IMG/VR virus record: IMGVR_UViG_3300020436_000038
Coordinates: 1 to 34,190 of that record
DNA length: 34,190 bases
Direction: 5' to 3' (one strand)
Origin: a virus
The notes under the pieces were generated by a model that saw only the letters and a program-made list of their open reading frames with translations, did not search any database and had not been told where the DNA came from. The translations under genes were made by a program, and so were the position numbers. Below are positions 1 through 34,190 of the stretch, one piece after another (position 1 is the first letter of the stretch; every line of letters begins with the position of its first letter).

Positions 1-661
1 TCATTGAGTCATCTGCGCCGATGGTATCAGTAGCAACTTCTTCTCCGGTCAATATCCTTACACCGTTGTCGAGTTCCTGTCTTGTAGTCGTCAGTGTTGC
101 TTCTGCCTGCTCAATTGCTGGCTGGATTTTTTGTAAGAATGCATCTGCTTTATCTGCACCCATTTCATCTCTGATTCTGTCTGCTAGTTCTAACATACCT
201 TCTGTTTTCATTGATGCTAGATCTTCCAAGTAACCTGTAACCTTGTCCATCATGTCCTTGGCAGCTAAAATTAATTCTGATTGTTCTTCTACACCTTCTT
301 TTGCAATTAATTTTTTAATTGTATCTTTATCATTTGAACTCAAAGGTTGATTCTTTTCTAATTTGTCTGTTACAGATATCGCGTCTTGTGCTGCTCTTTT
401 TTCCATTGCGCCATATTCCGTTATAGCTTGGTTCACAATATCTAACATCATTTGATTTTTTTGATATGCGTCATCTTTAAGCTCTTGGCCAAAGTGTGTA
501 TTTTGTGTAATGTTGTGTATTTTTGTTCGTATATGATTAGCTGTATCTTCTAATTCTTCTTTAGTAAACTTACTTAAATCCATTGTCTGATTGAATCTTG
601 TTTCGAATTCACTTAAAAGAGACTCTGTAGTAACGGGTTTTGTAAGTTCTATGCTTTGCAT
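1..661 (-). CDS. Helical phage protein, probable virion or scaffold-type protein (C-terminus off the left edge)
   Basis: The frame opens with MQSIELTKPVTTESLL at 661 and stays open for 220 codons to the window edge, so the C-terminus is missing. The protein is acidic, rich in Glu, Lys, Gln and Asp, and predicted to be mainly helical, with long amphipathic stretches and no cysteine or membrane segment. A perfect T4-type late promoter, TATAAATA, ends five bases before the ATG, which supports both the start and late expression. There is no Shine-Dalgarno sequence. Composition and late timing would fit a scaffold-like or internal head protein, but I do not recognise the family. Confidence 0.8.
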   Translation of the reverse strand, partial: MQSIELTKPVTTESLLSEFETRFNQTMDLSKFTKEELEDTANHIRTKIHNITQNTHFGQELKDDAYQKNQMMLDIVNQAITEYGAMEKRAAQDAISVTDKLEKNQPLSSNDKDTIKKLIAKEGVEEQSELILAAKDMMDKVTGYLEDLASMKTEGMLELADRIRDEMGADKADAFLQKIQPAIEQAEATLTTTRQELDNGVRILTGEEVATDTIGADDSM

Positions 662-666
662 AACAT

Positions 667-674
667 TATTTATA
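667..674 (-). promoter_or_regulatory. T4-type late promoter (TATAAATA)
   Basis: This is an exact TATAAATA on the minus strand with five bases between it and the ATG at 661. It heads the leftmost minus-strand unit. Confidence 0.75.
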
Positions 675-675
675 C

Positions 676-1179
676 TTATACCCTAAACGTTTGTTGAAAG
701 ATTTCCTGTATGCGGGCTTTGTAATCGTCGGCTAAATGATGTGCATCTTCTAGTCGCTGTAAATATATGACTTCCATCTCTTCGTTATGTTCCTTTTGGG
801 CTAATTTAATCATACTTTTTGCACTGTGTATTTCAAAAAGTTTTGAGGCAAAATGTGTATCGTAATTAATAACATTTTCTGGAGCTTGCTTTCCTTCAGC
901 AATATGGTGAGCAATCATTATGGCACTCTGTTTCAATGACACGTCCTCATATAATATTTTGGCTTCAAGCATGTCAGCCACAACATATACATATCTTGTG
1001 CCTGTTGACTTTTTAGGGACAATAGCAATGTTGCCAATGAGGATGCCTTTAGAAAATTGTTTTGGTAAATGTCTAAAAGGTCTTTTAGCTTCTTCCTTCC
1101 GAACTAGTTCGGCAAGCTTGTTTTTCAGCCCATAAGCTTCGATCTGTTTGACAAGTTCTTTTTTATTTCGTATAGCCAT
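676..1179 (-). CDS. Conserved-type phage protein of unknown function (167 aa)
   Basis: The product is a basic, soluble 167-residue protein beginning MAIRNKKELVKQIEAYGL. The middle has a beta-rich stretch (IGNIAIVPKKSTGTRYVYVV, about residues 48-67). The C-terminal third is helical (IHSAKSMIKLAQKEHNEEME). The start overlaps the end of the 1396-1163 gene by 17 bases, which suggests translational coupling. Its stop lies just upstream of the late promoter of the leftmost gene. No catalytic motif is visible and no function can be assigned. Its place among minus-strand late genes suggests a virion or assembly role by context only. Confidence 0.75.
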   Translation of the reverse strand: MAIRNKKELVKQIEAYGLKNKLAELVRKEEAKRPFRHLPKQFSKGILIGNIAIVPKKSTGTRYVYVVADMLEAKILYEDVSLKQSAIMIAHHIAEGKQAPENVINYDTHFASKLFEIHSAKSMIKLAQKEHNEEMEVIYLQRLEDAHHLADDYKARIQEIFQQTFRV

Positions 1180-1396
1180 TTCGCATAAATCTTATGCGTC
1201 TATTTAAAGTATATTGAACCCCAATGTCAAGTTTTTTACGTACAAAGATAGCCTTATCAGCTAGAGTCTTTGCCATTTCCATATCTTCAGGATGTAGGTC
1301 AGTATTTTTAAAAGTGCCTGTTTTAAAACGCCTAATAAAATCCAACTGTTGTTCGGTCACATAAACTTTGACCTTAGGTGCTATTTGTATGAACAT
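1163..1396 (-). CDS. Small unknown protein (77 aa)
   Basis: This is a short basic protein starting MFIQIAPKVKVYVTEQQLDF and ending RRIRFMRNGYTK. It has a short beta-like N-terminus followed by helical segments and no recognised domain. It overlaps the 1179-676 gene, so the two probably form one unit. No clear ribosome site or TAAATA motif precedes it. The call rests on overlap with its neighbour, phage-like spacing and plausible composition. Confidence 0.6.
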   Translation of the reverse strand: MFIQIAPKVKVYVTEQQLDFIRRFKTGTFKNTDLHPEDMEMAKTLADKAIFVRKKLDIGVQYTLNRRIRFMRNGYTK

Positions 1397-1422
1397 AAAA
1401 ATGATTGGTAATATTAATTATA

Positions 1423-1728
1423 TTAACCAGGAAATTTCATTAGGATTACTGCTACTGTTGAGAGTAAACCTGCAATTACTGTTCCTGCTGTTGCGATTAT
1501 AGTTTTTGATTGCGACTTATGGCCTTGTGTCATTTCTTCATTCATTTTTCCTAGTCTAACTTCGATCGCTGATAATCTGTCATGAAGGCCTTTGTATCTT
1601 TCACTACAAAGATCTACGTGTGCTTCTAAATTTTGTTTTTCTAAATCAGTTGTACTCATATAATTTCTTATCTCACTTTTGAGGTTTTGCACCTCGAATA
1701 TTAGAGCCTGAAATTGTGCCTGAGTCAT
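1423..1728 (-). CDS. Small coiled-coil protein with a C-terminal membrane segment (holin or XhlA-like topology)
   Basis: The first 70 residues of this 101-residue protein form a charged helical or coiled-coil region (LIFEVQNLKSEIRNYM, then DRLSAIEVRLGKMNEE). A hydrophobic segment of about 22 residues follows near the C-terminus (IIATAGTVIAGLLSTVAVIL) with a very short tail. This layout, a soluble coiled coil with a C-terminal anchor, is typical of XhlA-type lysis accessory proteins and some holins. That assignment is topology-based only. No dedicated lysin gene is adjacent; the only visible cell-wall hydrolase is at 29791. Confidence 0.7.
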   Translation of the reverse strand: MTQAQFQALIFEVQNLKSEIRNYMSTTDLEKQNLEAHVDLCSERYKGLHDRLSAIEVRLGKMNEEMTQGHKSQSKTIIATAGTVIAGLLSTVAVILMKFPG

Positions 1729-1773
1729 TGCCTGTGTGTGCCTTAAAATTATTAATATGCGCCGTAATCATTA

Positions 1774-2304
1774 TTATTTATTATATTCTCCAGCGTATGA
1801 AAAGTAGGTGTTTATTATATCACCTGTCAATGCGTTCACAACCTTTTGTTTTTGTGTCACAGGGTTCAATGTAGGCTGAGCTAAATTTTTTGTAATAAAA
1901 GTGCTGATTGGAAAGTGTGCAGTTTCTTTGCATTTTGTATTAATGGGTACCAGATTGAAATCATCTATAAGCTGCCCTGTATGATCATTATCATCTCCGT
2001 AAACACCGCTTTGTTCAACAAAAAATCTAAAGTGCCAACTTGTTTGTTCTCCTTCATAATACTGTCCAAACGCTGTGTTTCCCAAAGTGCTTTTCAATTT
2101 TTGTGGTGGATTCTCCCACGTAATGTTACCCCTAATTTGTAGAAGTTGTATCAAAGTATTAAAATTGGAATTCTGATTCTTTGCAATTATAAGAGTGTCT
2201 TTGTTGTGTATAAGCTCACCGTCGGCACCTTCGAAAGGAAATTGTTGTTGTAATTTACTATTACTAGTAATATCAACTAGAGTGTGTACACGAAACTCAT
2301 ACAT
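1774..2304 (-). CDS. Phage protein of unknown function (176 aa)
   Basis: The protein begins MYEFRVHTLVDITSNSKLQQ. It contains repeated aromatic and polar stretches (NITWENPPQKL, then TSWHFRFFVEQSGVYGDDND) and looks like a mainly beta, soluble protein. It lies two bases after the stop of the 2980-2306 gene, so both are probably on one transcript from the late promoter at 2986. The sequence has the feel of a conserved gene of marine T4-like phages, but I cannot name a family or activity. Confidence 0.75.
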   Translation of the reverse strand: MYEFRVHTLVDITSNSKLQQQFPFEGADGELIHNKDTLIIAKNQNSNFNTLIQLLQIRGNITWENPPQKLKSTLGNTAFGQYYEGEQTSWHFRFFVEQSGVYGDDNDHTGQLIDDFNLVPINTKCKETAHFPISTFITKNLAQPTLNPVTQKQKVVNALTGDIINTYFSYAGEYNK

Positions 2305-2305
2305 G

Positions 2306-2980
2306 CTAAACTTGGTTTTCTACTTTTTCCCAATATTTAAAATCAGGTTCTAAATATTCATCTAATCGCTTTTGGTACTCTGGATTTTTTTTGAGCCATG
2401 CACGTAATTGTTTCACTCCTTGATCCAGCATTTTTTTCCTATCAGGAAATGTATCTTCTAAGTTATGAACCATTTCTAATTTGCCATATTGTCTTAGCCT
2501 ATGCTTACGGCAAAATTTAGAAAATCTTTCTGCTAATTTATGATCACCTTTGATGAAATGTTTTATTCCTTTAACTTTATCTAGCGTCACATGTTGGGCA
2601 ATTGTAAATCTATCAAAGTGCGGCCATTGCTCCATAATTTTTTCATTATCCCACCAAGAGTAATACGGTAAGCAAGTCATCCATTCTTTGACTCCTTGCC
2701 ACCAACGAGTTTTTGGTTCACGTATGACTGCAAATATTTCAGATTGATCAGCGTTGTCTTCTATTGGTTCGCTTTGTAAAAGTGCATCACCGTACTCGGT
2801 CATCATCCATCTTCGCATGGTTTTAGACAAGTCACCATCCGGCAGATCAAAATATCTCATGCGAGGTTCATGTTGATCTACACTATCAGTTGGCACACAA
2901 TATACCAAAGGACTTGCATCACGCAATTTACTTGCAGGATCAAGTATGATCGATATTGTTTGTTCTATTGGTGTTGGCAT
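2306..2980 (-). CDS. Sulfotransferase-like protein (224 aa)
   Basis: The best clue is the segment IFAVIREPKTRWWQGVKEW (about residues 83-101). It resembles the 3'-phosphate-binding region of sulfotransferases, a hydrophobic strand followed by R-[DE]-P and a helix. The rest is rich in Trp, Lys and Asp and helical, ending in a coiled-coil-like tail (KKNPEYQKRLDEYL). No clear N-terminal P-loop lysine motif (5'-PSB loop) is visible, so PAPS-dependent activity is uncertain. A late motif ends five bases before the ATG, and a terminator lies just upstream, insulating it from the 4508-3064 operon. It may modify a sugar or a virion component. Confidence 0.7.
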   Translation of the reverse strand: MPTPIEQTISIILDPASKLRDASPLVYCVPTDSVDQHEPRMRYFDLPDGDLSKTMRRWMMTEYGDALLQSEPIEDNADQSEIFAVIREPKTRWWQGVKEWMTCLPYYSWWDNEKIMEQWPHFDRFTIAQHVTLDKVKGIKHFIKGDHKLAERFSKFCRKHRLRQYGKLEMVHNLEDTFPDRKKMLDQGVKQLRAWLKKNPEYQKRLDEYLEPDFKYWEKVENQV

Positions 2981-2985
2981 AAGAA

Positions 2986-2993
2986 TATTTACT
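2986..2993 (-). promoter_or_regulatory. T4-type late promoter (AGTAAATA)
   Basis: AGTAAATA on the minus strand is followed by TTCTT and then the ATG at 2980, again a five-base gap. It lies immediately after the terminator at 3002-3033, so it starts a new transcription unit. Confidence 0.65.
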
Positions 2994-2994
2994 C

Positions 2995-3033
2995 AAAAGA
3001 AAAAGGGCGAACCTAATTAAAGATCCGCCCTTT
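2995..3033 (-). terminator. Rho-independent terminator of the 4508-3064 operon
   Basis: On the minus strand AAAGGGCG (3033-3026) pairs perfectly with CGCCCTTT (3009-3002) across a 16-base AT-rich loop, and the stem runs into a T-rich tail. It lies 30 bases after the stop of the last gene of the operon. The same 8-bp stem is used in the terminator at 14794. Confidence 0.9.
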
Positions 3034-3063
3034 GGTAATATTAAATGATAATATTATAAAATA

Positions 3064-3606
3064 TTATGCATCACCTCTTTGGTCAAACATTCCAAACACA
3101 GCGTCTACACCTGCTGATGTTGCGCCGTCTGCTGGAAGGAATCTAACTTTAACTTGAACTGCACCTGCTGAATCTCCTACATCTATTCTAGCTAGAATGT
3201 CTGTTTCAATATCAGCTTCAGCATCAGCAATCACTCCTGGATCACTTGAAGCTGCTTGGTCTGGATCTAAGTTAATGTCACCGACTGAGTCTGCGTCGTT
3301 GAACTGACCTGGTGTTCCTTCAACTATAAATTGATAAGAATCAATAGAGTCGTTAGCTGTAATTTGTGCAACTTCAGATGCATCATCATCTGTTGCTTTT
3401 GCAGCTAATCTGTATGACTGAGCAAGTAAAGTACCAGTGTTAAGCACTGCGTCTCTTACTTTTTGAAAAGTAGAGTCTTTAGTGTCTGGAGTACTCGCTG
3501 TTGAAGTAATACCGTCATTAAAGATACACTCGATAAAAGTAAGACCTTTACCATTGAATGCTTGTCTTCTTGACATGTTTGTTGTTGCGTTACTTGTAAT
3601 GGGCAT
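3064..3606 (-). CDS. Probable virion-type protein of a local paralogous family, member C (180 aa)
   Basis: This acidic protein begins MPITSNATTNMSRRQAF and has many Ala, Asp, Thr and Ser. It shares a layout with its two upstream neighbours: a strand-rich N-terminal segment (GKGLTFIECIFNDGI), a helical segment (DSTFQKVRDAVLNTGTLLAQ), then a segment like DSYQFIVEG. It also carries a longer Asp/Ala-rich C-terminal part. It is the last gene of a three-gene late operon and has a GGAGAG ribosome site. Low charge, absence of cysteine and repetition of the fold suggest an abundant structural or decoration protein, but this is inference. Confidence 0.8.
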   Translation of the reverse strand: MPITSNATTNMSRRQAFNGKGLTFIECIFNDGITSTASTPDTKDSTFQKVRDAVLNTGTLLAQSYRLAAKATDDDASEVAQITANDSIDSYQFIVEGTPGQFNDADSVGDINLDPDQAASSDPGVIADAEADIETDILARIDVGDSAGAVQVKVRFLPADGATSAGVDAVFGMFDQRGDA

Positions 3607-3629
3607 TTTATCTCTCCTATATTAACCTA

Positions 3630-4049
3630 TTATGCTACCTGAGTATCACTTAGATCTCTGTCACCCGCTGTTGCAGAACTAATAGTTGCTGTAACTTTGT
3701 CTGGTGTCAAGCCATCAAGTGCTCTGATAGCCGCTTGTATAGCCGCTACTGTTGTAGTGCCACTGATTGTGTCTAATGCATCCGCTCTAACCATGTAAGT
3801 CTGCTCAGTGTTTGAGTTTCCTAAAGCACCGTGACCTAAGATGTTAACACCTTGGTTTTGGATTGCTTCCATAGATAGTTTAAGTCCAGCGGTTGCTGCT
3901 GATGCAGTTGAATGCGTAATTTCCGAATTCATTGCACTAATGTAATCAACAGTTATAAAGTCAACTCTACAACCCTCACCTTCGTGTGCAAGGTTAGGTG
4001 TTTGAAAGTTTCCTGGTCCACCTGCTGGTATTGTTCCGTCGTAAGCCAT
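3630..4049 (-). CDS. Probable virion-type protein of a local paralogous family, member B (139 aa)
   Basis: The protein begins MAYDGTIPAGGPGNFQTPN and is clearly related to the next upstream gene. Shared words include MAY-G---AGG-GN at the N-terminus, F--VD-ISA-N near residue 35, GAL-NSNTEQ near residue 75 and a QAAIRALDG-like helix near residue 107. An AAGGAG site lies at good spacing before the ATG. It is the middle gene of the operon driven from 4571. The family resembles small, repeated phage structural proteins, but no known fold was recognised. Confidence 0.85.
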   Translation of the reverse strand: MAYDGTIPAGGPGNFQTPNLAHEGEGCRVDFITVDYISAMNSEITHSTASAATAGLKLSMEAIQNQGVNILGHGALGNSNTEQTYMVRADALDTISGTTTVAAIQAAIRALDGLTPDKVTATISSATAGDRDLSDTQVA

Positions 4050-4067
4050 AATAAAATCTCCTTATGA

Positions 4068-4508
4068 TTATGATACCACGTTACCTAAAGCAACACCTAA
4101 TTTAGTAGCCGTTGCAGTGGCAGATGATAAGTTAACTGAGTCTACAGTTCCTAAAGCTCTGAGAGCAGTTTGTAACGTGCCAACAGAAGAACCATCAGTT
4201 GTTGTTGTTAATGTGAACGCACCTGTACCTGAAGTTGCAGGAGATCCAACAAATGAATCTGCTTGCTCAACGATAAAGTTTTGTTCTGTATTGGAGTTAA
4301 TCAATGCACCTGCACCAACTATGTTAGCGTAAGTACCGATTGTTTTTTGCACTAGATCTCTTGTAGAATCTTTAGCAGTTTTAGCGTTAACTGCACTGAT
4401 CATATCTACAATAACAAACTCTAAAGGTTTTCCTAAAAAAGTTTCATCTGTGACTACGTGAGTTGTGTTACCTTCTCCACCAGCAACACTGCTTCCTGTA
4501 TATGCCAT
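4068..4508 (-). CDS. Probable virion-type protein of a local paralogous family, member A (146 aa)
   Basis: This protein begins MAYTGSSVAGGEGNTTHVV and shares the patterns of member B (EFVIVDMISAVNAKT, GALINSNTEQNFIV, LQTALRALG). It is rich in Ala, Thr, Ser and Val, with no cysteine or tryptophan, like many phage surface or decoration proteins. A very strong AAAGGAGG site precedes the ATG, fitting high expression. It is the first gene of the operon, downstream of a late promoter motif and a 17-codon leader frame that ends one base before this ATG. Confidence 0.85.
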   Translation of the reverse strand: MAYTGSSVAGGEGNTTHVVTDETFLGKPLEFVIVDMISAVNAKTAKDSTRDLVQKTIGTYANIVGAGALINSNTEQNFIVEQADSFVGSPATSGTGAFTLTTTTDGSSVGTLQTALRALGTVDSVNLSSATATATKLGVALGNVVS

Positions 4509-4509
4509 A

Positions 4510-4563
4510 TTATATCCTCCTTTTTTCTCTGATATTATGACTATGCCTTCGCTCCGAAGACAT
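4510..4563 (-). CDS. Putative 17-residue leader peptide
   Basis: A short frame (MSSERRHSHNIREKRRI) starts seven bases after the CATAAATA motif, so within a few bases of the expected transcript start. It reads through the AAAGGAGG site of the 4508 gene and ends one base before that ATG. The peptide is strongly basic (six Arg, two His, one Lys). The 5' half of the leader also contains a small hairpin (CTTCG-GAG-CGAAG). Translation would cover and then release the main ribosome site. It could be chance; see findings. Confidence 0.35.
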   Translation of the reverse strand: MSSERRHSHNIREKRRI

Positions 4564-4570
4564 TTGTTTA

Positions 4571-4578
4571 TATTTATG
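4571..4578 (-). promoter_or_regulatory. T4-type late promoter (CATAAATA)
   Basis: CATAAATA on the minus strand lies about 60 bases before the ATG at 4508 and heads the three-gene operon that ends at the 3002-3033 terminator. Confidence 0.6.
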
Positions 4579-4622
4579 GTAAAGATTGGTAAATTATGCT
4601 ATAATATATAGAATTTGTGTTT

Positions 4623-5231
4623 TTATTGCTGTTTTGACACCATAACATAGTTTCTGTATTTTTTGACCTTAGAAGTTTCTATTAATTCATATCCTATTTC
4701 ATAATTTATTGATTCCAGGTATCTAAGTGCATTATGATTAGTGGTTCCATTATTATAAAGTATGTCTTCAATTAAAATTACAGGCCTATATTTCATAATT
4801 GTATTTTCCGCACCTCGTAAAACAAACTCATCTGTGGGCTCTGTGTCTACCTTGATAAGATCTATGTCTGTGTATTCAAAATTATCTATCTTGTTATGTG
4901 TATCAATATAAAAAGAATAATGCGTTACTGATTTTTTTTCAATTGAAATGTTCATTGCAAATTCTTTATAAAATTTATCAAAGCAGTACACATGGTTAAA
5001 TGTCCATGTGAAGTATCTTGTGAATTCTCCCCAACGACAACCTACATCAATGGCGTTTCTTTTGTGTTTTAAAAATGGTAAAGCTTTTTGATACAGCTGA
5101 TGCCTACTACAATTGACACCTTGATCATTTGAATTATGATTGCCTTCACAATAAAATTTATGAGTGTGTTCATTAACTGGGTCATAGAGCTTTACAATAG
5201 CTTGATCCCAAATTGTAGGACTAGGAGGCAT
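4623..5231 (-). CDS. FkbM-family methyltransferase (202 aa)
   Basis: This looks like a SAM-dependent methyltransferase of the FkbM type. The SAM-binding strand-loop is NAIDVGCRWGEFTRY (about residues 60-74). The second diagnostic block is IDLIKVDTEPTDEFVLRGAE followed by YRPVILIE (about residues 123-155), matching the family pattern of K-[IV]-D-x-E and a late RPVILxE strand. FkbM enzymes usually O-methylate sugars or other hydroxyls. I chose the ATG at 5231 because the codon before it is a TTG. The start overlaps the end of the 5598-5221 gene, so the two are coupled. A plausible role is methylation of a glycan or virion component. Confidence 0.85.
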   Translation of the reverse strand: MPPSPTIWDQAIVKLYDPVNEHTHKFYCEGNHNSNDQGVNCSRHQLYQKALPFLKHKRNAIDVGCRWGEFTRYFTWTFNHVYCFDKFYKEFAMNISIEKKSVTHYSFYIDTHNKIDNFEYTDIDLIKVDTEPTDEFVLRGAENTIMKYRPVILIEDILYNNGTTNHNALRYLESINYEIGYELIETSKVKKYRNYVMVSKQQ

Positions 5232-5598
5232 CAAGTTTCAATTCAGTTTCAACAACATGTGACTTGGATACATCTTTGTCATTCTCTCCAACTGTAGTGC
5301 CCATATTTCTAATAGCCGTTTCCAATGTATCTGCTGTCCAACCTGATCGTTCCATAGTAATATCAATTCTACCAGTTGATGCGTTATCTATTCTTTGATA
5401 AATTATGGTCCCTCTTTGCAATATTGTTCTAGTGATATTGTGCATTGTTTCATTAAAGCCTAATTCTGTTCTCAAGTCTACAGCAGATGAATCATCTCCA
5501 ACAAGAGTAATATGAAAAAACTGTACGTCAGCGCCTGCGAAGTTATCAGTTTCTCCAATTGCATTTGTAACTTTAAAATTGTTTGGTGTTATTGGCAT
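5221..5598 (-). CDS. Small probable virion protein, distant member D of the paralogous family (125 aa)
   Basis: This protein begins MPITPNNFKVTNAIGETDNF. It shows the same order of elements as the 4508-3064 proteins: a strand (GADVQFFHITLVGDD), a helix with a TGT-like turn (ITRTILQRGTIIYQ), and a C-terminal strand and helix (RIDITMERSGWTADTLETAIRNMGT). Similarity is weak but the layout matches. A TTTAAATA motif lies 12 bases before the ATG, inside the end of the upstream cysteine-rich gene. It overlaps the FkbM gene by 11 bases. Confidence 0.75.
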   Translation of the reverse strand: MPITPNNFKVTNAIGETDNFAGADVQFFHITLVGDDSSAVDLRTELGFNETMHNITRTILQRGTIIYQRIDNASTGRIDITMERSGWTADTLETAIRNMGTTVGENDKDVSKSHVVETELKLDAS

Positions 5599-5599
5599 T

Positions 5600-5728
5600 T
5601 TATTCTTTATTATTTAAACAGGTACCACATTCACAAACTATGCATTTTTCACAGTTGTTGCAATGTTTATCGCAATGAATCGCACATCCACAACGATTAC
5701 ATTTAATTTTTTTTCTTGGCTCTGTCAT
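5600..5728 (-). CDS. Cysteine-rich mini-protein (42 aa), probable zinc or metal binder
   Basis: A 42-codon frame starts at 5728 (MTEPRKKIKCNRCGCAIHCD) and ends at a TAA at 5600. It has ten cysteines (residues 10, 13, 15, 19, 23, 26, 29, 32, 34, 37) and two histidines (18 and 22) in a 28-residue span, in CxxC and CxC patterns. Such density is very unlikely by chance and points to binding of two or more metal ions. The start overlaps the stop of the 6551-5703 gene by 26 bases in another frame, suggesting coupling. It could be a zinc-binding regulator, a metallothionein-like protein or a structural knuckle. Confidence 0.75.
   Translation of the reverse strand: MTEPRKKIKCNRCGCAIHCDKHCNNCEKCIVCECGTCLNNKE
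5611..5618 (-). promoter_or_regulatory. Possible late promoter (TTTAAATA)
   Basis: TTTAAATA on the minus strand lies 12 bases before the ATG at 5598, within the last codons of the mini-protein gene. The spacing is longer than at most other sites. Confidence 0.4.
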
Positions 5729-6551
5729 GAATTGATTGTAACAGTCTTACAAATGAATAGCCACCTTGTGCTATGTCATCTATCATTTTCACCACTGGTG
5801 CATAGGCTTGTAGGATTGGAGCCGGTACTGCTCGACCTTGCTTAATCATTTGAGCTGCAATTTTAGCACGTCTAACATTGTTTGATCCAACTAATAATCT
5901 ATAAGCACTTAATTCATCAGGTGTCATATCAACCCCTGGCACAGTTCTTTCTGCATCAATTACATTATCAAGTTCTAATTTTTGTTTGTCAGCAAACTCT
6001 TGTGCTTTTCTTTGTAGGTCAGTTCCAGATAGTTTTGCTTTTAAGGCCTGTAACAATCTAGTGGTGGTTGCTTTTTTTCGCTTATTATCAAGTTGACTGT
6101 AGTCACTGATTGCCCTTCTCAAATTTCTATAGTCAGCATTGGCAATATTCAAGGCACTTTCTAATTTAGATAAGAATTCAAAAGGATTTCTAAAATCTTT
6201 TAGGTATCTTCTGATGGCCAACACTGGCACGGATTGTCTTTGCCTTTGTGCCATTGCAGCATTTTTATTAGCCAACTTTTGTGTTATACTAGGATCTCCT
6301 GCTACCACCGCCAACATGTTATGAAGATCATTGGATGTGGTTCTGACTCTATCAAAACTACCATATGACAAAGTGGCTCGTGCATATGCAGTTACAAATC
6401 CTGAAGTCTGATTAAAGTTCCTTAACAAAGTCAGTGTCAAAAATGAAAGATAAATTCTTTCTGTGATTTCTGTAAAAGTGTATCTTTGTAGGTCGCTTTG
6501 ACGTCTTACGACACGTCCTTCTGATACATACTTTAAAAAAGGTGTTAACAT
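5703..6551 (-). CDS. Helical late protein of unknown function (282 aa)
   Basis: The product is a basic, mainly helical protein with no cysteine after the first residues. It has a Lys/Arg-rich middle (DNKRKKATTTRLLQALKAKL) and ends DRAKKKN. The first possible ATG is at 6557, but the late promoter TATAAATA overlaps it by one base, so that codon should not be transcribed as a start. I chose the next in-frame ATG at 6551, which gives the five-base gap seen at other late genes. The 6571 gene starts divergently only 19 bases away. It may be a virion or internal protein; no family is recognised. Confidence 0.75.
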   Translation of the reverse strand: MLTPFLKYVSEGRVVRRQSDLQRYTFTEITERIYLSFLTLTLLRNFNQTSGFVTAYARATLSYGSFDRVRTTSNDLHNMLAVVAGDPSITQKLANKNAAMAQRQRQSVPVLAIRRYLKDFRNPFEFLSKLESALNIANADYRNLRRAISDYSQLDNKRKKATTTRLLQALKAKLSGTDLQRKAQEFADKQKLELDNVIDAERTVPGVDMTPDELSAYRLLVGSNNVRRAKIAAQMIKQGRAVPAPILQAYAPVVKMIDDIAQGGYSFVRLLQSIHDRAKKKN

Positions 6552-6556
6552 ACACA

Positions 6557-6564
6557 TATTTATA
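6557..6564 (-). promoter_or_regulatory. T4-type late promoter (TATAAATA)
   Basis: This exact TATAAATA on the minus strand lies five bases before the ATG at 6551. It sits in the short gap between divergent genes. Confidence 0.75.
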
Positions 6565-6570
6565 GCTATT

Positions 6571-7641
6571 ATGCAACATAACTTTATTCTAACTGATCTT
6601 ATGCGTACAGGCCCGCATCAAGATTTAGAAGATTTTATTGACATGGCAAACATCCATGATCAAACATTCACTTACACCGGTGATTATTATTCTCTACATA
6701 ATTTTGACTTAGACAAATATCAACGTAAATTTGCCATCATTGATTATCGTATAGATCTATGTTACCTGGCCGACAGTAAAACATTTAAAGATGACTTTAT
6801 GAAGCGTGTAGAATTGCTAAAAAGTCAAGGCTTTGTTTTTATTCGTGCCACGCCATGGGAAAGTTTAAGTAACTTAAAAGAACCTGTGTTGGCTCCTGCA
6901 AACAAAAGCGGTGTTGACGGATATTATTTTCCAAATTATCCTATTGAACATATTCAATGGACAGGTGATATAAGTTGGTTTTGGTTTTATATGTATCGTC
7001 AACATCATAAAAGCATGTTTACGCCAAATCATAATCAAAAAAAATATGATTTCCTATATCTTAACAAGGGACGACGTCAACATAGAACAAGATTATTCAG
7101 CAAATTAATCAACACAACATTATTAGAAAACAGTCTTTTCAGCAATCACAACTACATACCTAAATACATTTTGCCAACTGAATATGAAGAAAACTATCCA
7201 ATGCGTGGAGCAGATCAAAACATTGACCTAAAACATTACAATGATACAAAATATAGTATCATTTCTGAGACCAATGATAGCAACGATGAGATTTTTATGA
7301 CAGAAAAGATTTGGAAGCCAATTTTAGCTGAACATGTTTTTATTGTGCATGGCAACCACTTGTATCTACAAAAACTACGTGAACTAGGTTTTAAAACTTT
7401 CAATAATTATTTTGATGAAAGTTATGATCTAGAGCCCGATAAAAATATAAGAATTGATAAGATAGTATCTTTAATCTCAAATCTAAAAAATACAGATTGG
7501 CAAGATTTATACCTACAAACAAAAGGTTTACGACAACACAATAAAGACTTATTTTTAAATAAAGAAAAATTGCAAGAACAAATTAATAAAACTTTAATTC
7601 GCTTTCTTGAATTTGCTGACAGCAGTCAAATTACGTCTTGA
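6571..7641 (+). CDS. Glycosyltransferase-like protein, paralog 1 of 3 (356 aa)
   Basis: The C-terminal half carries a block shared with the proteins at 20194 and 21713: EKIWKPILAEHVFIVHGN, then YLQKLRELGFKTF and FDESYD (about residues 247-295). The pattern EK-x-x-KPI followed by a hydrophobic strand and a glycine resembles the sugar-nucleotide-binding C-terminal half of GT10/GT-B-type glycosyltransferases, where an acidic-Lys pair precedes a proline. The N-terminal half is poorly conserved between the three copies, as expected for acceptor-binding domains. The gene overlaps the convergent 8817-7594 gene by 48 bases. Glycosyl transfer is likely but not proven from sequence alone. Confidence 0.7.
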   Translation: MQHNFILTDLMRTGPHQDLEDFIDMANIHDQTFTYTGDYYSLHNFDLDKYQRKFAIIDYRIDLCYLADSKTFKDDFMKRVELLKSQGFVFIRATPWESLSNLKEPVLAPANKSGVDGYYFPNYPIEHIQWTGDISWFWFYMYRQHHKSMFTPNHNQKKYDFLYLNKGRRQHRTRLFSKLINTTLLENSLFSNHNYIPKYILPTEYEENYPMRGADQNIDLKHYNDTKYSIISETNDSNDEIFMTEKIWKPILAEHVFIVHGNHLYLQKLRELGFKTFNNYFDESYDLEPDKNIRIDKIVSLISNLKNTDWQDLYLQTKGLRQHNKDLFLNKEKLQEQINKTLIRFLEFADSSQITS

Positions 7642-8817
7642 GAATCCTAACCTATCAACAAGTTTAACAGCATTGCCTGTTTTGTCAACAGCAACAAATC
7701 CTTCAGGATCTGTAACAACTAATCCATTTTCAGTTTGTGCAAAAGATCCTATGGCCATTGCTTGATTCATTTTTTTTAGAATCATGGCTTTCATCTTTTG
7801 AACCTGTTTATAAAAAGCTAACATTCTTTGTAATGGAGCCTGTAATTTAGTCAAAAATTGTGGCATTTGTTTAATCTTGTCCTGTCTTAACTGAAGTGCC
7901 TTCTGTGCCTTCAAACCAGATATTTGCTGTTGCATTCTGTCAGCATAAAATTTTCTAAAACCATTTAGAAATTGTGTGCTATTGGTTGGCAACTCTCCTT
8001 GCTTCACCATTGAATTGATGTAGATTTGAAAAAAAGGTACAAAATCTTGATTTGCTCCAAACAGATTACTAATATTTCTCGGTATATTAGTCAACAATGA
8101 TTCTAGCTTATCTAATTCATTTAAAAAAATTTTGGTCTCGTCGTCTGTGAATTTGGCACTGCCTGAAACATCTTTGTAACTTGCGTTGTCAAAAAACACA
8201 GCACTATTTTTTGAAAATTCTTCTGTGTTAGCCCCAGCACTGGCATTCATATCTGCTAAAGTATCTCCTACATAAGTGGTATGAAATATTATACCCACTT
8301 TGGCTGTATCAATTTGTTTGGCCAAATCACTCTGTTCAGGCACAGCGTATGTGATTGTGTTTGGTGTAAAAGTCAGATGTGGTTTACCGTCTATGTTTTT
8401 TCTTGTAATGTCTTCGTCTGTAAAAAGTAAGTCTCCTTGATACACGCCATTCATTCCTATCTTTTTCAAATGCACTAAACATTTTAAAAGTTTTTGACCC
8501 AGCTCATCTGTGCCATGATTGTTTGCTATATCTCTCTTGGTATAATTTATTTTTGGAGTGCCTGGATTAAAAACTGATTTAGTTCCTACAAAAAATCTAC
8601 CGTTGTCTGGATTAACACCACACACCACAGCAGGAGCACCGTCCCACTTAACAGATACTTGTATCGCTTCTGAACTTGTGCCCTTTAATGTTAACAAAAG
8701 GCCCCTAAAATATTCTACAACTGCCTTGCCACCTTCAAATCCATCAGTGATTATTATGTCTTCAATGTGTTCAAGGTGAGTCCTTTTGAATTCTGTTAGG
8801 ACATCTTCTATCAACAT
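7594..8817 (-). CDS. Ligase-like nucleotidyltransferase-fold phage protein (407 aa)
   Basis: The segment VSVKWDGAPAVVCG (Lys57) matches motif I (K-x-D-G) of covalent nucleotidyltransferases such as DNA and RNA ligases. GVYQGDLLF (about 124-132) could be motif III, and AKVGIIFHTTY (about 172-182) could be motif IV. A motif V lysine pair is not obvious. The C-terminal 170 residues are helical and basic (QQQISGLKAQKALQLRQDK) and do not look like an OB fold, so this is not a standard ligase. A GAGGA site precedes the ATG. The gene follows the 9116-8820 gene by two bases and shares its late promoter. It may be a polynucleotide-modifying or virion enzyme. Confidence 0.75.
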   Translation of the reverse strand: MLIEDVLTEFKRTHLEHIEDIIITDGFEGGKAVVEYFRGLLLTLKGTSSEAIQVSVKWDGAPAVVCGVNPDNGRFFVGTKSVFNPGTPKINYTKRDIANNHGTDELGQKLLKCLVHLKKIGMNGVYQGDLLFTDEDITRKNIDGKPHLTFTPNTITYAVPEQSDLAKQIDTAKVGIIFHTTYVGDTLADMNASAGANTEEFSKNSAVFFDNASYKDVSGSAKFTDDETKIFLNELDKLESLLTNIPRNISNLFGANQDFVPFFQIYINSMVKQGELPTNSTQFLNGFRKFYADRMQQQISGLKAQKALQLRQDKIKQMPQFLTKLQAPLQRMLAFYKQVQKMKAMILKKMNQAMAIGSFAQTENGLVVTDPEGFVAVDKTGNAVKLVDRLGFSRRNLTAVSKFKKAN

Positions 8818-8819
8818 TT

Positions 8820-9116
8820 TTAGTCCTCTTTGTATTCGCCGTCTATAGTTTTGAGATTTTGTTTTACTTCTTTATTTTCTTTTATTCGAGCAACACCTTT
8901 AGAAAATTTGGATGCATCCATATTTTTTATTGAACTGTGAAATTTTTTTTCTAATTTATATGCAGTTTCAGAATCAAAGTTTTCTTTAATATATTGCATT
9001 AATCTAATAGCACTTTCTAAAATATGAGATGCACGACTTTCAACAACATTTTCCTTATCTTTTTGGAAAGAAACGTTGCTTAACTCTTCTAATATACTTT
9101 TTGTGTGTTTTTGCAT
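8820..9116 (-). CDS. Small helical phage protein (98 aa)
   Basis: This charged, helical protein begins MQKHTKSILEELSNVSFQKD and contains ASHILESAIRLMQYIKENFD and a basic tail. I see no catalytic motif. It precedes the ligase-like gene by two bases, so the pair is co-expressed and may act together. A late motif (TGTAAATA) ends six bases before the ATG, and there is no Shine-Dalgarno sequence, fitting a leaderless or near-leaderless late transcript. Confidence 0.75.
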   Translation of the reverse strand: MQKHTKSILEELSNVSFQKDKENVVESRASHILESAIRLMQYIKENFDSETAYKLEKKFHSSIKNMDASKFSKGVARIKENKEVKQNLKTIDGEYKED

Positions 9117-9122
9117 TATCAG

Positions 9123-9130
9123 TATTTACA
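9123..9130 (-). promoter_or_regulatory. T4-type late promoter variant (TGTAAATA)
   Basis: TGTAAATA on the minus strand is followed by six bases and the ATG at 9116. It heads the two-gene unit with the ligase-like protein. Confidence 0.55.
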
Positions 9131-9174
9131 CTTTATTATAACATATCTTCATAATAAATCAACGTCGTTAATGC

Positions 9175-9729
9175 TTAATCTTGTACTTTGTATGCATAAT
9201 ATTCTAGTTCATTACCTTTGAACCACTCAGCATATATCCTGTTGCCAGTATCTTCCCTACATTCACGAACCCAAAAACCATATTTGTCTGCCCATTCATA
9301 GTTTTTTTCAATAGTCCATGGATAAAACCTCACACTTTCAACTCCTTTCCAAGGATGATCGCCAGTGCCTGGATTTTGTCGCCAGTATATTCTGTCACCT
9401 TTTTTACATATCTCAGATAACTTTTTTATCTGTGCTTCTACTTCATCTTCAGTTCCAAAGTTCAAACTACCTAATGCCAAATATACATTGAACTTTTGTT
9501 TAGGCACATAGTCTTCCCAACTGACAACTTCGTCGGCAAGGTCATTTGCTGGATCAATACCATATAATCTATCACCTAATTTTTCTTTGAATAAATTATA
9601 ACCACAGCCAATATCTAATATTTGATCTTTAGGTCTAATTTGTTGTAAAAGTTTCCAGCCAGAGTATTCAAACTTATCATAGTCTGGCTTCCAACTGTCT
9701 CTAAAATATTCAGTTTCCGTTTTGTTCAT
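9175..9729 (-). CDS. Class I SAM-dependent methyltransferase-like protein (184 aa)
   Basis: Motif I is DQILDIGCGYNLFKEKLG (about residues 35-52), with the acidic end of strand 2 at RLYGIDPAND. A strand-4 region, KFNVYLALGSLNFGTEDEVE, follows. The C-terminal half has several Trp residues (YWRQNPG, FYPWTIEKNYEWADKYGFWV). The protein is short but has all elements of a Rossmann methyltransferase. A GAGGA site precedes the ATG, and the start overlaps the stop of the 2OG oxygenase gene by four bases. It is the last gene of the 13312-9175 operon. The substrate is unknown. Confidence 0.8.
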   Translation of the reverse strand: MNKTETEYFRDSWKPDYDKFEYSGWKLLQQIRPKDQILDIGCGYNLFKEKLGDRLYGIDPANDLADEVVSWEDYVPKQKFNVYLALGSLNFGTEDEVEAQIKKLSEICKKGDRIYWRQNPGTGDHPWKGVESVRFYPWTIEKNYEWADKYGFWVRECREDTGNRIYAEWFKGNELEYYAYKVQD

Positions 9730-10376
9730 ATCCTCTTTTTTATTTCCTTTGTTAAAATTTTATGTGTTGTGTCTGTCATTACTCCTGTTATTACTAACAT
9801 AGGTCTAGGTTTGTTGCTTGCGTTGGCTGTGGCGTGTGGTATATTAGGCCAATCAAATTTGTGTATATCTCCTGCTCGCCATCTATCAAACTGTTGGTTA
9901 CCGTAAATTAAGAACTGGCCAGGTTCCCAATCTTGTAACATCACCATAATCCTAATAACATTATTTGGATTTGCATCTAAATCGTATAGTTTATCAATGT
10001 GCATGTTTAACACTTCACCTGTAAACTGTATGTGTAATTTAGATTTCACAGGTTTAAGAGCAAAGTAGTCTGTCATTCTTTGTAAGGTAGGACATTTTGT
10101 AAAGTCTTTCAGTCCGCGGTAAATGGTCATCTTAGGGTCGGCACCTGCTTCTCGTAAATCATTTTCTTCTGCATCTACATCACCGTCTGGTCTGCCTGTG
10201 CCTTCTCTACGGTTGCTCCAGTTTAAAGGCTTGGCATCGTTGATCACTGCTTGAACTTCAGTTTGCCATCCACCTGTGAACTTTCCTAGATGTTGAACAA
10301 TATCAGTGTCTGTATGCCATTTGTTAAAATGATATGTGCTTCTTGCTTTTGCTTCTTGCCAGTTACTTGTAGACAT
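9726..10376 (-). CDS. 2-oxoglutarate/Fe(II)-dependent oxygenase-like protein (216 aa)
   Basis: The jelly-roll iron site can be read as His126-x-Asp128 (NMHIDKLYD) and His181 (NIPHATANAS), with Arg191 as the likely 2-oxoglutarate anchor (KPRPMLVITG). The strand VIRIMVMLQDWEPGQF matches the one in the 21679-21113 protein (IVRIMVFLHDPAPGH), so the two are paralogs. Enzymes of this kind hydroxylate proteins, nucleic acids or small molecules. The gene sits between a P-loop protein and a methyltransferase in one operon with overlapping ends, so it probably acts on the same product. Substrate unknown. Confidence 0.85.
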   Translation of the reverse strand: MSTSNWQEAKARSTYHFNKWHTDTDIVQHLGKFTGGWQTEVQAVINDAKPLNWSNRREGTGRPDGDVDAEENDLREAGADPKMTIYRGLKDFTKCPTLQRMTDYFALKPVKSKLHIQFTGEVLNMHIDKLYDLDANPNNVIRIMVMLQDWEPGQFLIYGNQQFDRWRAGDIHKFDWPNIPHATANASNKPRPMLVITGVMTDTTHKILTKEIKKRI

Positions 10377-10944
10377 ACACGGTGATGTCCTTTTCGTTGT
10401 AATTATGTCTTATACCTTTGACAGGAAACTCTATGTCCAGTAATCTACAAAGTGTAAAATTATCATAAACCTTTGTTACTCTTTGTTTGTTATCTTTGAT
10501 AAAATTTAAAATGTCGTTGTTCTCTTTTTGTATGTGTTCCCACATTTTATCTAGGTTTTCAAAGTATTGATAGTTGGGGTATGTAATATTAAATTCACCA
10601 CACAGTTTCCACCATTCTAAACATTCATAATCATTTCTATAGACCATAACAATTGGATAGTTCTTTAACTTTAGCGTGTTTAATTGATGTGCGAAAGTGT
10701 GTGCTTTAACTATTCTTTTACCTGTGCCGGAGAAGGGTTTGTCCCATTCGTCTACGTCAAACTCCATCCCAGGATCCCAATATGCACCAATGTGCATGAG
10801 TTGTTTCTGTCCAGGAGTGTCGGCGTCATGCCAATACGTTCTTGCTTCTGTGTAGTCCGTATGATCAATATCTTTTGACCAGTATATGTTTTTAACAACA
10901 CTACTCCATTTTGATCCAGGTGCTCCTGTAAACAAAATATACAT
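10363..10944 (-). CDS. P-loop sulfotransferase-like protein (193 aa)
   Basis: The N-terminus MYILFTGAPGSKWSSVVKN has a glycine-rich loop after a hydrophobic strand, similar to the phosphosulfate-binding loop of sulfotransferases or a degenerate Walker A. A second block, YPIVMVYRNDYECLEWW, fits the 3'-phosphate-binding strand and helix, with R-N-D in place of R-D-P. I chose the ATG at 10944, which overlaps the stop of the upstream gene by one base (TGATG) and has a GAGG site. It forms a pair with the next P-loop protein upstream. Sulfate transfer is plausible; a nucleotide kinase is less likely. Confidence 0.7.
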   Translation of the reverse strand: MYILFTGAPGSKWSSVVKNIYWSKDIDHTDYTEARTYWHDADTPGQKQLMHIGAYWDPGMEFDVDEWDKPFSGTGKRIVKAHTFAHQLNTLKLKNYPIVMVYRNDYECLEWWKLCGEFNITYPNYQYFENLDKMWEHIQKENNDILNFIKDNKQRVTKVYDNFTLCRLLDIEFPVKGIRHNYNEKDITVYVYK

Positions 10945-11585
10945 CAAGATTCCTCACAAGCTTTTTTGACTTCTTTATCAAACTTGCCTTCTGCTGGTTG
11001 AATATATTTTTTATTGGCATCTTCTTTGAGATAATCTCTATAAACATCTGTAGGACAAAGCATTGGAAAGTTCATTTGTTTGCCAATTGATTTGATGTAA
11101 TCTGCGCCATACAGGAAAAATAATTCTTGTGATATGTAATGCACAGGCACAAGATCTTTCAATTGTTGAAAGTGATCAATTGCTTGTGGTGTGGTGTGTC
11201 CGCCACGTAATCTGTTTTGTTGTGTTTCTAAAATGTTTCTGTCTCGACCTATGATTGCGGCACTGACTTCACAGTATTTTTTGGCTTCTGCAATAAATTC
11301 TACGTACTTTGGTATTTGAGGCTGCTTGTTTTTGAAGTAAGGACAGCTAATACTAGTCATATAATATTTTTCCTTATGCCAAGTTCTATCTTTTAATTTT
11401 GTTGGATCTTCCCATGCATCAGCAAACGGTTCTAGGTGATGCCCTTGCCATTCGTCCTTTAACATTGGCCAACCTTCAACTAGTGGATGCATTGTAAGTA
11501 TTTTGGCAAAGAGATGGTTACCGGAGCCTTGCGGCCCGGTAACGATCAATAATTTAGGTTTTATGATATTTGTTTCTTGTTCCAT
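10944..11585 (-). CDS. P-loop sulfotransferase-like protein (213 aa)
   Basis: The loop LIVTGPQGSGNHLFAKIL (about residues 13-30) is a clear phosphate-binding loop and matches the start of sulfotransferase-like proteins, where a hydrophobic strand leads to G-x-x-x-S-G-[NT]. A later segment, EVSAAIIGRDRNILETQQ, looks like the 3'-phosphate-binding strand with R-D. The start lies inside the end of the symporter gene (25-base overlap), so the two are translationally coupled. Paired with the following gene it suggests a two-enzyme sulfation or kinase step. The acceptor is unknown. Confidence 0.75.
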   Translation of the reverse strand: MEQETNIIKPKLLIVTGPQGSGNHLFAKILTMHPLVEGWPMLKDEWQGHHLEPFADAWEDPTKLKDRTWHKEKYYMTSISCPYFKNKQPQIPKYVEFIAEAKKYCEVSAAIIGRDRNILETQQNRLRGGHTTPQAIDHFQQLKDLVPVHYISQELFFLYGADYIKSIGKQMNFPMLCPTDVYRDYLKEDANKKYIQPAEGKFDKEVKKACEES

Positions 11586-13006
11586 TTGCTGATTGCTAAT
11601 ACTAACACAACTGAACCAAAGATTGCAACTAGTGTTCCTGATAATGTATAAGGTAAAGATTTAGCCAATTTGCCGTATACAAACATAGGCACACCAATTA
11701 TGATAGCGATACCCATTCCATAGAACATTCCTTGTTCAGATAATAATTTAGGTTTAACAATAGCAATTAAACTTGGAAGCCATACAGCGGCTCTAAGTGT
11801 TGCAAAGAATAAGAAGATGTATAAAAGTGTGATACCTGGAATCTGTGTAATCAAAAATCCAGCTATTGCCAGTACTACCATACCAACCCTAGCATATTTG
11901 ATCACAGTCTTGTCATCAACTTTCTTCTTGTATTTGTTGTAGATGTCATGTCCAGTCATGTTTGCAATAGAACTAAACTGCGAGTCTAATATAGCAACCA
12001 GTCCTGCAAACACTAAAAACACAAAGAACAAACTTGCCCATGCTGGCAAGAAGTTTGCAATCACAATAGCATTAGTTGTTCCAACCATATTGCCTGGTAT
12101 CTCCATACCTGATCCTGCTCCTATGTAACCAAGCAGTCCCATCATGATAGGAATAATACCAAATATAAAGGCCGCAATCACAAACGATTTAAACACAGAC
12201 TTCTTCTGTATTGCAAATGCTCTTTGATAGAATGAATTGTCACCCCATGGTCCACCCAAGTGTCCAAGAAATGCCGCTGCACCAAATGTGGCAAATACTA
12301 CCCAGGCACGTTCGGTTCCAATAATGCTGGCACCGTCACCTCTCATACCACCTAGTCCTGCTTGTACAGTTTCCCAACCGCCTGCTATGTAAATCACAGC
12401 TGGTACAATTAGGATAACACCTGTCCATACAACTATAATTTTGAACATTTCTGTTATCACAGTGGCTTTTAGACCTGTTCTAAATGAATACAGCAAAGCA
12501 ATCGCCGCCATTGCAATCGCAGTGTACGTGAATGGAATGCCTGTTAGCACTTCAAGAGTTTTGGATCCTGCAAGTAGATTGATTGCAAAGGCACAAGTGG
12601 CCAATATGATCATCTCTACAATGTAGATATTCTGCACTCTCTTTGAAAATTTTTCTTTAATGAATCCGGAAAACGTAAAGCCTTCTGGAAATTGTTGTCT
12701 TAGCCTGTGAGCAAAATAAGCAAAGAATGCCAGTGTCAGAAAGTTACCCAAACAGAACCAAAAGTGTCCTACAAGTCCGTTGACGTAGGCCTGTTGTGTA
12801 CTGATGAATAGTCCTGGTGCCCAAAGCCATGCGGCTGCAACCGACATGGAACCTTGGAAGGTGTTCAGTTCTCTTCTTGCCACAAGGAAAGATGTTTTAT
12901 TGTTGTCATACCCCCTACTATACCAGTAGGTCAAAGCAAATGCAACCAGACCGTACACAAGTAACAAAGTGTATCCTGTGCTTTGGTCAAATAGTGGTAA
13001 GTTCAT
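11561..13006 (-). CDS. Sodium:solute symporter (SSS family, 481 aa)
   Basis: This is a full-length inner-membrane transporter with about 13 hydrophobic segments, beginning GYTLLLVYGLVAFALTYWYS. The block FLVARRELNTFQGSMSVAAA (about residues 40-59) is typical of SSS symporters, which have a conserved small-residue helix 1 for Na+ binding. The later VFAGLVAILDSQFSSIANM (about 331-349) is the SSS helix with the D-S-x-x-S-S Na2-site pattern. These transporters take up sugars, amino acids, urea, acetate or similar solutes with sodium. Subfamily and substrate cannot be fixed here. An AAGGA site precedes the ATG. It is unusual in a phage and shows no frameshift. Confidence 0.93.
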   Translation of the reverse strand: MNLPLFDQSTGYTLLLVYGLVAFALTYWYSRGYDNNKTSFLVARRELNTFQGSMSVAAAWLWAPGLFISTQQAYVNGLVGHFWFCLGNFLTLAFFAYFAHRLRQQFPEGFTFSGFIKEKFSKRVQNIYIVEMIILATCAFAINLLAGSKTLEVLTGIPFTYTAIAMAAIALLYSFRTGLKATVITEMFKIIVVWTGVILIVPAVIYIAGGWETVQAGLGGMRGDGASIIGTERAWVVFATFGAAAFLGHLGGPWGDNSFYQRAFAIQKKSVFKSFVIAAFIFGIIPIMMGLLGYIGAGSGMEIPGNMVGTTNAIVIANFLPAWASLFFVFLVFAGLVAILDSQFSSIANMTGHDIYNKYKKKVDDKTVIKYARVGMVVLAIAGFLITQIPGITLLYIFLFFATLRAAVWLPSLIAIVKPKLLSEQGMFYGMGIAIIIGVPMFVYGKLAKSLPYTLSGTLVAIFGSVVLVLAISKWNKKQIS

Positions 13007-13023
13007 ATTTTTCCTTTTTGTTG

Positions 13024-13188
13024 TTAATTATTGTGTGTTTGATTAGTGGATTTAAAAACTGAACCGTATTTGTTTTCATACAGTTTGAGCTTCTCAGACA
13101 GCTCGTTTATAATCTGTTGATATTCAGCTATCTGCACTTGTAGGTTACCAATTTCATACTCAAGTCTTTTGTTATCTTCCTTGGCCAT
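13024..13188 (-). CDS. Coiled-coil mini-protein (54 aa)
   Basis: A 54-codon frame begins MAKEDNKRLEYEIGNLQVQI and continues as a heptad-like helix (AEYQQIINELSEKLKLYENK) with a polar tail ending QTHNN. It is a simple coiled coil, so it probably oligomerises. The start overlaps the end of the 13312-13172 gene by 17 bases, and the stop lies 17 bases before the symporter start, so all are on one transcript. It was identified by reading the sequence between larger genes; function unknown. Confidence 0.7.
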   Translation of the reverse strand: MAKEDNKRLEYEIGNLQVQIAEYQQIINELSEKLKLYENKYGSVFKSTNQTHNN

Positions 13189-13312
13189 TGTATGCTTTAT
13201 ATGATCTCTTTTTGTGCTTGTTCATAGAGCTCAGCTTCACACGGCTTTTGTTTGCAGACTGTGAAGATTTTTTAGGCTTACCTCTGTCGTAAATGTTAGT
13301 TCCTAATCTCAT
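13172..13312 (-). CDS. Basic mini-protein (46 aa)
   Basis: This 46-codon frame begins MRLGTNIYDRGKPKKSSQSA and ends MNKHKKRSYKAYNGQGR, with 13 Lys or Arg residues. It is the first gene after the promoter at 13318-13346, with the ATG six bases from the -10 box, so translation may begin at or near the 5' end of the mRNA. The high charge suggests nucleic-acid binding. I have the impression that similar small basic proteins occur in marine T4-like phages, but cannot confirm it here. Confidence 0.65.
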   Translation of the reverse strand: MRLGTNIYDRGKPKKSSQSANKSRVKLSSMNKHKKRSYKAYNGQGR

Positions 13313-13317
13313 ACTTC

Positions 13318-13346
13318 ATAATACAGTAGACAAAATTATAAGTCAA
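13318..13346 (-). promoter_or_regulatory. Sigma70-like promoter of the 13312-9175 operon
   Basis: On the minus strand TTGACT (13346-13341) and TATTAT (13323-13318) are separated by 17 bases. The ATG of the basic mini-protein follows closely. The promoter drives the symporter, sulfotransferase-like, oxygenase and methyltransferase genes, so these may be expressed earlier than the TAAATA-type genes. Confidence 0.7.
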
Positions 13347-13355
13347 CCTTATAAT

Positions 13356-13363
13356 AGTAAATA
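13356..13363 (+). promoter_or_regulatory. T4-type late promoter (AGTAAATA)
   Basis: AGTAAATA is followed by five bases and the ATG at 13369, in the 56-base gap between divergent genes. Confidence 0.6.
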
Positions 13364-13368
13364 ATATT

Positions 13369-13788
13369 ATGATCAAGTACGCTTTAATTTGTGAGTGCGA
13401 CAAAGAATTTGAAGGCTGGTTTCCTGATAGCAAAAGTTTTGATAAGCAAAAGAAGGCAGGGCTGATTACCTGTCCAATGTGTGACAGCCCAAATGTAGCT
13501 AAAGCCGTAATGGCACCAAGCTTGAAACGGAAAAGTAATCAAACAATCAAGCCTGCACAATCTCAGTTAATGATGAGTGGCAAAGCCAGACGTATACTAA
13601 AAACTATCGAGGAAACTGTGAAAAAAGAATTTACCAACGTTGGTAAACAGTTTCCACAAGAAGCACGTAAGGCTGCCAAAGGAAAGCGTGACGAAAAAAT
13701 ATATGGCACAGCAACTAAAAAAGAGATAAAACAACTTGAAAGTGAAGGTATAGATATTTTTCCTGTGCCAGAAATCAAAGACAATTAA
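13369..13788 (+). CDS. DUF1178 family protein (139 aa)
   Basis: The N-terminus MIKYALICECDKEFEGWFPD, then LITCPMCDSPNVAKAVMAPS, is the signature of DUF1178 proteins: a zinc-ribbon-like domain with C8, C10 and the pair C36-x-x-C39, followed by K-A-x-MAP. The C-terminal part also fits (VGKQFPQEARKAAKGK, then IYGTATKKEIKQLESEGIDI and PVPE), so both ends of the family are present at normal length. DUF1178 genes are common in alphaproteobacterial chromosomes and their function is unknown. Its presence here suggests capture from such a host. It overlaps the next gene by one base (TAATG). Confidence 0.9.
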   Translation: MIKYALICECDKEFEGWFPDSKSFDKQKKAGLITCPMCDSPNVAKAVMAPSLKRKSNQTIKPAQSQLMMSGKARRILKTIEETVKKEFTNVGKQFPQEARKAAKGKRDEKIYGTATKKEIKQLESEGIDIFPVPEIKDN

Positions 13789-14315
13789 TGAAAATAGATC
13801 CTGTTGACAATGGCAATGATTTGTTTGCCATATCAGATGTATTTCCTCCAGAACTGTTGACTAGACTACAAACTAAAAACCTAAGCCAATACAGATGGAA
13901 AAGAGAAAACATGCAAGCAGATCTATTGAGATATAAAATATTATATGATGACACTGATATCTTAAAGGAGTTTGACACATTTATAAACAAAAAAGATATA
14001 ATTGACCAGTTGTCGGATACTTTCTCAACAACATTTTATGGCATTGATTGTAATTTTTGGTGGGACAAGCCTGGATATACAATTACCAATCATCCTGATA
14101 ATCCTGCGGTCAAACACGTGATACAAATTTTCTTATGGCCTAATCAAACAAACCTTGGTACAATTTTCTATAACAAAGATGAAAGTGTCAGAAAACAATT
14201 TGATTACCAAGTGAATACTGGATATGCTATGAAAAATGTTTACCAAATACATGGTATGACTCAGCCAGTTCCAAAAGATTCTATTCGCTTTAGCCTATAT
14301 GGCCATATAGGTTGA
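13788..14315 (+). CDS. 2OG-Fe(II) oxygenase-like protein (175 aa)
   Basis: The likely iron ligands are His102 and Asp104 (TITNHPDNPAVKH) and His155 (VYQIHGMTQP), with Arg167 (DSIRFSLYGH) as the 2-oxoglutarate anchor. A core jelly-roll strand, HVIQIFLWPNQTNLGTIFY, lies between them. This resembles small phage oxygenases that act on macromolecules or small products. It is coupled to the DUF1178 gene by stop-start overlap, so the two may work in one step. It ends right before the promoter at 14312. Substrate unknown; other cupin-type enzymes are possible. Confidence 0.75.
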   Translation: MKIDPVDNGNDLFAISDVFPPELLTRLQTKNLSQYRWKRENMQADLLRYKILYDDTDILKEFDTFINKKDIIDQLSDTFSTTFYGIDCNFWWDKPGYTITNHPDNPAVKHVIQIFLWPNQTNLGTIFYNKDESVRKQFDYQVNTGYAMKNVYQIHGMTQPVPKDSIRFSLYGHIG

Positions 14316-14340
14316 CATTATACAATAGCTGTATTATAAT
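14312..14340 (+). promoter_or_regulatory. Near-perfect sigma70 promoter
   Basis: TTGACA (14312-14317), a 17-base spacer and TATAAT (14335-14340) give an exact consensus promoter. Transcription should start near 14346. It drives a single small gene closed by a terminator at 14794-14825. Confidence 0.9.
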
Positions 14341-14345
14341 ATGCT

Positions 14346-14411
14346 ATGGTTGTTCGGATAACAGAGAATGAAACTTCGGCAGCTTATATTAACCAAGGAA
14401 CAAAAGGATAA
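14346..14411 (+). CDS. Putative 21-residue leader peptide
   Basis: An ATG at 14346 falls at the predicted +1 of the consensus promoter. It opens a frame MVVRITENETSAAYINQGTK plus one Gly, then TAA at 14409-14411, two bases before the next ATG at 14414. It spans the whole leader. It has no Shine-Dalgarno sequence and would need leaderless initiation. Coding is not proven; see findings. Confidence 0.35.
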   Translation: MVVRITENETSAAYINQGTKG

Positions 14412-14467
14412 AAATGTTAGAAAACATGATTAGAACTTTTTTTCCTACTACTATAAAGGAAAAAACC

Positions 14468-14782
14468 ATGGCAAACTCAACTCAATACGTTGTGTACACA
14501 AGAAACTTCAGATCAAGAGCAAAGCAAATTGGTGTATTTGCTGAGCCAGCGTCTGCTTACAAAGTAAACGGTGAAGTTCACGGTGGTAAAATCAAGTTCA
14601 AAAACTTGGCTGTAAAAAATACTGCAAGAAAAACAGCAACTAACAAGCTGTTATCAAAAGGTATTGACTTTACAGTTGATATCTTAGGTGTTGCACCTAA
14701 GTCATCTGCATTAACTATGAAAGCAAATATTATTTCTTTGCTTAAAAAGTCAGGCAGAAAAGTAATTAATTACTCTGCGTAA
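14468..14782 (+). CDS. Basic small protein, probably highly expressed (104 aa)
   Basis: The protein begins MANSTQYVVYTRNFRSRAKQ and is rich in Lys and Ala with no cysteine (NLAVKNTARKTATNKLLSKG, then LLKKSGRKVINYSA). It sits alone between a consensus promoter and a strong terminator, so high expression is likely. Two starts are possible. The ATG at 14468 has AAAGGA seven bases upstream and gives a clean soluble N-terminus. The in-frame ATG at 14414 also has an AAAGGAT site and would add 18 residues (MLENMIRTFFPTTIKEKT). Both may be used. It could be a DNA-binding, virion or host-takeover protein. I do not recognise the family. Confidence 0.8.
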   Translation: MANSTQYVVYTRNFRSRAKQIGVFAEPASAYKVNGEVHGGKIKFKNLAVKNTARKTATNKLLSKGIDFTVDILGVAPKSSALTMKANIISLLKKSGRKVINYSA

Positions 14783-14793
14783 TTAAATTTTAC

Positions 14794-14825
14794 AAAGGGC
14801 GGTACTAACCTATCGCCCTTTTTTT
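14794..14825 (+). terminator. Rho-independent terminator
   Basis: AAAGGGCG (14794-14801) pairs perfectly with CGCCCTTT (14814-14821) across a 12-base loop, followed by a T run. It closes the 14312 cassette. The stem is identical to that of the 3002-3033 terminator. The last codons of the convergent radical SAM gene lie inside it. Confidence 0.92.
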
Positions 14826-15664
14826 GTGACTGAACTACGGTGATCAATTAGACTTTCCTGATCAAATTTGGAAGGACACTGTCTACAGATTGCGTGTGGT
14901 TTACCAAAATTGTCCAGAAACTTTTGTAATTCAAAGTCTGAACAGGTTACATCCAATCCTGTATTAACATATGGTTCCCATAACTTTTCATTAGGCGTGT
15001 TGAAGCGTTTCAATATCCATGGCGTCAAGCCTGCGGTGCTGCACTTGTATAATTTACCCTGAAACAAGAACGGACAACGTTGGGCCACACAGATATCAAA
15101 AGCATCGGATGGAGTGTTGTTGTGCGGCTTCATGTTATGATAATCGTTAACAAAACTTTTCATAAATGTTTCAGGTGAATTGATTTGAAATTTAAAATTG
15201 TTTTTGGTAGACCAGCGATTGATACCGTATTCTGTGACTGGCTTGAATCTAAAGTCATCCATGATTTTCTTGATAGCTTGATGTATTACATCATCATCAA
15301 TATGATATGATATTTTCAATATTGAATTACCAATTTCCTCCAGCAACTTCACGATGCGATATTTTTTCATTAACAAAAGACCATTAGTGGGAACTCTTAT
15401 TTGTGTGTTAGGCAGTAGTTTTCTTAAGCCTACTATAATTTTTTCTAGGTGTGGATTCATAAAAGGTTCGCCACCCATGACACCAACACACTCAGGTTCC
15501 AATCGTTCCAACCATGGTTTAATTTGAGCTTCAATTTGTGGCCAGCTTGTGTAGCCGCTATGTTTCAATTCACTGAAAGTGGCACAGCCTGTACAGGCTA
15601 GGTTGCAGGCATGTATGAACTGTATTTCTATGTACTCAATAGGTAAACGTGTTGACCAAGGCAT
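14810..15664 (-). CDS. Radical SAM enzyme (284 aa)
   Basis: The [4Fe-4S] SAM motif is HACNLACTGC with Cys20, Cys24 and Cys27 (CxxxCxxC). The GGE-type motif VGVMGGEPFMNPHLE follows near residue 62. A second cysteine set near the C-terminus (DICVAQRCPFLFQGKLYKCS, then CRQCPSKFD) is like a SPASM or twitch auxiliary cluster. Such enzymes often modify peptides or sugars. A CTTAAATA motif ends five bases before the ATG. It faces a second radical SAM gene, head to head, 39 bases away. The substrate is unknown. Confidence 0.88.
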   Translation of the reverse strand: MPWSTRLPIEYIEIQFIHACNLACTGCATFSELKHSGYTSWPQIEAQIKPWLERLEPECVGVMGGEPFMNPHLEKIIVGLRKLLPNTQIRVPTNGLLLMKKYRIVKLLEEIGNSILKISYHIDDDVIHQAIKKIMDDFRFKPVTEYGINRWSTKNNFKFQINSPETFMKSFVNDYHNMKPHNNTPSDAFDICVAQRCPFLFQGKLYKCSTAGLTPWILKRFNTPNEKLWEPYVNTGLDVTCSDFELQKFLDNFGKPHAICRQCPSKFDQESLIDHRSSVTKKGR

Positions 15665-15669
15665 TAATA

Positions 15670-15677
15670 TATTTAAG
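15670..15677 (-). promoter_or_regulatory. T4-type late promoter variant (CTTAAATA)
   Basis: CTTAAATA on the minus strand is five bases before the ATG at 15664. Confidence 0.55.
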
Positions 15678-15687
15678 TTATATGGCC

Positions 15688-15695
15688 ATTAAATA
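15688..15695 (+). promoter_or_regulatory. T4-type late promoter variant (ATTAAATA)
   Basis: ATTAAATA lies eight bases before the ATG at 15704 and 10 bases from the divergent motif at 15670. Confidence 0.5.
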
Positions 15696-15703
15696 AGCAT
15701 AGA

Positions 15704-16609
15704 ATGAAGATAACAAGTTTTCACATAGAAGCCTCAACTTATTGTAATGCAAGATGCCCTGGATGCCCACGAAACATCCGAGGTTACAATCTTAAAAATT
15801 TTGTTCATCAAACACATCTATCACCAAAAAGATATACAGAAATAAGACAAAAATATTTAGACCTTGAGCGTGTGCGTATCAATGGCGGACTCGGAGATCC
15901 TATGATGAATCCATACATCTATGAAATTGTAACCATTAGCAACTGTGAAACACAAATAACCACGAACGGATCAATTGGCACACGAAAAACGTTTGAACAA
16001 TTGGCTGCACATAAAGTTCAAATTGAATTTAGCATTGACGGTCTCGAAGATACAAATCATCTATATAGACAGGATGTACCTTGGAATAACATTATGGATC
16101 GTGTCAAATGGTTTATCAATGCAGGCGGTGAAGCGTACTGGAAATGGGTACCATTTAAACATAATCATCATCAACTTGCAGATGCGAAAGCCATGGCAAA
16201 AGATTTAGGATTTAAGGATTTTTATACTAATGAACAACAAAGAGATGATTTTCCTGCCTTAGACAAGTATGGAAATTTGTCTCACTGGATTGAGCCTCAT
16301 GATCGACCCAGTGTTAACACAAAGCAAATTGACTCAAAAGCGATGATACAACAAATGGCAACATTGACACGTTTCATGCCTGAAACAGGAAAAATGTTTA
16401 GTATTGATTCCTGTGAGCATTTACAAGGAGAGGTTTATATCACAGCCAAAGGAGAAGTTACACCTTGTTGTTATCATGGTACTAATATTGGAGATAGAGT
16501 GTCAGTGCCTGTAGAAAAGTTTGACCAATTACAAAAAACTTGGAACACAAATAATTGTGATCCAACCTGTGCAAATAGTTGTGGAAAATTAATAAATGTT
16601 ATGCGTTAG
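15704..16609 (+). CDS. Radical SAM enzyme with SPASM-like C-terminus (301 aa)
   Basis: The cluster motif is STYCNARCPGCPR with Cys14, Cys18 and Cys21. RVRINGGLGDPMMNPYIYE takes the place of the GGE region, and ITTNGS follows as in many SPASM enzymes. The C-terminal half has SIDSCEHLQGEVYITAKGEV followed by CC, then CDPTCANSCGKL, consistent with an auxiliary cluster. The family includes peptide and sugar-modifying enzymes. It is transcribed divergently from the 15664 gene and is not a close copy of it. Its stop overlaps the end of the 16976-16599 gene. Confidence 0.88.
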   Translation: MKITSFHIEASTYCNARCPGCPRNIRGYNLKNFVHQTHLSPKRYTEIRQKYLDLERVRINGGLGDPMMNPYIYEIVTISNCETQITTNGSIGTRKTFEQLAAHKVQIEFSIDGLEDTNHLYRQDVPWNNIMDRVKWFINAGGEAYWKWVPFKHNHHQLADAKAMAKDLGFKDFYTNEQQRDDFPALDKYGNLSHWIEPHDRPSVNTKQIDSKAMIQQMATLTRFMPETGKMFSIDSCEHLQGEVYITAKGEVTPCCYHGTNIGDRVSVPVEKFDQLQKTWNTNNCDPTCANSCGKLINVMR

Positions 16610-16976
16610 GATAGTTTGTGGAAGACACTGATCCGTCTTCGTTAAACCATACAGTTTTAAAATGTTCGACCATTGCTGATCCCATCATGTCTTGATCTCT
16701 GGTAACCTGTGCAACAAACCCGCCTGTGCCACCATCGTATACTGCATCAACAGCGTCTTTGAATGCTGTTTGTTCCGCAAGCGTGTCAAACTCAAAGCCC
16801 ATCACAAGGGTCTGATTTGAATCTTCTAAAGAATAAGTCCTTGTTGGACTAGATGTATCAAAGCACGACTTTGGCCCACACTTTGTGATAGCATCGTCGG
16901 TGCTAGTGAAAGTGACAAAATAACTGTCTTCTTTTCTAATTCTAATATATCTATTATGTTTAAATGCATTCGCCAT
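16599..16976 (-). CDS. Small protein of unknown function (125 aa)
   Basis: This protein begins MANAFKHNRYIRIRKEDSYF. It has a two-cysteine segment (AITKCGPKSCFDTSS), a helix (TLAEQTAFKDAVDAVYDGGT) and a C-terminal strand (VEHFKTVWFNEDGSV). Composition is that of a small soluble beta/alpha protein. It has its own GATAAATA motif 15 bases before the ATG, so it is probably a late gene and perhaps a virion component. It overlaps the convergent radical SAM gene by 11 bases. No family recognised. Confidence 0.7.
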   Translation of the reverse strand: MANAFKHNRYIRIRKEDSYFVTFTSTDDAITKCGPKSCFDTSSPTRTYSLEDSNQTLVMGFEFDTLAEQTAFKDAVDAVYDGGTGGFVAQVTRDQDMMGSAMVEHFKTVWFNEDGSVSSTNYPNA

Positions 16977-16991
16977 TTGTATTCCTACAGA

Positions 16992-16999
16992 TATTTATC
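16992..16999 (-). promoter_or_regulatory. T4-type late promoter (GATAAATA)
   Basis: GATAAATA on the minus strand lies 15 bases before the ATG at 16976, longer than the usual spacing. It is a good match to the late consensus. Confidence 0.5.
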
Positions 17000-17435
17000 A
17001 TTTAAAGGAGTAGTAAATGGTAGGCAAATAATTAAGGAAACCATGTGGCATACTCTCGCTGTTGGCCCATACTATTTCATTGAATTCGTTGTATTTTGTT
17101 TCGCTTTCAAATATTAAGGTACAATTTAAAGTGTGTTCGTCATGCATGGTTAGAAGCATGTGTTGAACGTAGGTTTTGACTTTAGAATGTAATTTAAGCT
17201 TAAAGTCTTCAGTCATTTGTTGTAAGTTCTGAAATGAGCGTAAAGGAAAGGCCTTTAGGGCATCCGGGCTGCCATGTTTCAAATAAAATTTGTGTTCTTC
17301 ATTTAAGAAATATTCAATCTTATCTGAAACAAGTGTTTCATTATTCAGCTTTGTAAAGTGATATTGATTGTCTATTTGCTGGCCAGTAAATGCATCTATA
17401 TTGTGCATTCTATAGAATTTAGTGTTAGTTTTCAT
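16998..17435 (-). CDS. Unknown protein (145 aa)
   Basis: This soluble protein begins MKTNTKFYRMHNIDAFTGQQ and contains FNEIVWANSESMPHGFLNYL near its end. It is rich in Asn, Lys, Leu and aromatic residues. It overlaps the 18108-17425 gene by 11 bases, so the two belong to one minus-strand operon with the dehydrogenase and amidinotransferase upstream. No motif suggests an activity. Confidence 0.7.
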   Translation of the reverse strand: MKTNTKFYRMHNIDAFTGQQIDNQYHFTKLNNETLVSDKIEYFLNEEHKFYLKHGSPDALKAFPLRSFQNLQQMTEDFKLKLHSKVKTYVQHMLLTMHDEHTLNCTLIFESETKYNEFNEIVWANSESMPHGFLNYLPTIYYSFK

Positions 17436-18108
17436 ATCTAATAATATCCATTGTGCTTTTAATCAATTCATTATTATAGGCATTGGCAAAAACATTTACC
17501 TTATGAACTTCATCTTGTAGATAGTCACAAAGCACTAATCCTATTTCATAATCAGTAAGGTTAGATATGTCCTTGAAAGTTTTTGCTTTACAACACGAAG
17601 AGGTATGTAATATTTTTTCATTGTAATCCGTAAAATGTGGTAAATTTACTTTTCTTTTTTCATCAATAAAATATATTGTGTCGTCTACCAACTTATCTGT
17701 GTCTAAGAACTTTTGAATGTCTTTTTTAAACATACTTACATTTGTAAAAAAATTAGTCATGTCAATATTAAAACTTTTAGGACAAATTGGATCGTGATAG
17801 TTCCAATACAATCTTAATAGTTCAACTGGAGTAGATTTTTGATCTGTCTTTACATAATTTAGATATTTGGGAAAAAATTTAAGATTTGCATTTTTGAAAT
17901 AAGGTTTAATTACTCTATGCCTATCATCTATAAGGTTAATATCATAAGGATGAACAGTATTAATAGTGCCAGGCCAATCTGGTTGACTGTGACTGTCGCT
18001 TTCTATTTTATCATAGGTAGCCCCATAACATTGAATTGCAATGATGGCTTGTAAAAGATGTCCAAAAGTTCCAGGCTCCCAGGTAACAGTAAATTTTTTA
18101 TTTGCCAT
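17425..18108 (-). CDS. Unknown protein, possibly sulfotransferase-like (227 aa)
   Basis: The N-terminus MANKKFTVTWEPGTFGHLLQ has a hydrophobic strand and a small G-T-F-G turn that resembles the degenerate phosphate loop of some phage sulfotransferase-like proteins, but it is weak. The rest is rich in aromatic and Asp/Asn residues (ELLRLYWNYHDPICPKSFN). It contains four cysteines, including a CC pair. It overlaps the dehydrogenase gene by 11 bases and the 17435 gene by 11 bases, so it is in the same operon. Function unknown; a sugar-modifying role is suggested by neighbours only. Confidence 0.65.
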   Translation of the reverse strand: MANKKFTVTWEPGTFGHLLQAIIAIQCYGATYDKIESDSHSQPDWPGTINTVHPYDINLIDDRHRVIKPYFKNANLKFFPKYLNYVKTDQKSTPVELLRLYWNYHDPICPKSFNIDMTNFFTNVSMFKKDIQKFLDTDKLVDDTIYFIDEKRKVNLPHFTDYNEKILHTSSCCKAKTFKDISNLTDYEIGLVLCDYLQDEVHKVNVFANAYNNELIKSTMDIIRYEN

Positions 18109-19246
18109 AATAAACTACATTTGGTCCAGGCGGATAGCTTCTCCACGGATCAAATATAATTGTTGCATTGTCTACTTCAAATTTATCAGACTCATGCACA
18201 CGTACAATAACATTAATAGGAACGTTAAATCCATTTCCAATCTGTCCACCGTGTTTGAGAACATAATGTTGTACCAACAAACTGAAAGACCCATCAGTAA
18301 GACTGGTGCCGGCCTTATATGAGTCGGATGTAAAATGTATAACCTTACCATGTTCCAGTATTGCTAGTGCCATGTTTTCTGCTTGTTTTTCTCTGGCTGT
18401 CATAATACTGGCAAACATATCATATCCAAGATCAAGATCTTTTGCTAGCCAACGCAATGCAATATTATCTCTTGGATGACATGCTCCGCCATCACCTAAA
18501 CCAGGCCGGAAGTAGGCTGAGCTTATAATTCTCTTTGTGCTTTTGGCCAAAGCATTTGTGACTGTGTCAACATTCATGTTGCCTAGTTTTTGTGCCACGT
18601 CCTGTATCATGTTTACAAAAGATAGTTTTGTGCTTATGAAAGTGTTGTAAAAAATTTTAATTGCTTCACACTCTTCCCATGTGCCAAATTCAATTCTTGG
18701 CATGACATCACAGGCTTGATTGTAAAAGTTTTCAAGTTGCTCAACCTTGCCTGTTGGTTGGCCATTGCTGTTACCTATCATTACCATTTCAGGATTTAAC
18801 ATATCCCATTTCACAGTGCCCATAGCAATCAAATAAGGATTATATAATAATTCAGTATTGGTGACCAAACTTGCCAGTTCACGTCTAATTGTTCCAGGCA
18901 ATACTGTAGAAATTAAAACTAGGGTCTGTGTTACACCCATATGTCTATTACAATTTTCTAGAACCTCTTTGACTGCCGAATAGTCAAAGTCTTTAATCTG
19001 TTTCTCACTTGTTGGTTTGCTGCCGTCATAACCTTCTTCGTGTGGAGTTGGTGTGGCCACAAAAACAATATCTCTATCCCTACACAGATCATCGATTGAC
19101 GAACGCATTTCAATAAGCTCACTTTGTTTTGAAACTATATCATAACCAGCCACATCAAATCCTTTTGATGCTATTGCTTCGGCACATGGTAAGCCAAGTT
19201 TACCTAGGCCAACAAATCCAATTTTGATATCATAAATTATGTTCAT
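18098..19246 (-). CDS. UDP-glucose/GDP-mannose 6-dehydrogenase family protein (382 aa)
   Basis: The N-terminal Rossmann motif is IGFVGLGKLGLPCAEAI (GxGxxG at 13-18). DIVFVATPTPHEEG and LISTVLPGT follow, both typical of the family. The middle has FYNTFISTKLSFVNM with a conserved lysine (Lys207), and the catalytic cysteine loop reads GDGGACHPRD (Cys256). These enzymes oxidise nucleotide sugars to uronic acids. The C-terminal third is divergent but ends FDPWRSYPPG. The catalytic Cys and Lys are both kept, so activity is likely. The start overlaps the upstream amidinotransferase stop by four bases. The product could be an acidic sugar for a glycan. Confidence 0.9.
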   Translation of the reverse strand: MNIIYDIKIGFVGLGKLGLPCAEAIASKGFDVAGYDIVSKQSELIEMRSSIDDLCRDRDIVFVATPTPHEEGYDGSKPTSEKQIKDFDYSAVKEVLENCNRHMGVTQTLVLISTVLPGTIRRELASLVTNTELLYNPYLIAMGTVKWDMLNPEMVMIGNSNGQPTGKVEQLENFYNQACDVMPRIEFGTWEECEAIKIFYNTFISTKLSFVNMIQDVAQKLGNMNVDTVTNALAKSTKRIISSAYFRPGLGDGGACHPRDNIALRWLAKDLDLGYDMFASIMTAREKQAENMALAILEHGKVIHFTSDSYKAGTSLTDGSFSLLVQHYVLKHGGQIGNGFNVPINVIVRVHESDKFEVDNATIIFDPWRSYPPGPNVVYYGK

Positions 19247-20154
19247 GTTCTCTCCAAATCACAAGTCACACAATGCCATCCACCGCCTATTGTTCTTGCA
19301 TGTGTCAACGGTGCTTCTATAACATTATAATTGTTGTCTTGCAATAAAGCAATTAGTTTTTTGTAAAAAGGATCAACGACTACTGTTTCGGGATCAAGCG
19401 ACAAAATATTCATTCCAATCCATTTTGAAGCATATGGAAATGTATCAAAGTCTCTTTCTTCAATGTCTGTTAAATAAATTTTTTTGTAGTCTCGTAAGAA
19501 TTTTGGTAGATTAGTTTCATTTACTCTACTGCCATTTAATAATATTGTGTTTTGATCTAGTGATACAATTGTGCTATCTATATGTGCATGTGAGTACACC
19601 CCTCGCCATGGTATAACTTCAAAAGCTGTACCCACCACTGACTGTAATAGTTTAGCCCCTGCTAGGTTAGCAGTTTTTGACACCAGGTATAACAGTTTAT
19701 CATTGAATTTACAGATGTTTGCCGCATCAAACATTGGTGAGTTTTTATGTGTTGGCATTGGTAATTTTACCCATTCGCCAAATTTGATTTGTAAATGTTC
19801 ATATAATGTTTTTTCATTTTGTCTACTGGTGTATGGTGTAGGACAAAGTATAACTTTGTTATCTAATGTAAGCAAAACATCTCTGGCACTAAAAGCACAA
19901 TGTGGCTGTGCAGTGTTTGGTCTAATAACCTCCACGCCACGTTTGAGTAGAATATTTTGTAGATATTCTAGTTCTTGTTCAGTATGATCAATCACTGCCT
20001 GCGATAAAGGACCTTTTGTTAATGAATTTTTATAAGTGCTTGACTCAATCATCATATCAAAAAATACATCGTTGGTTGGCCAAGCACCGTTCTTGACACT
20101 GCCCAATAAAACAGATTGCAATTGATCATATTCGTTATTAGTTCGTATACGCAT
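19243..20154 (-). CDS. Amidinotransferase-fold enzyme 1 (303 aa)
   Basis: The protein has the landmarks of the guanidine-modifying superfamily (glycine amidinotransferase, arginine deiminase): an RD motif (SARDVLLTL, 91-92), FDAANICKF with Asp143, AHIDSTIV with His191 and Asp193, and GGGWHCVTCDL with the nucleophile Cys295. The likely catalytic triad is therefore intact. Known members transfer or hydrolyse amidino groups from arginine. It precedes the sugar dehydrogenase in one operon. A CTTAAATA motif ends five bases before the ATG. It is about 20 residues shorter than its plus-strand relative at 24033. Confidence 0.85.
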   Translation of the reverse strand: MRIRTNNEYDQLQSVLLGSVKNGAWPTNDVFFDMMIESSTYKNSLTKGPLSQAVIDHTEQELEYLQNILLKRGVEVIRPNTAQPHCAFSARDVLLTLDNKVILCPTPYTSRQNEKTLYEHLQIKFGEWVKLPMPTHKNSPMFDAANICKFNDKLLYLVSKTANLAGAKLLQSVVGTAFEVIPWRGVYSHAHIDSTIVSLDQNTILLNGSRVNETNLPKFLRDYKKIYLTDIEERDFDTFPYASKWIGMNILSLDPETVVVDPFYKKLIALLQDNNYNVIEAPLTHARTIGGGWHCVTCDLERT

Positions 20155-20159
20155 GGCTG

Positions 20160-20167
20160 TATTTAAG
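20160..20167 (-). promoter_or_regulatory. T4-type late promoter variant (CTTAAATA)
   Basis: CTTAAATA on the minus strand is followed by CAGCC and the ATG at 20154. It heads the four-gene operon 20154-16998. Confidence 0.6.
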
Positions 20168-20180
20168 TGCGTGCTTAATG

Positions 20181-20188
20181 ATTAAATA
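20181..20188 (+). promoter_or_regulatory. T4-type late promoter variant (ATTAAATA)
   Basis: ATTAAATA overlaps the first in-frame ATG (20188). The next ATG at 20194 has the usual five-base gap. Confidence 0.6.
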
Positions 20189-20193
20189 TGAAT

Positions 20194-21138
20194 ATGAAAA
20201 CTATTGTTTCAAATGCAGGTAACACAGCCGAAGTAGCCCAATTAAGAAAAGATATTTTAAAATTGTTTGAAACTAATAGTAAAGTTGAAGTTCATCTTGT
20301 TCAACCTGGAATCATGTATGAAATAAATGATGTGTACCATACTGTAATAGATTTCATGAACGAATGGGTTGGTTATAATATAAAGTTTGTATCTAATTTG
20401 GTTCCTATTAAAAAAGTGTGTGTAGATTTTGAATACAGTAATGATATGTTTTTAGCAGGACACAAATTGTATCAACAAAATAATAAATGTAAGGATCTTC
20501 TAGCAAAATGTGTGCCACATCATAAAAAAAATTTTCAATTACATTGGGACTTTTTGTTAGGTGAAAGCAGTCCAAACAAAGATTGGCTTTATAATGTAAT
20601 ATCAAAACATCCAATACATGGCAAAACATTTTTAACCTATTATGGAAAAGATAGCAACAGAGGTTACTGGAGTGATGAAGTAGTAAGGCCAAAAGCTCAC
20701 ACAGCTGAAACTATAGGTGATAGATATAATACTCAAATACGTTGTAGCGATTTAATTGATCCTTCAATCTATAATCAAACAATTTACTCTGCTATGATTG
20801 AAACCACGATACATAATGACTTTGCAATGTTTTCAGAAAAAGAGGCAAAACCTATTGTGGCGAAAAGACCTTTTGTAATTTTTGGCACCGCTGGACAACT
20901 CAAAGCTTTCAAACAATTAGGTTATAAAACTTTTGATCTAGTAATAGATGAAAGCTATGATGATATAGAGGACAAAGAAACTAGATGGCACAAAGCGTTA
21001 GACTCAATGTCTAAATTATCATTACAAGATCCGTTAAGAGTGTATGCAAGATTAAAGCCAATACTTGAACATAACAAAAAACATTTTGAAAGCTTTGAAT
21101 GGCGTAAATCTTTTAGACATTCACAGGATTACGTTTAG
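20194..21138 (+). CDS. Glycosyltransferase-like protein, paralog 2 of 3 (314 aa)
   Basis: The C-terminal block EKEAKPIVAKRPFVIFGT, then LKAFKQLGYKTF and IDESYDD, matches the proteins at 6571 and 21713 and resembles the nucleotide-sugar-binding half of GT10-like enzymes. The N-terminal half (NAGNTAEVAQLRKDILKLFE) differs from its paralogs. The start was set at 20194 because the ATG at 20188 overlaps the TAAATA motif. It is divergent from the amidinotransferase gene and convergent, with a 26-base overlap, with the 2OG oxygenase gene. Probable glycosyl transfer; sugar and acceptor unknown. Confidence 0.7.
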   Translation: MKTIVSNAGNTAEVAQLRKDILKLFETNSKVEVHLVQPGIMYEINDVYHTVIDFMNEWVGYNIKFVSNLVPIKKVCVDFEYSNDMFLAGHKLYQQNNKCKDLLAKCVPHHKKNFQLHWDFLLGESSPNKDWLYNVISKHPIHGKTFLTYYGKDSNRGYWSDEVVRPKAHTAETIGDRYNTQIRCSDLIDPSIYNQTIYSAMIETTIHNDFAMFSEKEAKPIVAKRPFVIFGTAGQLKAFKQLGYKTFDLVIDESYDDIEDKETRWHKALDSMSKLSLQDPLRVYARLKPILEHNKKHFESFEWRKSFRHSQDYV

Positions 21139-21679
21139 CTTTTCCGGTGATTTGAATTACATATCTATCAGTTTCCGCAAGATTGGCTGCCATGTGTGTG
21201 GTTGCTCCTTGCCAACTGTACCAAGTGCCTGCCTGTCCTGTGCAAAATTTATCTTTGATCCATAGTTGATGTCCCGGAGCAGGGTCATGCAGGAAGACCA
21301 TTATCCTTACAATTTGTTCTACAGCGGCACTTTTATTTCTAGCATAGGTTGGATAGTTGTCTTGGTGCCAGGGTAGAATCATTCCTGGTGTGTATTTTGC
21401 AAAGGCATAGACACTATCATCTATATCAAAATAATTTAACACTGGGCCAAATATTTTGTCAACATTTTTTGGCACAAATATCCCTTTGCCAGCTTCTTCA
21501 AACTTTGGTATATAACAGCCAAGACGCTCTCCATAGATGTCATAGTTGTTAGATTTAGTAGTGAAGCCTTTATCCTTATCTGGATAACGATACCATGGTA
21601 AGGATTCATAGTCATCCACCTGCCAGGTGACAGGAATTGTACCACTTTTATCATGCCAATCCGAATATGTGTATTTCAT
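21113..21679 (-). CDS. 2OG-Fe(II) oxygenase-like protein (188 aa)
   Basis: The iron site is readable as His105-Gln-Asp107 (ILPWHQDNYP) and His162 (ATTHMAANL), with Arg172 (DRYVIQITG) as the likely 2-oxoglutarate anchor. VRIMVFLHDPAPGHQLW closely matches the 10376-9726 protein, so these two are paralogs from a common phage or donor ancestor. It ends against the convergent gene at 20194. No good late motif is seen upstream, only TTTACATA. Substrate unknown; a sugar or protein is plausible given the neighbours. Confidence 0.85.
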   Translation of the reverse strand: MKYTYSDWHDKSGTIPVTWQVDDYESLPWYRYPDKDKGFTTKSNNYDIYGERLGCYIPKFEEAGKGIFVPKNVDKIFGPVLNYFDIDDSVYAFAKYTPGMILPWHQDNYPTYARNKSAAVEQIVRIMVFLHDPAPGHQLWIKDKFCTGQAGTWYSWQGATTHMAANLAETDRYVIQITGKAKRNPVNV

Positions 21680-21685
21680 AATGTA

Positions 21686-21693
21686 TGTAAATA
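21686..21693 (+). promoter_or_regulatory. Possible T4-type late promoter variant (TGTAAATA)
   Basis: TGTAAATA lies 19 bases before the ATG at 21713, so a short normal leader is predicted here rather than a leaderless start. Confidence 0.4.
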
Positions 21694-21712
21694 ATTATGC
21701 AAAAAAAGCACC

Positions 21713-22762
21713 ATGACAGATTTAATAATACCACTTCATCCACATGGAGAATCAATTATCGATGAATCTCTTACAGTGGCCAAAATAGTTGATGCTGCAC
21801 ACAAAGCAGATCAAGTCATTATTAATTTCTTAGGAGAGGCAGCGCCGGTGGAGGAATTAATTTGGTTAGGCAAAAAGTTTATTATTGTCTTGGAGACAAT
21901 TTGTAAAGAGAACAATTGGCCAAAGCATAAATTCAGATTGGTAACAGGCAACTGGATACAAGATGATAACGTATGGCCCAACATTAGAATAAAAGATCAT
22001 CTGCTAATTAATGCATTCACACATATGCAATCACAAACAATTGCTACAAATAAAAATTTTACAAGGCATTTTGGCAATTTCATTGGCGGCAGCAGTTTTT
22101 CTCGTCTTTTCATAGCCAGTCAGTTGTTCACTAAATTTGGAGATAAGACTTGTCAAACTTTTAGACGTGATCCTACTAATCCAATGCATGCATCTAAGCT
22201 CTATATTGATCAATTAATTTTTCAATTTGCTAACGAGAAACTATGGCAAAACCAATACCTAAATGATATATCCGACTTATTGGCTGCTTGCCCTATTGAA
22301 AAAGACCATGACAAGCATTTGCTGAACAAAGATCATCACGGATACGAAGAAGGAGCATGGGATAGTGAAATATTATCATGGTACAATAGTTTTTTCTGTG
22401 ATATTGTATGTAATACTTTTGTACTGGGTAAACAGTTTTGTCTGGACGAAAAAATTGGAAGGCCAATTGTTATGGGAAATCCTTTTATTGTGCTTGGACC
22501 AAAAGGCTATCTACATCATTTGAAACGCTTAGGATTCAAAACTTTTGGCACGTTCTGGAATGAATCGTATGATGATACCACCGGAGCTCAAAGATGTGTA
22601 GCTGTGATGGACCTCATAGAACAGTTATCAAAAAAAACTTTGAATCAAATTAAGGCCATGCACAATGAAATGCAACCAATCCTAGCACACAATCAACAAC
22701 GTTATCAACAAATTGACCAACAACAAATATTAAAACATTTTCCTAAGGTGGACATCTCATGA
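21713..22762 (+). CDS. Glycosyltransferase-like protein, paralog 3 of 3 (349 aa)
   Basis: The C-terminal block DEKIGRPIVMGNPFIVLGP, then HHLKRLGFKTF and WNESYDD, is shared with the genes at 6571 and 20194. The N-terminal half differs again (ADQVIINFLGEAAPVEELIW), which suggests a different acceptor. It starts a four-gene plus-strand operon, with overlapping ends throughout, that continues with two SGNH hydrolases and an amidinotransferase. The order suggests that sugar transfer, deacylation or acylation and guanidino chemistry act on one product. Confidence in glycosyl transfer is moderate. Confidence 0.7.
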   Translation: MTDLIIPLHPHGESIIDESLTVAKIVDAAHKADQVIINFLGEAAPVEELIWLGKKFIIVLETICKENNWPKHKFRLVTGNWIQDDNVWPNIRIKDHLLINAFTHMQSQTIATNKNFTRHFGNFIGGSSFSRLFIASQLFTKFGDKTCQTFRRDPTNPMHASKLYIDQLIFQFANEKLWQNQYLNDISDLLAACPIEKDHDKHLLNKDHHGYEEGAWDSEILSWYNSFFCDIVCNTFVLGKQFCLDEKIGRPIVMGNPFIVLGPKGYLHHLKRLGFKTFGTFWNESYDDTTGAQRCVAVMDLIEQLSKKTLNQIKAMHNEMQPILAHNQQRYQQIDQQQILKHFPKVDIS

Positions 22763-23400
22763 CAACGATAGGATTTTTTGGCGACAGCTTTTGTGCAAGT
22801 AATCAACCTGAGAGTTGGTGTAATATTTTACAACAGAAACTAGGATATGCTAGACCTAGATGGTTTGGCAATCCAGGCACTAGTATATGGAGTGTGTTCA
22901 TGCAATTTAACAAACTAATAGAACAGAATAGGGTTCCAGATCTTTCTATATTTTGTTGGACAGAACCTTACAGATTATATCATCCAAACTTAATATTAAG
23001 TGCCAACACAATTCCTTTGGAAGGAGTAGATCCAAAAATTTATAATGCACTTGATGAATATTGGAAACATCTGCACAACTATGATAAGGACGAGTTGTGT
23101 TATGAATATGCCTTGAAATACTACGATCAAAATGTTTTATCAAAAGTAAAAAAACAAATTGTACAGATGTGGAGTTTTCGTCCATTTGAAACTGCTGGTA
23201 AAGATGCAGGAATACAATTACAATCAGGCCTCTTTATTGATGAAAGCATTTTGTCTTTTAGTAAAACACACTCAGAAGACAAGAGTTGGATGGCAAGTGG
23301 TGCTGTCAACAAATGCGATCGAGGCATCAATCATATGACCGTTGAACAAAATCAGCAGTGGGCAGACAAAGTTTATGAAAAAATTAAAAATGAATTGTAA
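22759..23400 (+). CDS. SGNH/GDSL-type hydrolase (213 aa)
   Basis: The nucleophile block is TTIGFFGDSFCASNQ (Gly8-Asp9-Ser10). GNPGTSIWSVF is the likely glycine block, and a late DRGINHMTVEQNQQWADKV contains the catalytic His region, where the family expects D-x-x-H. SGNH enzymes are esterases or acyltransferases, often of sugar acetyl groups. It overlaps the glycosyltransferase-like gene by four bases (ATGA) and the next SGNH gene by 26 bases. The 213-residue length fits a single domain. It has no signal peptide, so it acts in the cytoplasm. Confidence 0.82.
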   Translation: MTTIGFFGDSFCASNQPESWCNILQQKLGYARPRWFGNPGTSIWSVFMQFNKLIEQNRVPDLSIFCWTEPYRLYHPNLILSANTIPLEGVDPKIYNALDEYWKHLHNYDKDELCYEYALKYYDQNVLSKVKKQIVQMWSFRPFETAGKDAGIQLQSGLFIDESILSFSKTHSEDKSWMASGAVNKCDRGINHMTVEQNQQWADKVYEKIKNEL

Positions 23401-24052
23401 AATTGCAATTTTTGGAGACAGTTGGGCATGTGGTGTATGGGACAACATAAAAGACGAATATAGAATTAGCCATCTTGGAATAAATCATTTTCTTTTTGCT
23501 AACAATTATCATGCTACTAATTTTGCCAGACCAGGATCTTGTAACAGTGAAAATATTAATACCTTAGAAAAATATCACAATGATTTTGATATAAAAATTT
23601 TTATTGTTACAGAACCATTTAGAGATTTTTATCATAACAACGCTCAGTATAACAATAATAAAACATTCAAACACAACTGCGAAAGCTTGATTGATAAACA
23701 GCTGAAGCAACTGCAACTGTTGTGCGGGTCATCAACAATGATTGTGGGAGGCCTACATATTGTAAACACAGACTACGAATTTTTTCATTGTGTAAATTGG
23801 TGCACACTGATAAGACCTAATATTAGTTGGCCAAAATACTATGCAGATCCAGGACAGCTAGGACAAAAATTAAAACAAAACGAAATAGTAATACCAGATC
23901 TCGTAGACACCGCACATGATCAAGAAGCATACGACAAATATTTTGAACATTTGGCTAAAGACAAAAAACATTTTTGGCCTGATGGTAGACATCCAAACGA
24001 GCTTGGACATAAAATTTTATTTGAGGACTTACATGCAAGAATTACAAGTTAA
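23375..24052 (+). CDS. SGNH/GDSL-type hydrolase, second copy (225 aa)
   Basis: The N-terminus KIAIFGDSWACGVWD carries the GDS nucleophile (Ser16). ARPGSCNSENI is the glycine/asparagine block, and HFWPDGRHPNELGHKI carries the expected D-x-x-H near the C-terminus, which is a better match than in its neighbour. The two SGNH proteins share the GDS context but little else. The start at 23375 is one of two choices; the ATG at 23390 would shorten it by five residues. It overlaps genes on both sides (26 and 20 bases). A role in trimming or transferring acyl groups on a sugar is plausible. Confidence 0.82.
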   Translation: MKKLKMNCKIAIFGDSWACGVWDNIKDEYRISHLGINHFLFANNYHATNFARPGSCNSENINTLEKYHNDFDIKIFIVTEPFRDFYHNNAQYNNNKTFKHNCESLIDKQLKQLQLLCGSSTMIVGGLHIVNTDYEFFHCVNWCTLIRPNISWPKYYADPGQLGQKLKQNEIVIPDLVDTAHDQEAYDKYFEHLAKDKKHFWPDGRHPNELGHKILFEDLHARITS

Positions 24053-25004
24053 AGGATATGCCACATATGACAAGTTGAAAACTTGTATCGTTGGCAGGAG
24101 TTATGATAGACTGCAATTTAATCATATAAAAAATCAAAAAGTAAAAGATATTTTGTTTAGGATACTAGATGAAACAGAAGAAGACTATCTTAACTTGTGT
24201 AAGGTTCTAGATATTGCTGGAGTAGAAGTTCATAGACCTGATATCTTGAATGTTGATACCTCAGCACGGCCGGCTAATCAACCCAGAGACGACATGGCAG
24301 TAATTGGAGAAACTCTTTACGTCTGTAATAATCGACCAGAATACAAATCAATATTAGATAGGGTGCCTAACAAAATAATTGTAGAAGACTGTGAGCAGAA
24401 GAAACTAATCAGCACCAGCTTCATACACAGGCTTGGCAGTAGTTTACATTGGGGCACTAATCAACCAGGCTGGAGAGACAGTAAATTAGTAAGGAAATAT
24501 CAGGAGCAATGGACATCAGAAGGTTTTGATGTAGATGTAATGGAGCATCAAGGGCACGGTGATTGCACTTGGTGTGTGCCTAAAGAAGGGTGTATCGTTA
24601 CCTTGTTTGACATACAAAATTACAAAGATAAATTTCCCAATTGGGATATCTGTTATCTTGAAGACAAATACTGGGATCAGATGTCTCCGTTTCGTAAAGT
24701 CAAACAGAAGAATGGCGGCAAGTGGTGGGTGCCTGGCGAAGAGGACAGTGACGACTTCAGTGCCTATGTTGAGACCTATCTTAAGGATTGGGTAGGCTAT
24801 GTAGAAGAAACAGTATTTGAAGTTAACATGCTGTCAATTGATACAAATACAATATTGGTGAACAATTACAACAAGAAAGTTTTTGACTTTCTGGAGAAGC
24901 ATCATATTGCTCCAGTCATTGTGCCATTCAGACACAGATGGTTTTGGGATGGTGGCGTGCATTGTGTCACACAAGATCTATATAGAGAACGTGTGTACAG
25001 CTAG
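24033..25004 (+). CDS. Amidinotransferase-fold enzyme 2 (323 aa)
   Basis: Key blocks are RPANQPRDDMAVIG (79-92), EHQGHGDCTWCVP with His175 and Asp177, and WFWDGGVHCVTQDLYRE with the putative nucleophile Cys311. These match the His/Asp and Cys motifs of glycine amidinotransferase-like enzymes. The GGxHCVT ending is shared with the 20154-19243 protein. The first acidic catalytic block (F-D-A-A-N in enzyme 1) is less clear, and the middle is longer and Trp/Lys-rich. The ATG at 24033 has a GAGG site and lies inside the end of the SGNH gene. It may add or remove an amidino group on the product of this operon. Confidence 0.82.
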   Translation: MQELQVKGYATYDKLKTCIVGRSYDRLQFNHIKNQKVKDILFRILDETEEDYLNLCKVLDIAGVEVHRPDILNVDTSARPANQPRDDMAVIGETLYVCNNRPEYKSILDRVPNKIIVEDCEQKKLISTSFIHRLGSSLHWGTNQPGWRDSKLVRKYQEQWTSEGFDVDVMEHQGHGDCTWCVPKEGCIVTLFDIQNYKDKFPNWDICYLEDKYWDQMSPFRKVKQKNGGKWWVPGEEDSDDFSAYVETYLKDWVGYVEETVFEVNMLSIDTNTILVNNYNKKVFDFLEKHHIAPVIVPFRHRWFWDGGVHCVTQDLYRERVYS

Positions 25005-25026
25005 TTGGCTCGCTATTGGCTCGCTA
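25005..25026 (+). repeat. Tandem 11-bp direct repeat
   Basis: TTGGCTCGCTA occurs twice in perfect tandem (25005-25015 and 25016-25026) immediately after the amidinotransferase stop codon. It does not fall in a gene. It may mark a recombination or slippage event at the edge of the auxiliary island. Confidence 0.85.
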
Positions 25027-25047
25027 CTAGAATCTATTTTTGAAGTA

Positions 25048-25284
25048 TTATTTTGAATAATCAGGTAGTGGTCCGCCATACTTTTTGCCTTTGATTCTCT
25101 TACCACTGACCTTCATTGTTTTGCCGCCGACTTTTTCGTCTCGGTTACCTGTGCGTTTCATTTTGCCTTGTGATTTACAACTACTGACCCACGAAGCAGG
25201 CAGTGTGGACATAGGTTTACTACAAACACCCTTTGGTGCTGGCCCTATATTTTCATCAGTGTTGTAGATTTCAACTATCTTCAT
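25048..25284 (-). CDS. Small basic protein (78 aa)
   Basis: The protein begins MKIVEIYNTDENIGPAPKGV and becomes very basic (GKTMKVSGKRIKGKKYGGPL), ending DYSK. It has two cysteines in the middle (GVCSKP and SSCKS). I chose the ATG at 25284 rather than the one ten codons upstream, because a GTTAAATA motif lies between them and would place the transcript start near here. Nucleic-acid binding or packing is possible; no family recognised. Confidence 0.65.
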   Translation of the reverse strand: MKIVEIYNTDENIGPAPKGVCSKPMSTLPASWVSSCKSQGKMKRTGNRDEKVGGKTMKVSGKRIKGKKYGGPLPDYSK

Positions 25285-25292
25285 TGTGCTTG

Positions 25293-25300
25293 TATTTAAC
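25293..25300 (-). promoter_or_regulatory. T4-type late promoter variant (GTTAAATA)
   Basis: GTTAAATA on the minus strand is eight bases before the ATG at 25284 and argues against the longer start. Confidence 0.5.
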
Positions 25301-25433
25301 AGCGTAAAACACAAAGTTGATCTTAATGTTTGTATTAAACTGTAATAAACTGTGTGCTTTAAGGTGTCAGCATAAGCATAAGCTGTAAGTTAAGCTTAAT
25401 ATACTCTTAGTTAAGATACTTAATATTGGACAC

Positions 25434-25441
25434 AATAAATA
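25434..25441 (+). promoter_or_regulatory. T4-type late promoter (AATAAATA)
   Basis: AATAAATA is followed by CTCAT and the ATG at 25447, the usual five-base gap. The upstream TTG start is therefore less likely. Confidence 0.6.
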
Positions 25442-25446
25442 CTCAT

Positions 25447-25974
25447 ATGAAGATCAAAGAATTCATTTCTACGCCAAAAACAAATCTAGACACTACATCT
25501 AGTGGCACAATATATAGTATCTCATCTGAACCAGAGACACAAGATCTAGTGCCACAAGATCATGTGCCAGAAAAAATAATGGCAGAAACGGTTGACGGAG
25601 AAATTTTGGAGATGCCTGATCACTCGGCCATCACAGAAGGAGTCAGTCAAATTTTTAGAAGACAAAAAGGTGGAGCACCTAAAAAAGGATTTAGATGTAC
25701 CTCTGGACCAAGAAAAGGTCGTATTGTGGCCAAGCCTTCAACCTGTTTCCAAAAAACAGATCCAGTTCGTTCTGCCAAAATTAGAAAGAAAAGATTAGCC
25801 AAAGCAAAAATAGCTGGTAAGAAACTTGCTCAAACAAAAAGAACTGGAGCAGGTGCGAGAAGATTAAAAGGTATTCAAATCAAAAAAACTAAAGGCACTC
25901 AACCAAGACTGGGTGGTTCAAGAACTGGAGCAAGACCGCTTCAAAAATCCAAAGTAGTAAAACCAAAAAAATAG
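25447..25974 (+). CDS. Lysine/arginine-rich protein, possible virion or DNA-packing protein (175 aa)
   Basis: The protein begins MKIKEFISTPKTNLDTTSSG. Its first 75 residues are acidic to neutral. The C-terminal 100 residues are very basic with Gly and Ala (RKKRLAKAKIAGKKLAQTKR, then RRLKGIQIKKTKGTQPRLGG). Two cysteines occur in GFRCTSGPRKGR and PSTCFQKT. This split suggests a nucleic-acid-binding tail on a small head domain, as in phage DNA-packing or internal proteins. It is preceded by a late motif at the exact five-base spacing and is the last late-type gene before the early block. Confidence 0.75.
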   Translation: MKIKEFISTPKTNLDTTSSGTIYSISSEPETQDLVPQDHVPEKIMAETVDGEILEMPDHSAITEGVSQIFRRQKGGAPKKGFRCTSGPRKGRIVAKPSTCFQKTDPVRSAKIRKKRLAKAKIAGKKLAQTKRTGAGARRLKGIQIKKTKGTQPRLGGSRTGARPLQKSKVVKPKK

Positions 25975-26089
25975 TAGACTATATCTAGTAGTTGATCTCA
26001 TACCCAGGCACTAGATCCTGTAGGCTAAAAAGTCGCTATTTTATTGATGTTTTTAGTCGGCTTTATATATACCAAAATTTTTACCGAGG
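25975..26089. other. Intergenic stretch with two stem-loops before the early block
   Basis: No gene is seen here. ATCTAGT (25983-25989) can pair with ACTAGAT (26010-26016). CTAAAAA (26025-26031) can pair with TTTTTAG (26050-26056). The second, AT-rich hairpin could act as a weak terminator just before the first early-type promoter. Confidence 0.5.
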
Positions 26090-26117
26090 TTGACGCATAT
26101 CCAATCCATGCTAAAAT
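26090..26117 (+). promoter_or_regulatory. Early-type promoter cassette 1
   Basis: GAGGTTGACG, a 16-base spacer containing ATCCATG, and TAAAAT (26112-26117). It drives the genes at 26191 and 26471. The leader of about 70 bases is much longer than in the other five copies. Confidence 0.8.
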
Positions 26118-26122
26118 GAAAC

Positions 26123-26200
26123 ATGACTGAAAGGGAATTGATAGGAGCTCTTAGCCGAGTAGGTCATACAAAATTTACAAAGGAGTTGAAATGCAATTAG
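26123..26200 (+). CDS. Putative 25-residue leader peptide
   Basis: An ATG at 26123, five bases after the -10 box, opens a frame MTERELIGALSRVGHTKFTK plus five residues. It ends at a TAG at 26198-26200, overlapping the first ten bases of the 26191 gene in another frame and reading through its AAGGAG site. It would need leaderless initiation. Coding is unproven; see findings. Confidence 0.35.
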   Translation: MTERELIGALSRVGHTKFTKELKCN

Positions 26201-26463
26201 AAACAAGATCAGGAAAGATGGTAAAAACTTTAGACACAATCTATGATGAATTTGTGGAAGGTTATCTTCAAGGCAATTTCATAGAAGGCATCTGTAGTTG
26301 GAACGGTGACGATGCTCTTATGTCGCCATTTACATTTGGAAATAGATTCGCAGAACATTGTTCCAAGTTAGGATATGATGCCTATGACTATCAAGGTCAT
26401 ATGGCAGAGTTGATAGAGTGGTGCAGAGAACATTTAGATCATTTAGAAAGTAAATTTAGATAG
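26191..26463 (+). CDS. Small acidic protein of unknown function (90 aa)
   Basis: This acidic protein begins MQLETRSGKMVKTLDTIYDE and contains a segment rich in aromatic residues and histidine (GYDAYDYQGHMAELIEWCRE) and two conserved-looking Trp residues. An AAAGGAGTTGAA site precedes the ATG. It is the first gene of early operon 1. No domain is recognised; small acidic early phage proteins often bind host regulators, which is only a suggestion. Confidence 0.75.
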   Translation: MQLETRSGKMVKTLDTIYDEFVEGYLQGNFIEGICSWNGDDALMSPFTFGNRFAEHCSKLGYDAYDYQGHMAELIEWCREHLDHLESKFR

Positions 26464-26470
26464 GAGAAAT

Positions 26471-26710
26471 ATGACAATTATTGAAAACCACAGACATACA
26501 TTCGCGGTAGAAGACATTGGAGACTTTGATCTAGATCAAGATAGATCAATTGTGCCTAGCATTGAATGGGCATTAAGAGACGCAGATATTGAAGCCACAG
26601 TTGTTGGTGAAGAACATAGCCAAGCGGCGTTCTCAGTCTATACCAAGCATCCAAGATCAGTTGTGGCAACTGCCATAACCAAAGCTGAAATCTATTTGGA
26701 GGACGAATAA
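26471..26710 (+). CDS. Small acidic protein of unknown function (79 aa)
   Basis: This protein begins MTIIENHRHTFAVEDIGDFD and ends with a helix (AITKAEIYLEDE). A GGAGAA site lies in the seven-base gap after the upstream stop. It completes early operon 1. The fold looks alternating alpha/beta, but no family can be named. Confidence 0.7.
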   Translation: MTIIENHRHTFAVEDIGDFDLDQDRSIVPSIEWALRDADIEATVVGEEHSQAAFSVYTKHPRSVVATAITKAEIYLEDE

Positions 26711-26742
26711 AAAGCCAGTAGACATGGAAGTTTTTAGCCAGG

Positions 26743-26770
26743 TTGACGCTTTTACCATCCATGTTACAAT
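26743..26770 (+). promoter_or_regulatory. Early-type promoter cassette 2
   Basis: CAGGTTGACG, a 16-base spacer with ATCCATG, and TACAAT (26765-26770). It lies 31 bases before the ATG at 26801 and drives the operon to 27979. Confidence 0.85.
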
Positions 26771-26800
26771 GAAAACACTAACACCAACAAAGGGAGGAAA

Positions 26801-27100
26801 ATGTTAGACAAGAAAACAAAAAAACTAATCGAAGAAATCTACACTTTAGGTGGTACAGAATTGAGCCTGATTGTAGATGCTGTTAAGTTGAGAAGAAATC
26901 AACTTCATACTTTTGATGCTCAAGCATTGAGAGTTGGTGACAGAGTAACTTTCACAGGCAGACATTCAAGAATTGAAACTGGTACTGTTGAAAAGATTAA
27001 AATCAAGTATGTTCTTATTAAAACTGACAGAGGTCAGAGATGGAATGTACCTGGCAGTCATCTAACTGTTATCACAGACAAGGAGGCAGTTGATGCCTAA
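26801..27100 (+). CDS. Small protein with an SH3/KOW-like C-terminus (99 aa)
   Basis: The N-terminal half is helical (LDKKTKKLIEEIYTLGGTEL). The C-terminal half reads RVGDRVTFTGRHSRIETGTV, then KIKYVLIKTDRGQRWNVPGS, a pattern of short beta strands around G-D-R-V and a basic loop like KOW or SH3-type small barrels that bind RNA or protein. A strong AAAGGGAGG site precedes the ATG. It is the first gene of early operon 2 and overlaps the next gene by eight bases. The barrel call is from pattern only. Confidence 0.75.
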   Translation: MLDKKTKKLIEEIYTLGGTELSLIVDAVKLRRNQLHTFDAQALRVGDRVTFTGRHSRIETGTVEKIKIKYVLIKTDRGQRWNVPGSHLTVITDKEAVDA

Positions 27101-27737
27101 TTATTGTAACAATAACATTGTCATCACCGGGCCAAACTCGGTGATTGATAAGATTGAAAAGATTGCCAACGGAGACAAAGGCGATTTATTACAATATTTT
27201 TATCCAATGCCAGAAGCATTAAAAGACACAACCGCACCTCTTCCAAAGGATGCCACAAAAGAAGAAAAAGCCAAAGCCAAGGAGAACTTGAAAAAATATG
27301 GCTACGACAACTGGTACGATTGGAGAGTTGAAAATTGGGGAACCAAATGGGATATTATGGAGTTCTACAATATCAATAGAAAAGAAATTGGTGAAGATGA
27401 ATCTGAGATCTCATTGGGATTTGATACTGCCTGGGCTCCGGCTCTAGGTGCTTATGAAAAGTTCATAGATGAAAATAGTAATTGTTCCTTGAAGGCATAC
27501 TATTATGAACCTGGCTGTGATTTTATGGGCGAATGGGACAACGGCATTGATAGTTGTTTCGAGGTTGCCAAATACGGTTTGGATGATGACTTTTGGAAAC
27601 AGGGCATAGGATCAACTCTAGATGACTACTTTGGTATCACAGAATCTATGGCTCAATATCTCGAAGACACAATGATGGATGAAGAAGTCTACAAATATTC
27701 CAAAGGTGAAAAAGTCAACATAGGAGAGGATGCCTAA
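27093..27737 (+). CDS. Api92-like/YubB-type ferredoxin-fold protein (214 aa)
   Basis: The N-terminus MPNYCNNNIVITGPNSVIDK is typical of Api92-like phage and plasmid proteins, where M-P-N-[YW]-C-x-N-x-[IVL]-x-[IV]-x-G starts a ferredoxin-like domain. YDWRVENWGTKWDI (about residues 75-88) and ISLGFDTAWAPALGAYEKF (about 107-125) are also characteristic of that family. The function of these proteins is unknown; they are often found among anti-defence or early genes. The ATG at 27093 is preferred over the TTG at 27090. It overlaps the next gene by one base. Confidence 0.85.
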   Translation: MPNYCNNNIVITGPNSVIDKIEKIANGDKGDLLQYFYPMPEALKDTTAPLPKDATKEEKAKAKENLKKYGYDNWYDWRVENWGTKWDIMEFYNINRKEIGEDESEISLGFDTAWAPALGAYEKFIDENSNCSLKAYYYEPGCDFMGEWDNGIDSCFEVAKYGLDDDFWKQGIGSTLDDYFGITESMAQYLEDTMMDEEVYKYSKGEKVNIGEDA

Positions 27738-27979
27738 TGTGGACAGATGAATTGTTTGACGAGATACAGAAAGGTGACCGTGTGTGGTATGAAACGGCAC
27801 AGGGTCAGACTAGATCCGGCAAGGCCTTAATGATAGGCCCTATGGGTTGGGTGTTGGACACAGGTGGCGGAGATCCTAAAGTTGTCAATGAAGGCTACAA
27901 TTACCTGGGACATAAGCCTATGAAAGGCAGAACTCCAGACCATTTGGGACATTTTTTGAACAAATTTAAAGATGATTAG
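27737..27979 (+). CDS. Small protein with a barrel-like N-terminus (80 aa)
   Basis: The protein begins MWTDELFDEIQKGDRVWYET and continues TRSGKALMIGPMGWVLDTGG, again a G-D-R-V barrel pattern similar to the 26801 protein but shorter. The C-terminus is His/Lys/Gly-rich (NYLGHKPMKGRTPDHLGHFL). Its ATG overlaps the upstream stop (TAATG). It is the last gene of early operon 2. Function unknown. Confidence 0.75.
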   Translation: MWTDELFDEIQKGDRVWYETAQGQTRSGKALMIGPMGWVLDTGGGDPKVVNEGYNYLGHKPMKGRTPDHLGHFLNKFKDD

Positions 27980-28014
27980 GCAAAAAAGTCAATGTTTATG
28001 CGGCTTTTAGCAGG

Positions 28015-28042
28015 TTGACGGTATTACCATCCGTGCTACAAT
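28015..28042 (+). promoter_or_regulatory. Early-type promoter cassette 3
   Basis: CAGGTTGACG, a 16-base spacer with ATCCGTG, and TACAAT (28037-28042). It drives the operon 28069-29342. Confidence 0.85.
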
Positions 28043-28068
28043 GAATTATGAAACAAGGAGTTGAAAAT

Positions 28069-28461
28069 ATGTATAAAAGAGATGAACATTATTATTCAGT
28101 AATTTCTACAGAAGATCTGTATAAAGAATTGAATACAATCTACACAGGCGAAACTGACTTGGTACAGTCTTTGATGAGTCAGAAGATATCAGACGGCACT
28201 ATTACTACAAGACACGAATTGGGTGTAGCCAATGAAGAACTTTGGAGCCTAAATGATTGGCCTGAGGGTGAAGGCTTTGGCAGTTCAGACCATTATTGGT
28301 ACTTCAAAAGAATAAATGAAAGTATCGCCAGAGAGAGAAAATTCTTACAGGCAGAATCAGAATTGGTTGCAATAAACAAACTGACTGAATCTCCTAAGAA
28401 TGATGATGTTAGAAAATATATGAAAATGAACGAACAAATCGAGAAAGGGTTGGTGGCATAA
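28069..28461 (+). CDS. Unknown early protein (130 aa)
   Basis: The protein begins MYKRDEHYYSVISTEDLYKE and is mainly helical and charged (RINESIARERKFLQAESELV). The ATG at 28069 was chosen because it follows the standard CAAGGAGTTGAAAAT leader. An in-frame ATG at 28048 is only five bases from the -10 box and would be at or before +1. It is the first gene of early operon 3 and overlaps the next gene by one base. No family recognised. Confidence 0.75.
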   Translation: MYKRDEHYYSVISTEDLYKELNTIYTGETDLVQSLMSQKISDGTITTRHELGVANEELWSLNDWPEGEGFGSSDHYWYFKRINESIARERKFLQAESELVAINKLTESPKNDDVRKYMKMNEQIEKGLVA

Positions 28462-29000
28462 TGGCGACAAGAGCAAGAATAGGAATAAAACAAAAAAGCG
28501 GCAGAATCATTGCCGCTTATCAACATTGGGATGGTTACCCTGGAGGACTTGGATATAACCTATGTGAAAATTGGGAAGATCCAAAGAAGGTCACAGAAGC
28601 AATCAAATTGGGCAACAGTTCTAAATGGCAGACAATCATAGGTGATAAGATAGACTTTGACGATAGAGATAATCCTATGCACCAAGTTCAGAATTGTTAT
28701 TATGGCAGAGATAGAGGCGAGAAAGATCAAGGTTATCGAGTGTATAAAGATGAAGCAGACTATATCAAGAACGGATTCAAGTCTGGAGAAGAATATGTTT
28801 ATCTTATGAAGCTGGAAGGTGACAAAGATTACATGGATAGACCTAGAGGCACTTGGTACTATGTGGAAAGCAGATACACAGATCAAGGCAAAGAAGTTAT
28901 AGATGAACAGTTCAAGCCTTTGGAAGAGGCGGCAATCAATGATCATATTGAAATGTTGAATAGACATCTTGAAATGTTAAAAAGAAGAAAGGCGGCGTAA
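28461..29000 (+). CDS. Phage-type protein of unknown function (179 aa)
   Basis: The N-terminus MATRARIGIKQKSGRIIAAY, followed by QHWDGYPGGLGYNL, resembles a widespread group of small phage proteins that begin with M-A-T-R and a Y-x-H-W-D-G-Y-P motif. The middle has a DDRDNPMHQVQNCYYGRDRG segment and the C-terminus is helical (NDHIEMLNRHLEMLKRRKAA). The group has no known function that I can state. The gene ends with a stop-start overlap onto the 29000 mini-gene. Confidence 0.8.
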   Translation: MATRARIGIKQKSGRIIAAYQHWDGYPGGLGYNLCENWEDPKKVTEAIKLGNSSKWQTIIGDKIDFDDRDNPMHQVQNCYYGRDRGEKDQGYRVYKDEADYIKNGFKSGEEYVYLMKLEGDKDYMDRPRGTWYYVESRYTDQGKEVIDEQFKPLEEAAINDHIEMLNRHLEMLKRRKAA

Positions 29001-29116
29001 TGGATAAATTGAAAGCAATTACAAAATCTATTTTGGATGCGGTATGGTTTGGATCTTACACGGTTCTACCAACTGTTGGATTTTTGTTCGCAATAGGATT
29101 CTTAGAAATTGCCTAG
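29000..29116 (+). CDS. Single-span membrane mini-protein (38 aa)
   Basis: A 38-codon frame begins MDKLKAITKSILDAVWFGSY and continues as a hydrophobic helix (TVLPTVGFLFAIGFLEIA). It has a basic N-terminus and one membrane segment. Its ATG overlaps the upstream stop (TAATG), and its stop overlaps the TTG start of the next gene, so the chain is tightly coupled. It could be a small membrane-acting early protein; the call rests on coupling and composition. Confidence 0.7.
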   Translation: MDKLKAITKSILDAVWFGSYTVLPTVGFLFAIGFLEIA

Positions 29117-29342
29117 ATACAAAATAGATATCGCGGATATTGTTTATGGATATCCTAGTTCTCAGCCGGTCTTTAGCGACGAAAAAAGGCCGGAAAGAGA
29201 CTTTATCTATGTGACCGCACCAAACGGATTCGTGGCAGAGATAAAAGCAGAAGAAATTTACCAAAAAAATCCTAAGAAATACAAGAAAATTTTGAAAGAT
29301 ACTATATCTAGTGCCAAGAAAAAGGCTCGGCACAACATATAG
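29109..29342 (+). CDS. Small basic protein (77 aa, TTG start)
   Basis: The frame begins with a TTG at 29109 that overlaps the stop of the mini-gene and reads MPRYKIDIADIVYGYPSSQP. No in-frame ATG is available. The C-terminus is Lys-rich (PKKYKKILKDTISSAKKKAR). A small hairpin (GGCAC 29329-29333, GTGCC 29342-29346) spans the stop codon. It is the last gene of early operon 3. Function unknown. Confidence 0.65.
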   Translation: MPRYKIDIADIVYGYPSSQPVFSDEKRPERDFIYVTAPNGFVAEIKAEEIYQKNPKKYKKILKDTISSAKKKARHNI

Positions 29343-29355
29343 TGCCATTCTGAGG

Positions 29356-29383
29356 TTGACGGTACCTGGATCCATGTTATTAT
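29356..29383 (+). promoter_or_regulatory. Early-type promoter cassette 4
   Basis: GAGGTTGACG, a 16-base spacer with ATCCATG, and TATTAT (29378-29383). It drives the longest early operon (29408-32591), including the hydrolase and the ligase. Confidence 0.85.
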
Positions 29384-29407
29384 GAATAATACAAAGGAGT
29401 TGAAAAT

Positions 29408-29791
29408 ATGATAAAAGAAGATACTAAAACATTGTTGAAGTTTAATGCAGAAGGCATACATCCAGGCGAGATGTTTTTCAATGCAAGCCTAGAGGCAGCA
29501 AAGGCAGTTGATGACTATGTAGAAAAATACGGTGAGCCAATGTATTGTGGTTTCGCCAATGTTTCAATACATCCTGCTAGAGGCAGATTTGTTAGATACA
29601 TGAAACAGATGAAGATAGGTGATAATGGTTTCAGAGGCGGTTGGAGAATATCTTACTATGACATCATGCCAAAGAATCATCCATATCTTCATACACAGTC
29701 GATGAGTATCAGAGAAATTGCCTGTGATGCTTTTAAAGATGAACTTGAAAAATATGGATTGACTGTCTATTCAGAAAGCAGAGGAGATTAA
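29408..29791 (+). CDS. Unknown early protein (127 aa)
   Basis: The protein begins MIKEDTKTLLKFNAEGIHPG and contains YCGFANVSIHPARGRFVRYM and FRGGWRISYYDIMP, an alpha/beta pattern with conserved-looking Gly, Arg and aromatic residues. The AAGGAGTTGAAAAT leader precedes the ATG. It is the first gene of early operon 4 and overlaps the hydrolase gene by one base. No family recognised. Confidence 0.75.
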   Translation: MIKEDTKTLLKFNAEGIHPGEMFFNASLEAAKAVDDYVEKYGEPMYCGFANVSIHPARGRFVRYMKQMKIGDNGFRGGWRISYYDIMPKNHPYLHTQSMSIREIACDAFKDELEKYGLTVYSESRGD

Positions 29792-30375
29792 TGAAAGGCA
29801 CTTTGGAATTCGTTATTGAATCGGCAAGGGCGGTGATGGCCTCCCTTGCTATCTCACACGAAGTTGATACAGGTTTTATTAATGCAGAAGAAGAATTAAA
29901 ATGTATGGCAGAGAACATCTACTTTGAAGGCAGAGCAGAGCCTATGAAAGGCAAGGTTGCGATTGCCAATGTGGTAATGAACAGAGTGATGAGTGACAGA
30001 CATCCAGACACAATCTGTGAAGTGGTACATGAAGGTCCTCACAGGGAGAGTTGGAAGACCAAAGGCAAGGATGTGCCAGATTCCGATAGAAAATATTATC
30101 CTATCAGAAACAGATGTGACTTCAGTTGGTACTGTGATGGCAAGAAAGACATTGTTTGGGTATCTTATATGGATGGCACAATTATAGAAGCCAATTATAT
30201 TGCTTGGAGAGATAGTGTGAATGTGGCCCTGTTTGTGATGTCTGATCAGATAGGAGACATAACAGATGGAGCAGACCATTATTACAATTACAATATTGCC
30301 AATCCTTATTGGGTTGGAGCAATGACAGAAACTGTAATAATTGGTAACCATAGATTTATGAAAGAGAAACGATGA
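29791..30375 (+). CDS. SleB/CwlJ-type cell-wall hydrolase (194 aa)
   Basis: The core MAENIYFEGRAEPMKGKVAI, followed by ANVVMNRV (about residues 39-66), matches the Hydrolase_2 family of SleB/CwlJ lytic enzymes, where an E-A-R-x-E-like helix is followed by A-x-x-x-V-x-x-N-R. The later RCDFSWYCDGKKD fits the F-S-x-x-x-D-G block. These enzymes cleave peptidoglycan glycan strands. The first 25 residues are only mildly hydrophobic (SARAVMASLAISHEV), so export is not clear and a holin may be needed. It lies in an early-type operon, which is unusual for a lysin. It overlaps the next gene by four bases. Confidence 0.87.
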   Translation: MKGTLEFVIESARAVMASLAISHEVDTGFINAEEELKCMAENIYFEGRAEPMKGKVAIANVVMNRVMSDRHPDTICEVVHEGPHRESWKTKGKDVPDSDRKYYPIRNRCDFSWYCDGKKDIVWVSYMDGTIIEANYIAWRDSVNVALFVMSDQIGDITDGADHYYNYNIANPYWVGAMTETVIIGNHRFMKEKR

Positions 30376-30668
30376 GATCTAGTTTGAAAAAAGCATTGGA
30401 TGATCATGACAAATATCTTAAAAAAATGGGCCTAGATAAAATTAGAAAGAAAAACAAAAAAGAAACTTTTGTATTCGATACAGGTTATAATAGAAATACT
30501 GTTCCAACAAGCGATCAAATTCCTGTCCTGAACAAAGGCAATAAAAGATCTGAGATACATTATACAGGAGAAAGAAAGTTGTTAGGCATTGGACTATTAC
30601 ATAAAAGCAATTTGGTTCCGGTATGGGACGAAACAGATGCAAAAGAAATAACAAGGATGAGAAGATAA
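30372..30668 (+). CDS. Small basic protein (98 aa)
   Basis: The protein begins MRSSLKKALDDHDKYLKKMG and has a Lys/Arg-rich helical start followed by a more structured part (KRSEIHYTGERKLLGIGLLH, then SNLVPVWDETDAKEI). It sits between the hydrolase and the DNA ligase with stop-start overlaps on both sides. It could bind nucleic acid or be an adaptor for the ligase, but no family is recognised. Confidence 0.75.
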   Translation: MRSSLKKALDDHDKYLKKMGLDKIRKKNKKETFVFDTGYNRNTVPTSDQIPVLNKGNKRSEIHYTGERKLLGIGLLHKSNLVPVWDETDAKEITRMRR

Positions 30669-31957
30669 TGAAAGACCCATGGATAATAATAAAAGAACTT
30701 GAAGCAGATAATTCAAGGCTGAAGAAAGAAGCTATAATCAGAAGAGAATCTGATGCAGACAATGATGTGTTTTTTGAAGGTGCGTGTATGGCACTAGATG
30801 GATTTAGAACATACGGAGTCAAGCAGGTGCCCAAGTCTACAAAAGATGGTGGTGGTATGACTTGGCTAGAATTCAAAGAATTGGTTAGACAATTGGAACA
30901 TCGTGAAGCCACAGGTAATACTGCCAAGCAGATGGTTCAACAGGCGTGTGATGAATCCAATAAAGATCAATGGAACAATTGGTATCGTAGAATACTGATC
31001 AAAGATCTTAGATGTGGAGTTACACACAAGACAATCAATAAACATTCTACAATGAAGGTTCCGGTGTTTGAATGTATGTTGGCAGATGATTCTAAAAAAC
31101 ATGAAAAGAAAATGGTGGGTGAAGTGTTGGTTGAACCTAAACTAGACGGCGTGAGAGTAGTAGCCATATTGGATGTGGATAAAGATGAGGTAAAGATGTA
31201 TTCAAGAAACGGAAAAGAACTTTATAATTTTCCTAAGATTGTGGCACAACTAGATTCAATGCTAGATCAAATGCCGGAGAGTATGGTGTTCGATGGTGAG
31301 GTAATGAGTGATGACTTTCAAACTTTGATGAGAGAGATACACAGAAAAGAGGGAGCAAAAACAGATGATGCCATCTTAAATGTGTTTGACTGTTTGCCTT
31401 TAATCGACTTTATGGGTGGTGGCTGTGGATTGACAATCACCAAGAGAAAACAGATGTTGGAAGACTTTGAATATCCTGAGAACATTAGATTGGTAGAATA
31501 TGTTAAAATGAATCTAAGTGATGAAGATGGGCAGAAGCAGTTCGCAGACTATAACAAACTTTGTATTGACAAAGGTTATGAAGGCATAATGGTGAAGCCA
31601 ATTATTGGTTCCTATGAATGTAAAAGATCAAGTCTTTGGCTAAAGGTCAAACCATTTATAGAAGTAAGTTTGACTGTGAAAGATGTGGAGGAAGGCACAG
31701 GTCGGAATGCAGGTAAACTGGGTGCCTTAATTGTAGAAGGAACAGACGGTGGCAAGTTTATCAAGACCAATGTTGGTTCTGGTCTTACAGATGCAGACAG
31801 AGATACATTTTGGAAGGCCAAGTCCAAACTGATTGGCCAAGTGGTTGAAGTGCGAGCAGATCAAATCACACAGAATCAAGATGTTACAGATGAATGGAGT
31901 CTTAGATTTCCAAGGTTCCTAAGATTTAGAGGCTTTGAAGTAGGAGAAAAACTATGA
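30668..31957 (+). CDS. ATP-dependent DNA ligase, T4 gp30-like (429 aa)
   Basis: The nucleotidyltransferase motifs are clear: motif I VEPKLDGVRV with Lys158, MYSRNGKELYNFP (motif Ia/II region), MVFDGEVMSDDFQ (motif III), YEGIMVKPI (motif IV) and SLWLKVKPF (motif V), followed by an OB-fold-like domain (LIVEGTDGGKFIKTNVGSG). The N-terminal 140 residues form a helical DNA-binding domain, as in T4-type ligases. The ATG at 30668 overlaps the previous stop (TAATG) and is preferred over one 45 bases upstream. The enzyme seals nicks in replication and repair in the host cytoplasm. It appears intact and is the clearest core phage gene here. Confidence 0.95.
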   Translation: MKDPWIIIKELEADNSRLKKEAIIRRESDADNDVFFEGACMALDGFRTYGVKQVPKSTKDGGGMTWLEFKELVRQLEHREATGNTAKQMVQQACDESNKDQWNNWYRRILIKDLRCGVTHKTINKHSTMKVPVFECMLADDSKKHEKKMVGEVLVEPKLDGVRVVAILDVDKDEVKMYSRNGKELYNFPKIVAQLDSMLDQMPESMVFDGEVMSDDFQTLMREIHRKEGAKTDDAILNVFDCLPLIDFMGGGCGLTITKRKQMLEDFEYPENIRLVEYVKMNLSDEDGQKQFADYNKLCIDKGYEGIMVKPIIGSYECKRSSLWLKVKPFIEVSLTVKDVEEGTGRNAGKLGALIVEGTDGGKFIKTNVGSGLTDADRDTFWKAKSKLIGQVVEVRADQITQNQDVTDEWSLRFPRFLRFRGFEVGEKL

Positions 31958-32172
31958 TTAAAGAATCTAAACATGAATTTGGATTTGAGGAGGCTCGTAT
32001 GTCAGGTGGATCTGTATTTGAAACAGGTGTAAAAGAATCTAAAAATAACAAAGCCATAAGAAGAATTGCTGAACCTTTGATGAAAAAACATTGGCATGAC
32101 AAAGTTGAAAACTTGCATAGGATCTATAGGGTAGCTGAATATCTTCTTGCAAGACAAAGGAGAGGCAAATGA
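31954..32172 (+). CDS. Small helical protein (72 aa)
   Basis: The protein begins MIKESKHEFGFEEARMSGGS and ends with a helix (DKVENLHRIYRVAEYLLARQ) and a basic tail. It overlaps the ligase gene by four bases (ATGA), so it is co-translated. No motif is known; a ligase partner or early regulator is possible. Confidence 0.7.
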   Translation: MIKESKHEFGFEEARMSGGSVFETGVKESKNNKAIRRIAEPLMKKHWHDKVENLHRIYRVAEYLLARQRRGK

Positions 32173-32199
32173 CTTCAACAACTATAAAGGAGAACTAAT

Positions 32200-32421
32200 A
32201 TGGAAGATCTAGATAAAATCTTAGGCGATATTGCTCAAGAAGAAGAAAAGAAAGACTATGCAGATGAATGGTGGTGTATGGATTGTGAACATGGCCCAAT
32301 GGATGAAAAGGACGATAAGTGTTCAAGATGTGGCACACGAAACAGCCAATATCAAAGTGATGAAGAGATCACAGGTTGGGAAGATGAAGATATAGAATCA
32401 GAAGTGGAGGAAATATGGTAA
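32200..32421 (+). CDS. Acidic zinc-ribbon protein (73 aa)
   Basis: A four-cysteine zinc ribbon is visible: Cys26-x-x-Cys29 (WWCMDCEHG) and Cys41-x-x-Cys44 (CSRCGT). Both flanks are very acidic (GDIAQEEEKKDYADEW and EDEDIESEVEEIW). An AAAGGAG site precedes the ATG. Such proteins often bind RNA polymerase or other host factors; here this is inference. It is followed by an overlapping 58-codon gene. Confidence 0.8.
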   Translation: MEDLDKILGDIAQEEEKKDYADEWWCMDCEHGPMDEKDDKCSRCGTRNSQYQSDEEITGWEDEDIESEVEEIW

Positions 32422-32591
32422 CAACTATGACAAAAGAAACCAAAGATAGGATCAGAGACTTAGAAGGGCAGAAAATAGTTCTTGAGGACAGACTGGAAAT
32501 GATATCCTACTCTGGTAATTTGGTAAAGATGCACGAAATTGAGTCAGAAATTTATGAAATTGAAGATACTATCTGTAAATTAACCGCATAA
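32415..32591 (+). CDS. Small coiled-coil protein (58 aa)
   Basis: This short frame begins MVTTMTKETKDRIRDLEGQK and continues as a charged helix (ESEIYEIEDTICK). A GGAGG site lies six bases before the ATG inside the end of the zinc-ribbon gene, and the overlap is seven bases. It ends just before early-type promoter cassette 5. Function unknown. Confidence 0.7.
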   Translation: MVTTMTKETKDRIRDLEGQKIVLEDRLEMISYSGNLVKMHEIESEIYEIEDTICKLTA

Positions 32592-32610
32592 AATGGAAGG
32601 TTTTTGGTGG

Positions 32611-32638
32611 TTGACGGTCTAGGTATCCATGTTATTAT
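32611..32638 (+). promoter_or_regulatory. Early-type promoter cassette 5
   Basis: GTGGTTGACG, a 16-base spacer with ATCCATG, and TATTAT (32633-32638). It drives the operon 32662-33973. Confidence 0.85.
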
Positions 32639-32661
32639 GAATTATGTACGAAGGAGTTGAA

Positions 32662-32898
32662 ATGCAAAAAAACAAGAAACAATTTTATATCACAGAATTA
32701 CATATGGGTGATGATGGTTTAGAATCTTATACAGATTGTTCAGGACCATTTACATTACAAAAGGCAAGAAGAATTATGGAGAAGATCTTTAATGCTAGAT
32801 CATATAGTAATTTTTACAACATGGCAATCAGAGGTCCAAGACATGAAAACAAATATGGACACAGAACAGAATTTTATCAACAAAGGGAGGACAAATAA
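32662..32898 (+). CDS. Small basic protein of unknown function (78 aa)
   Basis: The protein begins MQKNKKQFYITELHMGDDGL and has a helical centre (FTLQKARRIMEKIFNARSYS). The ATG at 32662 follows the standard AAGGAGTTGAA leader. The in-frame ATG at 32644 is five bases after the -10 box and lies before the ribosome site, so I do not use it. It is the first gene of early operon 5 and overlaps the next by one base. Confidence 0.72.
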   Translation: MQKNKKQFYITELHMGDDGLESYTDCSGPFTLQKARRIMEKIFNARSYSNFYNMAIRGPRHENKYGHRTEFYQQREDK

Positions 32899-33296
32899 TG
32901 TTTAAGAAAATTGAAAGACAACTAAGATTATTTACAGAAGGCACAGGCCTTGCAGATAGATGTGAGGTTATTCACGGTACTCTGTATGTGAAATTGAAGG
33001 ATGACAAAAACTGTGACTTCTTTCATGCAGAGTTGAGAGGCTTCTACAAAGAGTTTATTTCCGCAGATGGTGGCGTGAATATGTATGCCGTAGGAGATGA
33101 ATTCGCTTTTGACTTTGTGCCTGAAGACAGAGAGGCGCCAGTTTTTAGCGACAGAGAATATTCTGGAAAAGAAGGCATGATGCCAGATGATATGGACTAT
33201 GGCGTATGGTCAGAGTTCGCTGAAGAAGGTCTTAGAGAAGATGCAGAAGTTGATGTGGCAATAAATTTAGAAGCAGAATCAAAGAGGGGAAAATAA
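32898..33296 (+). CDS. Acidic unknown protein (132 aa)
   Basis: The protein begins MFKKIERQLRLFTEGTGLAD with a basic, helical N-terminus and becomes very acidic toward the end (MMPDDMDYGVWSEFAEEGLR). A strand-rich middle (CEVIHGTLYVKLKDDKNCDF) may be a small alpha/beta domain. A GGGAGG site precedes the ATG, and the gene overlaps both neighbours by one base. Function unknown. Confidence 0.72.
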   Translation: MFKKIERQLRLFTEGTGLADRCEVIHGTLYVKLKDDKNCDFFHAELRGFYKEFISADGGVNMYAVGDEFAFDFVPEDREAPVFSDREYSGKEGMMPDDMDYGVWSEFAEEGLREDAEVDVAINLEAESKRGK

Positions 33297-33511
33297 TGCC
33301 AGGAGATTATGAAGCAGTAAAAAAAATATTAGATGAATACGACATCAAAGACATAGATGATTTAGAATACGGCGGCATGTGTTTCGACGATTTATTAGAT
33401 TATTTCGCAGACGAGATTCCATATGGTGTTTTGAAGGCAAGAACAGGTATGCCAGATGAATGGATATATGACAAGTTGTGTGATCTAGGATTTGATAAGG
33501 AGTGGGCATGA
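33296..33511 (+). CDS. Small acidic protein (71 aa)
   Basis: The protein begins MPGDYEAVKKILDEYDIKDI and is strongly acidic with a helical layout (GMCFDDLLDYFADEIPYGVL, then ARTGMPDEWIYDKL). The ATG overlaps the upstream stop (TAATG), and the next start overlaps its end. Such acidic early proteins may mimic nucleic acid or bind host enzymes; that is a guess. Confidence 0.72.
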   Translation: MPGDYEAVKKILDEYDIKDIDDLEYGGMCFDDLLDYFADEIPYGVLKARTGMPDEWIYDKLCDLGFDKEWA

Positions 33512-33717
33512 TAACAAACAAAATAAACTTGGTTATCAACCTATCTATTTTGGCCTTGTTAATTTATTTGGCTGTGAATGTGAACAAGCTGAATGAAAAG
33601 GTTTTTCCAGATCCAAATGTTATGATTCCGATGAGTGAGAACTATGATCAAAGGTTAGAAGACCTAGTAAAAAATTTAATAATCAATAAATTAGAAGAGT
33701 CCAATGCTCAGAACTAA
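33508..33717 (+). CDS. Single-span membrane protein (69 aa)
   Basis: The N-terminus MITNKINLVINLSILALLIY, followed by LAVNVNKL, is a single membrane helix with a short cytoplasmic lead. The rest is soluble and acidic or helical. The ATG at 33508 overlaps the upstream stop (ATGA) and has an AAGGAG site; the GTG at 33502 is less likely. It may be a small membrane-acting early protein. Function unknown. Confidence 0.7.
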   Translation: MITNKINLVINLSILALLIYLAVNVNKLNEKVFPDPNVMIPMSENYDQRLEDLVKNLIINKLEESNAQN

Positions 33718-33973
33718 AAGACAAACACCATTAAAACATCAATTCATTTCTGAGATATTGAGATACGAATTGAAGAAGCATGATTGGTCAGATGTGGAAC
33801 ACAAGAACACAATCAAGGCTTTGATCGAGGATGCTTATGAAACAGGTTTTGATCCTTGCAGAATATTCTATGAGTTCTGCCCTGTGGAAGGCATAGAAGA
33901 AAAAGAATATGGCATGAAAAAAACTTGGGAAGAAACCATGGATGAAATTGCTGAAGAATATAATGGTTGCTGA
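33704..33973 (+). CDS. Small helical protein (89 aa)
   Basis: The protein begins MLRTKRQTPLKHQFISEILR and continues as charged helices (KHDWSDVEHKNTIKALIEDA) with an acidic tail (KTWEETMDEIAEEYNGC). It overlaps the membrane-protein gene by 14 bases and is the last gene of early operon 5. Its stop lies two bases before the -35 region of cassette 6. No family recognised. Confidence 0.7.
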   Translation: MLRTKRQTPLKHQFISEILRYELKKHDWSDVEHKNTIKALIEDAYETGFDPCRIFYEFCPVEGIEEKEYGMKKTWEETMDEIAEEYNGC

Positions 33974-33975
33974 GG

Positions 33976-34003
33976 TTGACGCATTTGGTAATCGTAGTAT
34001 AAT
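33976..34003 (+). promoter_or_regulatory. Early-type promoter cassette 6
   Basis: GAGGTTGACG, a 16-base spacer (here with ATCGTAG instead of ATCCATG) and a perfect TATAAT (33998-34003). It drives the gene at 34025. Confidence 0.85.
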
Positions 34004-34024
34004 GAATAAAACAAAGGAGTTGAA

Positions 34025-34190
34025 ATGATGAAGAAAATATACAATAAAGACAAACCGCATGCCGACATAGGCAAGCAGAAGTTCAGAGTAAGAAGATATT
34101 ATACTGCCTGGGTCGAATATGATGTGGTAGCTGATTCTAAAGATGAGGCAGAGAATGCCGTGATTGAACAGGGCGGCATTGATGAGATTA
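34025..34190 (+). CDS. Early protein, cut by the right edge (55 residues seen)
   Basis: The frame begins MMKKIYNKDKPHADIGKQKF and is open to the window end. The visible part continues with RVRRYYTAWVEYDVVADSKD and a helical segment EAENAVIEQGGIDEI. This strand-helix pattern looks like a small alpha/beta domain. The AAGGAGTTGAA leader precedes the ATG; an adjacent ATG at 34028 is an alternative start. Function cannot be judged from the part seen. Confidence 0.7.
   Translation, partial: MMKKIYNKDKPHADIGKQKFRVRRYYTAWVEYDVVADSKDEAENAVIEQGGIDEI

Follow-up and report, generated by a model that had tools for sequence, protein, structure and literature searches.

In the SSS carrier SiaT, the Na2 site is formed by the TM8 hydroxyls of S342/S343, and replacement of either serine by alanine abolishes transport (PMC5931594); Na3 consists of an acidic TM5 residue together with TM8 residues (PMC5931594), the corresponding set in CHT1 being D188/D349/S350 (PMC11589582). 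CbrA, in which the Na2 residues are absent, appears to be proton-driven (PMC7918813), and ActP and MctC are reported to be proton-dependent (PMC7746861). Among viruses, the available sections of PMC4164917 list tctA and a 2OG-FeII oxygenase as putative auxiliary genes on SUP05 viral contigs and give the role of tctA in SUP05 viruses as unknown. A search of open-access text found no literature on phage SSS symporters. The viral SSS symporter analysed here belongs to a phage cassette that recurs, and in that cassette it appears to be exchangeable for a second, unrelated transporter, a feature that was missed by the preliminary description of this DNA.

The window, which is the whole stretch of DNA that was analysed, is the 34,190-base record of a marine virus of bacteria (IMGVR_UViG_3300020436_000038). 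Its minus strand encodes an SSS-family carrier of 481 amino acids (11561..13006) in an open reading frame with an ATG start and no internal stops. The carrier matches the Pfam SSF profile (PF00474; 5.9e-18, 65.4 bits versus a cut-off of 22.8) over residues 40-431 and profile positions 1-403 of 406; scores 101 bits against the stricter TIGR00813, below the cut-off of 184; and matches PHROG 20720, which has no annotated function, at 1.1e-94. At E <= 0.001, only the generic sss, PutP and PanF models of NCBIfam are matched, with no match to the cation/acetate symporter models. SSS chains top the list of fold matches to its AlphaFold model (mean pLDDT 82, pTM 0.84), identifying the SSS fold, with CHT1 at Z 39.2 over 461 residues and DUR3 at Z 37.3 over 450. 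The proposal of an intact, full-length SSS symporter is thus upheld by the reading frame, the SSF profile, the PHROG, the predicted fold and the absence of stops from its relatives (see below), and the proposed role in solute uptake is likely. A choline or urea carrier was considered, CHT1 and DUR3 being the nearest solved structures, but no neighbouring genes supporting either substrate were seen, and no substrate is claimed for that reason.

The symporter gene leads a series of five overlapping genes, and the overlaps of the downstream genes (11585/11561, 10947/10944, 10376/10363 and 9729/9726) make co-transcription of all five plausible. The next four genes, all on the minus strand, encode a sulfotransferase-fold protein with an invariant GPQGSGNH loop (c1; 10944..11585), the gene of which overlaps that of the symporter by 25 bp; a second sulfotransferase-like protein with a GAPGSKWSS loop (c11; 10363..10947); a 2OG-Fe(II)-oxygenase-like protein with a conserved HxD...H...R pattern (c3; 9726..10376); and a SAM-dependent methyltransferase-like protein with a DIGCGYN motif (c2; 9175..9729). 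The operon with an oxygenase and a methyltransferase that had been proposed therefore stands, as overlapping genes for proteins resembling these enzymes, and its "two P-loop proteins" are corrected to sulfotransferase-fold-like proteins. In structural comparisons of c1, ranks 1-23 are all sulfotransferases (Z 11.4 to 9.2), with adenylate kinases barely lower (9.2); none of 20 c1 members has a Pfam sulfotransferase match, and a relative of c11 matches Pfam Sulfotransfer_3 at 9e-5 and 23.3 bits, below the cut-off of 27. Sulfotransferase activity of c1 and c11 may accordingly be proposed at the level of the fold. A relative of c2 has a weak match to Methyltransf_23 (0.0019, below the cut-off); c3 has no oxygenase match in Pfam or among PDB sequences, and its residues H126, D128, H181 and R191 are invariant in 12 aligned sequences. 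No useful match to c1, c2 or c3 was found in Pfam, PHROGs or 50,697 deposited phage records, and c11 has two weak matches in deposited phages. c1 was not found in 398 genomes of one phylum or in plasmids, a genome search that shows little, having been run without a positive control. The window also encodes a second protein related to the oxygenase-like c3 (21113-21679, minus strand).

A sigma70-like promoter, and with it expression early or in mid infection, had been suggested for this operon, but such matches occur at chance level: positions 8700-13600 contain 20 of them, versus 17.2 +/- 4.8 in shuffled sequences. The best upstream match (13346-13318) precedes not the symporter itself but two manually translated short open reading frames of the same direction (minus strand), which encode 46 (13172..13312) and 54 (13024..13188) amino acids, the latter lying directly upstream of the symporter. 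The frequency of TATAAATA in the window is likewise at chance level.

Clustering of neighbouring genes, with only distinct loci counted, indicates that the surroundings of the symporter recur. Among 50 distinct loci of the window clade, c1 is present in 44, c2 in 43, c3 in 17 and c11 in 10, at least one of the four in 46, and c1 together with c2, no more than six genes away, in 41, counts that depend on mechanical calling of reading frames and on profiles built from these same loci. The symporter adjoins c1 and c2 on otherwise differing phage backbones, often with c3 and c11, and the full set is present beside the diverged symporter of locus L265. The c1 family is large (at least 580 confirmed viral places). 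In many phages, c1 occurs alone at a constant position beside a conserved gene of 235 amino acids with no transporter in view (e.g. L143 6001-6624; such loci lie among L143-L205). Divergent radical-SAM genes adjoin in the window (14810-15664, minus strand; 15704-16609, plus strand), and relatives of the second are found near other cassettes.

In many cassettes that lack the symporter, TctA (Pfam, 3e-87) and a TctC-like receptor are encoded between c2 and c1 or c3; the receptor has a Pfam TctC match in L194 only (4.5e-18) and is otherwise assigned by its size, its position and a signal-like N terminus. With TctA as the starting point, a scan returned 63 viral loci, 46 of them distinct, of which 45 carry cassette genes (c1 in 33, c2 in 32, c3 in 32 and c11 in 19); the queries were derived from cassettes, which biases the close set towards a common context, a concern answered in part by the distant set (32-43% identical to the query), where cassette genes are present in 16 of 17. 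SSS and TctA being unrelated, what is conserved is the slot and not one gene; and because unrelated transporters fill one slot, the imported solute would belong to the task of the enzymes, which is our main argument.

A small P-loop kinase (AAA_33 / APS-kinase-like) is also encoded near the cassette, mostly that of the TctA type (L199 6639-7130 and 20 similar loci), and the versions in L194 and L321 carry a fused nicotinamide-nucleotide-adenylyltransferase-like domain. APS kinase was considered as a cassette member and set aside: the L199 protein is above the Pfam cut-off but below every NCBIfam cut-off, and so is named APS-kinase-like only.

Bacterial relatives of the symporter were absent from a first scan of genome contigs with a close-family query; a second scan returned 80 bacterial loci, mostly Clostridia prophage-like. 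At L057-L129 (e.g. L071 5884-10411) and L049 (7912-11820), a canonical Na+-type SSS gene is followed by PAPS_reduct-family and ParB-like genes. SSS proteins of groundwater metagenome-assembled genomes (MAGs) adjoin asparagine-synthase-like genes, and other PP-loop genes lie beside the carrier in phages L233 (4848-6017), L236 (5350-5988), L237 (6308-6955) and L257 (2103-3413). With further PP-loop neighbours at L059 (6386-7684), L053 (8186-9277) and L055 (4167-5915), the enzymes that adjoin these other relatives are varied (PAPS_reduct, QueC-like, asparagine-synthase-like). Since prophage, MAG and phage relatives all adjoin such genes, this SSS branch is often linked to nucleotide-activating enzymes.

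The ion site of the window symporter differs from that of E. coli PutP, on which the residue columns were aligned: A338/I339 replace S340/T341, E186 replaces D187 and K189 replaces Q190. The Na2 hydroxyl pair on TM8 (S340/T341 of PutP, S342/S343 of SiaT) is absent throughout a 49-member clade, where A or S is followed by I, V or L; 48 of these phage proteins combine AI, SI or SV with E and K, and the diverged protein of L265 has SL, D and K. Seventy-three others (relatives from prophages and bacteria, and phages that include L170/L171) have ST, D and Q. In a quick tree built without the Na2 and TM5 columns, some branches of which are long, the 49 phage members form one clade (SH-aLRT 100) with L170/L171 as sister (support 97). 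Across 178 aligned SSS proteins, including 50 sampled cellular SSS proteins and E. coli ActP, the lysine accompanies an intact Na2 pair in 0 of 108 and a disrupted pair in 65 of 70; because lineage underlies these counts and a few of the rows are duplicates, they represent about three independent gains of lysine rather than 65, namely in the phage clade, the ActP type and L067. The ActP type is represented in the cellular sample by 14 proteins with AV and K, a double change that E. coli ActP also shows; L067, from a bacterial MAG, underwent a separate change (GT at the Na2 pair, K at TM5); and in four cellular rows the pair is disrupted but the lysine is absent. A differing change at the same site was seen in L059 (5052-6470, a bacterial MAG), where a lysine lies inside the Na2 pair itself (S-K). 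Loss of sodium-site residues, which the preliminary description had named as a finding that would refute its reading, is seen at the Na2 hydroxyl pair, as established by alignment and not from model coordinates. From the alignment and the direction of the LeuT-fold helices we infer that K189 may lie near the Na2 position. Proton coupling is predicted because loss of the Na2 pair with gain of a lysine also characterizes the proton-dependent ActP/MctC, with DUR3 similar, and the label "sodium" symporter is doubtful for the phage carrier. The notion that D341 is unusual was discarded, DS being common there in SSS proteins; PutP has SC.

On balance, we lean towards a joint reading in which the phage encodes an inner-membrane SSS carrier, proton-driven or sodium-independent, that imports an organic anion, and the neighbouring enzymes decorate this solute or a derivative of it. 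During infection, a LeuT-fold carrier would be placed in the inner membrane of the host; K189 would replace sodium between TM1 and TM8; uptake would then be driven by protons, or be independent of sodium, rather than being driven by sodium; the molecule imported would be small and organic, with an organic anion as the likeliest class; and the enzymes of the cassette would decorate that molecule or a product derived from it. The class of the solute is a tentative assignment by analogy, prompted by the TctA/TctC carboxylate importers that fill the same slot and by the ActP-like ion site. Against the joint reading as a whole, neighbouring genes of phages can be swapped as modules even when they belong to no common pathway.

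The alternative that survives best, though unlikely, is that the cassette is a decoration module (sulfation, methylation) for glycans of the virion or cell surface, to which the transporter would supply a sugar acid or another building block; in part, this is a narrower form of the joint reading. The sulfotransferase folds and the methyltransferase and oxygenase types of the cassette accord with it, as does the APS-kinase-like P-loop kinase present in 21 of 109 transporter loci, but the kinase assignment is below the NCBIfam cut-offs. Two further genes of the window also accord with it, one for an FkbM methyltransferase and one for a UDP-glucose dehydrogenase (UDP-glucose/GDP-mannose dehydrogenase family; 18098-19246, minus strand), but this dehydrogenase lies outside the recurrent cassette.

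Ordinary sodium-coupled uptake of a nutrient (e.g. an amino acid, urea or a monocarboxylate), with neighbours that are unrelated phage genes, is a still weaker candidate. The window symporter retains E186 (E for D), D341 and S342, an Na3-like set with K189 nearby, so that some binding of sodium is possible, which also counts against the joint reading; L170/L171, although borne by cassettes, keep canonical ion sites with the full Na2 pair; and the urea carrier DUR3 is the best sequence match in the PDB. Sodium coupling is nonetheless at odds with the disrupted Na2 pair and new lysine in all 49 clade members, and unrelated neighbours are at odds with the recurrence of c1 and c2 on differing backbones and around an unrelated importer.

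Exchangers (AdiC/LAT-type) are found among the APC-superfamily carriers with a TM5 lysine, and a facilitator, exchanger or exporter, in which the fixed lysine would serve to equilibrate a solute or to export a product of the cassette, is improbable but deserves mention. AdiC and BasC are listed among the fold matches of the symporter model, well below the SSS chains. The alternative occupant of the slot, TctA together with a TctC-like receptor, is part of an import system, in agreement with its Pfam description, and this argues against export or exchange.

The preliminary description had also raised the question of an assembly chimera. Next downstream of the cassette lie genes for a virion structural protein (phrog_11854; 8820..9116, minus strand) and a DUF6267 phage protein (PF19782; 7594..8817, minus strand), the latter with matches in 469 deposited phage records, the nearest being Pelagibacter phage HTVC008M; endolysin and DNA ligase genes are also present in the window. 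A scan of IMG/VR returned 47 loci with relatives of the symporter (47-100% identity), and a profile scan returned 72, many on contigs already among the 47; the 50,697 deposited phage records contain a single match, at 35% identity, in a gut phage. It is tailed phages that carry this family, as indicated by the T4-type capsid protein Gp23 above the cut-off on 2 of 18 larger cassette contigs and by terminase on 5 of 16. That the symporter is host DNA joined to a phage contig, or a decaying passenger gene, is scarcely credible, and a chimera is excluded for the family: its GC (0.402 versus 0.362 for the window) and GC3 (0.353 versus 0.28-0.30 for its neighbours) are slightly elevated, but independent contigs have the identical gene order on both of its flanks, none of the 47 loci has a stop inside the match, and Gp23 and terminase occur on cassette contigs. 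Recurrent and intact on genuine viral genomes, the symporter has the context of a phage auxiliary metabolic gene.

Transporters of phages are usually discussed singly, as nutrient boosters; here, two unrelated importers share one enzyme set, which suggests that many aquatic phages perform a defined chemical task with an imported solute. We give about even chances to the broader proposition that aquatic phages carry an undescribed import-and-tailor cassette, with SSS or TctA/TctC in its transporter slot, and that the SSS carrier switched from sodium to protons convergently with ActP. The cassette offers a testable explanation for the tctA genes of SUP05 viruses, and the exchange of the Na2 pair for a lysine suggests a simple rule by which the coupling ion of SSS carriers could be predicted from sequence, resting at present on about three lineages (the phage clade, the ActP type and L067).

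Four described systems resemble the locus in part. The tctA and 2OG-FeII oxygenase genes of the SUP05 contigs match two members of the cassette, but the available sections of PMC4164917 mention neither a cassette nor partners of the sulfotransferase-fold or methyltransferase kind, nor any exchange with an SSS carrier. The SSS proteins of gut Clostridia prophages and of gut phage MT836198 (L049) are phage-borne and 35% identical to the window symporter, but they have the canonical Na2 pair and TDxxQ, and their partners are PAPS_reduct-family and ParB-like proteins rather than the cassette enzymes. DUR3, a urea-proton symporter by its PDB name, matches the window symporter in sequence at 1.9e-30 with approximately 18% identity, and has S-A at the ion site (the second Na2 hydroxyl being absent) with histidine in the TM5 column; unlike the window symporter it is eukaryotic and longer. 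ActP and MctC share the SSS fold, and E. coli ActP has A-V at the Na2 pair together with lysine in the TM5 column, as in the phage clade. ActP has neither the acidic TM5 residue nor the TM8 aspartate, however, whereas the window symporter, which differs from the ActP/MctC group in matching no cation/acetate symporter model and in being borne by a phage, keeps both E186 and D341.

Follow-up and report, generated by a model that had tools for sequence, protein, structure and literature searches.

A repeated early-type promoter in an uncultured marine virus, probably also a joint for module exchange

The window, by which we mean the whole 34-kb stretch analyzed here (an uncultured-virus record with 36% G+C), carries six copies of one cassette in its last 8 kb, all on the + strand (Table 1). 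These copies are probably strong early promoters for the host RNA polymerase and serve in addition as short homologous joints in the exchange of modules. The promoter part of this explanation, which it has in common with a rival explanation by promoters alone, is highly probable, and the joint role that it adds is less certain. Each cassette would be a strong site for a host sigma70-type polymerase (TTGAC, a 16-bp spacer, TG, a TATAAT-like -10, and GAA), followed by a short leader that carries a strong ribosome site, and would head a few early accessory genes as one small operon. Recombination within one cassette would place a different first gene behind unchanged upstream sequence, and the copies could act as short homologous joints because a core of about 33 bp and a similar leader are common to all of them. 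We infer early activity of the cassettes, their reading by host sigma70, and a joint made by recombination within the repeat. A single short sequence appears to be both switch and joint.

We assign the window virus provisionally to the Kyanoviridae, as a marine T4-like phage. For a conserved protein of 407 amino acids (7594-8817), the named sequences that matched best came from Pelagibacter phage HTVC008M (43.6% identity) and from the Methylophilales Melnitz phages, and cyanophages came next; a megablast search for near-identical phage records gave no match. At the early-type end of the window, small genes, most of them without known function, accompany genes for an ATP-dependent DNA ligase and a cell wall hydrolase. 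Contigs of two metagenome-assembled genomes, one labeled Candidatus Pelagibacter and the other Rickettsiales, carry the same promoters together with the phage genes, and on the basis of this binning and of kinship SAR11 is therefore the likely host.

The first-pass annotation had listed six sites with a common core, a spacer of exactly 16 bases, a TATAAT-like hexamer, and GAA; its coordinates were all exact, and the whole arrangement was present at 6/6 sites on the + strand. It had also described ATCC-[AG]-TG in five of the six and a leader with AAGGAGTTGAA in all but the second cassette, and both counts held, the spacer word being missing only at the cassette at 33974. That cassette (P6) has neither ATCC nor TG and carries instead a GGTAATC variant, which was also found in relatives. 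A scan of the window for GGTTGACG-N16-TANNATGAA gave six matches on the + strand and none on the - strand, and a control scan with the reversed pattern gave none. In a weight matrix built from the six sites, these scored 38.5-48.0 bits; no other place on the two strands exceeded 9.6, a gap of 29 bits. Under leave-one-out, the sites retained 26-43 bits each, and the rest of the window did not exceed 12.3. All six are intergenic or lie immediately after a stop codon, in a stretch that is covered to about 90% by ORFs of at least 40 amino acids. Equal numbers of the pattern inside genes or on the other strand, which the annotation had named as refuting its proposal, were not found.

The -35 and -10 hexamers stand at sigma70 spacing (TTGACG-16-TAnnAT) at 6/6 window sites, and an extended -10 TGn is present at 5/6 of them and at 75/84 distinct sites in relatives. 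A plain sigma70 scan of the window did not single out the six sites (32 found vs. 28 expected in shuffles), and the late-promoter contrast [TA]ATAAATA was not above expectation in the window.

Table 1. Positions of the cassettes, their leaders and operons, and other elements in the window and in related loci
Feature	Position	Strand	TTGACG start	Description
P1 cassette	26088..26120	+	26090	GGTTGACG CATATCCA ATCCATGC TAAAAT GAA; exact pattern; 42.4 bits
P1 leader	26121..26190	+		70 nt; AAGGAGTTGAA at its end (26180-26190)
P1 operon	26191-26463, 26471-26710			Genes
P2 cassette	26741..26773	+	26743	GGTTGACG CTTTTACC ATCCATGT TACAAT GAA; leader AAGGGAGGAA; 48.0 bits
P2 operon	26801-27100, about 27094-27737, 27737-27979			Genes
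P3 cassette	28013..28045	+	28015	GGTTGACG GTATTACC ATCCGTGC TACAAT GAA; 47.5 bits
P3 leader and operon	28055-28065; from 28069			AAGGAGTTGAA; genes
P4 cassette	29354..29386	+	29356	GGTTGACG GTACCTGG ATCCATGT TATTAT GAA; 42.6 bits
P4 leader and operon	29394-29404; 29408-32591			AAGGAGTTGAA; genes
P4 operon domains	29791-30375; about 30668-31957			Cell wall hydrolase; DNA ligase
P5 cassette	32609..32641	+	32611	GGTTGACG GTCTAGGT ATCCATGT TATTAT GAA; 44.5 bits
P5 leader and first gene	32651-32661; 32662-32898			AAGGAGTTGAA; gene, in relatives a slot-P1 gene
P6 cassette	33974..34006	+	33976	GGTTGACG CATTTGGT AATCGTAG TATAAT GAA; 38.5 bits
P6 leader and gene	34014-34024; from 34025			AAGGAGTTGAA; gene continues past window end
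18-bp near-palindrome pair	29298..29346 (29298-29315, 29329-29346)			GGCACTAGATATAGTGCC type; just upstream of P4
84-nt leader RNA	L223:515-598	+		Also in L025, L214, L211, L235, L236, L239, L244, L288
Facing-apart promoter pairs	L029:5654-5766, L050:936-1050, L223:337-514			And others
G+C-richer array	L015, L017, L020, L024, L034, L035, L038			Loci
Lone variant	L093:18749, L082:13146, L084:10946, L105:15776			In G010, G007, G008, G014

Relatives were gathered by IMG/VR pattern scans and protein search, which yielded a clade of marine records. Matches to GGTTGAC[GC]-N16-TANNNTGAA were present in 33/36 related records, usually with 2-7 copies each, and the reversed pattern had none in all 36; the scan of this genome and related phages that the annotation had proposed bore out the pattern. 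The same scan found no match in HTVC008M or Melnitz. The spacer was 16 bp in 88/88 sites from 30 regions, selected without using the spacer, and in none was it 13-15 or 17-20 bp; since the records had been chosen for at least one 16-bp site, this count speaks for their other copies. The repeats, their conservation, and their fixed spacing are direct observations. The consensus was GGTTGAC[GC] [GC]TATTACC ATCC[AG]TG[TC] TATA[AC]T GAA. Before TG (positions 8-20), the spacer held 10.8 bits in 84 distinct sites, also selected without using the spacer; four mid-spacer bases vary (TACC, GGTA, AGGT, CCTG), with two or more G or C in 82/84 sites. Upstream of GG, where an A/T-rich UP element would lie, T was enriched at -8 to -5, and farther upstream there was a weak A/T bias. 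The original suggestion that these would be early-promoter cassettes heading small operons is supported by where they lie, by their consensus and fixed spacing, and by their conservation in relatives.

The spacer word had been singled out as one that sigma70 does not need and that was not known from other phages. This was right for ATCC before TG, which is real and is the unusual part of the word, and not for TG, which is the ordinary extended -10. The word is specific to the window's clade. A scan for it in 84,980 genomes of bacteria and archaea turned up 18 matches, the alphaproteobacterial ones on phage contigs and the others scattered. We rejected a word common to host promoters, as bacterial chromosomes had only these few scattered matches besides the phage contigs.

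Other elements were observed among the relatives. Records 3300037189_024364 and 3300032315_001715 (170 and 453 kb) have a similar, G+C-richer array with many copies, of the form GGTTGACG-N16-TAnnATG with CGTGC before the -10 and the leader GCAAGCAAAGGAGC. Outside the early cluster, and at a great distance from it, there is a conserved lone variant that lacks ATCC, GGTTGACG-TATTTGGAAATTATGC-TATAAT. The slot-P1 promoter of at least nine related records is followed directly by a structured leader RNA of 84 nt (GAUUACAAGGUUGCAG...UGCGGUAAUC), and an IMG/VR scan found this RNA only there. Changes on both sides preserve the pair in 8/19 of its predicted pairs, it folds at -23 to -30 kcal/mol, and it had no match in Rfam. 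It is absent from the window, where the P1 leader (70 nt, at the same place) is unrelated; an Rfam search with the window leader gave no match of worth.

A simple ORF picker served to define gene families in 30 regions. The six slots stand in mostly one order across the relatives, and each operon retains anchor genes (families 5, 17, and 3 in P1; 7, 8, and 11 in P2; 12 and 31 in P3; 14 and 22 in P4; 29 in P5; 40 and 44 in P6). The first gene of the operon changes: family 15 occurs behind P1, P3, or P4, family 13 behind P3 or P4, and family 28 behind P1 in relatives and behind P5 in the window. The exchanged copies are truly related; family 13, for example, has 85% amino-acid identity between P3 in G031 and P4 in G008. 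DNA similarity changes partner at the cassette in three worked cases. Upstream of P5 in the window, 80 bases share 85% identity with P5 of the relative G010 and 56% with its P1; for the 117 bases past the core, identity is 83% with G010 P1 and 70% with G010 P5. P4 of G031 is 86% like G010 P4 upstream and 87% like G010 P3 downstream, and the third case, G031 P3, switches on the downstream side. That first genes are exchanged, and that similarity switches at the cassette, are direct observations. Neighboring genes were separated in relatives at 66% of the cassette junctions and 34% of the others (15 records; the counts are not independent). The cassettes had been likened to mobile ones; mobility holds for the downstream genes, and the slot order and upstream sequence are mostly passed on without moving.

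About half of the records have the P1 operon in inverted orientation, which leaves two cassettes facing apart with about 145 bp between them; the window has the co-directional arrangement.

Against the joint role, there may be causes other than the repeat for the more frequent breaks at operon borders, and first-gene moves also need a second breakpoint that has no cassette. The sites could be promoters only, their likeness coming from selection for strong host polymerase binding and the first-gene changes from ordinary gain and loss at operon heads, an explanation that we hold to be somewhat unlikely. It agrees with the finding that ATCCRTGY is alike in every slot (0.75-0.80) and that the 20 bases upstream of the cassette and the mid-spacer are alike only within a slot (0.46 vs. 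0.34 and 0.56 vs. 0.44, respectively), following slot and not genome; extra consensus is present in T4 early promoters too (PMC2988021). However, the likeness among copies of one genome is slightly above what label shuffles give (2/500), and in the three worked cases the DNA downstream of one slot most resembles a gene from a different slot of a relative, the change of partner falling at the cassette. Promoters that double as joints are the reading we prefer. Recent copying of one cassette round the genome was rejected, as the upstream sequence follows the slot and not the genome. By these comparisons the slots are old and the spacer word is held by selection, and exchange is occasional because the slots retain their own upstream sequence.

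It is quite unlikely that ATCC[AG]TG, beyond its TG, is the binding site of a phage or virion protein that switches the early promoters together. The spacer content of the window clade (10.8 bits, 84 sites) is high beside that of T4 (3.3 bits, 31 early-type promoters) and HTVC008M (4.2 bits, 17), the spacing is fixed, and the word is absent from bacterial chromosomes save for the few scattered matches and phage contigs. Nevertheless, the mid-spacer varies, no candidate regulator was found, and ATCC[AG]TG sits where sigma and the beta-prime zipper could touch the DNA, which counts against a separate factor. The ATCC may instead aid polymerase binding. The T4 early and middle regulators are also reported absent from this group, pelagimyophages and cyanomyophages being without motA, asiA, alt, modA, and modB, and a MotA-type reader is unlikely for this reason (PMC7029224). 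A T4 middle promoter, in which a MotA box replaces the -35, was rejected, as 6/6 sites have a full -35 and motA and asiA are among the genes reported absent. Decidedly unlikely, too, is the extended proposal that ATCC[AG]TG is a second, phage-specific code for a phage- or virion-delivered factor while the same 33 bp also form the joint for first-gene swaps. Such a code, if true, would let the whole clade coordinate every early operon with neither MotA nor AsiA.

PeSL cassettes were reportedly treated by Arbiol in 2010 and Comeau in 2014, the title of the latter work being said to name promoter-terminator motifs and shuffling. In outline, PMC4503421 presents PeSLs as composite promoter-terminator motifs that mediate shuffling in RB49, phi1, and other T4-like phages. 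We consider it very unlikely that the window cassettes are true PeSLs, in which, as in RB49 and phi1, promoter and stem-loop terminator move together. Several copies among dense small genes and the shuffling of first genes would fit; however, upstream folding of the cassettes was no stronger than that of control gene starts (mean z -0.51 vs. -0.50), and terminator-like hairpins were found at 3/111 cassettes vs. 4/280 controls, with none at the six window sites. An upstream stem-loop was rejected as a part of the cassette on these two results, and the weak stem-loops noted earlier upstream of some copies proved no stronger than those at other gene starts, the fourth cassette excepted. There, just upstream of P4, an 18-bp near-palindrome pair of the GGCACTAGATATAGTGCC type gives a stable fold (z -2.6 to -2.9). 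This near-palindrome had six window matches at no more than three mismatches (0.01 expected); it occurs also at 25489-25553, near the start of the early region, and its exact CTAGATATAGTGCC was present in 14 fetched loci. It may be an operator or a hairpin. Chance or composition, producing look-alike hexamers in AT-rich intergenic DNA, has next to no probability, for although the plain sigma70 scan finds as many sites in shuffles, the 29-bit matrix gap and the absence of reversed-pattern matches in 36 records refute it.

The cassettes resemble T4 early promoters in their many dispersed copies, in their -35, extended -10, and -10 elements, and in heading small early genes. T4 early promoters are made up of UP, -35, TGn, and -10 elements, are read by host sigma70, and have extra consensus (PMC2988021). 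In T4, 31 minus-strand sites match TTKAC-N15-TGN-TANNNT. Unlike these, the window's clade has TTGAC[GC] instead of TTTAC, a 16-bp instead of a 17-bp spacer, ATCC before TG, GG before TTGAC, and GAA after the -10. The 17-bp spacer is a habit of T4 and not a requirement of sigma70. The early promoters of HTVC008M likewise have TTGAC with TGn and a -10, but they are of the TGATATAAT type with a 17-bp spacer and no ATCC word, and none of them matches the window's promoter class. The pelagimyophage survey obtained early promoters with a general predictor, to which middle and late ones were undetectable (PMC7029224), and there is now a sharp motif for the early operons of this abundant ocean phage group.

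In common with PeSLs, the cassettes are a repeated early promoter in many copies, in a plastic region of small genes where modules exchange. Unlike PeSLs, they have no associated stem-loop terminator, the slot order is mostly kept, and it is the first gene that moves and not the whole cassette. The likeness to PeSLs suggested at first thus held for the shuffling, that is, the exchange of first genes between slots and the partner switch at the cassette, presumably by recombination, and failed for the stem-loop terminator. Because the terminator feature fails, we do not file the window cassettes as PeSLs, although their shuffling is PeSL-like. The two halves of the PeSL idea come apart here, and exchange at repeated promoters seems possible without a terminator.
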